Assembly: GCA_951640195.1 (NCBI GenBank)
Contig: OX621165.1
Coordinates: 2,356,001-2,420,000, forward strand
DNA length: 64,000 nt
Direction of reading: 5' to 3'
Origin: Porpolomopsis calyptriformis
Lineage: Eukaryota > Basidiomycota > Agaricomycetes > Agaricales > Hygrophoraceae
Part shown: positions 1-64,000 of the stretch, in pieces
Position numbering within the stretch: position 1 is the first letter of the stretch
Layout of the letters: the number at the start of each line of letters is the position of its first letter
The notes under the pieces: model-generated
What the model was told of the DNA's origin: nothing
Database searches by the model: none
The model's input: the letters and a program-made list of their open reading frames with translations, nothing else
Program-made: the position numbers and the translations under genes

Positions 1-52
1 GTGGAAGTTGGCTGGTTGTTGGATGTTCAGCGGGTGGTTGACGGACTTTCAT
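1..52 (-). CDS. PPxY-family membrane protein, copy 1, cut by window edge
   Basis: Only the N-terminal 17 codons lie in the window, from an ATG at 52-50. They read MKVRQPPAEHPTTSQLP, which matches the start of copy 2. The frame stays open upstream of this ATG and there gives NNPPNPP, like the start of copies 3 and 5, so the true start may lie upstream or in an earlier exon. The membrane span and most of the protein are outside the window. This copy shows that the tandem family continues to the left. Function is unknown; see copy 2 for the family description. Confidence 0.6.
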   Translation of the reverse strand, partial: MKVRQPPAEHPTTSQLP

Positions 53-377
53 GGGTGGGTTGGGAGGGTTGTTGGGAGAGGAATGGGCACGCTGGCAGGT
101 TCTGGGAAGCGCAGTGTTGTCATGACGCCAAGTCAGATGCCTCTGACGGTCAGCTCGAAAGAGAGGGCCACACAAAGCGAGGAACATTGCTATAAGTACT
201 ACAATTACAAGTTTACTCGTCCCAGGTGGGCGTCTATGGACTCTCACGTCGGTCGCGAAAAGCTCAATTAGTAGTCGGAAATTACATTGGTTCATCTCTG
301 GTTAAATAAACAACGGTCAGTCGTACAGATGGTAGTCAGGATCGGAAACACATACCAAAGATGTTCACAATACCTTA

Positions 378-1007
378 TCATGAACAACGGGCAGCGTTGG
401 CGCAGGTGAGAGTGGCAGGGGCACTGGGAGAAAGAGTGAAAGAGGGAGGGAGAGTATTGGTAAAAGGAGGAGAGGGAGTATTGGTAAAAGGAGGGATGTC
501 AGGAGAGGGAGTATTGGTAAAAGGAGCGGTGACAGTAAAGGGAGAGAGAGTAGGATTCGCAAGGGTGGGTGACAAACTGTCCGAAACGGAGATGATTGAG
601 GTGAATGTATGTATGGTGAAATTGGTAACGACCGTAGTTGACGGCGAGATTGGCGTCGAGGTGTTTAGGAGGGGGTTGGCACTACTGAGAGGATTCGAGG
701 AGGCTGAGGATTTATGCGTCCTGCCTTTTGTTATTCCGATGGTAATAGCCACCGCGATGAGACCGATGGCGAGTACGAACGCGAGCACGAACGCTCCCTT
801 CTTCGATTTCCAGAATGGCTGGAATGGGAGGGGCTGAGGCAACTCAGGCAACTCGAGCGGCTGAGATGGCCCAACAGGGAGGCGGGGCCTTTTTCCAACC
901 CTGACTGGTTCGGGCTGAATTTCAACATAGCTGGGTGGGGGATCGGTTGGAAGTTGGGTATTTGTCGGGGAATTCGGATGTTCAGCAGGCGGTTGACGGA
1001 CTTTCAT
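378..1007 (-). CDS. Single-pass membrane protein with PPxY motif, copy 2
   Basis: A 209-residue protein from the ATG at 1007. Residues 1-70 are proline-rich and include PPPSYVE, a PPxY motif at 24-27, then FWKSKKGAF and a hydrophobic span at about 71-92. The tail is rich in Ser, Thr and Pro. The Lys-rich stretch before the span predicts a cytoplasmic N-terminus and an outside tail. PPxY motifs are known ligands of WW domains, including those of Rsp5/Nedd4 ubiquitin ligases, so a role as ubiquitin-ligase adaptor or substrate is possible; that is inference. The nearest paralogue is copy 4. The tail contains a short tandem repeat. An ATG further upstream or an extra 5' exon cannot be excluded. 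Confidence 0.65.
   Translation of the reverse strand: MKVRQPPAEHPNSPTNTQLPTDPPPSYVEIQPEPVRVGKRPRLPVGPSQPLELPELPQPLPFQPFWKSKKGAFVLAFVLAIGLIAVAITIGITKGRTHKSSASSNPLSSANPLLNTSTPISPSTTVVTNFTIHTFTSIISVSDSLSPTLANPTLSPFTVTAPFTNTPSPDIPPFTNTPSPPFTNTLPPSFTLSPSAPATLTCANAARCS
454..530 (-). repeat. Short tandem repeat in the tail of PPxY copy 2
   Basis: On the plus strand the unit GTATTGGTAAAAGGAG starts at 454, 478 and 511, with spacers of different length. In protein it gives repeated PFTNT blocks in the predicted extracellular tail. Copy 4 has only a short version, so the tail is expanding or shrinking between paralogues. Confidence 0.75.
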
Positions 1008-1349
1008 GATGGAAGAGTCTGGTAGACTGTGTGGGATCCCACATCCACATCCACTTGTGTTGTCATGACTCCGAGTTGGATGGCTGATGGTGGTTAGCCA
1101 ATGGGATGAAATACGCAAACAGCAAACTACAATTACAAGTTTAAATAATAGAGGTCGCGTCTATGGACATATGCGATAATCTACAAGGCTCGATTAGTAG
1201 CCGTATATCACAGGAAAGCATTTACATACATCGGAATCTCTGGTTAAATAAACAACATCAGCGAAAAGGCCGAGTTATTATAAGGGTATATATGACACTT
1301 GTATGGCCTTGTAAGATGTATTATGTCCACCAGTAATATCAATCTGGCG

Positions 1350-1377
1350 GTACCATGATAAGGCCTTATAATGGTCC
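1350..1377. repeat. Near-perfect palindrome in the TIR element
   Basis: The core ATAAGGCCTTAT (1358-1369) is a perfect palindrome. Pairing extends outwards to 1350 and 1377 with two mismatches. It could form a hairpin. No function is evident. Confidence 0.55.
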
Positions 1378-1529
1378 TATGAAACCCACCAGTCTGGCCA
1401 AGGGCTGTCAGTCTGGTGCCATTATACCGGGCTTTACCAGGTAGTATAAGAATGGTGATACCTTGTTAGACACAAAATCCCATCCCCCCCTGTGCAACAT
1501 ATTTCCACCTTACCCTAATTTTCAAGACT

Positions 1530-1615
1530 GCATTCTATGTGATTCGAACCCTCACCTTCACGGCCTTTGCTATTTCTAGCTGTATTATCACCTTATACCA
1601 CTACACTAAAAGCAC
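1530..1615 (-). other. tRNA-like sequence with A and B boxes (possible SINE or tRNA relic)
   Basis: On the minus strand TAGTGTAGTGG (1607-1597) resembles an RNA polymerase III A box and GGTTCGAATC (1550-1541) is a good B box. The 46 bp between them is a normal tRNA spacing. The T stem does not pair well and the acceptor stem is weak, so a working tRNA is unlikely. It may be a tRNA-derived SINE or relic inside the TIR element. Confidence 0.4.
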
Positions 1616-1961
1616 AACTAATACTTTATAGCAAAAGAACCTATTGGTATTGACTGTGCAAGAAGCCTGGTATGCTGCACCCACCATGTTGATGGATCCA
1701 TGCTTGGCTCCAGCAAGTTGCTAACTAGCTTATACAGGCTTACATTACTCTCACAATCCAGGTACATATACATCAAGCTGGTATTGTCTGATATGGGCCT
1801 TGTAAACCTGATAACAGCCTAACAGTGGCTGACAAGGCACTGACAATTCAAGGTCAGGTTGATGTGGTGCTTGTCATGCAGTCACAAATCTGTTAGGGCC
1901 CTTACATGTATGTACAATATTGCTATTTGAATATTTGGTCTTGTAGGAAAGGTAACAGTCT

Positions 1962-1966
1962 GAGAT
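1962..1966. repeat. Target-site duplication GAGAT, left
   Basis: GAGAT directly precedes the 5' LTR and is repeated at 8548-8552 directly after the 3' LTR. A 5-bp duplication is normal for Ty3/gypsy integrases. Confidence 0.9.
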
Positions 1967-2291
1967 TGTCACGGACACTTTTTCCTTTTCCTTTTAGTCA
2001 TACTTGATCAGTCTCCATTCCGTTTATCCTTCCGCTTTACCGTTTTATATATAGACTGATCACATGTACCTTCCTTCCGACTCTTTCACTAGTCACATTC
2101 CGGATTCCACTTTGTAATCGTACGTACGACTGACTCATGGCGACTCAGGTAGTTAGTATATAAAGCCTGACCTTTAGTCAGTAGGTTAAGTTCGATTCCT
2201 AGTTAGCTCCCCACTCTTTAGTCGAATTCTATTTTCCTCATCAGCCCCTCCAACGCAAGAAGTAAAACCCTTCGACTACCGAATCATAACA
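1967..2291 (+). repeat. 5' LTR
   Basis: 325 bp, starts TGTCACGG and ends CATAACA. It aligns without gaps to the 3' LTR at 8223-8547. A TATA box at 2157-2164 and the primer complementarity place the start of R near 2188, giving U3 at about 1967-2187 and R-U5 at 2188-2291. Confidence 0.95.
2157..2198 (+). promoter_or_regulatory. LTR promoter: TATA box and inferred transcript start
   Basis: TATATAAA at 2157-2164 is followed 31 bp after its first base by AAGTTCGATTC (2188-2198). The reverse complement of that string is the primer site after the LTR. In self-priming elements the transcript begins with exactly such a sequence, so both clues agree on a start at or near 2188. The same layout is present in the 3' LTR. 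Confidence 0.75.
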
Positions 2292-2292
2292 A

Positions 2293-2303
2293 GAATCGAA
2301 CTT
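2293..2303 (+). other. Self-complementary primer binding site (Tf1/sushi type)
   Basis: GAATCGAACTT starts two bases after the LTR end. It is the exact reverse complement of AAGTTCGATTC at 2188-2198 inside the LTR, 11 of 11 bases, and pairing stops at both sides. I could not fit it to a tRNA 3' end. Tf1 of fission yeast primes reverse transcription from the first 11 bases of its own mRNA, which is the same geometry. Confidence 0.8.
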
Positions 2304-2466
2304 CCTTCTTGCGCATCAAACTACTTCCACTCTGGATCCTGCCGAAGACTTAACAAGGTCAATCTTCTCATCCGCAGATTCAGATACTCCCTTTCAACCC
2401 ATAGTATTCCAAACCCCTGCACAATCCATCATCCCCCTTTCCCCCTCGTCATCATCACTAACATCA

Positions 2467-3882
2467 ATGTCTCAACAAGAATACGAAGCCGATCAGAGCA
2501 TTCCCACACCCGGACCCAGCAACATCCCCCCTACCATTCAAGAAGAAGAAGAAGACGTCGTCCCATTCAACATCGAACAAGAGCTCAGAGATCTAAGAGC
2601 ACAAATTGACCAGTTCCGTGGCTGGTATTATAACGAAGTCAACGTCAATGACGAACTCCGAAAGGAATTAAAAGCTCTCAAAGAAAGTCGACGAGAAGAC
2701 TCAGAACCAACCACCCCTCCTCCACGACGACGATCTGTACTTCGGGGACCTGGGCTTTCCCCCTCGAATCCTTTCGTTTACCCTGCAAGAAGAACCGAAT
2801 CCGTCCAACCTCCTATCCCATCAACCTTTCCCACTCAACTACCTGCCCAGACAACTGCTCCCCCTACACTTCCAGCCCCCACCAAAATCAAAATTGCCGA
2901 TCCAACTGAATACGATGGAACTTCCGAGAAGCTTGAAGATTTCATTCACCAATGTCGACTCAATTTTGTGGTCAAGGACTACAACGACAAACAGAAAATC
3001 GTCTACATGCTCTCTTATCTCGGTGACGGCAACCCACGGGCTTGGGGACGACTGTTCACAGAAGGAGTTGATAGAATGAGGAATTTCGTATAGAACTACG
3101 CAACATTCTTGGACAATTTCAGGGAAGCTTTCAGAAGGATTAACCCAGCAGCGAAGGCGCGGATCGAGCTAGAAAAAGTGAAAATGACAGGAACGATAGA
3201 AGACTACAACCTTCGGTTCATGCAACACGCAGCAAGAACTGAATACAACGAGACCGCTCTACTTCGGTTTTACAAAGCCGGACTCCCCCAGCCAATCCGA
3301 ATGCGGATTTATTCGATGGACAACATGCCATCGACCTTGCTGGACTGGATGACGAAAGTGGCCCAGTTCAAGGAACAGTACCAGGAGCAATGAGCTGAAC
3401 AAGCGTTGTGGTCAAGTCGAGATCAAAAAGGAAAGAAGTCTGAAGCCAAATCGAATCCCTGAGGAAACCCTTCCCGCTTCACCACCACCACCACTTCATC
3501 CCCGATCAAACAAGAATCGAGAGAAGCCTCTCTCAAGACAGCGAAACGAGACAACTCCTCCATCACTTGCTACAACTGTGGCAAAAAAGGACATTACACC
3601 AACGAATGTCGAAGCCCACATGCTGAAGATGTTCTGGCACGTCAAGAATCCTCAACCTCTACTCGAGGAAAAGGAGGAAATCGCGGTCGAGGCAAAGGAC
3701 GAAATGTCCGAACGATCAATCGGGTTGATACAGAAGAATCGGAAGCGCGGATAGAGGAAGTACCAGAGGATGACGAAAAAAGGACGGCAAAAGACGACCT
3801 GAAGGATATGGGAATCGCGAATTGGGACAAGGAGAGACGGGCTGCGCTAGCTCGAGCATTAAAAGAGCAAAAGGATTTTTAA
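2467..3882 (+). pseudogene. gag: gag, broken by three in-frame stops
   Basis: One reading frame runs from the ATG at 2467 to TAA at 3880-3882 and would give about 471 residues. It is cut by TAG at 3091-3093 and TGA at 3391-3393 and 3460-3462. The N-terminal third has a coiled-coil-like stretch, the middle is a helical capsid-like region, and the C-terminal part has a CCHC zinc knuckle (CYNCGKKGHYTNEC, about 3571-3612), as is usual for nucleocapsid. Each internal stop is one C-to-T change from a Gln or Arg codon. The frame overlaps the pol frame, which is open from 3774 in the -1 register, so pol was probably made by -1 frameshifting or separate initiation. No canonical slippery heptamer is obvious; a run of six A at 3776-3781 is the best candidate. 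Confidence 0.85.
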
Positions 3883-6800
3883 TTCGGCCAAGTGCTAAAT
3901 GCCCGAGCACTTTGGCTGTGTCCCATGTATGTGTACCACCATCTATGAAAAGTTTTCGTTTTCTTGGCACACTTGAACAGGGCAAAGGCGCTCTCGAATT
4001 CTATCTTTGGATCACGAGTGCCGACAATCTTCAACGAGTGGCTATCATAGCACTCATTGACTCTGGCGCCTCAGGGAATTTTATTGACGAAGCATTCGTT
4101 CGTCAAATAGAGATATCGACCTATCCATTGGATGAGGTTGTACCGGTACGAAATGCTGATGGTTCCGAGAACTGAGGAGGTCCCATCACGCATGACACAG
4201 ACCTGTTTATCGAGGCACCAGATCTATCTTTTCGAGAACGAATCCGGTTGGAGGTCACCAACTTAGGAAGAAAACAACAGGTCATCCTCGGCTTCCCATG
4301 GCTCTTGCGACACAACCCCACCATCAATTGGACAAAAGGCACCTTAACCTTTGCGTCTGGTGACACGCTGTTCAGTAGTATGCGAGTCGGAGTGTTGCCC
4401 CCACAGGAAGAACTCTACGTCTTTGATTCGAGTCTGAAACATGACTCTTTTATCCGTTTGGTTGGAGTTGACCACTCCCGACCAGTTTCCATCGAGGAGG
4501 ACATCAAATCCTTCATTCCCAGTCGTTATCACAATTTCTGGCGTGTTTTCCATACCGCAGAATTCGACAAACTTCCTCCTCGACGTTCCTTTGATTATGC
4601 GATCAACCTCTACCCAAACACCAAATTTCAAGTCGGAAAACTCTATCCCCTTTCCCCCTATGAACAGGTGGAACTTAACAAGTTTATTGACGAAAATCTC
4701 AGAACAGGTCAGATACGTCCATCGAAATCGCCACAGGCTGCTCCTTTCTTCTTTGCGAAAAAGGCCAAAGAGATCAATGCTAAAGGTCTCAATGCTGGTC
4801 TACGTCCCATCCAGGACTATCGCTACATCAACTCAAAAACCATTCCTGATCGTTATCCCCTCCCCCTTCTATCGGAAATTCTCCAAGTGCCGAAGCTTGC
4901 GACTGCTTCGCTCTTCACTGTCATCGATATTCGATGGGGATTTAACAACATACGACTCAAGGAGGGCGATGAATGGAAAGCAGCCTTCATCACCAATCGA
5001 GGACTCTTCAAACCGACCGTTATGTTCTTTGGACTACGAAACTCCCCAGCATCTTTTCAACGAATGATAGACGTTCTCTTTAAACCCATTCTGGACTCTG
5101 GCTGTGTTCACATCTATATTGACGACATTCTTATTATGGGCGACACCCCCGAAGAAATCTGCCACTGGACTGATGAGACCCTCAAACTCATGGAGAAGAA
5201 TCAACTATCCACCAAACCTGTCAAATGCCAAATGGAGAAGACCTCTGTTACATACCTTGGTACAATCATCAGTAAAGGTCAACTCGCTATCAACCCAAAA
5301 AAGGTAGACGCCATTATCAATTGGCTGACACCTCAAAAACTGCGAGATCTCCAGTCCTTCCTTGGCACCACCAACTTCTGGCGTTGTTATATCAAAAGTT
5401 TCTCCTCAGTTGTTCGTCCCCTCTGTGGACTTTTATGGAAAGACCAACCTTGGGATTGGTCTCCTTTGTGTCAAAAAGCCTTTGAACAACTCAAATATCT
5501 CGTCACTACAGCCCCTGTCCTTCTTACCCCGCAGCCAGACCTTCCTTACCTCCTGGAGACCGATGCCTCCGATTTCGGTATTGGCGCGGTCTTATCTCAA
5601 AAACACGACAATGGTTGGCACCCTGCTGGCTTTTTCTCGAAATCCCTGCTCCCTGCCGAGTACAACTATCCTACCCATGATCTGGAAATGCTTGCGATTG
5701 TCACTTCCCTCAAGTATTGGTGCTATCTTTTAGAGGGCGCAAGGGATACTGTATTGATAAAAACAGACAATTTAGCGCTCAAGTATTTCATGCAGAACAG
5801 ATCCCTCTCCAGACGACAAGCACGTTGGATGGAATTCTTAGGCAGATTTGACTTCAAGATCGAGTATTCCCCTGGAGTCAAGAACAAAGCCGATGGACTC
5901 TCCCGCCGACCCGACCACCGTCGTACAGAAAAGGAAGAACTAGAAGACAAAGCCCTCCTCCCTCCCGAACGTTTTATCAATGCTATCATTTCCATGTCTG
6001 AACCCTCTTTCATGTCAAGACTTCGCTTCCCCGACTTCAATCAAATCCCAGAGGACATTCGCACCAAATTATCCGATTCCTCTTCCGGCTACTCCTTCAC
6101 TGACGGAATTGTGAGAGATGCAGGAGATCGAATTGTCGTGCCAGCGGACGTATCGCTATGCACAGAGATAATTCGATTGACCCACTCCCTACCCCATGGA
6201 GGCCATCCCGGAATCGAGAAGACACGTGAGCTTGTGTTGCGGAACTACACCTGGAGTAGTGCTGCCCCTGACATCTGTGTATTCGTATCATCCTGTCCGA
6301 CCTGCCAACAAGTCAAGCTCTATCCTTCGAAGCCTGCAGGTCTCCTGGAACCTATTCCCCCTTCGTCTCGACCTTGGGAAGAAATCACCGCCGATCTGAT
6401 CGTGGAACTCCCCCAATCATCTGGCTACGATGCTGTCTTAGTCGTTGTCGATCGCTTTACCAAACGCGCTCACTTTATCCCGACGACATCGAATATTTCT
6501 GCAGAAGGAGTTGCAAAACTCTTCAGGGACAACGTATGGAAATACCATGGCTGGCCAAAGAAGATCATAACCGATCGAGGAACTCAATTCGCTTCCAAAT
6601 TCGCAAAAGCTCTCAATACTCATTTGGGAATCATCTCCGGTCTATCCACTGCTTATCATCCCCAAACTGATGGTCAAACGGAACGCACCAATCAAGAACT
6701 TGAACAATACCTTCGTTTATATACAAACTTTATGCAAGACGATTGGTCCAACTGGCTGTCCCCAGCTGAATTCGCGTATAATAACCGACAACACTCCTCG

Positions 6801-7442
6801 ACGAAACACACTCCCTTTTACCTTGACACTGGCCAACATCCCTTCGTCCCATCTATCCCTGCGATCCCTACTTCCAATCCCACAGCAGATGCCTTTCACG
6901 ATCATCTCACAGAAGCCCGTAAAGAAGCCACAAAAGCTCTAGAAACAACGGCTGAAACTATGAAACGCTTCGCAGATCGTAAACGGAAAGATACCCAACT
7001 CCAAATAGGTCAATTTGTTTATCTTGATACCCGTAACTTAAAAACAGGTCGTCTAACCCTCAAACTTGATGTCCGACGTACTGGACCATTCAAAATTCTA
7101 GAAAAAATCGGAAAAGTCTCTTATCGCCTGGCCCTTCCCTTATCATGGAAAATACACGACGTCTTTCACGTTTCACTCCTGAGACCCGCTAATATTAACT
7201 CCAATCTCCATCCAGAGGAAGTAGATGATAATCTCCGTCCACCTCCGGATGTCATTCAAGAGAAAGAAGAATACGAGGTTAAACAAATTCTCCAACATCA
7301 TGGGTCTACCCGACGTCATACGTATTTGGTTAAATGGGTCGGCTATCCCATTGAAGAAGCAACTTGGGAGCTGAAGAAGAACCTCCTCCATGCGAAAGAA
7401 CGAATTCTAGAATACGAACACTTGATTCAAACGGCGACCTAA
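3774..7442 (+). pseudogene. pol: pol: protease, RT, RNase H, integrase, chromodomain; one stop
   Basis: The frame is open from 3774 to TAA at 7440-7442 except for TGA at 4173-4175, which separates the protease from the rest. The protease has the active-site LIDSGASGNFI near 4058. RT motifs follow, with the catalytic YIDD at about 5116. RNase H shows ETDASDFGIGAVLS near 5556. Integrase has an HHCC zinc finger (about 6180-6310) and DD35E residues around 6390, 6568 and 6670. The C-terminus (about 7270-7430) is a chromodomain with EYEV and KWVGYP. From 4176 on, 1089 codons are intact, so enzyme sequence is well preserved although gag is not. Confidence 0.92.
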
Positions 7443-7563
7443 TCATTCTTTCACGGTATCAACTCCCCTCGTTTATGTTTTCACTTTTTGTCACCTTTCC
7501 AAACTCCGACCTGTCCTTATAATCTCTTTCATCTCCGTCTTTCACTAGAAAATTGACATCACT

Positions 7564-8142
7564 ATGCCCGCAGAACGCTCACACCAAACCGCTCGCAAAT
7601 CAACCGGTGGTCGTCCACCCCGCGCTCCTCATATGTCCACTGGAGGACAACCCCCTTGCCGCGCTCCCCCTCCGCTCGCTTCCACCTCCTCCGCCTACGG
7701 TGAAGCTGAGCTCGCCGGACAACTCTGGCAACACAACCGTCGCGCACGCAATCGGGACCTTCCCATATGGCCAGAAGAAATCATCGCGCCACCCATCCCA
7801 CCCGAGCAAATCATCGAGTCACTGCAGAAGGACGTCAAGTACTATAAAGACGAAATCGCGAGATTGAATGAAGAACTGTACAATCAGGGAATGAGTTTAG
7901 ATGGAAAGAGAAGAGCGAGTGAATATTGGCGAGAACAGGCCAAACACTGGGAGACGAAATATGAGGAAGCCATAAAGGTACTTCCCCATCTTGATTCCCC
8001 GGTCCCTCCTGTTTTCCCAGGTCCACTCATCGTTCCCCCCGGTTTGTCGTCGAACCCCATCACCATCCCCGATGACGACGACACTTCCCCGGCCGACATT
8101 ATTTCCCTGTCGACCGCCGTCTCTGACAAGGACTTAATCTAG
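7564..8142 (+). CDS. Extra retrotransposon ORF with histone H3-tail-like N-terminus
   Basis: An intact 192-residue ORF between the end of pol and the 3' LTR, with its own ATG 119 bp after the pol stop. Residues 8-16 read QTARKSTGG, identical to histone H3 residues 5-13, so K12 corresponds to H3 K9. The next residues RPPRAP resemble H3 KAPR, and STGGQPPCRAP at 25-35 is a degenerate second copy. Residues of about 80-140 are charged and heptad-like, suggesting a coiled coil. The C-terminus is Pro-rich and acidic. There is no histone fold. An ORF here is not standard for gypsy elements. Binding of its tail to chromodomains or other H3K9 readers is inference. Confidence 0.8.
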   Translation: MPAERSHQTARKSTGGRPPRAPHMSTGGQPPCRAPPPLASTSSAYGEAELAGQLWQHNRRARNRDLPIWPEEIIAPPIPPEQIIESLQKDVKYYKDEIARLNEELYNQGMSLDGKRRASEYWREQAKHWETKYEEAIKVLPHLDSPVPPVFPGPLIVPPGLSSNPITIPDDDDTSPADIISLSTAVSDKDLI

Positions 8143-8222
8143 TCCTTCACCTCCTCCGCACCCGTCAACACTCTCGAAGCTGCCTCGAATTTCGGGACGA
8201 AATTCCTTTTAGTGTGGGTGTA

Positions 8223-8547
8223 TGTCACGGACACTTTTTCCTTTTCCTTTTAGTCATACTTGATCAGTCTCCATTCCGTTTATCCTTCCGCTTTACTATT
8301 TTATATATAGACTGATCACATGTACCTTCCTTCCGACTCTTTCACTAGTCACATTCCGGATTCCACTTTGTAATCGTACGTACGACTGACTCATGGCGAC
8401 TCAGGTAGTTAGTATATAAAGCCTGACCTTTAGTTAGTAGGTTAAGTTCGATTCCTAGTTAGCTCCCCACTCTTTAGTCGAATTCTATTTTCCTCATTAG
8501 CCCCTCCAATGCAAGAAGTAAAACCCTTCAACTACCGAATCATAACA
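8223..8547 (+). repeat. 3' LTR
   Basis: 325 bp, collinear with the 5' LTR. The six differences are all C-to-T or G-to-A relative to the 5' copy (counterparts of 2041, 2042, 2179, 2242, 2254 and 2274). The purine-rich AGTGTGGGTG just before it is the probable polypurine tract. Confidence 0.95.
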
Positions 8548-8552
8548 GAGAT
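8548..8552. repeat. Target-site duplication GAGAT, right
   Basis: Matches 1962-1966 exactly and defines the insertion point of the gypsy element. Confidence 0.9.
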
Positions 8553-8821
8553 TCATTTATATACCTTTACATGGGTCTGCCAGTCTGACCGCCACCGAAT
8601 AGCCATATAAGGTTTGGACCTTTTTGCTGATGAAGGATGGTCCAGAAGGAAACTAATAATTGCATTGATAGTCAGGATCGGAAAATAAATTCATACACAT
8701 ACCAAAGATGTTCCACAATACCTTGTCACATACAGTTTAGGTTGGCGCAGGGGGGGGCTTGGATGATGGTGGTGGTTGGCAGGGCGGGACTGGAAGGGGG
8801 ATTGCCAGGAGGGGAGGGTGC

Positions 8822-9271
8822 TTAGCTAGGAGGGAAAGTGGCAGGAGGGGGACTGGGAGGGGGTACTGAAATGGTTGAGGTGATTGTACCTATGTTCATA
8901 GTAGTGATAGTGGTAACAAGTGGATTTGTAGTCAGTAACGACATCAATGTCAAGCCGATTGGGATGGGGATGCCACTGGAATTCTTCTTGTGGACACTTC
9001 GAAACATTCCTACTACAACTCCAATGACAATCATCACAATGAGACTGATGGCAGCCATGAAGGCTCCCTTCTTCGATTTCCAGAACCGCTGGCGTTGGGG
9101 TGGCTGAGCCAACTCAGGCAACTCGGGCAGCTGAGACGGGGTGACAGGCAGATGGGTCTCTTTTCTAACCGGTTCAGGCTTGACCGCAACATAAATGGGC
9201 GGAGGATCGGTTGGAAGTTGGCTAGTAGTCGGAATATTTGGATATTCAGCAGGCGGTCGAAGGACATACAT
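8822..9271 (-). CDS. Single-pass membrane protein with two PPxY motifs, copy 3
   Basis: The first ATG in frame is at 9271 (MYVLRPPAEYPN), giving 149 residues, but the frame is open upstream and encodes SSNNNPSNPP just before it. That completes a PPMY motif, so an upstream exon or start is likely. The equivalent of the copy 5 start codon is GTG here. A second motif, PPIY, is at about 25-28, FWKSKKGAF precedes a span at about 69-88, and the tail is short and Pro-rich. The gene ends at 8822. The family role is unknown. It lies just right of the TIR element, which disrupts the sequence 3' of it. Confidence 0.5.
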   Translation of the reverse strand: MYVLRPPAEYPNIPTTSQLPTDPPPIYVAVKPEPVRKETHLPVTPSQLPELPELAQPPQRQRFWKSKKGAFMAAISLIVMIVIGVVVGMFRSVHKKNSSGIPIPIGLTLMSLLTTNPLVTTITTMNIGTITSTISVPPPSPPPATFPPS

Positions 9272-9391
9272 GGGTGGGTTGGAAGGGTTGTTGTTGGAGG
9301 AATAGGGCACAAGGTGGGTGTCTGACAGTACTGACAGGCTCCCATGATCCACAACTGAGAGCACGCAAAATTGCTCAATTTCGATTAGCAC

Positions 9392-9648
9392 GATCGAAAC
9401 TGTATATTACATAACATCAGCCTAACACAGAAAAGGGAATATTTGCATTCACGGTTATAATTATTGCAGTGGATGCTTGCCAAGGAGACTAGCAGAGGGT
9501 TGGCAGGATTAGAATAGCCAGAGATCAGCATACCGAGGACAATTTTGGGAGGCTCGTGGTAGGGCAGAATAGCAGAGGTATGGAAATTTTGAAAAAACCG
9601 TCCGTCGCTGCACTCAGGGAGCCATCAACAGCGACAACGGGTTTCCTT
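9392..9648. other. Spacer between PPxY copy 3 and the Cys-rich gene
   Basis: No convincing coding region, RNA gene or repeat was seen. It separates the promoter side of copy 3 from the 3' end of the Cys-rich two-exon gene. Confidence 0.4.
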
Positions 9649-10181
9649 TCAGCCCAACCTGGCCATTGTGGACCCATAAGTGGGAAGCTGTTCAGATCGT
9701 GCCAACTGTTGATAAAGTGAGCTTATTGCAGGGAACACGGTGTTTGGGGCCATGGTCTCTTGAGGCGTGCTTGGAAGAATGGGGGGCAGGGGTGCCTGAG
9801 GGGGTAAATGGCTAGAGCCTATCGCAGCTGGTGACAAATTGACGATTAGTAGAGTTAAGGATTCAGACACATGGGGCTTCTGGAGAACAGCTCTCCATGC
9901 GGTGGCAATTAGAGAAACCGGAAAGAGAAAGATCGCGTTGGAGAAAAACAGCCTATAATCCCATTAATCATAAAGGTATGAAAGTGCAACGCGCTCTCAC
10001 CAGTGACCGCGTTATTAGATATACAGCAGCTGTGCTCATCTGGACAATAGTTTTCAGGAAAACCATCACAGACAAGATAGCCAGGGTCTCCGCAAGTTCC
10101 AGTCGGGACCCTCATACAAGTCAGATACCTCTGACGGTCAGCCAATGGATGCAGCTCAAAAGAGATTTTTGTAGAGAACAT
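9649..10181 (-). CDS. Possible small Cys-rich protein, two exons
   Basis: Model: 10181-10001 and 9827-9649, 119 residues. The donor is GTGAGA, the acceptor CACCAG, and the intron of 173 bp contains CTAAT. Exon 1 carries seven cysteines in about 40 residues (GTCGDPGYLVCDG and CPDEHSCC), a pattern seen in secreted or ectodomain modules of fungi. Exon 2 is Pro-rich. There is no clear signal peptide. The first 20 residues come from DNA that is also conserved upstream of the PPxY copies, so the start may be chimeric. It could be a decayed member of the neighbouring family. Function unknown. Confidence 0.35.
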
Positions 10182-10488
10182 TTTTAAGTACAGTTACAAG
10201 TCTACTCATTCCCCGGAGGGCTCATGTAGAGGTCGCGATGCCAAGTAGATGAGGTGGGCATCTATGGACTCTCACGTCAGACGCGATGATCTACAAAGCT
10301 CGATTAGTAGTCGTATATCACAGGAAAGCATTTACATACATTGGAATGGATCTTCATCTCTGGTTAAATAAACAAGGGTCCATAGGAAAACAGTCAGTCG
10401 TGATAATTGCACCGATACTAGTCAGGATCGGAAAACACATACCAAAGATATTCACAATACCTTATCATGAACAACGGGCAGCATCGGG

Positions 10489-11046
10489 TCAGGTGAGAGT
10501 GGCAGGGAGAGGGGTGGCAAGGGGAGGGGCATTGGCAGGGGGAGTATTGGTAAGAGAAGTGATAGGAGGGAGAAGGCTAAAAGGGAGAACGCCACTAAAT
10601 TTCGGACCAGGGGGTGACGAACTGACCGAAACGGAGGGTACCGAGATGGTTGAGGTGAATGTAAATATGGTGAAATTGGTAACGACCGTAATTGACGGCG
10701 AGATTGGCGTCGAGTTGTTTGGGAGGGGGTTGGCACTGAAAGGATTCGAGGAGGTTGAGGATTTATGCGTCCTGCCTATTGTTATTCCGATGGTAACAAT
10801 CACCACGATGAGACCGATGGCGAGTACGAATGCTCCCTTCTTCGATTTCCAGAATGGCTTGGGTTGGAGGGGCTGAGGCAACTCAGGCAACTCGAGCGGC
10901 TGAGATGGCCCAACAGGGAGACGGCGCCTTTTGCCAACCCTAACTGGTTCAGGCTGGATTTCGACATAGCTGGGTGGGGGATCGGTTGGAAGTTGGGTGT
11001 TTGTCGGGGAATTCGGATGTTCAGCAGGTGGTTGACGGTCTTTCAT
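10489..11046 (-). CDS. Single-pass membrane protein with PPxY motif, copy 4
   Basis: 185 residues from the ATG at 11046, close in sequence to copy 2 over the N-terminal half, which points to a recent duplication. It has PPPSY at 23-27, FWKSKKGAF and a span at about 71-90, then a Ser/Thr/Pro tail. The tail ends in TLT at a TGA where copy 2 reads TGC and continues for eight residues. Upstream DNA is also conserved with copy 2 for about 100 bp. Proposed topology and role are as for copy 2. Confidence 0.65.
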   Translation of the reverse strand: MKDRQPPAEHPNSPTNTQLPTDPPPSYVEIQPEPVRVGKRRRLPVGPSQPLELPELPQPLQPKPFWKSKKGAFVLAIGLIVVIVTIGITIGRTHKSSTSSNPFSANPLPNNSTPISPSITVVTNFTIFTFTSTISVPSVSVSSSPPGPKFSGVLPFSLLPPITSLTNTPPANAPPLATPLPATLT

Positions 11047-11164
11047 GATGGAGGAAGAGGAATGGCAGACTGGCAGACTCTGTGGGATCCCACACCCACA
11101 GAAAGTGTGTTGTCATGACTCCGAGTTGGATGGCTCTGATGGCAGTAAGTCACAGGCAAACAGC

Positions 11165-11482
11165 TCAGCTTGGGGGATTCTTCTTCTTGTGATTTTGAAT
11201 CACTCCTGGTGCAACTCCGATAGTGACAATCACCCCGACGAGACCGATGGCAGCCATGAAAGCTCCCTTCTTCGATTTCAAGAACCACTGGCGTTGGGGT
11301 GGCTGAGACAGGGTGACAGGCAGATGGCTCTCTTTTCCAACTGGTTCAGGTTCAACCGCAACATAGATGGGTGGAGGACTGGCCGGAAGTTGGCTAGTTG
11401 TCAGAAAATTTGGATATTGAGCAGGTGGTTGAAGGACATACGTGGGTGGGTTGGAAAAGTTGTTGTTGGAGGAATAGGGCAT
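11165..11482 (-). CDS. Truncated PPxY-family membrane protein, copy 5
   Basis: 105 residues from the ATG at 11482 (MPYSSNNNF). It has two PPxY motifs, PPTY and PPIY, then FLKSKKGAF and a membrane span, and stops 15 residues after the span. The Ser/Thr-rich outside tail of the other copies is missing. It may be a decaying copy, or a form that is nearly all cytoplasmic. It is the best-supported start codon of the group, because the conserved SSNNN block begins right after it. Confidence 0.5.
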   Translation of the reverse strand: MPYSSNNNFSNPPTYVLQPPAQYPNFLTTSQLPASPPPIYVAVEPEPVGKESHLPVTLSQPPQRQWFLKSKKGAFMAAIGLVGVIVTIGVAPGVIQNHKKKNPPS

Positions 11483-11959
11483 GAGGTACTGACGGGCTCA
11501 TTCGTGGATCCCTGGGACAACTTGAATGTTTGGGACAGTAACTAGGCGGTGGAAGATGAATTTGGCGGAAAAGCCCAGACCAGCCATTATATAGTCGGTG
11601 CATTAAAACTTTCGGCGACCCAACAAGGGGGATGACTTTGTTCTGGTGTTTTGGCACGCATTGCGCGCTCCGATGACAGACGCCATGGTTCACAACCGAG
11701 AGCAAAGTCGATTTCGATTAGCTATATCACGTGGAAAGGTTTTCGTAGCATGGCGTTGAAGACAAGATTAAATTAACAAAGATGGTCCATAATGAACAAA
11801 CGGTACTACCAATAGAAAAAAGAAGGAAAATAGTCAGATTTATTCCTGAAAATAATTCCATTCGTGATAATTGCAGACCTGAGAATTGTCAGTATCAGAA
11901 AATATCAGATAATAAATTCACATACCAAAGATGTTCCACAATGCCTCATCACACACAGT

Positions 11960-12668
11960 TCAGAGGGTTGGGGGAGGTGGGAGTTGCGTGATGATGGTGG
12001 TTGGCAGGCCGGAATCGACAGAGGGGGGAGGAGAGCCAACAGGGGAACCGGCAGCAGGGGGGGGAGGGCCAACAGAGGAACCGGCAGGAAGGGAGGAAAC
12101 TTGGCCACTGATATTGGGAGGGGGGGTAGAAAAGAGGGTGACTGTTGTTGTTTTACTGTTGGGCTTAACAGAGGTGAAAGTGGTGAGAGGGATTGGCACA
12201 ATGGTCGGCGAGCTGGATGGGAGGGGGATGGGAGAGAAAATATTCGGCGAGGACGTGGAAGTAGGGAGACTACTCGAGCCGGCTAGATTGGTTTTATGCT
12301 TTTTGTTATTTTGAGTCACTCCCACTGCAACTCCGATGATGACAATCACCACGACGAGACCGATGGCGGCTACGAAGGCTCCCTTCCTCGATTTCCAGAA
12401 CGAAGGAGGTGGCGGAGGGAGAGGCGGGGCGATAGTCGGATAATTTTCTTTCGCATACCCATCGTGGCCCGCGGAATAGTCGGGAGTCCGTAAAGACCTG
12501 GATGGTTGAGGAGCAGGATTCAAGATATCGACATTGTAGCCTTCCTACAAGCTCTAGATTAGAGAGGAGCTCTCATCGCTATTGCTCGATATGTACCTGA
12601 AGTTCTGCTCTGGTAGCTCTTGGAGCAACAGTCAGCAGGTTCTCGTCGTAGCCTCCGTTTGCAGCCAT
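11960..12668 (-). CDS. Divergent single-pass membrane protein, copy 6, two exons
   Basis: Exons 12668-12597 and 12544-11960, 218 residues. The 52-bp intron starts GTACAT, contains CTAAT and ends TTGTAG, and phase fits. The protein starts MAANGGYDENLL, continues with EGYNVDILNPAP, then a run of prolines, FWKSRKGAF, a span at about 79-99 and a long Ser/Thr/Pro tail. The span and the preceding segment match copies 2-5, but there is no PPxY motif and the N-terminus differs. It may be the ancestral form, or the copy that has lost the motif. The short first exon suggests that other copies could also have an undetected 5' exon. Confidence 0.65.
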
Positions 12669-13333
12669 CTGAGGGTGGGGAGGTAATATAGCCGCCGTAG
12701 ACGAGAGCCTTGAGGATAGATTGAGAGTCCGACTTGGACTTGAACTGAATAAGCAATCGCATTCCCACCTTCACATCTCGGCAGCAACTCGTCAAAGCAC
12801 TGTTCTTGCAGGCACTTTTGTCTTACAGGTTTTGCCAAGTATCTCCTTATCGTTGAGGTACAAAGTCTTGTATCTTTACTATGGAACCTCTTCTGGAACT
12901 GGAACGTTATATCCGATCCCTGTTACCTCCCCAAGCGCGATGAATGGTTTCTCTATCCGATCTTTTGTCAAAGCCAATCGTAAACGCTGGCCGTGATTTT
13001 GTACCCATAGAACCTATCTTGGCTGTCTCTAGCAAGCTTTGTCAGAGTCGTGTTGGGAGTGCTTTTTGTCTTTGCATTCCGGGCCACCACGGTTACCGCT
13101 TTCCGAAGATTGAAGACGCTGGTATCCATGGACGCTCGGTGCACACCAACCCGACACCCACCGCGCTTGACGCAACGTCTTTAGCGGTCCATTCCGGAGA
13201 CCTACTCAACTTGGAGGAGAAGTGCTAGGACCGATGGTAAATGCGACAGCTTTGAAACCGAGTTTGTGTCAGGTGACACCATGCCACTGCACATCCACTT
13301 TAGACTCACCACCACCACCACCACCACCACCCA
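12669..13333. other. Spacer with a CAC microsatellite
   Basis: No clear gene. Short ORFs are present, one of 94 codons at 12944-13228, but none resembles a known family. A (CAC)n run at about 13308-13331 lies directly before the ATG of the importin-like gene. Confidence 0.4.
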
Positions 13334-14425
13334 ATGCTACTCCCTCGGTTTATCCCGCTTGGCTACCCCGCTGAAATAGAAAAGGCTGTCGAGGTCAGTC
13401 ATTCCCCGCCCTTCCAGCACATGCCCCGGACTGAGGCCTTTTTGGGCAGGTAATCCAAAAAGCGTACGAGTCAACAAGTTGGAGTGACCCTCTTAAGCAC
13501 CACCAGATCCTCCAGAAAGAGTTACCTGCCATTTTGAAATCCCCTGGATGGAGTCTGGTCTGGTACGGCTTGAACCACCCGGACCCCGTCGTTCAGTTCT
13601 TTGGAGCTTATACGATACAGCTCAAGACCGCAACCGAGTGGTGAGTTTGTTGTATTATTTTTATTATTATGCGTGTCCCTTGCTCCATCGGATATCAAAT
13701 ATCATGTATTAAAGCCTGTGATTCTCTTTCTGCTGCTAAATTACGCACATGTTGGGAGATTGGAAAAAAAAATTGACGACTCAAAAACCTTCTTCCAGGG
13801 CGACCATCCCGGAAAATCAAAGGATTGAATTCCGGGATTGTGTCCTCGGGCTAACAACACATGCTGCTGCCATCGGATGCGGCAAGCCTGTCCTTCGAAA
13901 GCTTTTCGCTACAGTATGTCTAACGAATACTTTCACACTTCATTTCTTCCTTCCCATCGCAGATCTCCGCTCTCGCGATCAAACTCGCGATGATACACCC
14001 CGCTTTATGGCACAACTGGATTACCGCATCCATGCTCTACTTTCACGGATGTGGAGTGCTTCCCGATCACGTTTTCGACTTTGCGTGTATCGCCGTCGAA
14101 GAAGTAGCCGCGACTGCCCCCGGTCTTGAAAGGTCATAATGATTCTATTCATTTTCGTGTCGGCTTTTAATAATCTTTTTTAGAAAACGAATGCAACAGA
14201 CTGTGATGGATGCCGTACCATGTATTATCAAGGAAATATCCCACTTTCTCCCCAGCCTCGAACAACACCTAGCCTCTGGCGACACTGAGCCACCCCCAGC
14301 GTTGAAATGTATTCAGACATGGGAACCGTATTTTTCGGACGAGTCAGTGATTATTCCCCCTTGTGATATTTTGATTGACTCGGTTTAATTCTAGGCAAAG
14401 GAGTACCTTGGCGCATTTGCTATGA
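13334..14425 (+). CDS. Truncated importin-13/Kap122-like protein, copy A
   Basis: Exons 13334-13393, 13450-13640, 13799-13913, 13963-14132, 14184-14342 and 14395-14425 join in frame to 241 residues. Motifs such as PVVQFFGAYTIQLKT, a tryptophan at the next exon junction, and GCGKPVLRKLF resemble the first HEAT repeats of importin-13/Kap122 karyopherins, which carry cargo through nuclear pores. Family members are about 900-1000 residues, so three quarters is missing. Exons 2 and 3 have exactly the same lengths (191 and 115 nt) as in copy B. After 14425 I find no continuation of the family. It is either a truncated pseudogene or a short protein of its own. Confidence 0.6.
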
Positions 14426-14882
14426 CTTATACGATATACTTATGGACCTTATGTCTTTATCATATGAAAGATCTATGCTACGCTATATTCCGATCATCAA
14501 CAGCTGTGAACTTGCGGTCTCTTATTTACAATGTGTCCCGCAGTCCGGTCAGGCTAGGATATGTGATAAAGCTCGCCTGTACCTCCCAAAAAGTGCTACC
14601 TGACCATAACCCGCCGTCCGTTGATTTCAGAATCAAGAACATCGACGATAAATTTTATAATCTCCAATGCCGTCGAGTGTAGTGCAATTGATGATGATAT
14701 GCCAATTGCTGGTAGTCTGCAATCTGACATCGTCTGTGTTTATTGCCCGAGCGATTGTGAACTTGGGATTTGAAAAACGAATGACCGAGAGCAATGTCAC
14801 GACGCATTTAGAAATTTCACCGCTCTTTCCACCATCTTCGTGCTGAAACTGTCCTTCTTGTCTATAGCTTCAAGTCATCAAA
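14426..14882. other. Spacer 5' of F-box gene 1
   Basis: Contains a scrap of open frame after the importin-like copy A (reads YDLYDILMDL in one frame), which may be its decayed continuation. The rest should hold the promoter of the F-box gene. No TATA box or repeat was recognised. Confidence 0.35.
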
Positions 14883-16595
14883 ATGTCTTTTGCAAACTTT
14901 CCGGTCGAGATCCTTGACCGTATCGCCGATTTTTTGGATTCGCCTACCGACATTCGCCATTTCGCCCAAGTCTCTACCCAGCTCCATCAAATCGCCTCTC
15001 CACGACACACCCAGTTCCGCACCATCCGTTCTCCTCTCCGCTCCTCAATATGGGGCCATTTCATCACAAATCGCTCGCTCGCCAAGAACGTCCGGACCCT
15101 CGAACTCCAAAGAACTGAAATATTATGGAATCGCACTCGCGTTGACCCACCCGTTGTCCCCTCTGTCTTTGAACACCCCAATGAGGATCAGTCGACGGAT
15201 GATGACAATGCTAATCCTCATAATACGGTTTATAGAAAGAGGAAGAACGCCAATGATCTCCGCGCAGAGCGTGTTTTTGTCTCGGCTCTCAAGAATATGA
15301 CAGGCCTCACCTCCTTTGTGTGGTCCCGCACGCCGCCTCTCATTAAATCAGAAGTCGAAGCCGATGTATGGTCTACTCTCGCAACACACTGTCCTAATTT
15401 GCACCAACTTGAAGTTCTCGATGGAGAAATCTCAGCCGACGAGGACCACGAAGATTACCAAAGAATGACCCATAATCCTACCGTGAGCATCTTCCGTCTC
15501 TTCGCACTGCAGATCGGTGATCATTATTCCTCAGTTTTTTACACTTAAAAATTTAAAATCTCTGGTCTTAGTCACCGATGTTGGTACCTCTCTGCCAGAC
15601 ATGACTCTTTTCGCTAAGATGCTAGCCACACATAGTCCTGATCTCGAAGTAAGTGGTTCTTCGATATTTGGCGACTGGCGAATTCACATACTGTGATGTC
15701 AAGGTGTTACGCCTCGCCTTCCAGGTCTATTACGCTCAGACAAAGAACGCCAATGCTTCTCCTCTACTCTCCCGCGCTCACTGGAAATCCCTTCGCCAAC
15801 TTTGCCTGCTCCCTGTTTTCGCCCCTTCCCCTCTAGTTTCTACCTTCCTCGTTTCCCATCCCACCCTTGAACATCTCAGTCTCGTGAACCATGACAACCG
15901 CTACAAACGTATGAGCGTCTCTATTCCCAGCCCGCTCCTGCTTCCGCCTGGCTCGCTCCCTTCCTTAAAATACATCAACGCGACGTGGGAAGACTTGGTC
16001 TCCTTCCTCAGTTCTCCCACCACCCACCCACGTCCCTTGGAGCGTATCCTCGGTCCTCCGCTTGACGACGCCTTCCTTGACCTCCTCGAGAAGAGTGGGT
16101 CTGGGCCGACATTGAATGAACTCTGCGTGACGACCTGTGCAAGTCTTGACTTGGTCGTGAAGCTCGGCAAGATTGCCCCTGGAATAGAATGGTTGGACCT
16201 CTCTTTTCAGAGGGGGGATTTGAGATGTCCACAGGTGATGTTTTTATCTTGTCCATCCGTTTTAGTCTCTTATATTCCCTCGATCATCTCAGGACTGGGA
16301 CTGGTGCTCGGCTTTGGCCCACTTACCGTCTCTCACCACTCTCCTTGGCGTCAGGCTACTTCTTGCTGACAGACCTTCGGAAGCCAACTCCAAGACCCTT
16401 CAGGCACTCATGTCTGTATGTCCAAAGTTGCGCAGGTTGTCGTGGTATTCACCTGCATACTTGACTGAGGCGGATGTCTTTATTGAGCGCGAGGGGACGT
16501 TGGTGAAGTGGGGGTTGAGGGCACGATTAGGTTATGGTTTGGGCGATGCTGTCGTTGCCTGGGGCGAGAGGGGAAGGGGAAGTTTTGAACTCTGA
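14883..16595 (+). CDS. F-box protein 1 of a tandem pair
   Basis: Exons 14883-15482, 15535-15648, 15704-16234 and 16293-16595 give 515 residues. The N-terminus FPVEILDRIADFL with a following FAQVS is an F-box, which binds Skp1 in SCF ubiquitin ligases. The rest contains Leu-rich patches (ELLEKSGSGPTL-like, PGIEWLDLSF) typical of the loose LRR-like regions of agaricomycete F-box proteins, which should select the substrate. Splice sites are GT-AG, and phases are zero at all three introns. A charged insert lies at about residues 95-125. The target is unknown. Confidence 0.82.
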
Positions 16596-16671
16596 ATATC
16601 GTTGGAAATGTTTTCTGGTGTTTTCTCTCGAAAATAAATTTATCGGGTTACTCGAACGCTCGCTCGCTGCG

Positions 16672-18445
16672 ATGTATCTCACAGAACTTCCACTTGAAAT
16701 CCTTGACCGCCTCGCTGGTTTTTTGGATTCACCCGCTGATATTCGCAACTTCGCTCAAGTCTCAACCAGGCTTCATTCGGTTGCTTCCCCGCGACATACT
16801 CAGTTACGCATCATCCGCTCTCCTCTCCAGTCACTGATCTGGGAACGTTTTATCACAAACCGTTCCCTTGCCCGGAATGTACGCACACTTGAACTTCAAG
16901 GGGAACACCAATTATCGCATCGCATAACCATTGACCGACCAGTTATCCCGCCCATCTTTGAAAAAGAGCTTAATCTTACAAAACCGTCCGTCGAAAATGA
17001 CGATGCTGATTTTTCCGATGAAGAGAGGGACGAAAGCCTCCCACAGAGACTGTTGAGAGAGAAGAACGCAGTTGATCTCACCGCCGAACGTCTCTTTGTC
17101 TCTGCTCTCAGGAATATGACAGGGCTCACCACTTTTGTGTGGTCCCGCACCCCACCTCTGATCGACCCAAACGTCGAAGACGACGTATGGACTACGCTCG
17201 AAAAGCACTGTCCCAATTTGCGTCAAGTTTATGTTTTGGATGGTGAGGATCTAGACGCCCCAGAGGATTCGGAATACATGGACCACATAGATTTCCACAG
17301 AATAATCCGCAATCCCACCGTAAGCTCAAATATCTGCATCATTAACGTTTGTTATGATCCTGTCTCTCAGTTCTTCGCACTCAAGAATTTAACAACCTTG
17401 GCTACACGCACCCATGTCGGGTCTTCCTTACCGAATTTGGATCCTCTCGTCGAGATGTTAGTCAAGCGTAACCCCGAACTAGAGGTAAGTTGTACTCTAA
17501 TATTACTTGACCCAGCTATTTTTTTTACATGCCACCTTGAATGCCAAGGTGCTACAACTCGTATTCCAGCTCTATTCCGTCTGGGGTCTGATAACTTTGG
17601 ATGTCTCCCCTCTTCTTTCCAGTTCGCACTGGAAATCCCTTCGCCAACTACATCTCTCTCCGGTTTCCGCCCCCGCCCATCTACTATCTTCCTTCCTCGC
17701 CTCCCATCCCACCATCGAACACCTCACTCTCGTAAACCGTGACAGGGCACGCAGGGATATCAGCGTCTCGGTTCCTACCTCATTCACACTCCCACCTGGC
17801 TCGCTCCCTTCGCTAAGATACATAGATGGCGTATGTCAAGACGTGTTCTCCATCCTTAGTTGTCCCACCACTCAACCACGACCATTGGAGCAGATCCACG
17901 GTCCCGTCCTTGACGATCCCTTCCTTGACCTCCTGGAGAAGAGTGGTTGTGGCCCGACATTGAAGAAACTCTCTGTGACAATATGCATGCATCCTGAATC
18001 GGTTGCGAAGCTTGCCAAGCTCGCTCCTGGAATAGAATGGTTGGACCTGGCCTATAGATTCAATGGTATGAGATATCCGCTGGTGATGATTTTATTTTTC
18101 CCGCCCATCTGTTTTACCTCTCACACATCCTTTGATTATTTTCAGGAGTTCAACTGGTTTCTGCCTCTTACCCATTTACCATCTCTGATAGGCCTCTTCG
18201 GCGTCCCACTCTTGTTCAACAAGGCTTCGGAAGCCAACTCTGAGACCCTCCATAGACTTATCTCTGCCTGTCCGAAATTACGCAGGTTATCTTGGTTTTA
18301 TGGTTGGAGCAGGACTCGTGCAATAGTTGTTGTTGAGCAAGCAGGGAGGGTGGTGACATGGGAATTGAGGGAACAACTAGGTGATGATGTGGGCGATTTC
18401 GTCGATGAGTGGGGCGAGAATGGGAAGGGAAGTTTTGAAATCTGA
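16672..18445 (+). CDS. F-box protein 2 of a tandem pair
   Basis: Exons 16672-17319, 17371-17484, 17549-18082 and 18146-18445 give 531 residues. The F-box LPLEILDRLAGFL is at the N-terminus. The gene starts 76 bp after the stop of F-box gene 1 and has the same intron positions and phases, with a second exon of 114 nt in both, so it is a tandem duplicate. The two differ mostly in an acidic loop at about residues 95-130 and in the third exon. It is probably another SCF substrate receptor with its own target. Confidence 0.82.
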
Positions 18446-19727
18446 ATTTCTTGTAGATATCCTACATGATAGCTTCCTTTCTCCTCACCCTGGCGTGATT
18501 TCCAAGTCTATTCTGGTGCACACGGCGTGCAACCTACTGTCATGAACGCACCTGTTGCTGGCCATGTACAGTTCCTATTTCGTTGCTGGGACACTTTGTT
18601 CAGGCTCATTTGAGACCACAAAGACTGCCCACTACCTCCCCCCTATGGTGCTGCAAGGGTTGTCAACGGTGCTTTTTTCATGCAGCGATGAACGCACACT
18701 ATCAGGAGGTGGGTCTTCTAATTGATATTGCGGAAACTGGAACAGCTGCAGTAAATCCTTCCGATTTCAATCTTTGACTATGACATCTCACGTTGCGCAC
18801 CATGTCTGTTTCAATCAAAATCAACATCTCAGCTCCCTATGATCCCATGACTTGCGACGAGTTTATCCTGAAGTTTCCAACAAAAAGTCGCCAATGGCGC
18901 TCCAATCAGAATCACCTACCGAGCAAGAAAAACCGAGCTTTGCAGCGCGTTTCTTGTTCTGACCCGGGCGGGTTTTGGGTGACTTTTGAATCGGCGTATG
19001 CGATCCTGGATCCCGTCAGCCTCATTGCAATCCGAATGCTCATCAACCAGCCAGCTTTCGATCCCTGTGAGAAACATCCTGTTAGTTCCACTCTGACCCT
19101 GTCGGATTCTTTTCGATCGTTTCTGAGATGTCAGACTTCGTTTCATTCTTTGTTATCGACTGGCCGCACACCACCCTTGGAACTGAAATGATCCTATCTC
19201 GTGTTCACATTGCTATTGCCCTTGCGATACCAAAAGAGAATCCCCGGTATCCTTCAGGCCTCTAGTTTACTTCTCGTCGTGCTTTGTACTCCAATGGGCG
19301 CCGTCGTAGTACCTTGCAAACCTGCTACGGTGTGCATCGCTGGGGGTCTATCTTGGTGAATAGCGTGTACCCTGGATTCATTGATGGATTGTTACCAGCA
19401 AACTGCGCGCTCTCGGCTGTGTTGAGGCCGTCTTGCGTAGTGGCATTTTAGTGCCACCACAATTCCAGCTTTCCAGCCCGTTTCCAGGCAATCGCTTTAT
19501 CCGCTGGCTGTCCATTAAGGTCACATTACTCCATACGATCTTAACTGCAGCTTGAGAATCTAACGCAAACGTCTTAGGGGAATTTTCACAAGGTGGCATA
19601 GGATAACTCTAGAGGAAGCCCTTGTAAAGCCCGGGCCCGGGTTAATTTTTCAAAATGCTTCGCGTCAGGTGATGTGCCACAAACTCGACCCAGAACTACT
19701 CGCTCACTTGGAACTACCCATCGACAC
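18446..19727. other. Gene-poor stretch before importin-like copy B
   Basis: The only notable ORF is 18801-19191 (plus), 130 codons from an ATG in ACCATG context, starting MSVSIKINISAPYD. It matches nothing I know. A minus-strand ORF at 19378-19599 contains LDSQAAVKI and LPGN, faintly like a retroelement RNase H remnant. Neither is safe to call a gene. Confidence 0.35.
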
Positions 19728-21004
19728 ATGAAAATGGAGATCCCTGATTTTATTCAGTTTCTGACTCCCCAAGACATCGAAACCACGGCTCTGGTTGGTT
19801 ATTCTTCATGCTCGACCGAGACTTGAACTCACCCATGCACTGAAAGTGGGTCCAACGAGCATACGAGGGTTCATATGTGCCTGATCCCCCCTACCAAGTA
19901 CTCCACTTCCAGATTCTACAGAGCCTCCAAGAACTACCCTTGGCGTGGGGTTTCGTTGCACCCTTCCTGAATCACAAGGATCCCAAAGTTCAGTTCTTTG
20001 GAGCACACACGGTTCACCTCAAGATCACAAGAGATTGGTGGGTTTAGTCTGTTCTGTCTCTTTATGTGCATCCGATCCCCGTGGTCCCGATAGCGAATCA
20101 GGACCATTCCTGATATGACGCAAATTAATTCTATGGCAGTGCTTGATGCAAATACCACTGGATTTGTCTGTTGGCGTCAACCGAAGAATATATTCTCTCC
20201 CCCCTTCTCATCGCGAACTGCCATCGTAGGATAACCCAAAATTGACACAAATGCCACATCTCTAGGGAAACGATTTCTGAAGATGGCCGATTACAACTCA
20301 TAAAATTCGTCCCAGCCCTGACAGCTCACGCCGCGATTGCCGGACACGGGAATCCTGTTCTCCGAAAGCTGTTCGTCGCAGTACGTCCATATTTATGATT
20401 CTACCCCAGTCTCATGCCCCTCTGGCGACGAGATCAAGTTGAGAATTGACATTCTCATTACAGATCGCAGCTCTTGCCGTTAAACTCGCGTCAAGATGGC
20501 CAAACTGGATCACTGAATGCATGAATCACTTTCAAGAATGCGGCGTAACCAACGGGGTTCTCTTCGACTTCTTGTGCATTATCGTCGAAGAAATGGAAAC
20601 GGCTTACACTCAAAATCCTGACCTGGGGTGGGGACCGCTTTGGCCGTTCTGATATTCCACATGTGTTAACTAATGTGTTTAGACCGCTAATGCAACAGGC
20701 CGCTCTAGGTGCAGCCCGCATGGTTTTTCAAGCAATCAAAGCATCCTTGACCGACCCCAGGCAAGCCCGATTAAGTGGTGATCGGCGTCTGGCATGGGCA
20801 TGTTTCGAGGCTTGGCAGCTTTATCTTTCAAAAGAGTCAGTGCTTTCAACTAACCTCATAATACATGCCCTTATCCCTTTTCTTCGATGCAGAGACGTCG
20901 ATGTCATGGTACAACTGAAGAGTGATCTCTTTCTCAGCGATCTTAATGCCCTATCACTGAATGTGCGACGCTCGAATGAAGATGACATGGTTACCAACTG
21001 GTAA
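19728..21004 (+). CDS. Truncated importin-13/Kap122-like protein, copy B
   Basis: Exons 19728-19793, 19847-20037, 20266-20380, 20464-20627, 20683-20835 and 20893-21004 join without a stop to 266 residues. It has KVQFFGAHTVHLKITRDW, GHGNPVLRKLFVA and NWITECMNHFQECG, the same order as copy A and importin-13 N-termini. It ends at about the same point as copy A. All six exons keep the phase, so selection may still act on the short form. Intron 2 is 228 bp, much longer than the others, and may hide another exon. A full-length parent is not in the window. Confidence 0.6.
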
Positions 21005-21246
21005 TTGTAAATGCATCCTGAATAATCTAAATCTCGATGTTTTACGTTTCATTGTCGAACGCTGACCACGGGCAAGGAAGAGGTTCTAGCCGTTGTGCAG
21101 AGTTCTTGTGAGCATTCAAGATCCACACCAGCAGCGCGATATTGAATGGACATGCGTCCGTAAGATGAAATCAAATGAAGACATGAGTTACACATAGTGT
21201 AGCCAGGAGTCGCCATAATTCCGCTAGTGATATAGTCACCAACCAA

Positions 21247-22712
21247 TTACCGGCCACCTAAGATTGCGAGCGCAGCACGCAATTCCTTCCTCGACCGCTC
21301 AGCATCTTCATAATCAAGGGCTGAAATCGCGAATCGTGCATGTTTTTGGGCTTTAGCAATCACCACCGGCTCCAGCTTCGGTTGGGTGTTCACATCTGCT
21401 TTCAGGAGACCTGGGAGGTTGGCAGGAACCTGTGACGCGGTAGGTTGTAGGGTGGGCGAGGGGGTAGTCTGTGGCCATAGCGATTTGGTATGCTGGACGG
21501 GTGGAGATGGATGCTCCACCCAGGTGGGCGATCCCTTTGTGCCGCTGCTTTTTTCACCACGGCTCTGCCGTGCGTTCTTGCGAGATTTGCTTGTCGCTAG
21601 TCCTTCGACACGGTCGCGGCGGAGGGTGTCGGCGGAACAGCGAGGTGGTGGATGCAGACTCTGACCCTCCAAGTGTCTGCCACTGGTGAGACAATGCTGG
21701 TCCACCCCCTCACGCGGCACACGGTTGCCTTCAACATCGGTGTCAGGTATCCAGTCAACTGTTCCAGGAGTCGCGACGGTGCTCCAGTTTCCTGGAGAAT
21801 CTTGGCCATCAAAAGAAGACCCCGAGTGAAGGTGTCTATATGTGAAGTTGGCATTAGCACGTTCTATGTCGGAGGGATGTATGCGCGGGGGTGCCGAGGC
21901 ACGCGCGATGCGTGCGATATCGCGTTTTTGTGTTGATGACGATGCAGTTGGAGATGGGGAATGGGGTGGTGTGGATTTCAGTGGGGGTGATGTGGATTTA
22001 GTCGAGGGTGAGGAGAGAAGGACTTCTTGGCTAGGACCCGCCGACCGTGGTGTAGATTTATGGCACTTATGCAAGGATTTTATGATGTCGACCGCTTTCT
22101 GCTTGGCGTAACAAATCTTCTCTTCATTCTAGGAATTGGTGTCAGTCAGCAGTTAAGAATCAAGTTGAAAAGACATACAGGTTTTGATAAGTTGACGTTT
22201 GGGAACACCTTGAGGATTTCAAGGAAATCAGCAGCCGCTGAAAACTTCTTAGCAGTGAGCCTGAATGAGGTGATCAGCGGTATGTAGGCATCCAGACATC
22301 ATCGCTATCCACTGACCTATTCACGTCACCCTTACGGACCTGTTTTTCCGCCGCATTAAACATTTTGAGTGCGAAATTTTCAACATATGCTGCACTATCT
22401 GCTTCGATATCCAGTGCATCATTCGCACCAATGTCCTCCTTCACACGTTCAAGCACACCAAGGAGCTCGGAAAGGGCGTTACGCGAGCCCACGTCTAGGG
22501 CTTTGAGAGCAATTCCGATGTGTGTCGCGTAGTAGGTACCTGCAGGAATCCGCATTCCGGACGTCATAAAGGTAGACTGGGCGCTATAATGGTTTAGACC
22601 TACACCAATACATCATTACGCGATCCTGCGCTTTAAGCTCTTCGGCATGTTGAAGGTATGGAAGTATGGGCTTGAGAGCTGGGGATAGCGTCGGCAAGAC
22701 GAAGACGTTCAT
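21247..22712 (-). CDS. VTA1: Vta1/LIP5, regulator of Vps4 (ESCRT-III disassembly)
   Basis: Exons 22712-22604, 22539-22317, 22260-22179 and 22128-21247 give 431 residues. The N-terminal domain shows YWCTYYATHIGI and AYVENFALKMFNAAEKQ, then EEKICYAKQKAVDIIK. A long Ser/Pro-rich linker follows. The last 35 residues, with KAQKHARFAISALDYED, are the C-terminal Vta1 domain that binds and activates the Vps4 ATPase. Vta1 acts on endosomes when ESCRT-III is taken apart during multivesicular body sorting. Introns are 50-64 bp. The linker is longer than in yeast Vta1 (330 residues). Confidence 0.92.
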
Positions 22713-23122
22713 TTTTCAATGAGTACCTGCTACTGCAATTGATTGACACGGCTGGAAGACGATATCGATACATTGGGAGGCGTTAAATATGGTGGATGAG
22801 TGGGGCAGCGATAATCACACAGTCACCAAGGCTGGCAGAGTGGAGGTGACGAGCGGCAGCAGCCTTGCGGCAACGGCGCGAAAAGCCTAAGAAGATCGTG
22901 ATGGCGAACTTTGAATTGTTCCGCCTCGAGGCATTCTGATCCTCGAGGCAACACTGCAAAGTCATACAGCGTGGCTGCACCTACCTCCGCACGATTACCA
23001 TCGGAGCATGGATGTCTACACAGGCATTCGGAATCATCACAAATGCAGATTATTGGACGATAGGAACATGGGATTACTGTACTTGGAATCAATCTGTAAT
23101 GAACGTTAAGACACTGCCCTTG
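22713..23122. other. Gap between arrestin 3' end and VTA1 start
   Basis: 410 bp with no coding signal. It must hold the arrestin terminator region and the VTA1 promoter, as both genes are on the minus strand. Confidence 0.5.
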
Positions 23123-26112
23123 TCACATCTCACTGAGAACTTTCGCTCTGTCCTCAAGTTCCCTAATTCTCGCCTTGACAGCACCACCGGAAGACCCTCC
23201 GAGAATGGCGCCCACTAACATGCGCTGTTGGGTATGGACTTGCTCCACATTCACCGAACTTGGGGGCCGCGTTTCAGGAAGTGCAGCTGCGGAACTTGGA
23301 GTGCTAGTGACAGCCACTACCAGAGGGACTAGAGGCGGCTTTGGAAGCAGACGAGATCCTGCAGAAGAAGTGCCAGAGGCGGCAATAGAAGCGCTAATGT
23401 CGAGGTTTGAGGCAGTAACAGGTTTGACCTGACATCCTGGGATTTCTTGAAGTTGGCAATCCCCACGTTCCTTGGAGTCGGTCGAGAGCCAGGAAAGCAT
23501 ACCAGAGACGGAAGTCTTGAGCTCGCATTCCCGATCAGAAACACCAGATTGTGTTGCCAAGTTTGTACAAGTGAGTTCCCTCTCATTGGCCACAATGTTC
23601 TCGCGGTCAGCGCAAGAATCTTCAGATCTCCTGGGTCGCCCAGAATGCATATCACCGGAGTCTAGAGACCCCGTTTCACCTTCAGAGATCAATCTCGAGT
23701 GCATGCCCAAGTCTTTTCGCGTGTTCACATAACCGTGACTATCAAGCGTGGACGTGAAATGCCAGTGAGTTTCATCTTTTCTATTTTCAGAGAGCTTCTC
23801 TCGAACACGCCGAGCAAACGACGACGAAGCTTGTTTGTCAACCGTATCCGGGGTACCTGCGATTCTTATTTCGAGAAGAGGATCGGCAACAGTCCCATCA
23901 CTTTGCCGTACGCGTGGAGTGGATTCCGGAGATAATCTAGATTCGTCGCCAGAAGCTTCAGATTCATCCTTCTGAAAAGACATCGAATATAAATCCGCAA
24001 AACGTGCCGGATTGACATGATTTATCCTTGCAGAGTTGATTGCCAATTGGATCGTGTCATCCAAGTCATCATACGAAGCGAGATCGTGAAGATCGTGTAA
24101 TATGTCATCGGTAGAATCCCGATCTCGATCGAGAAATATAGCTCGATCATGATTCACGTCAGGGTCCAACTCTTCCCCAGATTCTGAAGCCAAATCGTCA
24201 GCGGGATATTCATCGGTTTCACTGCAATCTTGACATGAACACGAAGGAATCTCGTCAGGTTCAAGAGGGGGATCCAGCACTTGTGAGTCGTCATCACCAC
24301 GAGAGGGAAATGTTTCAAGCTGTGTGTCCTGACGTCGTTGTCGGATGGTAGATGAGTCCGCGGTGCAAAAGCGATTGAGGGGGGGTGAATTGCGTGCGCC
24401 GTACTCCTCTTGTGAAGATAAGGGGGCGCTAGGTGGGGGGTCGATCGAGAGGAAGTTGATGATCCGGATTGGCAAGACTACATGGATCCCCGAAGCCAAT
24501 GATCCTACGCCTAGACTTATACGAAGGGTATACTCGACTTCAAGAAATCTTCCACGAATGACAGACAAAGCATCAGGCTTATACAGAGAAGAAACATCAG
24601 GTGGAGTACAATTTTCCAAAAAACCTGGCGGTTACTCACAGGAAGGAGGATAAAATGAGAAAATGAGAATTCTTCGCCGCTCCCGACGCCCGCCCACCAT
24701 CCTTTAGCACTTGCACGTCCCTTGACATTTTGCTGTCTTATCTCAAGGGTCGTCTCTGCCACCTCCTTTTGTGTTGTCGAAGTCTGGCAGGCATCCGGAT
24801 CGCCTGCGTCTCCAAGATGAGGCTGCGGCCTGAAAACGACGGTCGTGCGGATGAGAGTGATGGTAACACTCTTCACGGTCTTCTTCGTATCGTTCTGCAC
24901 CGCAAGTTTGACGCTGCATAGCTGTCCGGCGACCCAGTGCAAACGATGCAGCGATGCCGTTAACTTGACCTTTCCATTGCCCCCCATGAAGATATTTCCA
25001 GACGTGGTAGCCAGGAGGGGCCTCGCCGCAGCCGCAAGTATGGCAGATGGATCAAGGCGAGGCCAAACCTCGCAGTTGCGGTAAAAATGGGCAATTGATC
25101 TGTGTCCGGAGGTCGAGTCCTTGATTTTGATGGATCTACAATATTTCATCTGTTAGGATACCGGAAATGAAGAGAGAAGCGCGTACGCCATTGCAATATA
25201 TCGTATATTCACTCCGGACTGAGAATGTAAGACCCCCTTCGCATTGGACTCACTCTCCAACGGGAGGTATAATGCAAAAGGTATTATGTGCGCCCCCTCT
25301 CTTGCCTCGGAAAATCCCTCCGCATCATTGCTAGAACCGCGAACCCCGGTCTGAGAAGCAGCAATTGATGGAAGGGGGGCAGCACAATGGTAAAACGTGT
25401 AACGGCAGTCTCCATTGGGAATAAATTCGAAGCCTACGATTCGGATTTTCCCTTCCGCTAATGATATAGGGGACTCCTTCTTTGATCGCTTACGAACGTG
25501 AATTTTGACATGACCTTTGAGATAGCCCCCTTGCACGCAAACACGGCTCTCAAGCGCAATGTCGACCTCCACGCGAGCTCGAGCCTTGGCTTGCTCCAGC
25601 ACAACCGGCTCGGCCCAAAACTTTTTCCCCCCAGCAGGGGGGAGCACAGATGCCCCGGATTTAAGTCGAGAACTGGCGTTTCCAAGTAGAGACTTGAGTT
25701 CCGCCGCGTTTCGTTCGGGCGCCCCTCCAACTGTGAGAAGTGTTCCATGCCTGCTGAGAGAGGTCTGGTCAAGGTGATAGTTGGCGCTTAATTTATGCTT
25801 TGATCCACCGCCAGGAGTGACGGCTCCGGGTGCAATGCGCGTGCCGGCTCGGAAACCAGAACCTGCGTTGAACTCGACCATCCCGTCACCCACCTCGGCG
25901 AGAAGTAAGCCTTCCATCGCAGCCATAGATCGCAGAGACGGAACCGTGGGGTAGGACCTGGAAGTGGGGCCATCCCCAACATCACTTGGCTTTGTGGAGT
26001 CCGGCTGAAAGGCGCTCAAGGGCTCGCCGTTCACAATATCCTGTGAAGCAAGCGCAGAGTCATGGAATAAGTCGATGCCCAGGCCGTCCCGTCTCCCAAT
26101 GGTTGTCGACAT
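23123..26112 (-). CDS. Arrestin-like protein with long disordered tail
   Basis: Exons 26112-25187, 25135-24640 and 24577-23123 give 958 residues. After a low-complexity N-terminus, an arrestin N domain starts near residue 185 (LESRVCVQGGYLKGHVKI, FYHC) and an arrestin C domain follows (GQLCSVKLAVQNDTKK, then RGRFLEVEYTLRISLG, ending HVVLPIRIINFLSIDPPPS). About 430 acidic and Ser-rich residues follow. Fungal alpha-arrestins bring Rsp5 ubiquitin ligase to membrane transporters. I find no PPxY motif in this one, so direct Rsp5 binding is uncertain. Intron 2 (62 bp) ends in AAG, the only position that keeps the frame. Confidence 0.82.
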
Positions 26113-26323
26113 TGAAATCGTCTAGAAAAATTAAATTGGTGATTAAGAACGTAATAGTCTATGTGTAACAAGTGACTAACAAGAAAGTATTCAAGAAAAA
26201 GTCTAGTAGCTACTGGTAAAGTAGTTAATGTCCTGGCTGTGTGGCCGCAGGGCTTGGAAACTGATAGTAGAAAGAATTAATGGAGTAGTAACAGAAACGG
26301 GAGTATCAGAGATCAAGGGAAAT

Positions 26324-27436
26324 CTACCAATATCCGAAATCGACCATCTGGTGGAGGAAACCGACTTCTAACCAGGAATCCAGAATATTGTCCTCGTCAA
26401 GTCCAACAAAACCTACTCTTCGATAGACCTTCCTTGCGGCGGTCTTGTCATGCCCCACGTACAGGATCACACATTCCCTGGTTTCCAGGAGGCTGCGTAA
26501 TTGGATCAATATCAAGGAGATAGTCTCGAAAAGACAACGCACTGAGCGCAAACGTGGCGGACAAGCCGCTCCGCGCACCTCTTGTTCTCCCACTTCGGAC
26601 TCGTGAAGACCTTTGTGATGGCCGTAACTGGATGACTGTCGCGGGTCACGGCTACAATAGAGGCGATTTGCGATGGCACTTCAAGTCCCCCGATCCGAAG
26701 GATCCAGAGTTGACGGTTTGCCACAAGGAACGACGCTTCCATCCGGGCGGCTTCTTCATTTAAAACGAAAGGTTCCTGTGCAGGTGTTAATAAAAGCGAG
26801 GGTGTAGAGAACCTCACGCACTGATGTTTCTGAGAATTCGCGACACAGGATCCCTGCTTCGGGGATATCATCCTCGTCAGCGAGGCGAACCTCGTAGTCA
26901 AGTCCAGGGGGGCCAAGTGGCTGTTCGCCCATGAAAGATTCGTGGTTGCAAAAGGTGAGGTGAGCGTGGTAGTATGCTCTCCTTTCACGGGGCACCTTGG
27001 TTTGTTCCGACCAACAAGATGCAAAGATGTCGGCGATTATGTCTTGGGAGAAGACAGAGAATACGCGTCTGGATTCACCCCGAGTGGACAGGAATTGGGA
27101 GAGCTCCTCAACCAAGGGTTCGATTCGAGGAATTAAAAAGTCCTCGTCGAGTTTGGTGGAGGGATGCGGTGAAAATAGAAAAATGGGATGGTTTCCCATT
27201 GGGCCCCTCGTGCAGGATAGGACTAGATCTATTTTTTTCTTGGAGCCACAAATCATCCAGAATTGGCCAGGGGGCGGAAGCTCCCCGGCTCGTTCGTCAT
27301 GGATAGTCTTGAACGCGTGAGCCAATATGATGTTGGCTTTGATGGGATTAGATTCGAAAGCCCTCAAAACGGCCGGGACGAATGAAGATGCGTCTGTATA
27401 AGTATCAATGCGGTATTCAGGATCGCGAGCGGGCAT
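26324..27436 (-). CDS. GNAT-family N-acetyltransferase
   Basis: Exons 27436-26813, 26775-26543 and 26477-26324 give 336 residues. The C-terminal third shows the acetyl-CoA fold: VFTSPKWENKRCAERLVRHVCAQ (helix and acetyl-CoA loop) and LYVGHDKTAARKVYRRVGFVGLDE. The loop is Trp-Glu-Asn-Lys-Arg, a variant of the usual R/Q-x-x-G-x-G/A. Fungi have many such proteins of unknown substrate. Intron 1 is only 37 bp with a weak donor (GTTCTC) but is needed to avoid a stop. No role can be assigned from the neighbours. Confidence 0.78.
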
Positions 27437-29900
27437 GTTGAGTGGGGAAGAGACAACGAAGGAAAAATGGGGAAGTATTAGGACTGACCTTCCGATTTTA
27501 TGGATGATGAAACGCTGTGTGTCCACCGGCAAGGTAAGAATGCTGAACGTAGATAGGTTTCCGCGGGTTGGCCGGATTAAAAATGCAGCCGTTACGTGAG
27601 TATGCATTGTACTGTTAGGAGTGCATCGCAACCAAGTAGCTCCGCCCCCAAGCTAAGCCAATGGGAGGGTTGGTTCGCGCATCGGAGATGTGATGGGTTC
27701 GCAAAAGGGCCAATCGGAAAAGGAATCACGGCGCAATATGCCATGGAGGGAAAAAAATGGAAAGCGGGGCCGGTAAAAGGGCAGGTATACGAGACAATGG
27801 AGTTAAGCGCTCGAATTGGGAGATTTCGAAACGGCGAAATACGCGAGGACTCACGTATTGTCACACAGCGATGGCTGGATGGCAGCAGGATGGTTGATCC
27901 GACTCAGTTCCAGTCATTTCCAGTGCCGAGATGATGAGAGATAGACATCGCTTGTAGCCAAGGTTGGGCGCCTCGCCTCAGACATTGACAATCAAAAAAA
28001 ACGAACTTTCCGACCAAAAAAAAAACAAAAAAAAAGGAAAAAAGAAAAAGAACTGACGGGTGCAATCTACCTGATCCGGTACTGATTGCATACATCCATG
28101 TCCAAGAGGATGCAGGCCGAGCCCAATAGATATTATCGTTCCGTTTCCGAAATCAAAAAGGCAAGTGGTACTTCTCGACCGCGAACCAAGCTCCGATGGT
28201 GCTGTGGTCTTATCTTCAACACCATTCCGGCACTCTGCAAACGCAGAGGGCACGGATGGCTTAATAATTCCTGATTTCCATATGAACCGGTCTCTTCGGA
28301 ATATCCTCAGGAATATTCTCAGAAGGTCGATGCCATTTATTTTTATTTTTTAACAGTTAAATCTTGATACCTTTCCGTTTTTTGGAAAGTTTTTTGGAAA
28401 GTCTGTCCCCAATAAGTGCCATTCGAGTCATCGGTCAAGGCATTTGTGCTTTCGATTATCACGCCAAAAAGTGAGGAGTGTAAATGGTACAGGAATCAAC
28501 CCACCGAGTTAGGCGTCTTTGAGGCCATTTTGCTTCCTCGATCGATCGTCACGATTTCATGTGTTAGCACAATGCTGTAGCTATTGTACTTGTATGTTTC
28601 AACTCGTCGAAGATCCCGTAGGCACGTTTTGTCACTCCATTGCGCTGGATTACGGGGTCGCGACCGAAAGGGTAATTGCCTCGCAGAGAGAATCTTGCCA
28701 CCGGCCGAAAGACATCGGGGTAAGCAATATTACGTGTCAGTCTTCTGTTTTAAAGATAGAGTTCTCCACTGAGGATGATTTCACCCCAAGGAGTTCTCGC
28801 CGGAGATGAGCCGAATTGATATCGCAACACACTGAATAAGGCATTGTTATTGGCGTACAGACTAGGACGACGAGGGCACTATGGGCGTGGCCTCGTCGGC
28901 CGAACTTGAGGTGCCAGATCAGGCGAAATCTCCGCCTGCCGCTCATCGTAATTGATATGCATCACCAAATGAGGTAAAGCAAGATCCGAAACCTCTGCTT
29001 GACAACCTTGAGGTCGTACGCCCTAATGACCACCGGGATACCGGCATGAATGAGAAACAACGCGAACCGGAGGTGCTGCTGTCAAGGACGTACCGCATTC
29101 ATGCTGTATTCACGAAGCGCCGTTCGTTTGTCCGATGGAAGGTTACAACTACAAATGGAGACGGGCTCAGAAGATATCCAATAGAATGGGTAGGTGGATA
29201 ACGATAGGGAGATCGTATATGCATTACAGTACACAGCCAATGAACTGATCAGCGAGATTGACAGGATGTACGCATTTGTTTGGTAACAGGATCCATATTC
29301 AACATATACAAACAGTGTCCAAATTGTACCACCTTAAAACACTGACTTGGGTTGGGAGAAACATTCCAGGCCAGTAATTCTCAGCTGGTAGCAAAAGGAA
29401 AATCGTTGGCAATGTTAGTTGGATCAGATAACCGTCTACTCCCTCATAGTCGTTCATCACGATGGAGGTGAGTCACCTGGCTCCGGGAGTTGGCTCGCTC
29501 AGAATCCAGTGTGAGCTTCACTATGGGGCGATGCGCTGTGGGACAATCTATGGACCCATCAGAAACCCCTTCTATGCGTAGATGCCGATAAGGCAGGTGA
29601 TGCTTCCAAACTAGGCATTTCAATTATCCTGCCTCGGAACGTCGTCGGCGGTCAAACAGTCGAAGTCTATCAGCTGTGACGTTTACAGTTCACTGCCCTG
29701 TACAGCTGTCAGACATACCCGCGAAGACGTGAAGAGAACTACCATAATAATAATAAATCCTCGACCATTGGGCAGTGCCCCGACTGGTTTCCGAACCTCT
29801 AATCGTAAAGCTGGGCACATTGAGGTATTCACGAATTTAATCAAAGTGACTGGATAGCATGTGCAACAATTGAGAAAGCATTGTAAAAACAAATGTTCCG
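27437..29900. other. 2.5-kb region without a convincing gene
   Basis: Contains an A-rich tract at about 27988-28055 and scattered short ORFs. One open frame of about 55 codons ends near 29680 and reads LCVDADKAGDASKLG in part; it matches nothing I recognise. No RNA gene was seen. Confidence 0.35.
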
Positions 29901-31737
29901 TTACAGATCAAACCTGACAGACCTCCTTTCCGTATGCAATCTTTTCGCACTCCTTGATCCCTCCCCAATCAGTCCAAATAACCCCTGTTCCTCTGAATCC
30001 GAAGCCTCTCTGGCCCGCTTGGAAACCTGAATCACATCCAGTAATGACGGCGTCGGCTTGCACGGACCCAATTTTCCTATCTCCTTGACAAGCTGGTCAC
30101 CCCACGATTCCAAGTTCTCGCAGAACGAAATGGCCGCGGTATGTCTCTCCTCTGGGTTCACAAGCGCATTATTCAGCCTGGCCCTCATAGCTAACTCCCG
30201 AACCTGAGCATGAAGTTCCAGGAGGCGGTCACGCTCAAAGTCAACGGCTGCTGCTAGTTGTCGATCACGCTCTTTAAAAATATAAGTGCACCGATCGCCA
30301 AGTAGAAGAGGTTTTCTACCTTCCAGTGACTTCCGGAGAGCCTGCATTTCACGATGCACCTGCGCTAGCTCCCTCTCGTCATTATTGGGTGTACTTGGCA
30401 CCGAACCGCGAAATCTTGCAAGTGACCCCTCCGGTAGCTGCAGCCTTGCAGAATTTCCCCCTGATCGTACAGAACCGGGTACTGAGGGTTGTTCTACACC
30501 GTGATCATGCAAATCACCAGTTGTTGTCTCGTCGTTCGCATTGCCTGGCTCCGTTTGTTCAGCATCTAGATCAGTATTTCTCAGCGACAAGGATCCGGAT
30601 GGACTTCCTGCTAATGGCACCCTCGCAGGCGTCGAGGTGCTGGGGGTTCCCTGATTACGCGGCTCATCTGGCGTCATATCATTAGTCCTGAGACCTGGCT
30701 CTGCTTGATCAGGGTCCAAGGTTGTTCCCCTCGAAGACAGTGACCCTGATCGTCTCACTAACGAAACCATTGGTGTGCTTGAAGTTCTATGATTATCAGG
30801 CTCATCAGGTGTCCTCTTGTTAGCCTCTGTGTCTGACACCCTTTCCTCGGGATCGGGAGTTGTCACTAATGACCGTTTAGGCAGATGTCTAGTCACTACG
30901 AGTTGCCTTGAGAGAGACAATAACCCGAGTTGAGAGAACCTCACGAGGGTTGGACGACCCATTAGGTGTCCTCTTTTTAGTCACAGTAACCGGCTCCAGT
31001 CGTTGGCGGCCAAGACTTCCTACCCGTCTCCGTTTTAACGGCTTCAATACTGTCCAGCTCTCCCGTGGGGTAGGTTCGGGGGAGGATGGGGTATTTACCT
31101 CTCCATGATTATGCGGAGGCGTTTCCATCGAGTTCCTTCGACCGGTTAACACCTGCGTTGATAACGTCATTCCAGTCTATCAGCGTGAATCTACTGCGTT
31201 TCTTACCGGAATGTGAGGTGATACCGCTCCACTGCTCGGAACTTTTGATGAACCCGAATTCACCGGATTTTCTGGTGAACTCAAATTCGCTGGAGTTTTC
31301 GACGAAGCTCTGGAACGACGAGCCGTTTTTGCCGAAGTTGAGGAATGATGTCGCCGATTGGGCATCCTGTGGCCTCGTCCCGTGGCTGAGTTAAGTCGGT
31401 TAAACTGTCCACTAGTCAATCCCATCAACAGCATCGTACGCTCCTTATGATACATCTCAACTCGACTACACTTTTGGCGTGTTCGGTAGCATTCAACACA
31501 AATCAGGCTGCTTTTGCGAGGCTGACACTCTTGATCTTTTGCTTTGCAACGATCGCATACCTGCACAGCAAGTGAGTTTAGTGTCTGAGACCGCTTCGCG
31601 GTGGGTGACTGGGCACATACCACCATACTGTTTAGAGCCCATCGCTCTACGTCCTCCGGGGTGCCCCTGAACGACATTTCCTTCTTGAATTCCTCGATCA
31701 TAGCAGCCTCCCCTGTTGGTAGTGGCTGCTTGGACAT
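29901..31737 (-). CDS. Cys-cluster protein with Ser/Pro-rich and coiled-coil regions
   Basis: Exons 31737-31621, 31560-31207, 31152-30945 and 30895-29901 give 557 residues. Residues of about 40-65 hold two CxxC-like pairs in a Cys-rich block (VCDRCKAKDQECQ, then CVECYRTRQKCS) similar to the zinc-binding clusters of many agaricomycete proteins that may bind DNA. The middle is Ser/Thr/Pro-rich with repeats of TPDEP, and the C-terminal third is helical and charged. Intron 1 (60 bp) has good GT-AG ends but no stop and keeps frame, so a longer isoform with 20 extra residues is possible. Exact function unknown. Confidence 0.65.
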
Positions 31738-32790
31738 AGTATTGGGCAATATTTGAGAGCAGGGCCTAGCAGGGGCTGGCCTCTGCTTTCTGAGTATAAC
31801 TAACGGGTGATAGTAGGGTGCCTAAACGAACAAAAAAAACATAACCAGAATGGGAAGTTCAACCAAATGTAGTCACACCGTGATGCCGAATTTTGCCAGC
31901 CTCCTCTCCCGACACCGACGAAGGTCCCCGGTGGTTTTGCATACCGCTTGCAAGGTTCGGGCCTACTTGCTGATAATCACGCTTATTTGGAAATGAAGAC
32001 ATGGCCGTCCTTTCAGAGAACACGATCGCCGTTCATAAAAATGTAGAAATGGTATCTTTCTGGCGCGCTGGGTCTGTTCTGGCCACTCTGCCCTTATGTT
32101 TATTTTTCAAGGATCATCAACCATCGTGGGTCCCTTCATCCTCACTCCTCGAACGCAACATCACTCCACTGTTTGCTCGACGACAGCAACCCCAGCTTTG
32201 TGACACTTGAGCGATTGACCACTATTCAAAAATACACTAACTAAAAGTATCCCTGTCGGAATCCATACTACCAAATTAGCTGCCAAACGCAACACTTGCG
32301 CTATTCTTGGCCAAACACGCTATAAGCTAGGCGCTCAACGAGCAACACAATCTGGAGTACCACCTCAAACTGTCTAAACGTCCTCCCTCCGCATGTCTCC
32401 CCTTTGCTAGCCTGCATCCAAAAGCTGACATTTGTGGACGAAAAGCAATGGGATCCGACCACTGGTATGATCGCCTCAAATGAATAGAACAGGAGAGCTC
32501 ATCCCGTTCTCACCGGACTCGCCAAAGTCTGCATCGTCTGAAACCGCTTCTAATTTGTCTTGTGGACACATGCGGAACATAGATCAAACTCGAGTTCTAC
32601 ATTAACACTCTCAAACTAGAGGTGTTTCATAAACAATAACAACCCTGGAGTATATGACTTTACCCCGTTGTGAAGCGAAAATGATCACACTAAGCATACG
32701 GATGTAGACCCTTGAAGTTGAATTCAAGTAAAAATACAAAGATAATGTAGCTTGCAGATTCTCGAGAAATGTGAACAAGTACTGAATAAC
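31738..32790. other. Spacer between the Cys-cluster gene and ABZ1
   Basis: About 1 kb with only short ORFs and no codon pattern that suggests a gene. It contains the promoter of the Cys-cluster gene and the 3' end region of ABZ1. Confidence 0.4.
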
Positions 32791-35237
32791 TCACATCAAA
32801 TAGTCCGAGACACCGAACGCTCTAAGCACACTTTGAAGCTTGACCAACATTTCTTCCCATTCCGCCTCCGGATCAGAAAGCGCCGTAATAGCACCCCCAG
32901 CACCAATTACCCAGTCTTCTGTTTCAGGTTCATCCTGCATCGAGCCTCCTGACACATCTCCGTGCTCGGATTGATTATCCCATCGATTATCGTATTTAAA
33001 GCAGCTGCGGATCGTTACAGAAAAATCACCGCCGCCCCCCACGCACCAGTAACCAAAGACCCCAGAATAGAGACTACGGTCATGGTCTTCTAATGTTTGG
33101 AGAATTTCGACGCTTCGCTTTTTGGGTGCGCCCGTCATACTGCCTGAAAGTGTGCGCGTGCGTTAGCCAACATCACGATTAAATAAGCGAGAATAGGTAC
33201 CTGGAGGCAAGCTTCTCCCCAGCACCTCCCAGCCTAGTTCTCCATTGTCGAGATGTGGCGAGTATTTAGGAAGACATCCGTGGATGACACTAACAAGCTG
33301 CCAAACAGTCTCGTATTCCTCCACGCTGCAAAACTGCTTGACCTGCACGTTTTCGCCCAAGACGCCGTGAAGATCGTGACGGATGAGGTCAACAATCATC
33401 AAGTTTTCCGCCACCTCCTTGGTGCTGCCAGCTAATGCTTTCTCCGCGGCTGCGCGGGTGATACCGGGAGACTTGCGTACTGTTCCCTTGATAGGGCGCA
33501 ATTGGCATATTGTACCTGGAGGGCGGGTAAACGAGAGGAACCGCTCGGGCGATGAAGATAGTAAAGTGGAGGGGTGAAGCCGAATATATGCCGAGTGAGG
33601 GGCTGGATTACACATCCGAAGATGTTTATACTTTTCCCATGAGGACGACGTGAAATCGGAAGCAAATGCAGATTTTGGTATAGAAACCAGCGTATGAGCT
33701 GTCAGACAAAGTTCGTAAGAGTCCCCGTCAAATAGATGCTCTTTAGCGCGATTAATTCGTGATTGGTATAGTATTTTGTCCGGGATAGTGACCCGTGGAA
33801 CAAGAACTCTAGGCGGGATCGCTCGTTTTCCAGTGATGGGAGGAGTGTGCAAGTTGGAAGTCACAGCATTTAAAGGAGCATTCTTCAACAAAGATATTGT
33901 GTCTGCCATCCAGCCTTCGTCATTTGGAAAGAGGGATTGCAGGTACAGCTTGCCGGATACAGAATCGACAACAAGGCTCCGTTCTACGAAAATGAAGTTC
34001 AAGTCCGGATGTAACTCGATCGCCCTTCCGTTCTTCGGCGGCTCCTTTAAATGAACTGGAGGTGAATAAACACCCAACTCATAACTAAGATACCCAATTA
34101 AACCTCCCCAAAATGGGATGTCGATTGAACCACCGTGAGCTTTCCTATCGCGCATAAAAGAAGCAATCCATGACCAGATATCGTGAGGTCCCAATTCTTG
34201 ATGAACAGAGGTATCCCCTTCCTTTACGCAAACATATGGGTCGCCAACAAAATAGGTGATCTGGGGAGACGTAGGGGTAAGAGAAGCCACAATAGAATAA
34301 CGGCCAGGTTGGGCAGCCGATTCAAGTAGCACAAAGGGGTCACATTCGTGTGATGCACCGAATAATTCGCAGATGGTGGTGATTGACAGGTGCGGCAAAT
34401 CGAGAATTTTCGTGGAAACCGTCAGCCTACTAGCCTTGTCAGGTGTTGACAATAGAGACTGGAGTTTCAGGTGGGGCCATGGAGGGCCAAAGGCTCGGTT
34501 CGTTGTAGCATTCCAAGGCAACGGCTCTCTCCTGTGATTCTTTGCCCAATTGCTAGCCAGACACCAAAAATTCTGCAGCACCTCTGCGCCACCACCTTTC
34601 GTGCACACGGACTCTGGGTGGTATTGAACAGCCCAAAATGGACGAGTTGTATGGTTAATTGCCATCACGACCCGACCATTCTCGGAACCATCATCGGCCC
34701 ACGCCAGTTGTTGAACATCACCATGCGTTGCAAGTTGTATGTGAAGAGAATGGTAGCGCACGGCGTAGACATCCCCGACGTTTTTAAATATGTCTGCACC
34801 CTTGTGGAAAATGCGGGAGACTTGACCATGTTTTACAACATTCAGTTTCTTTAACTGCGCGCCAAATTCCAAGCCGAGACTCTGAAGGCCCAAACAAACA
34901 CCGAAAATGGGGATCAAGTGCTGATCGTCGAGGTTCCACAGGTCTCTGACGATGCCTATGTCCTGAAGGTTCTCGGGAGACCCAGGTCCAGGTCCAACTA
35001 CAATTGCGGAGAACGAGGACAAAAACGGTGTGAGCTCGGAAATAGTGAAATCATCGTTTTTGATGATATGAATGGAACAATCTGGAATCGATCGCCTACA
35101 CAGAGCTGCAAGGCTAGTAGAAAAGGAGGTTAGGTGGGTCAAATCAAGGATAGATTGCAGAATACATACTTGTAAGTGAAGGAATCATACGAGTCCACGA
35201 GCAAAATTCTAGGATGCTCAGCATCGCACCACAACAT
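32791..35237 (-). CDS. ABZ1: Aminodeoxychorismate synthase (PabA-PabB fusion)
   Basis: Exons 35237-35170, 35113-33201 and 33143-32791 give 777 residues. It makes 4-amino-4-deoxychorismate from chorismate and glutamine, the first step to p-aminobenzoate and folate. The N-terminal class I glutamine amidotransferase has DSYDSFTYN, the nucleophile in FGVCLGLQS (Cys about 96) and YHPESV. The C-terminal chorismate-binding domain has RIHPSTLLSSSPERF-like and RPIKGT elements and ends with PPGSMTGAPK, split by the last intron, and YSGVFGYW. The fusion order is that of fungal and plant enzymes. The first intron is in the amidotransferase start. It diverges from TTI1. Confidence 0.94.
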
Positions 35238-35403
35238 GAGTCAAAATTTCAAAGTCTGGGACACTGACCCATTTATGTAAGGTCAGCCACGCGACCACAA
35301 AGGTACGAAAAGAAAACGACTTTCCTCTGACCATTGGCTGGTCTAACTACGGCGGGTACGGCAGGATTGAACTCGAGGTGGGGGACAGTCCTTTGCCAAT
35401 GAC
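35238..35403. promoter_or_regulatory. Divergent promoter region of ABZ1 and TTI1
   Basis: Only 166 bp separate the two start codons, which face away from each other, so the genes must share or overlap promoter sequence. No TATA box is clear. Confidence 0.6.
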
Positions 35404-38400
35404 ATGGTCTCCGATAAAGAGCGCGAGGCTCAAGAAATCTTCAACAAGGTGTGAACATTGATTTCTAAGATTCCCAGTTCTCTAACAGTTCACCAATGCC
35501 TAGCTCAAAGAAATTTGTGTCCCTATATTGGGGCATTCAGCTTTCACGCCGTCATCGATATTCCCTATCTCTGAATTGGTATCCAATCTAATTCTGACAT
35601 TGCGCGACATTCGTTCAACCGGGTTTGTTCTGACGCCTTCTTTGGTGGCTTACACGTTTTTCCCCTTGTCAACAATCTTACGGCGCAATCCTTCTTCTAC
35701 AATACCGGACCAAGTTCTCGAAAGGATTCTCGTCGTCCTCAGTATCCTGTGGGAAGACTGGTGGTGGGACTGTGATCTGAATGTCTGGGAGCAATCATTC
35801 ATGTTGTGTGGCGCCGTCATGGGAGGCATAGAAGAGAAAGGGAAGACAAAAAATCGGGATGATGAGACTAAAACGGCCGCAGTCGAGTGCTTATTTTCGC
35901 TTTTGCGAGAAAGAACCATGGAGGAGAGTATGCAACACTCCCGTCTTTTGCATGGATATGCTACTCGTCTTGCAGAGTTTCAAGCACACATTCAAGCAAC
36001 TAAAGCCATCCCATTGCTTGGGCAAACACTGAACTCACTTCTGATCACCGCGGAGTCTCACCATCCGCCTCTGCAGCGCATTTCCATGCGAACTCTCCAG
36101 GTCCTTATTTCCGTTTATGCTCCCGACGACTTTCTGCCTTCTATCCTCCCGGGTGTTGCCAGTTGCATGACCAAAATTGCGTTAGGCAAACCGGGCAGAA
36201 AAACATGGGCCAACGGCGACATTGTGGCGTCTGCACTCAAGGTTATGCAGGAGATTATAGTCAAATCAATCGGCGACGATATTTGTACGAAGGAGGGTGC
36301 CGTACGTGGTCTCAATGATATCGATGATCTTGTGGAACTTGTCACCGAGCCGAACGTCAGCCCTACGCGCGGGGAGACGCGGCCGTATTCAACTATTCGA
36401 ACCCAAAGCTGGTTGCGTGGCACTGCCTCTCAGCTGCATATTGCTTTGAATACCCTGACACCTCTCGTCTCACATCCAACACCATCTGCCCTTCTCGCAT
36501 TCATCGACTTTTCCTCGACTATTCTAGCCGCAACCGTGCTAACCCTTCCACAAACACAAATCCTCCTTCTTTCATTCCTCCTGTCCCTATCCAATTCAAC
36601 GTTTCCCACTGTCGCATCAGGTGCACGCGATTCTCTATTGAGACTACTAGCTCCTGCCTCGAAAGCGCGAACCTTTTTGTTACAATCAATGATGCAAAGT
36701 ACTAGGGAGAATTTGACTGCGCTGCCGCGCCTGCTTCTGTCTCACGCAGATGACAAAGTGGAACACATTGCCGGACTAATCGAAGCCGTTTGCCGACTGA
36801 CGGTGGCACAGGGATGTGAAAACCTTTCGTTTCCTGATCTTAGATCAATCAGTTCCGGAATCGGCAAACTGCTAGGTCCTACAGGGGGCATCGAGAAATG
36901 GGGCTGGGGCTTGCTCTCCGTGTTGGAATTCGAAAATCCCTCTGTAAATGTGCCGAGAACGTCTAGCGCACAGTTAATGCTTGAAAGCAGCTTAGAATCG
37001 ACAGGATGGTCACCATTCCCTGAATTGACATTCAAGCACGTTTCCTCGCTAACTGCCAAAGACTCTTTAGTACGGATGTTCCGTTCTTTAGGTTATGCTG
37101 GACGCGATGGGTGTTTATACTCGATTGAATGGTTCACCAATGCTGGCCGTCATGGGAGTAGCGTCAGGTCTGTTGCCGCACTTTGGTGTGCCTGTCGGCT
37201 GTTGGAAGGGGTCGGGGATGTTTCCCTTGACTCCGAAAGCATCAGCAATGCACTTAGGGACAAGAGGAGCAAGAGGCTTGAAAAGTTGGCAAGAGGGCTT
37301 GCAAGAGAGCTGGCAGAGTTGTGGGATGATGAGGAGGGCAGCCGTCTTCTTGATCCTACTCGTGAGCAGCCTGACGATGGTGATGATAACTATCTCCCAG
37401 TCGAACATCGGAAGGGCACAGTTTCTATCCGTGCCACTCCTGGACCTGCTCGTTATCACGAACGTACCAAACCACAAGACTACGATTCCCAGTTGTCGTT
37501 GCGTAAGGCATTTTGCCTTCAATTCCTATCGATCTCAGCTGGTATCCTTCAGGCTCGGTTCACGCCTCTGCTCCGACATGTTCTTTACCCATTACTTCAC
37601 TCCCTCGTGTCATCTTCATCTCATCTATCTTCCACTGCTTTAGCCTCGCTCAGCTTTATCACGACGAGCATTTCATATGCTTCAGTGGCCAACCTTTTGC
37701 TTTCGAACTTCGATTACGCACTGGATGCCGTTTCTCGCAGGCTTTCGCGGCGATGGCTTGACGTGGACGCTGCGAAAGTACTTGTCGTTCTTGTCCGTCT
37801 TGTGGGTAGCGACGTCGTACAGAAAGCGGGTGACGTTGTGGAGGAATGTTTTGATCGTCTTGACGACTTTCACGGATATGAAATCATCGTCGAAAACTTG
37901 GTGCTAGTCCTGGGAGAGGTGATCGCTGTTTTGAAAGCAGACGAAGAAGCCGCCAAACCTAGCAAGACTGAAGACGATGCAAACACTCGGCCCATTCGAG
38001 ATAGCGAACGAACGGATGTCACTGCCGACAATCCCCTCCGCGGAGATGGTGAGAAGCATGATGTCTCGGCGAAGGGAGAGGATGCTAATCATAATGTCGA
38101 CGCCGATGCCGAGCCTCCCTCCACACCCACCCAGGCTCTCACTAATCAAATCGTCTCCCGCTCGTTGTATTTTCTTACACATGAATCCCCCATCATCCGT
38201 GCGCGTGTCTTAACTCTGTTAAGTTCTTCTGTGCCAGTTCTGCACGAGTCTACACTTTTACCCAAGATCCACCACGCTTGGCCTTTCGTCTTGAATAGAC
38301 TTGCGGATTCAGAACCGTTTGTCGTAACTGCTGCCACGGCATTGATTGAGTCTCTGGCGACCCATGCTGGCGGATTCATGTTCCGGAGAATCTGGGACGA

Positions 38401-38818
38401 TGTCTGGCCTCGATTCCGGGTGATGCTCGGCAAGCTCGACGCTGCAGACGCTACAAATGCACTTGCCCGACGGGGACCTGGTGCTGTCGGCACAGAATCT
38501 GCGAACACGCATTCTCACCGCTTGTATAGATCGTTGCTAAGGACAATGACGGCAGTGTTACGAATGGTACAAGCGCAAGATTCCTCTGTTTGGCAAGTCA
38601 TTCTGGCATTCAGACGATTCTTGCATAGCCAAGCCCATGACGAGTTACAGGCATGTGCGAGAGACTTGTACGTAGCAGCTGGTATGAACAACGAGGATGC
38701 TGTCTGGCTAGCTCTATCCGCCACGGTGGGACAAACTGAATCGTCGGTGTCGTTTCTCCGAGAATCGAAGTGGGATACTAAAAGAAACATATCGGCAATT
38801 TTCGATGCTTTACAATAA
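35404..38818 (+). CDS. TTI1: Tti1, HEAT-repeat subunit of the TTT complex
   Basis: Exons 35404-35448 and 35504-38818 give 1119 residues. With Tel2 and Tti2 it forms the TTT co-chaperone that stabilises PIKK kinases (TOR, ATM/ATR-type). The N-terminal YTFFPLSTILRR, and HEAT-like helices through the whole length, fit the family, and the size agrees with Tti1 proteins of about 1000-1100 residues. An acidic, low-complexity loop is at about 800-850. The 15-codon first exon is supported by good splice signals and the 55-bp intron. The assignment rests on remembered family features. Confidence 0.82.
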
Positions 38819-39529
38819 GCGGAACGGTGGTTTACCGACGTAGTTACCCAATCTTGGTCATGGAAGAGCGAGTATGCGAAGGTGCGTTTGTTGGATAAAT
38901 GATGTACCTTGGCTTAACCAGGTCCCATATTTCTTTTGTCGTAGCAACGGCTGCACCGTCGTAAAAGATTGACCGAGACGATTGCCAATTCCTGGTAGGA
39001 TCCAAATAGCACTGGGGGGTATTCCGCTTGGTCAGAATGTTCATAATGCCAGCTACCCAGCTTTACCTGCCTTTGCTCGTGGCAATCCTGGAATGATGTG
39101 AACCAAAGAACTAAACATGAAAGTGGAAATGAAGTCGGACGTCTGTTGATAGTTGGGATGTTTTCCACCCAGGCAATTTTATCTGCGAACGTGACATCGA
39201 GATGCTGAAGCTAGGTCGGTCGTGCCTTCCAAGCGAGCATTTACTGTACGATGAGCCGATGGAGATGAGGAGTCTCACGCCAACACAAAATTCCAAAAGT
39301 TGCGAATCATTGAAGGTCCTGGGTCATTTGTATGTTTGTTCTGCGCTCCAATTATAACTCTTTGTAGATAGATTGACTCCCTCCATGAAATTTCAGAAAA
39401 CAGAACGTTGAATTATATTACCTATTCCTCGTCGAAGTCTTATCTCGAATGCGTAAAGTCTGAAAGAGATTGCATGTCATCACTGATGGTAATGTAATAG
39501 ATAAAGCTGAATCAGATAAATAGAACTGA
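38819..39529. other. Spacer between TTI1 and the NLR gene (convergent 3' ends)
   Basis: Both neighbouring genes end here. Short antisense ORFs at 38844-39296 have no family match. No terminator motif or repeat was recognised. Confidence 0.45.
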
Positions 39530-42500
39530 TCAAAGTGCATCGGCCTCTTCATACCGTCCTTGCGACCGATAAAGCTCAGCAAGACATTCTGTCGTCTTCA
39601 ACGTGTGAGGATGGTCACCGCCCAGCTGCTCCCTCCTGCCAACTAACACGCGCTTATAAAGTGCCTCGGCTTCGTCATGCCTCCCTTGGTAGTCGTATAC
39701 ACCCGCAAGGCGGTTCACGATCGCCAGCGTGTCTAGATGATCCTCCCCTAAATGCTTCTCTCGACCTGCAACAGCCCGCTTGAAGAAAGCCTCAGCCTTG
39801 CCATGCTGCCCTTGCGATTGATATATACATGCAAGATTATTGACCATCGTTAGCGTGTGTGGGTGATCGGTGCCCCGCTGCTTCTCCGTTCCTTCCAGGG
39901 CACGCTCGTACAGCCTCTTGGCCTCATCGTATTTTCCCTGAAGATTACAGATCGCCGCAATGTCGTTCACCGTGACTAGCGTGTGGGGGTGATCCGCTCC
40001 GAGCTGCTTTTCCTTACCGGCTAGAGCTAAGTTATACAGCATCTCAGCCTCGTCATACCTTCTCTGCTGCCCGTAGACACCGGCGAGGGTACTCATGGTC
40101 ATCAGCGTATCTGGATGGTCAGCCCCAAGCTGATCACGGAAGCCTGCTAACGCCTGGGTGGATAGCACCTCAGCTTTGTTATACCGCCCCTGGCCCTCGT
40201 AAACAACGGCGAGATTGTTCGTAGTCCGCAGCGTATCTTGGTCGTTGATGCCTAGTCGCAACTTTCTACCAGTCAGCGCCCGCTCGTACAGAGCTGCAGC
40301 TTCATCGTAACGACCGCGCGACTGAGAAACACCCGCCAAGTTGTTCACAGATGTCAGCGTGTCTGGGTGGTCATCGCCAAGCTGCTTCTCCCTCCTTTCT
40401 AGCGTGTGCCTATACAATTCCTCGGCTTCGTCGTGTCGTTCTTGTAACTCGTATACAATCGCGAGATTGTTCAATGTCGTCAGCGTGAATGGATGATCGG
40501 CACCAAGCAGCTTCTCCAAGCCTGCCAACGCGCGTTTATACAAAACTTCAGCCTCGCCATAACGACCGCGTGACTGAGAAATACCCGCAAGGTTGTTCAC
40601 GGACGTTAGCGTGTCTTGGTGATCATCGCCCAGTTGCCTTCCTCTCCCATCTAGCGTACGCCTATACAACTCCTCAGCCGTGTCGTGTCGTCCTTGTGAC
40701 TGGTACACAATCGCGAGGTTGTTCATCGCTGTCAGCGTAAATGGGTGATTGGCTCCAAGCTGCTTCGTTAGGCCCACTACTGCATGCCAGGAGTGTGACT
40801 CGGCCGCGCGGTACTTTCTCTGCCGTTCGTAAATACCCGCAAGGTTGTTCATAGTCATCAGTGTATCTCGATGGTCCACACCCAGCTGCCTCGCCTGGCC
40901 AACCAGAACCTTGTTGAAAATCACCTCGGCCTCGATATACCGTTCTTGCGACTCGTAGACACTAGCGAGATTGTTCATAACCACCAACGAGTCTTGGTGG
41001 TTCTTCCCGAAGTTCTTCTCCATACTATCCAGCGCTTCCTTGAACAGCCGCTCCGCCTCACCACACCGTCCTTGTGATACGTACACCGAGGCGAGGTTAT
41101 TCACTATCATGAGTGTTTTCGGGTGCTCGGGTCCCAATTCCTTGTCCCTGACTTCAAATGCTCGATGGTAAAGCGTCTCGGCTTCTTCGTATCTTGCTCG
41201 ACTACCTAAATACATGGCGATCCCCGCATTCACCTCGGCCAGCTCGAGGCTTACGCCGTGAGCGTTTTCCCATACTTGGTTGAGTGATTGCAAGTGCGGA
41301 ATGAACGTCTCGCATTCATCCCACCACCGCGGCGATTCGGGGTCTTCGATACGCTCAAATGCGCCGCAGAGAAGCGTTACAGATGATCGGAGCCATTCAT
41401 GATAATTTTCTTCCTTTCTGGCATTCTCTTGAATCAGGAATCGGACCAGATCATGCATCTGTAAGGCAGGCGCCTCAGTGTGAGACCGCAGTTCGACCAA
41501 AGAGAGATTCCGGAGGCTTTGGAGAGCCTTCTGGAATTGGATTTGCGAAACGATAAGAGTAACCAAAGAGCTAAACTCTGGAAATATATGGCAAGGACAC
41601 AACTGATCACGTTTCGCTCCTTCAGTGATAATCTTTAAAGGAATATTTTCGGGGTCGAAGAACGAAAGGATCTTCAAGAGATGGCTGGTACCGGGGGGTT
41701 CCTGATCCAATTGGTCCAATTGAATTGATAAAGTAGCGGCCACCGATCGCTCCTGGTAGGCAGTCAGATCATTCTCCCATCGAATTACCTGCGAGGATAG
41801 TAGGAATAAATAGATTTCGTGAGGTATACTCCACACACTGAAAGAGCACAAACATACCTCGATCTTACGCTCATCATTATATAATTCTAGGATTTCATCA
41901 AGAGTGGTATGGGTTTGTCTCATGAATGAGGCTGCTTGAGCAACAGCCAGTGGCAAACAACCGACAGATTTGACTAAATCCTCAGCTTGACTGAACAGCA
42001 CGGGCGTCGCGACTTCCGCATCGATACCGGCATCTTTGAACAGGAGATTTGTCGACTCTCGTAGATCCAAGGCCCGAAGGTGCACTGTGGGATACTGTAC
42101 ACCAGCTGCATTCACTAAAACTTCAGCGACCTCTGCGGTTCTCGTGGTGAAGAGAATGTTCCCTCGGGTATTCTTGCGGGGGAGATGCGATCGAAGGAAG
42201 CGACATGTTTCCCTGCTGACGTTATCGAAAACGAGAAGCCAATCGGCTCCAGAAGCGCGGGGATCTCCGGCAACATACAAACACGGCTCCTCCAGCCAAA
42301 GCCGAGCAGCTGTAAGCTTAGCGCTGTGCTCCTGGAGGTGACGGTCCCGGTGATCGACGAGATCGAGAATTTTTACAAGCCCTTGGTTTAACTTGTCGAC
42401 GCTAGTTGCTGATATCCAGAAAACGTACAAGTATTGACCCTGATTGAATGATACCGTGGAGTATTGTAATATGAGCTGAGTTTTCCCTATACCGGGCATT

Positions 42501-42827
42501 CCGTAGATGGCACAGCGACATGGCATCCCATTTTCCGTCTTACTGAATGTCTCTCTTATGAAATCCAGCTCGTTTCCTCTTCCAGTGAAGTGAACTGAGA
42601 GAAGATCGACTGGAGCATCGTTGACGGACCGTGACGATGGCTTGTGGGTTGCATCCTCTGGCTCTGGATGCAGAACGTCAGAAAATGGAAGTGAGTTCAA
42701 TAGGGTTCATACCTGGCAAAATGTTGAAATTCAAATTAGTCACATTGTAGTTGTGCTGATCACGTCCGACAGCATTGAGCACGCCATCTTGTACGCTAAT
42801 ATTTCGATCGCCGGTGTCAGATACCAT
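39530..42827 (-). CDS. NLR-type protein: NB-ARC ATPase with 13 TPR repeats
   Basis: Exons 42827-42713, 42663-41858 and 41788-39530 give 1059 residues. The NB-ARC core has the P-loop GMPGIGKT (about 93-100), Walker B LLVFDN, GNILFTTR, GCLPLA and an MHD motif in LQMHDLVRF. From about residue 500 to the end there are 13 complete and one partial TPR of 42 residues, of the kinesin-light-chain type (NNLAxVYxxQGRYxEAExLY). The 38-residue N-terminal exon contains VGRDQHNYN, a short motif rather than a known effector domain. Such proteins are thought to act in fungal non-self recognition and regulated cell death. Intron 2 (69 bp) keeps frame if retained. ATGs at 42914 and 42902 are alternative starts. 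Confidence 0.88.
40310..40800 (-). repeat. 252-bp two-TPR unit repeated in tandem
   Basis: TPR pairs 4-5 and 6-7 of the NLR are more alike than other pairs. Landmarks lie exactly 252 bp apart: TCGCGAG at 40459 and 40711, and GACCGCG at 40312 and 40564. This indicates duplication of an 84-residue unit. Confidence 0.7.
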
Positions 42828-43376
42828 GGTAGAGAGTGTATGCGACACCCGCACCCAGATTGACGCGCGCCTTTTATGGCGTGAGGAGTGATGATATTTC
42901 ATCCGTGGTATCATCAAACTGGTATCAGGCACGTGTAGGGCTAAGAATAAGACTCCAGATGATGCTGAGGGGCGTGTAACTTACTCGTGGTATTTTATGA
43001 GAGTACCAGTCGACACTTATGCGTTTCCGATGCTGGTGCTTGCCAGCCGGAAACCCAGTTCGTCTGTAATGGGTTTAACCTCCGCGTCCAACAGGGCATC
43101 GTTGAAGGGCAGCGGGGGAACGCATTGAGGGTAGATGGCCGTACCTGTCCCTCAAGTATTAGCATTGGTTTGAGTACGATGAGTGCTAGATAGCTGTCAG
43201 GATACGACCCAAACGATGCTCCGAAAATGGAAACAAAAGCATCCCACCTTCATCTCGAGGAATTCCTTTCATCAATCCTCTCAAGCCACTGGTGAACATT
43301 TTGACGGACTGTAGTTCAAACTGGAGTTTCCTACTTCTGGGGGAATATTTCCTGAATCCTCTCGCGTTTACTGGCT
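42828..43376. other. Divergent intergenic region, NLR and PEHE genes
   Basis: 549 bp between two start codons that point away from each other. No repeat, RNA gene or clear core promoter element was recognised. Confidence 0.45.
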
Positions 43377-45101
43377 ATGGAAGCCACCACACCTCTTTCG
43401 ACGAATGTCGAAACTCGTCAGAAACGCGTCTTACCTTTGCGAGCTCGTCGAGGCGGGCCTGTAATAGGGAGCTGCGATGCGGACGTGATGATATTGGACA
43501 TGCAAAAGAGGAAAGGTATGTAGCAAGAGTTCTGTTTTGTTACACTCTCCAATCTTTACATTCCTCCAGAAAATGACCTGTTAATACCTATCGAGACGCA
43601 GTTCTTTCTGACAACAAACTCTTCTCTGATCCCCCCATCACCCTCTTCAATGGAGCCAGGGTCAAGTAGAAGCGAGAGATATCTCGACCAACCAGAGAGG
43701 TTCAAGGCCCACGCCGAACAGGAAAGTGCCCAGACACCAGAATTTTCTTTGTTGTCTGAGGACGCGAGCGTCGGTGGGAGATTCAGGCCAAGAGAACCAG
43801 AAGACGTTCGTCTATGCTTACTTATCCAAAATGTGTCGCACACTCACCCCTGCCGCCTGCTTCCCCTCCTTTACTGGCAATCGTCGCTGAAAGCAGCAAG
43901 CTGCAGATACTTCTGACGCAGTCTATGAGAAGAGACATCGCAAGTACGAATTAATCGAAAAACGGCAGCGTCTGCGCGAGAAGGAAAAGCTCAAACACGA
44001 ACATTACAAGTTGAAGGAGCGCATCGAGCAATTGCGTTCCGTGGATGGTTCAGCATTTCTCTCGCTACCTTCCTCGTCATTCTCCTTCACACCCGTTCGA
44101 TCAAATGAAGAGGATGATGAGGAGAGTGTAGCTAAATTATTGAGAACTCACGGCGATGGCGTCGCTGGTTATAGCGAAGGCGAACGGCGTCGAAAAGAAA
44201 TGCTCGATCTTGCTCTCGCTTTAGAGGAACGTTACCGGACTCTCTTGCCACCGGAGCGAAAAGAGAAAAACAGTTTCCGGGCATCCGCCGAACTGAATGG
44301 TGACATTATCGGAGACGATGGGAGTGAGCACCATTATGGAGGCGAATCACAGTCGAATCCAGAAGAGAAGATAGCGACTGAAAAAGACAAGATCAGATTG
44401 AAAATCAAATTCCCTTCACGAGTCGTCAGCTCCGCGATCGCGAGCCATACTCGCACGGCAGGACGGCGAAAGGTAAGTATTCTACCTTCCTGAACTAGAA
44501 CGTCACTCTCACGCATGATAAAAAGTCGCGCTTGTCACTTCCATCACCGCTTCTCCGACATGACCTTGATCCGCCGTCGACCCCACAAGCGCGATCATCC
44601 TCACCAGCTGGTCCACCACCTAAGCGAATTCTCCTTTCGCGGGGAGTTATCTCGGATGCCGACGACTCACCTCCTCACCCACGGCCTCGCAAACGTCGGA
44701 GGACGCTAGCAATGTCACCAGAGGATAATACGATGTATCAATATGATGCGTCCTGTGAATCCATATCCGCACCTTCCCAGCCATCCACTTCCCGCGTCTC
44801 TGCACCAGGAATGCACACTTCTTACGTTGGGGCGTCGGGAAATGTGGAGCGAGCCACGTGTCTGTTGATGATTGCCGCCAGACGAACTTCCGGCGCGTCA
44901 AAGGCGAGGAAAACGCAACGGCATGTGACAGCATTCGGCGTCAAGATACCCCCAGAGGTGGAGGAGATGAGAGATTTTGCGATTCCATCCTGGCTCATCG
45001 AAAAAGACGAGAATACTCCGGACCACGTAACCGAGATGCTCGAGAAATTGGACGTTCACCAGGAAGATGTTTCTATGAGTGATGTCGTGCCGACGTCCTG
45101 A
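43377..45101 (+). CDS. PEHE-domain chromatin protein (MSL1/KANSL1-like)
   Basis: Exons 43377-43515, 43570-43805, 43897-44472 and 44526-45101 give 508 residues. Exon 3 opens with AADTSDAVYEKRHRKYEL and continues into a basic helix YKLKERIEQLR. Near the C-terminus TAFGVKIPPEVEEM and FAIPSWL fit the conserved end of PEHE domains. In animals these domains bind MOF-type histone acetyltransferases. The rest is basic and disordered, with acidic patches. The domain call comes from remembered motifs and is not checked. The donor of intron 2 (GTTCGT) is weak. Confidence 0.6.
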
Positions 45102-45238
45102 ATGAACCAGGAATGGATAACGAAGAAACAGCGGGTGTCCCGTTACCCGACGACTTGCCTACAATCACGATCCTCTGATATTTGCATGATAGCTTTACAT
45201 TATCCTATATTCGAAGGGTGTATTAAGACTCTAAGAAC

Positions 45239-45958
45239 CTACTCACGCGTGTCTATGTTGTCCGAGCCGACTGATCTTTTGATTATCTCCAAGATCCGCG
45301 ATCTGCCATGTCTTCCTATATCCCTCCTTCGAGCCAGAGTGAACTGAGCGTTTTGAACCGGGCCGAGGGGATTCGCGTCTCCGTTCAACCCTTCAGGAAA
45401 GTAACCCGAGTAGTCACCACCTTGACGTTCCAGAAAGGACTGAATGCGGAACTTCCCGCGGGTATTGGAACCAGTTGTGGACTCAAAAAGTCTGACCAGG
45501 TCTGTCCTTCTGAACTGAGTTTTTACGGGGAGATCTGGGGTATGGTAGGACGGATTCTTGACGTCGGTTGAGCCGTGTTTTGAAGGAAAGGACTCAACGA
45601 CTGTTTCGGAAGGTGGTTGTCGCCTGTGCGATAGTGCTGATTTTTTGTGAGGTTGATTTGGGGCTGCATTGGAGCGAGATTTCTGTCTATCCCATCTCAG
45701 CTCTGGACCACGGCCAGCGTCAGACTTCGGAGGGTCCCGAAGTTGACCCGAACCACTTTTCCTGCGACCATCCGGTTGTATTACCCATGCTGTCCCACCA
45801 ACTCTCTGACCCGTTTGTCTGGCCGGTTGGTCCTCAACGCTACGGCGCAAAGGGTTGAAGTTCATCACGTTCCGAGGACGAGATTGGGAAGGTGACGTCT
45901 CCGTCTGTCTCCTTGCCAGACGACCGGCGAGAGAATATTCTTCCATAAGAAGGTCCAA
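45239..45958 (-). CDS. Hypothetical basic, Ser/Arg-rich protein
   Basis: An open frame of 240 codons; the first ATG inside reads MEEYSLAGRLARRQ. The frame continues upstream to an acceptor-like ATAG at about 46024, giving NAQTTLDLLMEEYSLAG, so a 5' exon is likely. One candidate starts MQQLAGPT near 46325 with a GTAAGG donor in phase. The C-terminal part has an amphipathic look (LARRRDIGRHGRSRILEII). No family is recognised. The gene ends convergently with the PEHE gene. Confidence 0.4.
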   Translation of the reverse strand: MDLLMEEYSLAGRLARRQTETSPSQSRPRNVMNFNPLRRSVEDQPARQTGQRVGGTAWVIQPDGRRKSGSGQLRDPPKSDAGRGPELRWDRQKSRSNAAPNQPHKKSALSHRRQPPSETVVESFPSKHGSTDVKNPSYHTPDLPVKTQFRRTDLVRLFESTTGSNTRGKFRIQSFLERQGGDYSGYFPEGLNGDANPLGPVQNAQFTLARRRDIGRHGRSRILEIIKRSVGSDNIDTRE

Positions 45959-46453
45959 GGTCGTTTGAGCATTTTTGTTGGGTCCGGAGTCGGAATGGCC
46001 AAGGTCCTTGATGTTAGAAGCTATAATGCAGAAAGGACGAGTTATTTATATGAAGGAAAACTTTTCAGACTTGTCAAGATGAACGCACGGATGAGAGGGT
46101 GGCCTGCACCACTTGCTTTTGTGCCCTCCAGATGGATGGAAGAGTCTGCGGATCCGTATGAGTTTCGAGAGGGTAGCTTCCGCGTAGTTGGCGTATTTCC
46201 CGGCTTAGGAGTAGTATTAACGCTAGAATTTGCCAGCCGCCCAGCGCGAAAGTTTGATAGAGAGGGATCCGACGACAAAAATCGAACGCATTGGACGTGC
46301 TTTCCAGCCTTACTGGTAGGGCCAGCAAGCTGCTGCATTGCCGAGCTGAAAAAGGATGTTGATTGCTGTGCTGACGAACAGTCTTTTCTCCTGACCTAAC
46401 CTAACCCACAGAACGGACGACGCGGTCATTGGCCCAGCAAGCTCGACGAGCTC
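45959..46453. other. Region 5' of PFA4
   Basis: About 500 bp that may contain the 5' exon of the hypothetical minus-strand gene and the PFA4 promoter. A plus-strand frame at 45965-46399 is open but has no family match. Confidence 0.35.
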
Positions 46454-48444
46454 ATGGGTCGCCTACTTGGTCGTCTCGTCGTCGGTTGCACTACGTGCTT
46501 GATCTGCTTCATTTCTTACTCACCTCAAATATTCGTTTTCTGGCCATGGTATGGGAGCACTTTGTCTGTCGAACTTATAACCCTGCTAGGGCCATTCAAG
46601 TGTGTTTCCACATTCAATGTTGCACACAGCCTACCCTGATATATCAACGTGCCCTCCAAGCATATTAGTTGGAATGTTGCTCTGGAACTACTATCTCTGC
46701 GTTGTTACGGATCCTGGCCTTGTGCCAACCTCATGGGTTCGATTGATTTCCTATTCGATTGCACCCCTTTTTTTATTTGCCTACTTATAGAAACCAGATA
46801 TCTTATCGTTAGATGGTTACGAAGTGAAGAAATTGACGGGCACACCCCGATTCTGTCGATCATGCGAGAAATACAAGCCTCCCCGAGCGCATCATTGCAG
46901 GTCTTGCAATCGGTGTGTACTCCGCATGGGTATGTTCTCCCCTTTGCGCCACCCGTAAGCTTCTCCTTAAACACTCTAGATCATCACTGTCCCTGGGTAA
47001 ATAACTGCGTCGGCCATTTCAACTACGGACACTTCATCCGATTTTTATTTTATGTTGACCTCGCATGTTCGTATCATTTGACAATGGTCATTCGGAGGGT
47101 CATAGATGCAATGGGTCCCGGTATTTGGGTATCTTTAAAACTCTGGAATATGCGGATTCACGCTGATTCAACGCCAGAATGCCCCCACGAGTGTGGAACT
47201 GGTATTCATTATTCTGAACTTCACCACTTGTATCCCCGTTTTGCTCTTAGTGGGGGCGTTCAGGTTTGTTCTTGACCGCATACTTCCCACATTCTCCTCA
47301 CACCAATTATCGAAGCTTATACCACTTCTACTCCATGATGGGTAACACCACTACCATTGAATCTCATGAAAAACACAAAGTTGCCACCCTAGTACGCCGC
47401 GGAAAGATTAGTGACGTACGAAACCATTCCCTTTTGAAACAATAATCCGCTCACAACCTCATCCCCTAGATCAAATTCCCATATGTGAGTATTACGTTTC
47501 TCAGGTCCGCTGGGCTGGATATAAAACCCTCGACAGAACCTTGGTGCAAGACGAAATATCGAGTCCGTCCTGGGAAAAAACCCATTGTTATGGTGTTGCC
47601 CAAGCGTCACGCCTGGTACCGGTCTAAAATATCAGTTAGCGGAGGGAGACGGTAAGTGGATCGAACTGTCAAAGGCGATCGAGAAATATCGGCATAATTA
47701 TCGAAATGGGGCCGGATGGGTGGTCTGATAGATGCAGTAGGCCGCATTGAACGTTGTTCTAGGTGTGAAACAAACATAAGTGGTAATTCGCTGTAAGCAC
47801 TCATGTCCTACTTCCCACCATGCTCGTAGCCGGCCCCATTTCACCTTGATTTGATTTACTATTGAGGTATTCTTGGGCTAAACGGACGACTTTTAACTTT
47901 CGTATTCGCAGATGCCAATATCCTGAATACCTGGCCTCCGGACGACCCATCCACTATCCGCGACTCGAACAGGGACCACCAGTTCGCCCTCCCATCCACA
48001 CCATGGACATACAATAACGAGTCATTGAATCCCGACCTGCAGGCATCAAATGCTCACCTACGTTCAGTTTCCGTGGCCACTCGGCGACCATCTAGGAAAA
48101 AGATGCCAAGAAACGCTTCTTCCGTACCGCCTTATCATCCCGACTATGTGCCTCCAGGCCACGATAACGAACCCGCGTCGAGCTCCCCTGGCGAGTCTTG
48201 TGATGAATTGGATATGGACATGGATGCCTACAATGATGGCACCGCCAGAGTTCGCAGAGGTTCAGAGGGATACGAAGTGCGGCCAATGGACAGAGAAGAG
48301 ATCCTCCGACGTCATCTCCAAGAACAAGTATTACAGCCATGGAGGTACCAACGATATATTCCGCAGCCAGAGCATGAAGACGATTATGAGGTTGAGGATC
48401 AAGACGCAGAGGAAGATGCTTCTCTTTCACATTGTGCGGAATAA
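46454..48444 (+). CDS. PFA4: DHHC palmitoyltransferase, Pfa4-like
   Basis: Nine exons: 46454-46599, 46661-46736, 46791-46929, 46980-47128, 47178-47263, 47316-47415, 47470-47484, 47537-47651 and 47912-48444, 452 residues. It attaches palmitate to cysteines of membrane proteins; yeast Pfa4 acts in the ER on chitin synthase Chs3. Four membrane spans are seen (about 5-30, 38-62, 142-165, 180-200). The Cys-rich domain has [21 protein letters not shown] and the catalytic DHHC at 121-124 ([13 protein letters not shown]). After span 4 come [32 protein letters not shown] and the late [12 protein letters not shown], all typical of Pfa4. Exon 7 is only 15 nt, and intron 8 is 260 bp. Confidence 0.92.
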
Positions 48445-48894
48445 CCCTCTAGTATTATTAGGAGCACATACACTCATTATATACTTTCACCAGCGCCCGA
48501 TCCGTTGTTCGGCGCAATCCCCGCTGCGTCGGCTCCCCATCCATAAGTTCCTCAAGGCTCATGTACATTGTGTGGAACAAATCAACGGTTCTTTACCTCA
48601 ATTCAACCTCAACAGTCATTCCAGCTAGACTCGGGAATCTCCTAAACAAATGCATTCCTCAATTTACTCTCCCTGTAATGGCACAAAAACAACACGAAAC
48701 AGAAAAGTTGGTGGAAAGCTTATAGCCAATACCATGATTCTATGTAGCGGGAACCTTGAGGGTTGAAATACCATAAGATCATAGTGTAGCTGGGTGTTTC
48801 AATAAAAAACCAACCTGATCAGTGTATATAACAGCGGGTCGAGATTCAACTATAGGTCACACTGATTAGTCTTGTGGGTAAATTTGTGCCGAAC
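48445..48894. other. Spacer between PFA4 and the next gene (convergent)
   Basis: 450 bp with no coding signal. Both flanking genes end here. Confidence 0.45.
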
Positions 48895-51502
48895 TCAAGG
48901 TGAAGACGTACAGGCTTCTATGGCGCGATCGAGTTTTAAAGCTGCATCCCGAGCGATGTCTGATGGGAGGTAATTCCAAACCAGGGATAACCCAGTTAGC
49001 TCTTTAAGTTTCTGACGCGCATTTGTCAATTGCACTCGTGAAAGCTCGCTGTGCTGAGAGGAGCAGACGAAAGCTAAGTTATCTAAAAGGTTGTCACGAT
49101 GGGGACTGAACGCACCCGCAACCTGTGTTCCTCTGATATTAGGATATCGGAGAAGTACAATCGGAACTGAGTTTGGCCAATGATGCGCGCCAGAAAGAGT
49201 TGATCTTGTGTTGGGTGAGTGAGAGGGTTTTCCGAGTTGTAGTATAAAAGAGGAAAGAAAAGCTTTTGTAAAGCGTCTTGCGCGGCCTGCAGTATTGACC
49301 AGAATGACGGCTGAACGTGAGAGGAACAATTGAAAGTGCAAATATGAGGTGGTTCTTTGATGTTTATCTGCAGTTGGGGCAACAATGGCCGGTGTGTTGA
49401 ACAATAGTGCTGCATAGAAACTCGGTTCGTACATTGATGAAAGCCAATGTATAGATCTCCATGCTGTCAGACATGTATGCCCTGTTTGCTTCGAGGAATT
49501 GTAGCTGCGATGCTCTGTTTGGTCTTTTCTTGGCCTCGTCTAGAACCTGGAACAAGCATCAGATACTGAAGTAAAGTTTGAATCTCGTAGATCACCGCTA
49601 TGAACCACTCTTGGCAACTTCTGACGCAAGCGTCAAGGACATCCTGTTCCCCTTTGAGGGTCTAAAAGAAGACGGTAGGCATACTGACATACCCGTTGCA
49701 GCGAGTTGCACATTTCAAGATGATGATGAATTTTGTTGTATTTGAACGGCGCCAGTGCTTTATGAAGTCTCCGGAATTGGTGATCGTTGCTCCCCGACTG
49801 AACAATCATCGCAGTACGGGGCCCAGAACTGAGCAGAAGTTAACACGTTTTATCAGAAAAAGAATACAGGAGCTACCTGGTGTCCATCAATAACAGGCTT
49901 CTTTGCAACCATTGGAATGTCTGGCTATGTTGATGATGAGAGCCAGGAGGCAAACGGCTCAGGTCCCATATAGCCCTCTTGGTTCTCTCTAAACTGACAT
50001 GCTCGACAAGTGACTGCCCGTGCAGCCAACTATCAAGAGAGCCAGAGGAATTTGCGACTTTTGTGATTACAAAACCAAACTCCAGATCGGACAGCACAGA
50101 CAGGTATGGAGAACGAGACGCGGGGATCGGGGCGACATCATACTTTTCACGTAACACAGCATACGTGGTGAGCACACGGCTCTCTCCCGCTTGCTCGCAC
50201 ACGAACGTCTCCGTTGCAGCAAAGATACTCGAACCACGCTGTAATGCCAGCAAGTGCACCATATCAGAGTGCGACAGAAACTCGCGGAACCACCACTCAA
50301 GACAGTGGGGTATTCCTTTCGGGATTGTGATATCATCCACGGAAAAGAGGACGAGGAGACAGTATGAACACTGAGCACCATCAGTAAAGATCCGAGAGAT
50401 AAACATAAACATACCGAGCAGTGGACCATGATGGCATCACCGGACTGTGTTTGTATCGCTCTAAGGCAAGTAGATCCTGAGTATCCACCTTCTGTAGATG
50501 CATACACAGATGGAAGATGGTCAGGTACTTGATGGACCGTCCGCTGGCTGGTCTGAGGCTGACCAACGACGTAGTTGCTGTAATCCAAGGCCCTCCCATA
50601 ACTGTTCAAAAAACCAGCCGGAAAGCCATACTTTTGGTAGGACATCATAGGCATGGGGCTACTGTCCTGTTGAATGTAATCGAATCCGGTGGCGTTCATG
50701 TCATGGGGTGCCTGAACGGGGAGGTACAATGTTTCCGAGATCCTCGAAGGTTGAGAAAGGATGCTTGAATGGTAGTCCGGCTGAGTTGCCCGCCCTTGAC
50801 CATCCGGAAGTCCAATCATCTAGATGCCGTGGAATGTTAAGGCCAAATTCTAAGCTCGCAAGTCTTGCTAACATACTTGCTCAAGATACACATGTGGTAT
50901 CGTATTAGAGCGACAGTTGATCACCCCACTGTCTTGAACGGAGGCGGTGGATTCAAGACCACGAGCTCCAATCATTCTTTCTGGTTGGAAATCCAAAGGC
51001 AAGGAATTTCCGCGTTGATCGTGAGCTACAAGGCAGTAATCCGAGGCCTAGAGATGAGTTGATCAGCCAACCGGCTCGTGTAAAAAAAAAGGCGTTCACC
51101 TCCAGGATACTACGACCAGCGCTACTGATAAGACTTGATTCCAGGGAATGTGTTTAAAAAGCATAGACCTTACCTGTTCTCGATAATTTGACTCGGCTTA
51201 AAGGAAATATCAGGTTTGGATCTCGAAGAGAAATTAACGAGGCATACTTGTGCAAGGTAGGTTGTGTCACACGTTCCGTTGCCTTGCCCATGAAGGTCGC
51301 TCGTATATTCCACAACACCATGCTCGTGAGTGTCGCAAATGCCTTCACGCTGGCCAATAGATGCAACGCCCATTGCTCGGACATCTTGTTGTGGTACTGG
51401 CTGAGACGGAAATCTAGAGTATGATAGATATGGTTTGGTAGCGGAAAGCAAGAAACCTTTGACGGACCTCTTCTGGACTTTATTTAGGCGTTGATACTTC
51501 AT
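48895..51502 (-). CDS. Hypothetical multi-exon gene
   Basis: A nine-exon model is consistent in phase: 51502-51174, 51124-51072, 51025-50877, 50819-50415, 50370-49877, 49828-49693, 49546-49433, 49367-49123 and 49048-48895, about 692 residues. The 5' exons and the last two junctions are the least certain. The N-terminal half is Gln/Ser/Tyr-rich and disordered. From about residue 315 it is more globular (TIPKGIPHCLEWWFREFLSHSDMV in part), and the C-terminus is helical. No motif of a known family is recognised. Its spread-out introns and steady codon use suggest a real gene. Confidence 0.5.
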
Positions 51503-51975
51503 CCCACAACTAACGATATGGTGGGCTCAAGCAAGAGGGAGAGAGGTTGATGGCTCACCTATTACACAATCTTTCGTTGCATGCGCCCCTCCTCCACGTA
51601 GAAGTCTCGAGTCTGCCGCAATTGGAGCAGTTTTGGCCACTCGAAGAACGGCAAACTTTCTTTTCAGGATTCGTTAAGACAAAACGAATGTTGTAGTTCA
51701 CTGGTTTCTTGGTTATCATGAGTTTGAAAGGGGGTATGGAATAACCAAACGAAAGTTGAGAACTTATATATCTCGAGCATCCTGCGCGCTTGGTTGATAA
51801 GAAAGATCACCCTTTTCTTAAAAAGCATGATCAATATTGCTAACTTGGGAAGCCAAGTGCAGTGATCCCAGCATAGACATTTACATCTTGGGAAGACACG
51901 TGCGAATGCATCTTAAACCAAATATCCGTTAAGTACAAAGCGGGATTCCGTCAATGCAAAAGATAACGTTACAAG
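51503..51975. other. Spacer
   Basis: 473 bp between the start of the hypothetical gene and the 3' end of the membrane protein gene. Nothing recognised. Confidence 0.4.
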
Positions 51976-52788
51976 TCATTTCCAGATGCTAATCATAGCC
52001 AACCGCATTGCCACCCAGTACAACGAGGAAACAGCAATATTGTCCCCATTGGACATACCGGCGAGATCGTGTGCCATCACACCAAGTGTCCAGTCGGAAA
52101 TGAGTGCAGCGGTAAGCACGAACCCGGATATCAAGGAATACAAAAACTTAAGCCAAGGGAATATGCCGCCACAATTGAAGAAGATCAACGTGGTCCATAA
52201 CGGTATGATCGCAATGCATGTGGGCACAGCAATTGCGATGGGAAGCAAGTTGGAGCTGGATGGACTTTCAACGTACTCCCTTATGAGGAATAACATGCCG
52301 ACATATCCTGGTATCGCTCCAACAGCGTCTAAGGAAAAAATGAGTAAACCAAAATAATTCCGTTGAACTGAGGACAGACATGGTACAACCCATCTAAATG
52401 CAGCCCGTGTATCGGCGGTGGGGTCTTTCACCACCAAATTGACGTGAATTGCAACGATTCCATTCAAAATCGTCGTGCTCAATTCCCATACGCCGAGGAC
52501 TGCAAGCTCCCAATGATTTCTGCACTTGATAATCGTGATTGTCGCCAATGGGATGCCGGTTGCCAACCCTAGGATTGCCACGAACAAGCCGATCGCGGGT
52601 CGTTTGATACTATAGCAGGGGGCAAGTGGGCTCCGGCCGTGGCCGAGGCACACAATCGTGTAGTACGTAAGAAGATGAGAGATAAAGCCTAGCGCGCCGA
52701 AGGGTAAACTATAGCATTTCGTCTTTTCAAGCACGGTTGTGTCTTCAGTCGTGGCGAAGAAATCGCGGGCGGTAAAGACATTGATCAT
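51976..52788 (-). CDS. Multi-pass membrane protein of unknown function
   Basis: An intron-free 270-residue ORF from the ATG at 52788. About seven hydrophobic segments are visible, starting at LPFGALGFISHLLTYYTIV and ending at SLYWVAMRLAMISIW. Charged loops are short. There are no catalytic motifs. Agaricomycete genomes contain many uncharacterised proteins with this plan, and the gene at 62.7 kb is of a similar class. The location, plasma or internal membrane, cannot be told. Confidence 0.7.
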   Translation of the reverse strand: MINVFTARDFFATTEDTTVLEKTKCYSLPFGALGFISHLLTYYTIVCLGHGRSPLAPCYSIKRPAIGLFVAILGLATGIPLATITIIKCRNHWELAVLGVWELSTTILNGIVAIHVNLVVKDPTADTRAAFRWVVPCLSSVQRNYFGLLIFSLDAVGAIPGYVGMLFLIREYVESPSSSNLLPIAIAVPTCIAIIPLWTTLIFFNCGGIFPWLKFLYSLISGFVLTAALISDWTLGVMAHDLAGMSNGDNIAVSSLYWVAMRLAMISIWK

Positions 52789-53766
52789 GTCAGATACAGT
52801 CTCTGCAGGGAAATACTATCCATCGATTGCCGATAGGTCAGTGATATCATCGAGAGAGAAAAAACAGAATGAATTACCATGTCGTGCTCGTAGTCTTCAA
52901 GATGGTATCGAAAGACCGTTGGCCAGCGATAGGATATTGGGCCCGGTATTTCGCACATTCCGGGTGGCGTTTCCAGCGATCCGCCCAACGAGCGTCAAGG
53001 TCAGAACATGGGAAAGATCAACAGTTCATCACAACACTCCAACTCGGCGCTCCTTTACATCTTTTTCAGCGCACATCCATATGGGACTTTCCTCTCCCCC
53101 TCAACGCATTGGAGTTACCATCATCTACCGTGATCATCGTTGACCCTGACGTGTTGGCTAATTGCATTGATTTGGATCAGCCTTACACACCACTGGAACG
53201 TATGTAATAGAGATCGAAATTGTTGCGTTAATTGCAAGTACTTTAGCTTGAAAAGAGGAGAATGCAGATGCATGAACTGAAGCACAGTAACTCACCAGTC
53301 TGGCATGCCTTCAGAACGGAAGAAAGGATGTAGTGCAGCCACATCAATCCCTATGACGAAGAGTCGGTTCGAGAATATTCCTTCTAGTACAAGAGGTGAA
53401 TATACCCTAGTATCATCATAAGAAAATGAGCCGACCGGGGCAACGAAGAGAAAATGCGTTCAGCGGTTAACGAAAACGTGCCTAACGACTGCCACCAAAA
53501 GTAAAATGGGATCATTTATTAGTTGCAAGGTAGTCCCACGCAGAGCGCTCTGAGAATTAGAGGCGTTATAGGACCACAGAACGCCGCAAAGATTAAGCTT
53601 GAAGACGCGATCGGTCGTGCAAGTTCGGTTAGGTTAAGGTCACGTGCTTAACGGCGTAGCCTAAAGGCCACTGACAAGCCAGAAAAAGGAGCCCAGTCGT
53701 TTCCCGACACTAGTTTCCTCGTTTCAAGCCCAAAAAGCGATTCTGTATTGGCTTTGCATTCATACA
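52789..53766. other. Spacer 5' of the bromodomain gene
   Basis: Nearly 1 kb. A stretch at 52869-53207 is open in several frames, but no frame shows a family match or good splice context. It should hold the promoters of both flanking genes. Confidence 0.35.
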
Positions 53767-56054
53767 ATGTCCAAGAGAGAGCTCAGACTGTCGAACGGTG
53801 CCACCGACGTTGAGGCCATGCCAGCAAAAAGACGAAAAGAAGCTGGAGCTGCCGACCAAGATGTGATCATGTCTGACCCAGCGACGGCGGATGAAAACGT
53901 TGATGCTAGAGGAGCAAAGACGAGCAAAGGCGAGACCGCGAAAGAGCAAGGGTTGGAATTGTGGAACAGCATCAAGAACACAGTCAACAAAGAGTGCGTA
54001 ACGTGCGGTCGTCAATTCTGGATTCAGCTGCCACACAGCAGCCCTTTCCTCACGAGTTCTGGTCACTTTTGGTATTCGTGCTCACCATGTCCTTTCCAGA
54101 GGCCGTGTTGTCTCTATTGATTTCATGCGTCGGCCACCCAAGCGACTGTACCCAGATTATTATATACTCATTCAGCGGCCCATCGCTCTCGACGACATAA
54201 AGAAGAAACTCGATGCTAGTGCTTACCACTCACTCGAACATGTCAAGCAAGACTTCGAATTGTGTTTTTCCAACGCCAAGAGATACAATATGAAGGAGAG
54301 CGAAATCTGGAAGGATGCAAAGTTGTTGCATGTGAGTGATCTTTTGGTATCTTTCTTCTACCGACTTTTATTTATCTATACGTTCACATCTTAACTGTCA
54401 TTCACGCCGCCAACAGAAAACAGTTCTAAAAGAGTACAGCAGAATCTCGGGTGAAGATGAACAGATAGATATTGTCCATGATGGCACTGCTGGCGACGAC
54501 GAGGGAGACGAAGGAGGCAAAAAGAAGGGCAAAAATAAACCTCCCAACATGAATCGTCTGCTCAAGTCCAGGCTCCAGAAATTGGTCAACAAGATAGACG
54601 ACTCGTGCGTTTACTGAGCCTTCCGTGGCTAACCATCTGAAACACCACCCCTGATACAGCGGTCGCGTACTCTCCACAGAGTTCATGGAACTCCCCTCAA
54701 AGAAAGACTGGCCAACATATTACAAGGAGATCAAACGTCCCCAATGCATCGAGAATATCTTCGTTAGTGACTTCTGGCTTGCCACCACGCCCTAATGACC
54801 TAGCTAATCGCGAACAGAAACACCTCAAGCGCAAAGAATACCTCACCTCTGCCGAATTTGCCGCCGACGTTGAATTAGTGTTTTCGAATGCCTTGCTATT
54901 CAACCACGAGCATACTCCAATCTGGGAAGATGCTCTCCTTCTTCGTGTAAGGTACTTTCTATCAGTGTTGTCACATGTCCTCTGACATGGGCTTATCGCA
55001 GGACACATTTCGCCAACTCATGTCCGACCTTCCTGAACCACACGCACTTCCGGAGTACACTAAGCCATCGCAAACAAAGATCAGATTGAAAGTGCCGGCA
55101 CCCCAACCTAAAGCGTCCTCACCACCCCCTGCTCCCACTACTGCATCTGGTAGCACCATCCTCCGCTTACCCGGTTCCAATTCGACAAACACAGCACAAG
55201 GCAAGATAGTACTCAAGGCGCATGCGTCCCCGAAACCGAACCCCACACCTTTGCCAACTCAGCCGTCAGCCTCCACCCCTTCAACCACTGCCCTGGCAGC
55301 ACCTCCTGCACCACCAGCCCGTAAGCTGGTCGCTACCCCATCTGTTGCACCGCCTTCCACGCTACCCCACGCCTACCAAAACTCAGCATACTCGCAGCAC
55401 TATCCTAACGCCTCTTACCAGCCGCTCGGCCATACGACTGCTGCGCCCGTTACATCCTCCTCGTCGAACAACGCATCGTCGGCTTATCGCGCTTCGCATT
55501 CAAACTCCCCTGCACCCCCGCAATATCATTACCTGCTTGAGGGCGTGTACTTAAAGACAGTACCCCGGGGCCGTCCCCTTATGCTCGATCACCGAGATGG
55601 CGTGAAGAGCTGGGCGATGCGGCTTGGCCACGAAGAATGGGGGTTGTGTGTTAAGGATGTCAAGTTTTTGGGAGACGAGGATGAGGATGAGAGTGCGGCG
55701 GACGACGATCACGAGGATCACAAGGAAGACAAGGAAGAGGAGGAGGAGGAAAGTGAAATAGAGGCGCCTTCTGCAAGAAACGGGAGAAAGAAGGGGAAGG
55801 GAAAGAGAAAGGGACGGCCGAAGGGTTCTGCCACGAAAAAAGGCCGAATGACTCGCAGTGCGAAAAAGGCGTCGAAACCGAAGATGGAGGAGGTTCAGGT
55901 CAAACTGAATGGTTCTACTGCGAAAGAGAATGAGAACAGGAAAGGCGAATGGAATCTGGAGTTGCCTGTGGGTTCGAACTTGCTTGAAATTGGAGAGAAA
56001 GGGGGATTGGTTTGGAAGGTTTTCGCGGAACGAATGGCCAATACCCACTTTTAG
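53767..56054 (+). CDS. Double-bromodomain protein, RSC complex type (Rsc4/Rsc1-like)
   Basis: Exons 53767-53993, 54100-54331, 54417-54604, 54660-54762, 54818-54946 and 55002-56054 give 643 residues. Bromodomain 1 (about 62-153) has YPDYYILIQRPI and the acetyl-lysine-binding Asn in NAKRYN. Bromodomain 2 (about 220-315) has WPTYYKEIKRP and ALLFNHEHT. A Pro/Ser-rich linker and a C-terminal domain (LEGVYLKTVPRGRP, then VGSNLLEIGEKGGLVW) follow. A basic, AT-hook-like KGRPKG lies between them. RSC is a SWI/SNF-type remodeller that reads acetylated histones. Rsc1/2 would have a BAH domain, which I do not see, so Rsc4 fits better. Confidence 0.85.
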
Positions 56055-56102
56055 TCTTTCTCTGTAATTTCTTTTTTGAGCTCAACGTTGTACATTACGA
56101 CC

Positions 56103-58059
56103 ATGGCACTTCGACGATGGACAAGACCAGTGGATGGTACCATCCCAGTCCCTGCTCTGCTGTACGACGATGAGGACCTGCTCGCTAGCCAGGGGCGCGT
56201 TGGCATATACGATGGGTAAGTCGATAGCGGCCATACTCATCGCTTGCACTTCAGAGCCAATGAATAACCCAGCGTGCAGAAATCCGCTGATCACCAAGTC
56301 GGCACCATCTACGTCTCAACCCATCGTCTTTTCTACGTAGACGAACAGAAAATGCTCACCCATTCGTTCGCAATGGACTTGTCCTTCGTAACCAAAACCG
56401 AATATTACGCCGGGCTATTCAAGTCGTCTCCTAAAGTCACTTTACACCTTTCTGGTGCGAATGCCACGTTCTCGGGCGCCGCGAGCAACCCACCATCGAG
56501 CGAATCCGAGAGTTGGGAATGCCAGGTCTGCAGTTATCGCAACCCTCCAGGTCTTAGTCCTGCCGCAGCCCGAATATGCGGCCTGTGCGGTGTCCCTCGA
56601 ACCTCCGTCCCTGACCAACGAATTTCGCCATCTCCCCCAAACACCTCCTTCCCGCGCATCGGCCCGCCTTCTCGATCAGCAACACCAGAAACTTCACACC
56701 ATCCCCCTCCCATCGCTTGTCCTGCCTGCACCTTTCTCAACCACCCTTCCCTACTCTCTTGCGAGATCTGCTCGACACCTCTTCCACAGGACCCGCAACT
56801 AATCATGAAATCTGCACCGCCAACTCGCCCTGTGTCGCCCGATGTCGGAGACGAAGACAGTGATTCACCCACGAACCGATTGATCAAGCTAAGTTTTCGT
56901 AAAGGAGGTGACAAGGCCTTCTATTCTGTACTCAGGCGTAGCCTTTTAGCTAAAGCATGGGAGGTGAGTGAAACGCGTTGTTGTGATCATTCAGGTATCC
57001 ATCGGCATTCTGCAGGCTAAAGGTATAGGGAAGAGGTCTCAAACTCAACTCACGGAGGATGCGACCGCAAGCGACAACACTGCCAGTCGATCTGGAATCA
57101 GTTGCGTCTGTCCCTTAGCATCCTCATTCGCAATGAAATTCAGAAGACTTTTTTTACAGACGGAATCCTCCGCACCGTGGAATCCTCTGCCCAAAGCACG
57201 GCGACGGACATGTCGAACGCCCTCCAAGACCTCGAAGCCCTCATGGTGAAAGCCAAAGATATGGTCCGTCTAGCGGCAGAGTTAAACGAACGCCTGACGG
57301 CTGCTACCACGGCCAATGCCCCACCGGGAACGCCCAACCTCGCCGTCGCGCCCGCCGAGCCCGAGGAAGCCACCTTCATCCGGACCTCGCTCTCGCAGCT
57401 TGGGTTGCAGATGACTAACACGCCTGTCACGCAGGACATGATGAAAGACGAGCGGCGGTGGACGGACGAGCTGGCTCGTGAGTTAGCGCAGGTGCTCCAA
57501 GGGACGGGGAATGATGGACCCGGGAGAAGGGGCGAAGGAGGCGGAATGATGAGAGATAGAGGTATCATCGCTTTGGACGAGGTTTGGGGTGGATGGAATC
57601 GCGCTAGAGGAGTCGGTATGTTCGTGGCTATCATTCTCGACCAATTGCTAATATCCCACCTTCACTTCCATCTATCCGAGTGTAGCCCTTATTCCACCAT
57701 CAACTTTCCTCTCGGTCCTTCCACACCTCACATATCACACAACACCGCCAATAAGCACCCGCTTTTTTCGATCTGGCCTGATCGTTTTACACACACCACC
57801 TTACTCCCATGCCTCCTTCACGTCGAGGCTTTTCGGCCACCTGGCTCTCATGGGCCCACAGACGACGATGGAAATCGCGCAAGAAGAAAAGCTGACGGTC
57901 AGCTTGGCAAGGGAGATGATCAGTGAGGCCGAAGCTGATGGCCACATTTGTCGAGATAATGGAGCGTCTATGATCAAAGGTGGCGGGAGTGGTAGTGTGG
58001 TGGAAGAGCGATGGTGGCAGAATATATTTCGAGACTACGTATGGGACGGAGAAGTGTAA
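56103..58059 (+). CDS. VPS36: Vps36, ESCRT-II subunit
   Basis: Exons 56103-56215, 56273-56963, 57016-57100, 57160-57615 and 57686-58059 give 572 residues. The N-terminal GLUE domain (TIYVSTHRLFYVD) binds phosphoinositide and ubiquitin. It is interrupted by two NZF-type zinc fingers, at about 119-144 (CQVC...CGLC) and 185-204 (CPAC...CEIC), as in yeast Vps36. The C-terminal EAP30 winged-helix region starts at SGINGILRTVESSA and ends with FRDYVWDG. With Vps22 and Vps25 it links ubiquitinated cargo and ESCRT-I to ESCRT-III on endosomes. It starts only 48 bp after the bromodomain gene. Confidence 0.93.
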
Positions 58060-58219
58060 CTTCTTCACTACTCATAGCATTTATTTCATTGCGTATCTGA
58101 TGGCATGTCTGGTTCCCTAGGTTATACGATTCCATTATCGCGCCAGGCACCTCGACTCCCAGAGGGTAATGCTAGACTAGTGAACTCGAAATTTGCTACG
58201 CCATTGGCATTCCACGCAC

Positions 58220-59002
58220 ATGGCTCCCTCAGCAATCTATACACCCTCTGAAGTCTTTACTGTCAATTCCAACCGACTTTCCTGGTCTCCGGCGACTGTC
58301 TTAAATACCAATCCCTCGTCGTGCTTAGGTGAAACCAGTCATATCGAATGTCCCCATCACTCGTTTGCACGACCCATTCATTCTGGTCTTTAGCCACAAT
58401 ATTAATTCATTCATCTATTCATCTTGTTCTATCGGAAACAGATTACAAAACGCTATTACCGACCATCTCAGACTCCCTGACCGAGGCCTAATCTGCCCTC
58501 TCGCCACTTGGAACGCTGCACCTTCACAGCTTACCGACGAGGCTATTGAGGTCCCTCTCACTATACCTCACAGTTGCAGGTTTCACCATATACCACCGTC
58601 GTCGCCCAAAGTCAAGCCCACTTCGTAAACAACTTAAAACCTCCCAGGAACAGCGCAGCAGCAATTCCGCTCCTGAGACGTCCCACAGACCAGGACCGCA
58701 AGCCGTCCAAGAAGTCTCTGTGGACGCTGAGCTCTCCGTCAACACCCTTGGCTGATTTTAAATTATTTCTGACAGCAGTGGACCACCAGTGTCGCATCCC
58801 AACATGTGGCCCAGTTAGCTCAGGAAGTGCAACGGCTGGCAGACCAGACAAGTTGGATGAAGAGGAGGCAAAGGTCGTCGCACCAGATGGCGGCGAAGGG
58901 GGGAGTTTAATGGAGTTAGCGGTGTTGGACATGAGGAGGCTTGTGATGGCCGAAGACTTCGTCAAAGGCAGCGAACAGTTGTGGGAGCTGTTATCTCGGT
59001 GA
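58220..59002 (+). CDS. Possible small spliced gene, product unknown
   Basis: A candidate first exon starts at the ATG at 58220 (MAPSAIYTPSEVFTVNSN) and could end at a GTGAAA donor at 58329. Further open frames follow at about 58450-58580 (CPLATWNAAPSQLTDEA) and 58740-58900, one with a helical look (VAQLAQEVQRLADQ). I could not join them into one frame, so exon limits are not given and the call is tentative. Confidence 0.3.
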
Positions 59003-59396
59003 TGCGTTTCGGTGCGGGAGCTGTTATTGCATAGGTGAGTTCCTTTGCGTGATATCCGTGCTGTTCGCAGGATTCATCACCACATACCAGGTCTTCCTGC
59101 ATTCAGACCTCGGAAGGTCCGGGGAGAGGCATGGACGACATTTAATGCAGCCCTGAGTGTCGTACGAACTATCCCCATCGCAAGCTACTTGTCTCGACAT
59201 GCATTATTAACTACGTCCAGACTCATCCATGTACCTTCTATCTAGTTCGTGATCGTAGTCCTGTTGCAACACACCCAACAAAACGCTGACAATCTCACCT
59301 GATATTTTCCTCGTAGGTTGATAGATTACATGTAACGAAGCAGGTACCTTCTACCAAGTGTCAATCAATATCCGAGGTTGTGCGAGATCCACCCAA
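59003..59396. other. Spacer between convergent genes
   Basis: 394 bp without coding signal. The monooxygenase gene ends at 59397. Confidence 0.4.
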
Positions 59397-61680
59397 CTAA
59401 TTTAAGAATCCGAGGTTCCATACGGCAGCGGTGTTCAAGTGATAGAGGGTAGCAAGCGAAACCGCAAGAAAGCACACCATGACCGACTTCACAATAGCAC
59501 TCTCTTTTCTCTCTTTTTGAAATCTTTCAGCACCTACGCTAATGAAATGGTCCCAACACGGCTTGCGCATCTTCCACCAAAATAACACCAGTGATCCAGG
59601 GAATATCGAGGTATTTTTGCCAGTATTGTTCCATTGGTAGCGTGAATGACAGTCATTCCAGACGGAGGCACTCAACCGCTCTTGAACCCATTTGTTGTAG
59701 TCATCTGTAGCTGCGTCTGTAACCTCGAAAGACTTTGCTTTCCCGTTGATGATGGGCTGTACTATCTGCAAGATGTATTGGACCTGTTATGGTGGTTGAA
59801 AAAGGATCCGACAAGAGCCGTGATTAGTCGTGCGACCTACCTGGACTTCCATCATAAAGATAATAGAAGAGTGGGCACCCGTTGAAGTATTAGGACCTGC
59901 GATATATCCGTTCAAGTAAGGTTAGCAACGAGCTGCAGATGGACAAACCATAGAGCCTGAATAGGTTCGGGAATCCGGGCATTAGAGTCCCAAGATACGC
60001 CCTTGGACCATTCATGTTAAAGTCTCCGATGGTGATGCCTCGCCGACCCTTGACACTCATGTACTCCGGAGACAGCTATGTTTCCGTTAATGCCAGATAT
60101 AATGCAGCTAATAGTTTAACTCAAGGTAAAACGCACCTCCCTGTAACCCGTACTCAAAATGATTACGTCCAAAGGTATGATTTCCCCAGCTTTCGTTTGG
60201 ATGCCATTCTCGACAATTTTGTCTACGCCGTCCCAGTTCATGTCAACATTGGGACGATGTAAGGACTGGAGGTAAGAGTCGTCAAAGACTAGGCGTCGGC
60301 ACCCAGGAGCTTGTCGTCACATCAGATATTCTTCAAGCGGCGTAATGGTAAAATACGTACTGAAACTCGGGATAAGCCACTTATGATATTTTTGCGGTGC
60401 AGTGGCTTTCATGTACTCGACCAGTTCCTTCGACCCGGTACAATAGAGTCAAGACACATGGCGCCAACCTAAGTATCTATCACCATGCTAACCTTATGAA
60501 ACTTTGCGAGTAAACGAGTGTTGGTTTTCCAGTAAACCATGGACTTGAGGTCACCCTGACGAAATTCACATTGACCAATCAATCCCACCGTTGACAAAGT
60601 TAATACATACAGACAACATGAGGGCGTTCCTGTATATGCGCATAACCAGTGGTACATATGCAAAGATCAGTTTTAGTGACGCGTGATACTTGTGGTTTTT
60701 CTGGAAGGGCAAGAATTAATCGGAAGCATGAAAAAGTCAGGATATGGGTGCTTACACGTGGAAGGTACCACTGTGGAGTCTTACAAAAGTTTATCACTTC
60801 GACGGAGGGATGTTGGGAGATCTGGGGGATAAACTGCGAGCTTCGGAGGAACAGCGAAGTCAGACTTGGATTGGATAGAATCTCTTTATAGCTCACGCTG
60901 AACACCCGTTCCCAATAACGCCCACACGCTTACTCTTCAAATCCACGTCATGCCTCCACTGCGCCGAATGCCACAAAGAACCCTTGAAATCTTCTTTCCT
61001 ACCAAGATTGCTAGGAAAATCCGGGCTCATTAGCTTCCCGATCGCCCAGATTACGATTTCCGCGTCTGTTTTCGTCTCTTCTCCCGTGATGGAGTTCTTC
61101 AATGTGATGCGATGTAGGTTGGCATCGCTGTCCCACTCCGTGCGTATGACGGCAGTGTTAAGAATGGAATGACACGCCAGAGAGTGTCTTTGGTAGATAT
61201 CGTGCCAGTATGCTTGGATCTCGGGTTGTTGAGCATAATGTGTGGACCAGTTTGGGTTGAGTTCGCTTGAGAGTGAGTAGTAGTGACTCGGGACATCGCA
61301 CCCGGAACCCTAAGGACAAATAGTGAGAGCGGTTAAGAGCTGCTCAGAATGGTGAAACTGACAGGGTAAGCGCTATTCTATGGCGAATGCCATTCAGATA
61401 AACGACTCAGAAAACTTCGGAGACTTACTCGCCAAATACCTCCGGGAGCTGGGCCTTTCTCGTAAATCTGTGATTGCTTGGATATCATCTGCTTGACACT
61501 GATGCTTCTGAAGCATACCGTAAAATTGTGATAATGGAGTTGCTTCAAGATAGCGACAGCGGTTAAGATACCTCCCAACCTGAAAAGGAACAATCATTTT
61601 CCATCGCTCAACGCAAGATGAGATAGAACTCACCCTCCTCCTACAATGACGATCCTCGGCTTTTCAGTCACATCCTTCAT
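59397..61680 (-). CDS. Baeyer-Villiger-type flavin monooxygenase
   Basis: Thirteen exons: 61680-61634, 61579-61519, 61467-61429, 61377-61363, 61309-60897, 60840-60756, 60700-60611, 60555-60493, 60427-60361, 60309-60137, 60075-59949, 59896-59841 and 59783-59397, 540 residues. It has an FAD-binding GGGLGG near the N-terminus, then EKGPAPGGIWR and the class B signature FKGSLWHSAQW (FxGxxxHxxxW), an NADPH-site GNGCSA, STGY near residue 350, and PGFPNLF. Such enzymes use NADPH and O2 to insert oxygen into ketones or hydroxylate amines; the substrate is unknown. A hydrophobic segment near the C-terminus (SVMVCFLAVSLATLY) may anchor it. Exon 4 is a 15-nt micro-exon that supplies the conserved YP before GSGCDVPSH. 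All phases agree. Confidence 0.9.
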
Positions 61681-62740
61681 ATTTCTGTCTCGGTGTATGA
61701 TATTCAACGGAAAATAACTCACATTCTATGGCATCCTCTATCGTCCAATGAGCTTCAGCCCAACCGCATACAGTTAAGGCTGCACTACAAATCGGTCCAC
61801 CCAGTGTGCCTTTCACTGCAGTGATGGTGACTTCCTCAATAAGAACAGATGGTAAGTTCTGGATAGAAAAGGCCTGTCAAGGGAGTATTCGGGACAATTA
61901 TTTGACGCACATTTTGACTGTCACGGCCTTATATTTAGCGGATTCGGCGTAGCCGCTTCACGCATCGTCCGGGGAGCAATCGCGAAAGTATACAAGCTCT
62001 AAAGACTCGTTTGCAGCTTGCAAGACACGAGCCCCTTCACGTCTGTCTAACCCGCCGTTCTCCCACCAGCGAATCCTCCACGGACACAAATACCGCCTGC
62101 AAGTACTTCAAGTCCGCGTCTTGACACACGATTTCGTTCACGTCCTATTCTCTGAAAAGCCTCGCATAATACCAGCTTTGGAAGAACTAGGCATCAGCGT
62201 ACAGAAAGACCCGACTACCTGGCTCGGACAAGAATAAATGGTCAAGCACAATGTCTGCCCGCGGGAGATTCTCATGCGCCATACTTGAAGCTCTTGACGC
62301 AATCGCTAAAAAGGGTGGTAACCGACGATAGTCACGTCCGAAGAATACCGCAGGTATTAGAGTGCCTCGACATCTCGATGACGCCTAGATGACAGGCGTT
62401 AATATTTTGTACATGGGCCGTCCAGATTTTCGCACAGGTGAGGTCCGCTAGCCCGAATCGCAAACGTCACCCACTGATATAGCGCTTCGCTGAGATGAAC
62501 CTCGATATTCCACAGGGGTACCATGAAAAACATGGCTCCTCACTGCCATAAAACTCTATGGTGTAAGCGCCTCGGGGACCTTAATGCCCCAAACTAAGGC
62601 GCATTTATCGAACTAATCACGTCTCCTGACCCCAGCCAGGCTAGCACCAACCAGTCCCTTGCCTATATAAAGGGTTTGACCATGCAGGATTTGAACAACC
62701 CTCACGGATTACCCCATTGTCCTGCGATATCCTCGGCAAA
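61681..62740. other. Divergent intergenic region with a TATA box
   Basis: Contains an ATG-less open frame at about 61950-62237 that reads FVHVLFSEKPRIIPALEEL in part and ends WLGQE; it may be a relic. The right end holds a promoter for the membrane protein gene. Confidence 0.4.
62664..62671 (+). promoter_or_regulatory. TATA box of the 62.7-kb gene
   Basis: TATATAAA 77 bp before the ATG at 62741 predicts a transcript start near 62694 and a leader of about 47 nt. Confidence 0.55.
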
Positions 62741-64000
62741 ATGTCTCACAGGTACAATCCCCCTCTCGCGAGGAGATTTTTGTTGTTTTCTGTCGTCAGC
62801 CTCTTCATCCTGACAGTGAGTATCTCTTCTCACTCGCCACAAGATCCATTTGGAAAGCTGACGGTGAAGGTAATCATACTGTTTGATAAACCATTTTGGA
62901 AGAAATTGATCCAGGATCCTTCCGTGAGTGGATATCATCAATCCAGTTTTGATTGGCCCATAGCTTAATTTATGGTGTACTTCAGAGTTACAATGAACTG
63001 CCCGGGGAACTCACCGACAACAGCCGTGGGATTTCTCATCAGGTAACGGATGGTTCTAAGGACATTGTCATTGAGATGGACCTGGAAAGGATGTCACCGG
63101 TCAATGTATATACTATTATTCTCTATGGGTAAATTTTATCTAACCGAGATAATTGATATAGACTGAAATTCACCAAATTGCACGGATCGCTGTCACAAGA
63201 ACGGAACGTCTTCCTGCAACCCGAACAATTATAAAGCGAGACTTCACACCAACGATTACCGCACAACTTATTCCTTCTGGACTTCCAAGACCCTGGCCTC
63301 TGGGCGTCTTGAGTGTTTCGGTTTCTATAATCTCGTCCATAAACTCACTCCGGAGATCGGGTCCACCATCTGGAGTGACGTATTTTTGGTGGAGTTTTAC
63401 CATTCTCCGTGCTGCCTTCTCGGGTATCACTGCCATCGTTCAACTCTTGGACCACACCGAGCCTGCAAAGATAACATCATCTGATGGTTGCATCGCCATG
63501 TTTGCTGCTGTCACCGCCGTTATACTATCATCCGCCTTCTGGGCTCGTACGGCACTATTGCCATCTCAGCGTCGGACTTGCAGACTCTTTTTTGCCCTGA
63601 GTGCCTTCGCAATGTTTTTTGGCTACATACCCCTAGCAGTTCAGGTGGTTCGACGCTGGACATCACCTGTGCCCACTTTCTCTTTCAACAACACGCAGTG
63701 CATAGTATCCGATGACATTTCCTGTTCCACCTTTACCACCATACCTGGATGTCATGCACCTATTGTGGATAACAAAGGGACAACGCTGAATGCTGTTGAT
63801 GATGATGTTCGTTTTATCCTTATGATGTGTGTTGCATTCTACTGCCTGATTGGTGGATGGATTGCCGTTACTTCAGCTGCTGGAGTGATGAAAAGCTACG
63901 AACCAGATCTGTGAGTCAGCAACACCCCTTTTTCACAGAGGCTAATCTCTTACCTTCACCTCAGTGATATCGCTGACCCCCGGATTATTAACCTGAGCAT
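62741..64000 (+). CDS. Membrane protein with signal-like N-terminus, cut by window end
   Basis: Exons 62741-62869, 62986-63105, 63162-63910 and 63965 to the edge. The N-terminus has a hydrophobic stretch (FLLFSVVSLFILTVSI) that is a signal peptide or first span. A polar region follows, then about five spans between 63290 and 63890 (for example FWWSFTILRAAFSGI, MCVAFYCLIGGWIAV). A loop with three cysteines lies between the last two spans. The final intron, GTGAGT to CTCAG, keeps frame into the last visible codons. Intron 1 (116 bp) may hide a small exon. Family and role are unknown. Confidence 0.65.

Follow-up and report, generated by a model that had tools for sequence, protein, structure and literature searches.

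A chromovirus in this genome carries, between pol and its 3' LTR, a third open reading frame (ORF3) whose product repeats nine consecutive residues of the histone H3 tail around lysine 9, and this frame is under purifying selection, motif included. We put the chances at about even that ORF3 serves the chromovirus as an accessory mimic of the H3K9 tail, one that the host would methylate and chromodomains would read. A selected copy of this tail would be a direct molecular link from a mobile element to the heterochromatin system that silences it, and it raises a question open to test, namely whether elements offer H3K9 silencing a substrate in order to counter it or to exploit it.

Architecture of the element

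The element spans positions 1967-8547 of the window, the stretch of 64,000 nucleotides analysed here, on contig C3 of a 33.5-Mb genome with 17 contigs (G000), which its intron-bearing H3 genes and its chromoviruses suggest to be fungal. Its features are as follows.

1962..1966, no strand: 5' target site duplication GAGAT (flank comparison)
1967..2291, plus strand: 5' LTR, 325 bp (blastn self-match of 98.15% to 8223-8547)
2467..3093, plus strand: N-terminal part of gag, with a weak Ty3_capsid match below the cut-off; the frame of the window copy stops at 3093
4380..7442, plus strand: pol (RT, RNase H, integrase, chromodomain; Pfam), its start taken as the first ATG after an in-frame stop
7272..7418, plus strand: integrase chromodomain with aromatic cage Y/W/Y (Pfam PF00385, PDB chromodomain matches, cage counts)
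7564..8142, plus strand: ORF3, accessory protein of 192 aa (open reading frame, family copies, selection)
7585..7611, plus strand: QTARKSTGG, equal to histone H3 residues 5-13 (sequence match, PDB search, shuffles)
7612..7629, plus strand: RPPRAP, a KAPR-like continuation with Arg at the H3 Lys14 position (copy alignment, PDB alignments)
7636..7647, plus strand: second STGG block, conserved less (copy alignment)
7801..7995, plus strand: long helix, residues 80-144, likely a coiled coil (AlphaFold2 model)
8223..8547, plus strand: 3' LTR (blastn self-match to the 5' LTR)
8548..8552, no strand: 3' target site duplication GAGAT (flank comparison)

The Pfam domain order of RT, RNase H, integrase and C-terminal chromodomain places the element among the chromoviruses (Ty3/Gypsy), as do the paired LTRs and the target site duplication, and the chromodomain that the original prediction had placed at the end of pol is identified by PF00385. 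ORF3 is separate from both gag and pol. The window copy is not intact, as gag stops at 3093 and pol is open for 1088 codons vs 1273 in 15 other copies; all 192 codons of its ORF3 are open. Splicing was considered as the expression route of ORF3, with a 3'-splice-like ctttcactag just upstream, but it was rejected as this form occurs in only 19 of 78 copies.

Three similar minus-strand ORFs flank the element on both sides (378-1007, 8822-9271 and 10489-11046). They read PPAEHPN or PPAEYPN...FWKSKKGAF followed by a hydrophobic stretch, and perhaps represent a membrane-anchored protein family.

The histone H3 tail of ORF3

The N-terminus of ORF3 reads MPAERSHQTARKSTGGRPPRAPHMSTGG. Residues 8-16, QTARKSTGG, are identical to H3 residues 5-13, as originally predicted, and they contain the ARKS/T motif resembling H3 around Lys9 by which H3K9 mimics are recognised in sequence. 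The identity lies beyond what shuffling produces: the longest word common to ORF3 and the host H3 tail has 9 residues, 20,000 composition shuffles yielded at most 6 (reached in 6 shuffles), and the chance expectation for 9-mer matches is 9e-8. When the first 35 residues were compared with PDB chains by phmmer, 129 distinct sequences were returned at E<=10, with a best E of 0.0054 that is weak because the query is short; the best 60 of the 129 are all named H3, H3 variants, H3 peptides or Cse4. Three of these alignments set R-S-H-QTARKSTGG-RPPR of ORF3 against R-T-K-QTARKSTGG-KAPR of H3, which bears out the description of RPPRAP as KAPR-like. Lys12, the K9 equivalent, is the sole lysine within residues 1-88. 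The weaker second STGG block that had been noted is likewise real and is retained by 51 of 58 stop-free copies; MSTER, MSTEQ or ISTER stands in its place in four copies of a composite element described below (L071-L074).

Beyond the tail, ORF3 had been said to have no histone fold and a predicted coiled coil. Pfam gave no histone match, its one match in ORF3 falling below the cut-off. The AlphaFold2 model, which rests on an alignment of only 5 sequences, is helical, and its single long helix of 65 residues (80-144; pLDDT means of 87-98 for ten-residue blocks over 81-140) supports the coiled coil. In the same model residues 1-50 have block means of 44-55, with no helix or strand before residue 46. 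Values this low suggest a disordered N-terminus, the predicted helix is likely a coiled coil, and from this we infer that ORF3 likely dimerises through it.

Conservation and selection in the ORF3 family

A tblastn search of the genome with ORF3 gave 127 matches at E<=0.001, of which about 101 are ORF3-type copies (102 rows, one copy being split in two, with fragments and a distant family excluded). Eighty-one ORF3-type loci were read (L001-L081); chromodomain DNA adjoins ORF3 in 78 of them, and LTR DNA lies within the fetched piece in 71. The DNA pattern for exact QTARKSTGG has 70 matches in the whole genome. Of these, 67 fall inside copies of ORF3 and the other 3 in the H3 genes of the host; the backwards motif, searched as a control in the same DNA, has 0. 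About two thirds of the copies, old ones included, thus retain the exact motif.

The alignment of full-length copies holds 78 sequences, including the window copy and leaving out three partial copies (L076, L077, L081), a duplicate of L071 (L087) and a member of another family (L082). All 78 agree at the K9-equivalent lysine, at the motif's serine and its two threonines, and at prolines 18-19 of ORF3. The full motif is exact in 62 copies (48 of the 58 that are stop-free and 14 of the 20 with stops), and the other 16 comprise 11 with R-to-H or R-to-C only, 2 with R-to-H plus further changes and 3 with G-to-S only. R-to-H and R-to-C are outcomes of CpG decay, and no synonymous class changes faster among the copies than CpG transitions. 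At the motif positions T, A, K, S and T, two or more codons each are in use. In fifteen copies the pol frame is open over 1273 aa, the matched part being free of stops, and the ORF3 motif is exact in every one; their ORF3 is stop-free in 13 and has a stop elsewhere in 2. The members of one of these pairs of pol and ORF3 (C1:3496363 with C1:3504498) lie about 7 kb apart, apparently because of a nested sister element. The genome also holds 6 DNA-methylase and 14 Piwi matches, and the rapid CpG transitions together with the methylase matches suggest methylation-linked decay of old copies.

By parsimony with a context-dependent expectation, the motif shows 17 nonsynonymous changes against 97.8 expected, a ratio of 0.17 that is the lowest among 184 nine-codon windows over all branches (whole ORF, 0.43); by plain residue identity it ranks 3rd of 184. 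On internal branches alone, 21 of the 184 windows, motif included, are as low as the motif or lower, the motif-versus-rest contrast gives P=0.067 and the motif's internal-versus-terminal contrast gives P=0.56, values not to be taken literally given an expectation built on majority codons and heavily hit synonymous sites. Pairwise figures are safer. Between the window copy and the ORF3 of the composite element, dS is 1.08, dN 0.15 and dN/dS 0.14, with 0 nonsynonymous and 4 synonymous changes in the motif. A ratio of this kind sums what happened on both branches after they diverged, most of it perhaps before the capture, and is no proof that selection acts in the composite itself. Two more window-type copies also give 0.14 for the whole ORF. 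Of five pairs, four show synonymous and 0 nonsynonymous changes in the motif; the remaining pair, which involves the old copy L079, shows 1 nonsynonymous change. The conservation that the original prediction had proposed to measure is thus found at a dN/dS of about 0.14 with dS near 1 and 0 nonsynonymous changes in the motif, and ORF3 is under purifying selection, motif included.

The same counts bear on another function of the H3 tail. ORF3 could imitate the nuclear localisation signal of H3, with an importin of the Kap123/importin-4 type carrying the particle or integration complex and K9 methylation being irrelevant. The H3 tail is an import signal in which K14R has a minor effect and K14Q reduces import (PMC5677370), and this reading stands because arginine, which ORF3 has at the K14 position, is tolerated there for Kap123. 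However, the consensus proposed for Kap123 requires the K14 position to be a lysine, with a second one seven or more residues later (PMC5677370); the stretch of ORF3 between residues 13 and 88 contains no lysine, and import is given less weight for want of a second lysine before residue 89. Furthermore, 15 of 78 copies have lost the arginine at the K14 position, and 0 of 78 the K9-equivalent lysine, and H3 K9Q is without strong import effect (PMC5677370), yet that lysine is the invariant one. Overall, nuclear import seems an improbable role.

Binders of H3 5-13 include S10/T11 kinases, 14-3-3 proteins, demethylases and histone chaperones. A mimic could engage such partners through an unmodified, phosphorylated or acetylated tail, outside the H3K9me pathway, which would agree with a motif whose serine and two threonines never vary across the 78 copies. 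None of the features tested, however, favours any such partner, and the kept segment centres on K9, so we assign this reading a small probability.

Related elements and the origin of the tail

A sister chromovirus in the same genome is 64-66% identical to the window family in the integrase-chromodomain region and likewise has a third ORF (302 candidates, of which 150 were scored matches, e.g. C5:418295-419038, in L088). Its tail, MPATRS..SPSPQVAIRRSGRIP, which generalises to MPATRS..SPSPQVAIRR(S/A)GRIP, occurs in the 7 copies read, namely L088 and six more from seven short pieces fetched, L094 lying on the wrong side of the gene. The H3 motif is absent in 7 of 7. According to the original prediction, absence or non-conservation in related elements would refute the mimic; the motif came through within the family and in the composite, but not in the third ORF of this sister. 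The coils of the two third ORFs align at 28% identity and both begin with MPA-RS, which suggests a common third ORF; the H3 likeness would then be either an acquisition of the window family or a loss in the sister family. The ORF3 coil also aligns with a 173-aa protein from a different element, which is without the H3 tail. As to clustering of ORF3 copies in heterochromatin, 19 of 101 lie within 15 kb of sister copies, which is inside the random range (mean 11.7, maximum 23), and the idea was dropped.

The composite element (L087, C1:516500-524400, with similar places on C4, C5, C9 and C11) holds a 1275-aa frame that has, by eye, a protease-like stretch inside; this long frame ahead of ORF3 has a gag/protease-like appearance. 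It continues with a window-type pol-end fragment and a chromodomain stretch, which is open up to its stop, retains the cage and differs in frame from the preceding pol fragment. Downstream lies ORF3, with QTARKSTGG, then a fragment that by eye resembles a foreign integrase, and a second coiled-coil ORF, which lacks the tail. The composite ORF3 is about 74% identical, and five composite copies are stop-free, four of which have the exact DNA motif (C1, C4, C5, C11). The motif carries one G-to-S in L073 (C9) and R-to-H in L074, and it is exact in L071 and L072 despite three residues inserted upstream; all four have lost the second STGG. The composite is probably non-autonomous.

Since the chromodomain stretch of L087 is open with its cage retained, chromodomain and ORF3 have travelled together. 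Loss of the chromodomain frame in the composite would have spoken for host readers, but it was ruled out by the open stretch and by its dN/dS of 0.12 against the window copy, a ratio that may, like that of ORF3, mostly predate capture. Greater weight therefore falls on a self-directed form of the mimic, in which the methylated tail would bind only the element's own integrase chromodomain and would assemble or restrain the integration complex until it reaches chromatin. The adjacency of chromodomain DNA in 78 of 81 loci and the kept cage also fit this form. Neighbouring genes, however, would be captured jointly in any case. In L087 the stretch and the preceding pol fragment are in different frames, and in the sister family the cage occurs with no H3 tail. 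We consider the exclusively self-directed form unlikely.

The host has three H3 genes (C5:682286-682866, C5:691281-691854 and C2:3412913-3413403), in which the first intron appears by eye to follow directly after the STGG codons. Two have unusual K27 surroundings (SSAGRKTS, SSAARKTA), and C1:1282163-1282614 holds a diverged H3, at 58% in its best piece, that may be the centromeric variant. Against the gene at C5:691281, the closest 6 of 62 exact-motif copies, the window copy among them, differ at 1 of 25 bases and others at up to 7, a spread that gives no proof of capture from an H3 gene. DNA identity to the host H3 genes stops, by eye, at about the exon 1/intron 1 border, as it would in a passive leftover of a captured exon, and the vaguely similar sister tail QVAIRRSGRIP makes drift from a basic tail thinkable; by either route the likeness would have no histone-related function. 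But over all branches no other nine-codon window is as constrained as the motif, and the pairwise changes within it are synonymous in all pairs but that with L079. A leftover or chance convergence is accordingly rated very improbable.

Candidate readers, writer and proposed mechanism

The cage residues of the family chromodomains are kept as Y in 75, W in 76 and Y in 79 of 80 loci (sister L088 and duplicate L087 included), and with all three aromatic residues present the cage is that of group I, the H3K9me-binding type. The MAGGY chromodomain, with cage Y24/W45/Y48, binds H3K9me2/3 under the same group I definition (PMC3350952). In the PDB search the integrase chromodomain matches, among others, those of HP1, CDYL, SUV39H1 and Clr4. 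In the host genome, a Pre-SET match adjoins a SET match at C14:898851-899870; the latter runs through three stops, presumably introns, and by its domains the gene is a candidate H3K9 writer of the SUV39/Clr4 type. A chromo shadow search for HP1 gave no match in the genome, and neither did its controls.

We propose that this SUV39/Clr4-type enzyme would methylate the K9-equivalent lysine of ORF3, and that the methylated, dimeric tail would be bound by chromodomains of the host (HP1- or Clr4-type), of the element's own integrase, or of both. With host readers, ORF3 could act as a decoy against silencing or could tether the integration complex to chromatin marked by HP1. We lean slightly towards host readers over the element's own chromodomain, because a chromodomain of this kind also occurs in the sister element, which is tail-less. 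In its fullest version, which we hold more tentatively than the mimic itself, ORF3 would be a dimeric H3K9 decoy: the host methyltransferase would write on an element protein, readers of the HP1 type would be soaked up or redirected, and copies would escape silencing or reach tolerated chromatin, one element thereby joining a chromodomain integrase and a chromodomain ligand. The proposal is partly supported so far, by a multi-copy and selected accessory ORF, a true copy of H3 5-13, an adjacent cage-bearing chromodomain and a Pre-SET/SET gene. Natural comparisons are provided by the sister family, which lacks the motif, and by the composite element, which has it.

Comparison with known systems

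No relatives of ORF3 were found among 5.8 billion proteins, where fungi may be thin, using the single sequence or a five-row alignment, nor in viral contigs. The DNA pattern of the motif occurs in 21 stretches across 84,980 prokaryote species, one genome each: 7 are H3, of which one is apparently interrupted by an intron, another 3 translate exactly to QTARKSTGG (L104, L105 and L118, in open frames of 48-62 codons) and 11 encode other residues because the serine codon of the pattern is loose. In viral contigs the pattern has 3 stretches, 0 of them translating to QTARKSTGG.

Like MAGGY, Tcn1-like elements and other chromoviruses, the window element has LTRs, gag, a pol of RT-RNaseH-integrase and a C-terminal chromodomain with the group I cage; it differs by a third ORF bearing an H3 tail. 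The original prediction knew of no such accessory ORF, which holds in part: extra ORFs of fungal chromoviruses are in print, as 'add. ORF ... unknown function' (PMC2864245), and the H3 tail is the new part. Section 5 of that article makes no mention of H3 likeness in them, and in the available text of PMC3248453, on LTR retrotransposons in fungi, 'histone' occurs 0 times. By title and abstract start, none of the matches listed from the open-licence literature describes a transposon-encoded H3 tail. Histone mimicry and the extra ORFs of fungal chromoviruses are thus each known, and their union was not found in that search. Orchid Gypsy elements with an AlkB domain (PMC9289625) likewise carry an extra ORF thought to act on host regulation; theirs is an enzyme domain, whereas ORF3 is a peptide mimic.

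With host H3 itself, ORF3 has in common residues 5-13 and the Pro-Arg at 16-17. It is unlike H3 in its Met-Pro-Ala start, its arginine at the K14 position and its helical body, without K4 and without a histone fold.

Histone mimicry is also found in a few viruses. To our knowledge, most known histone mimics match H3 over only about four residues. Mimics of the H3K9 type comprise G9a/GLP, ATF7IP, CDYL and a wider set of EHMT-motif proteins (PMC9768651, PMC10611923), and those in G9a/GLP are methylated and bind HP1 (PMC9768651). ORF3 shares with them, and with viral mimics, a short ARKS/T-like motif around a methylatable lysine, and it differs in that nine consecutive residues are identical, placed near the N-terminus as in H3 itself, and in a retrotransposon protein.
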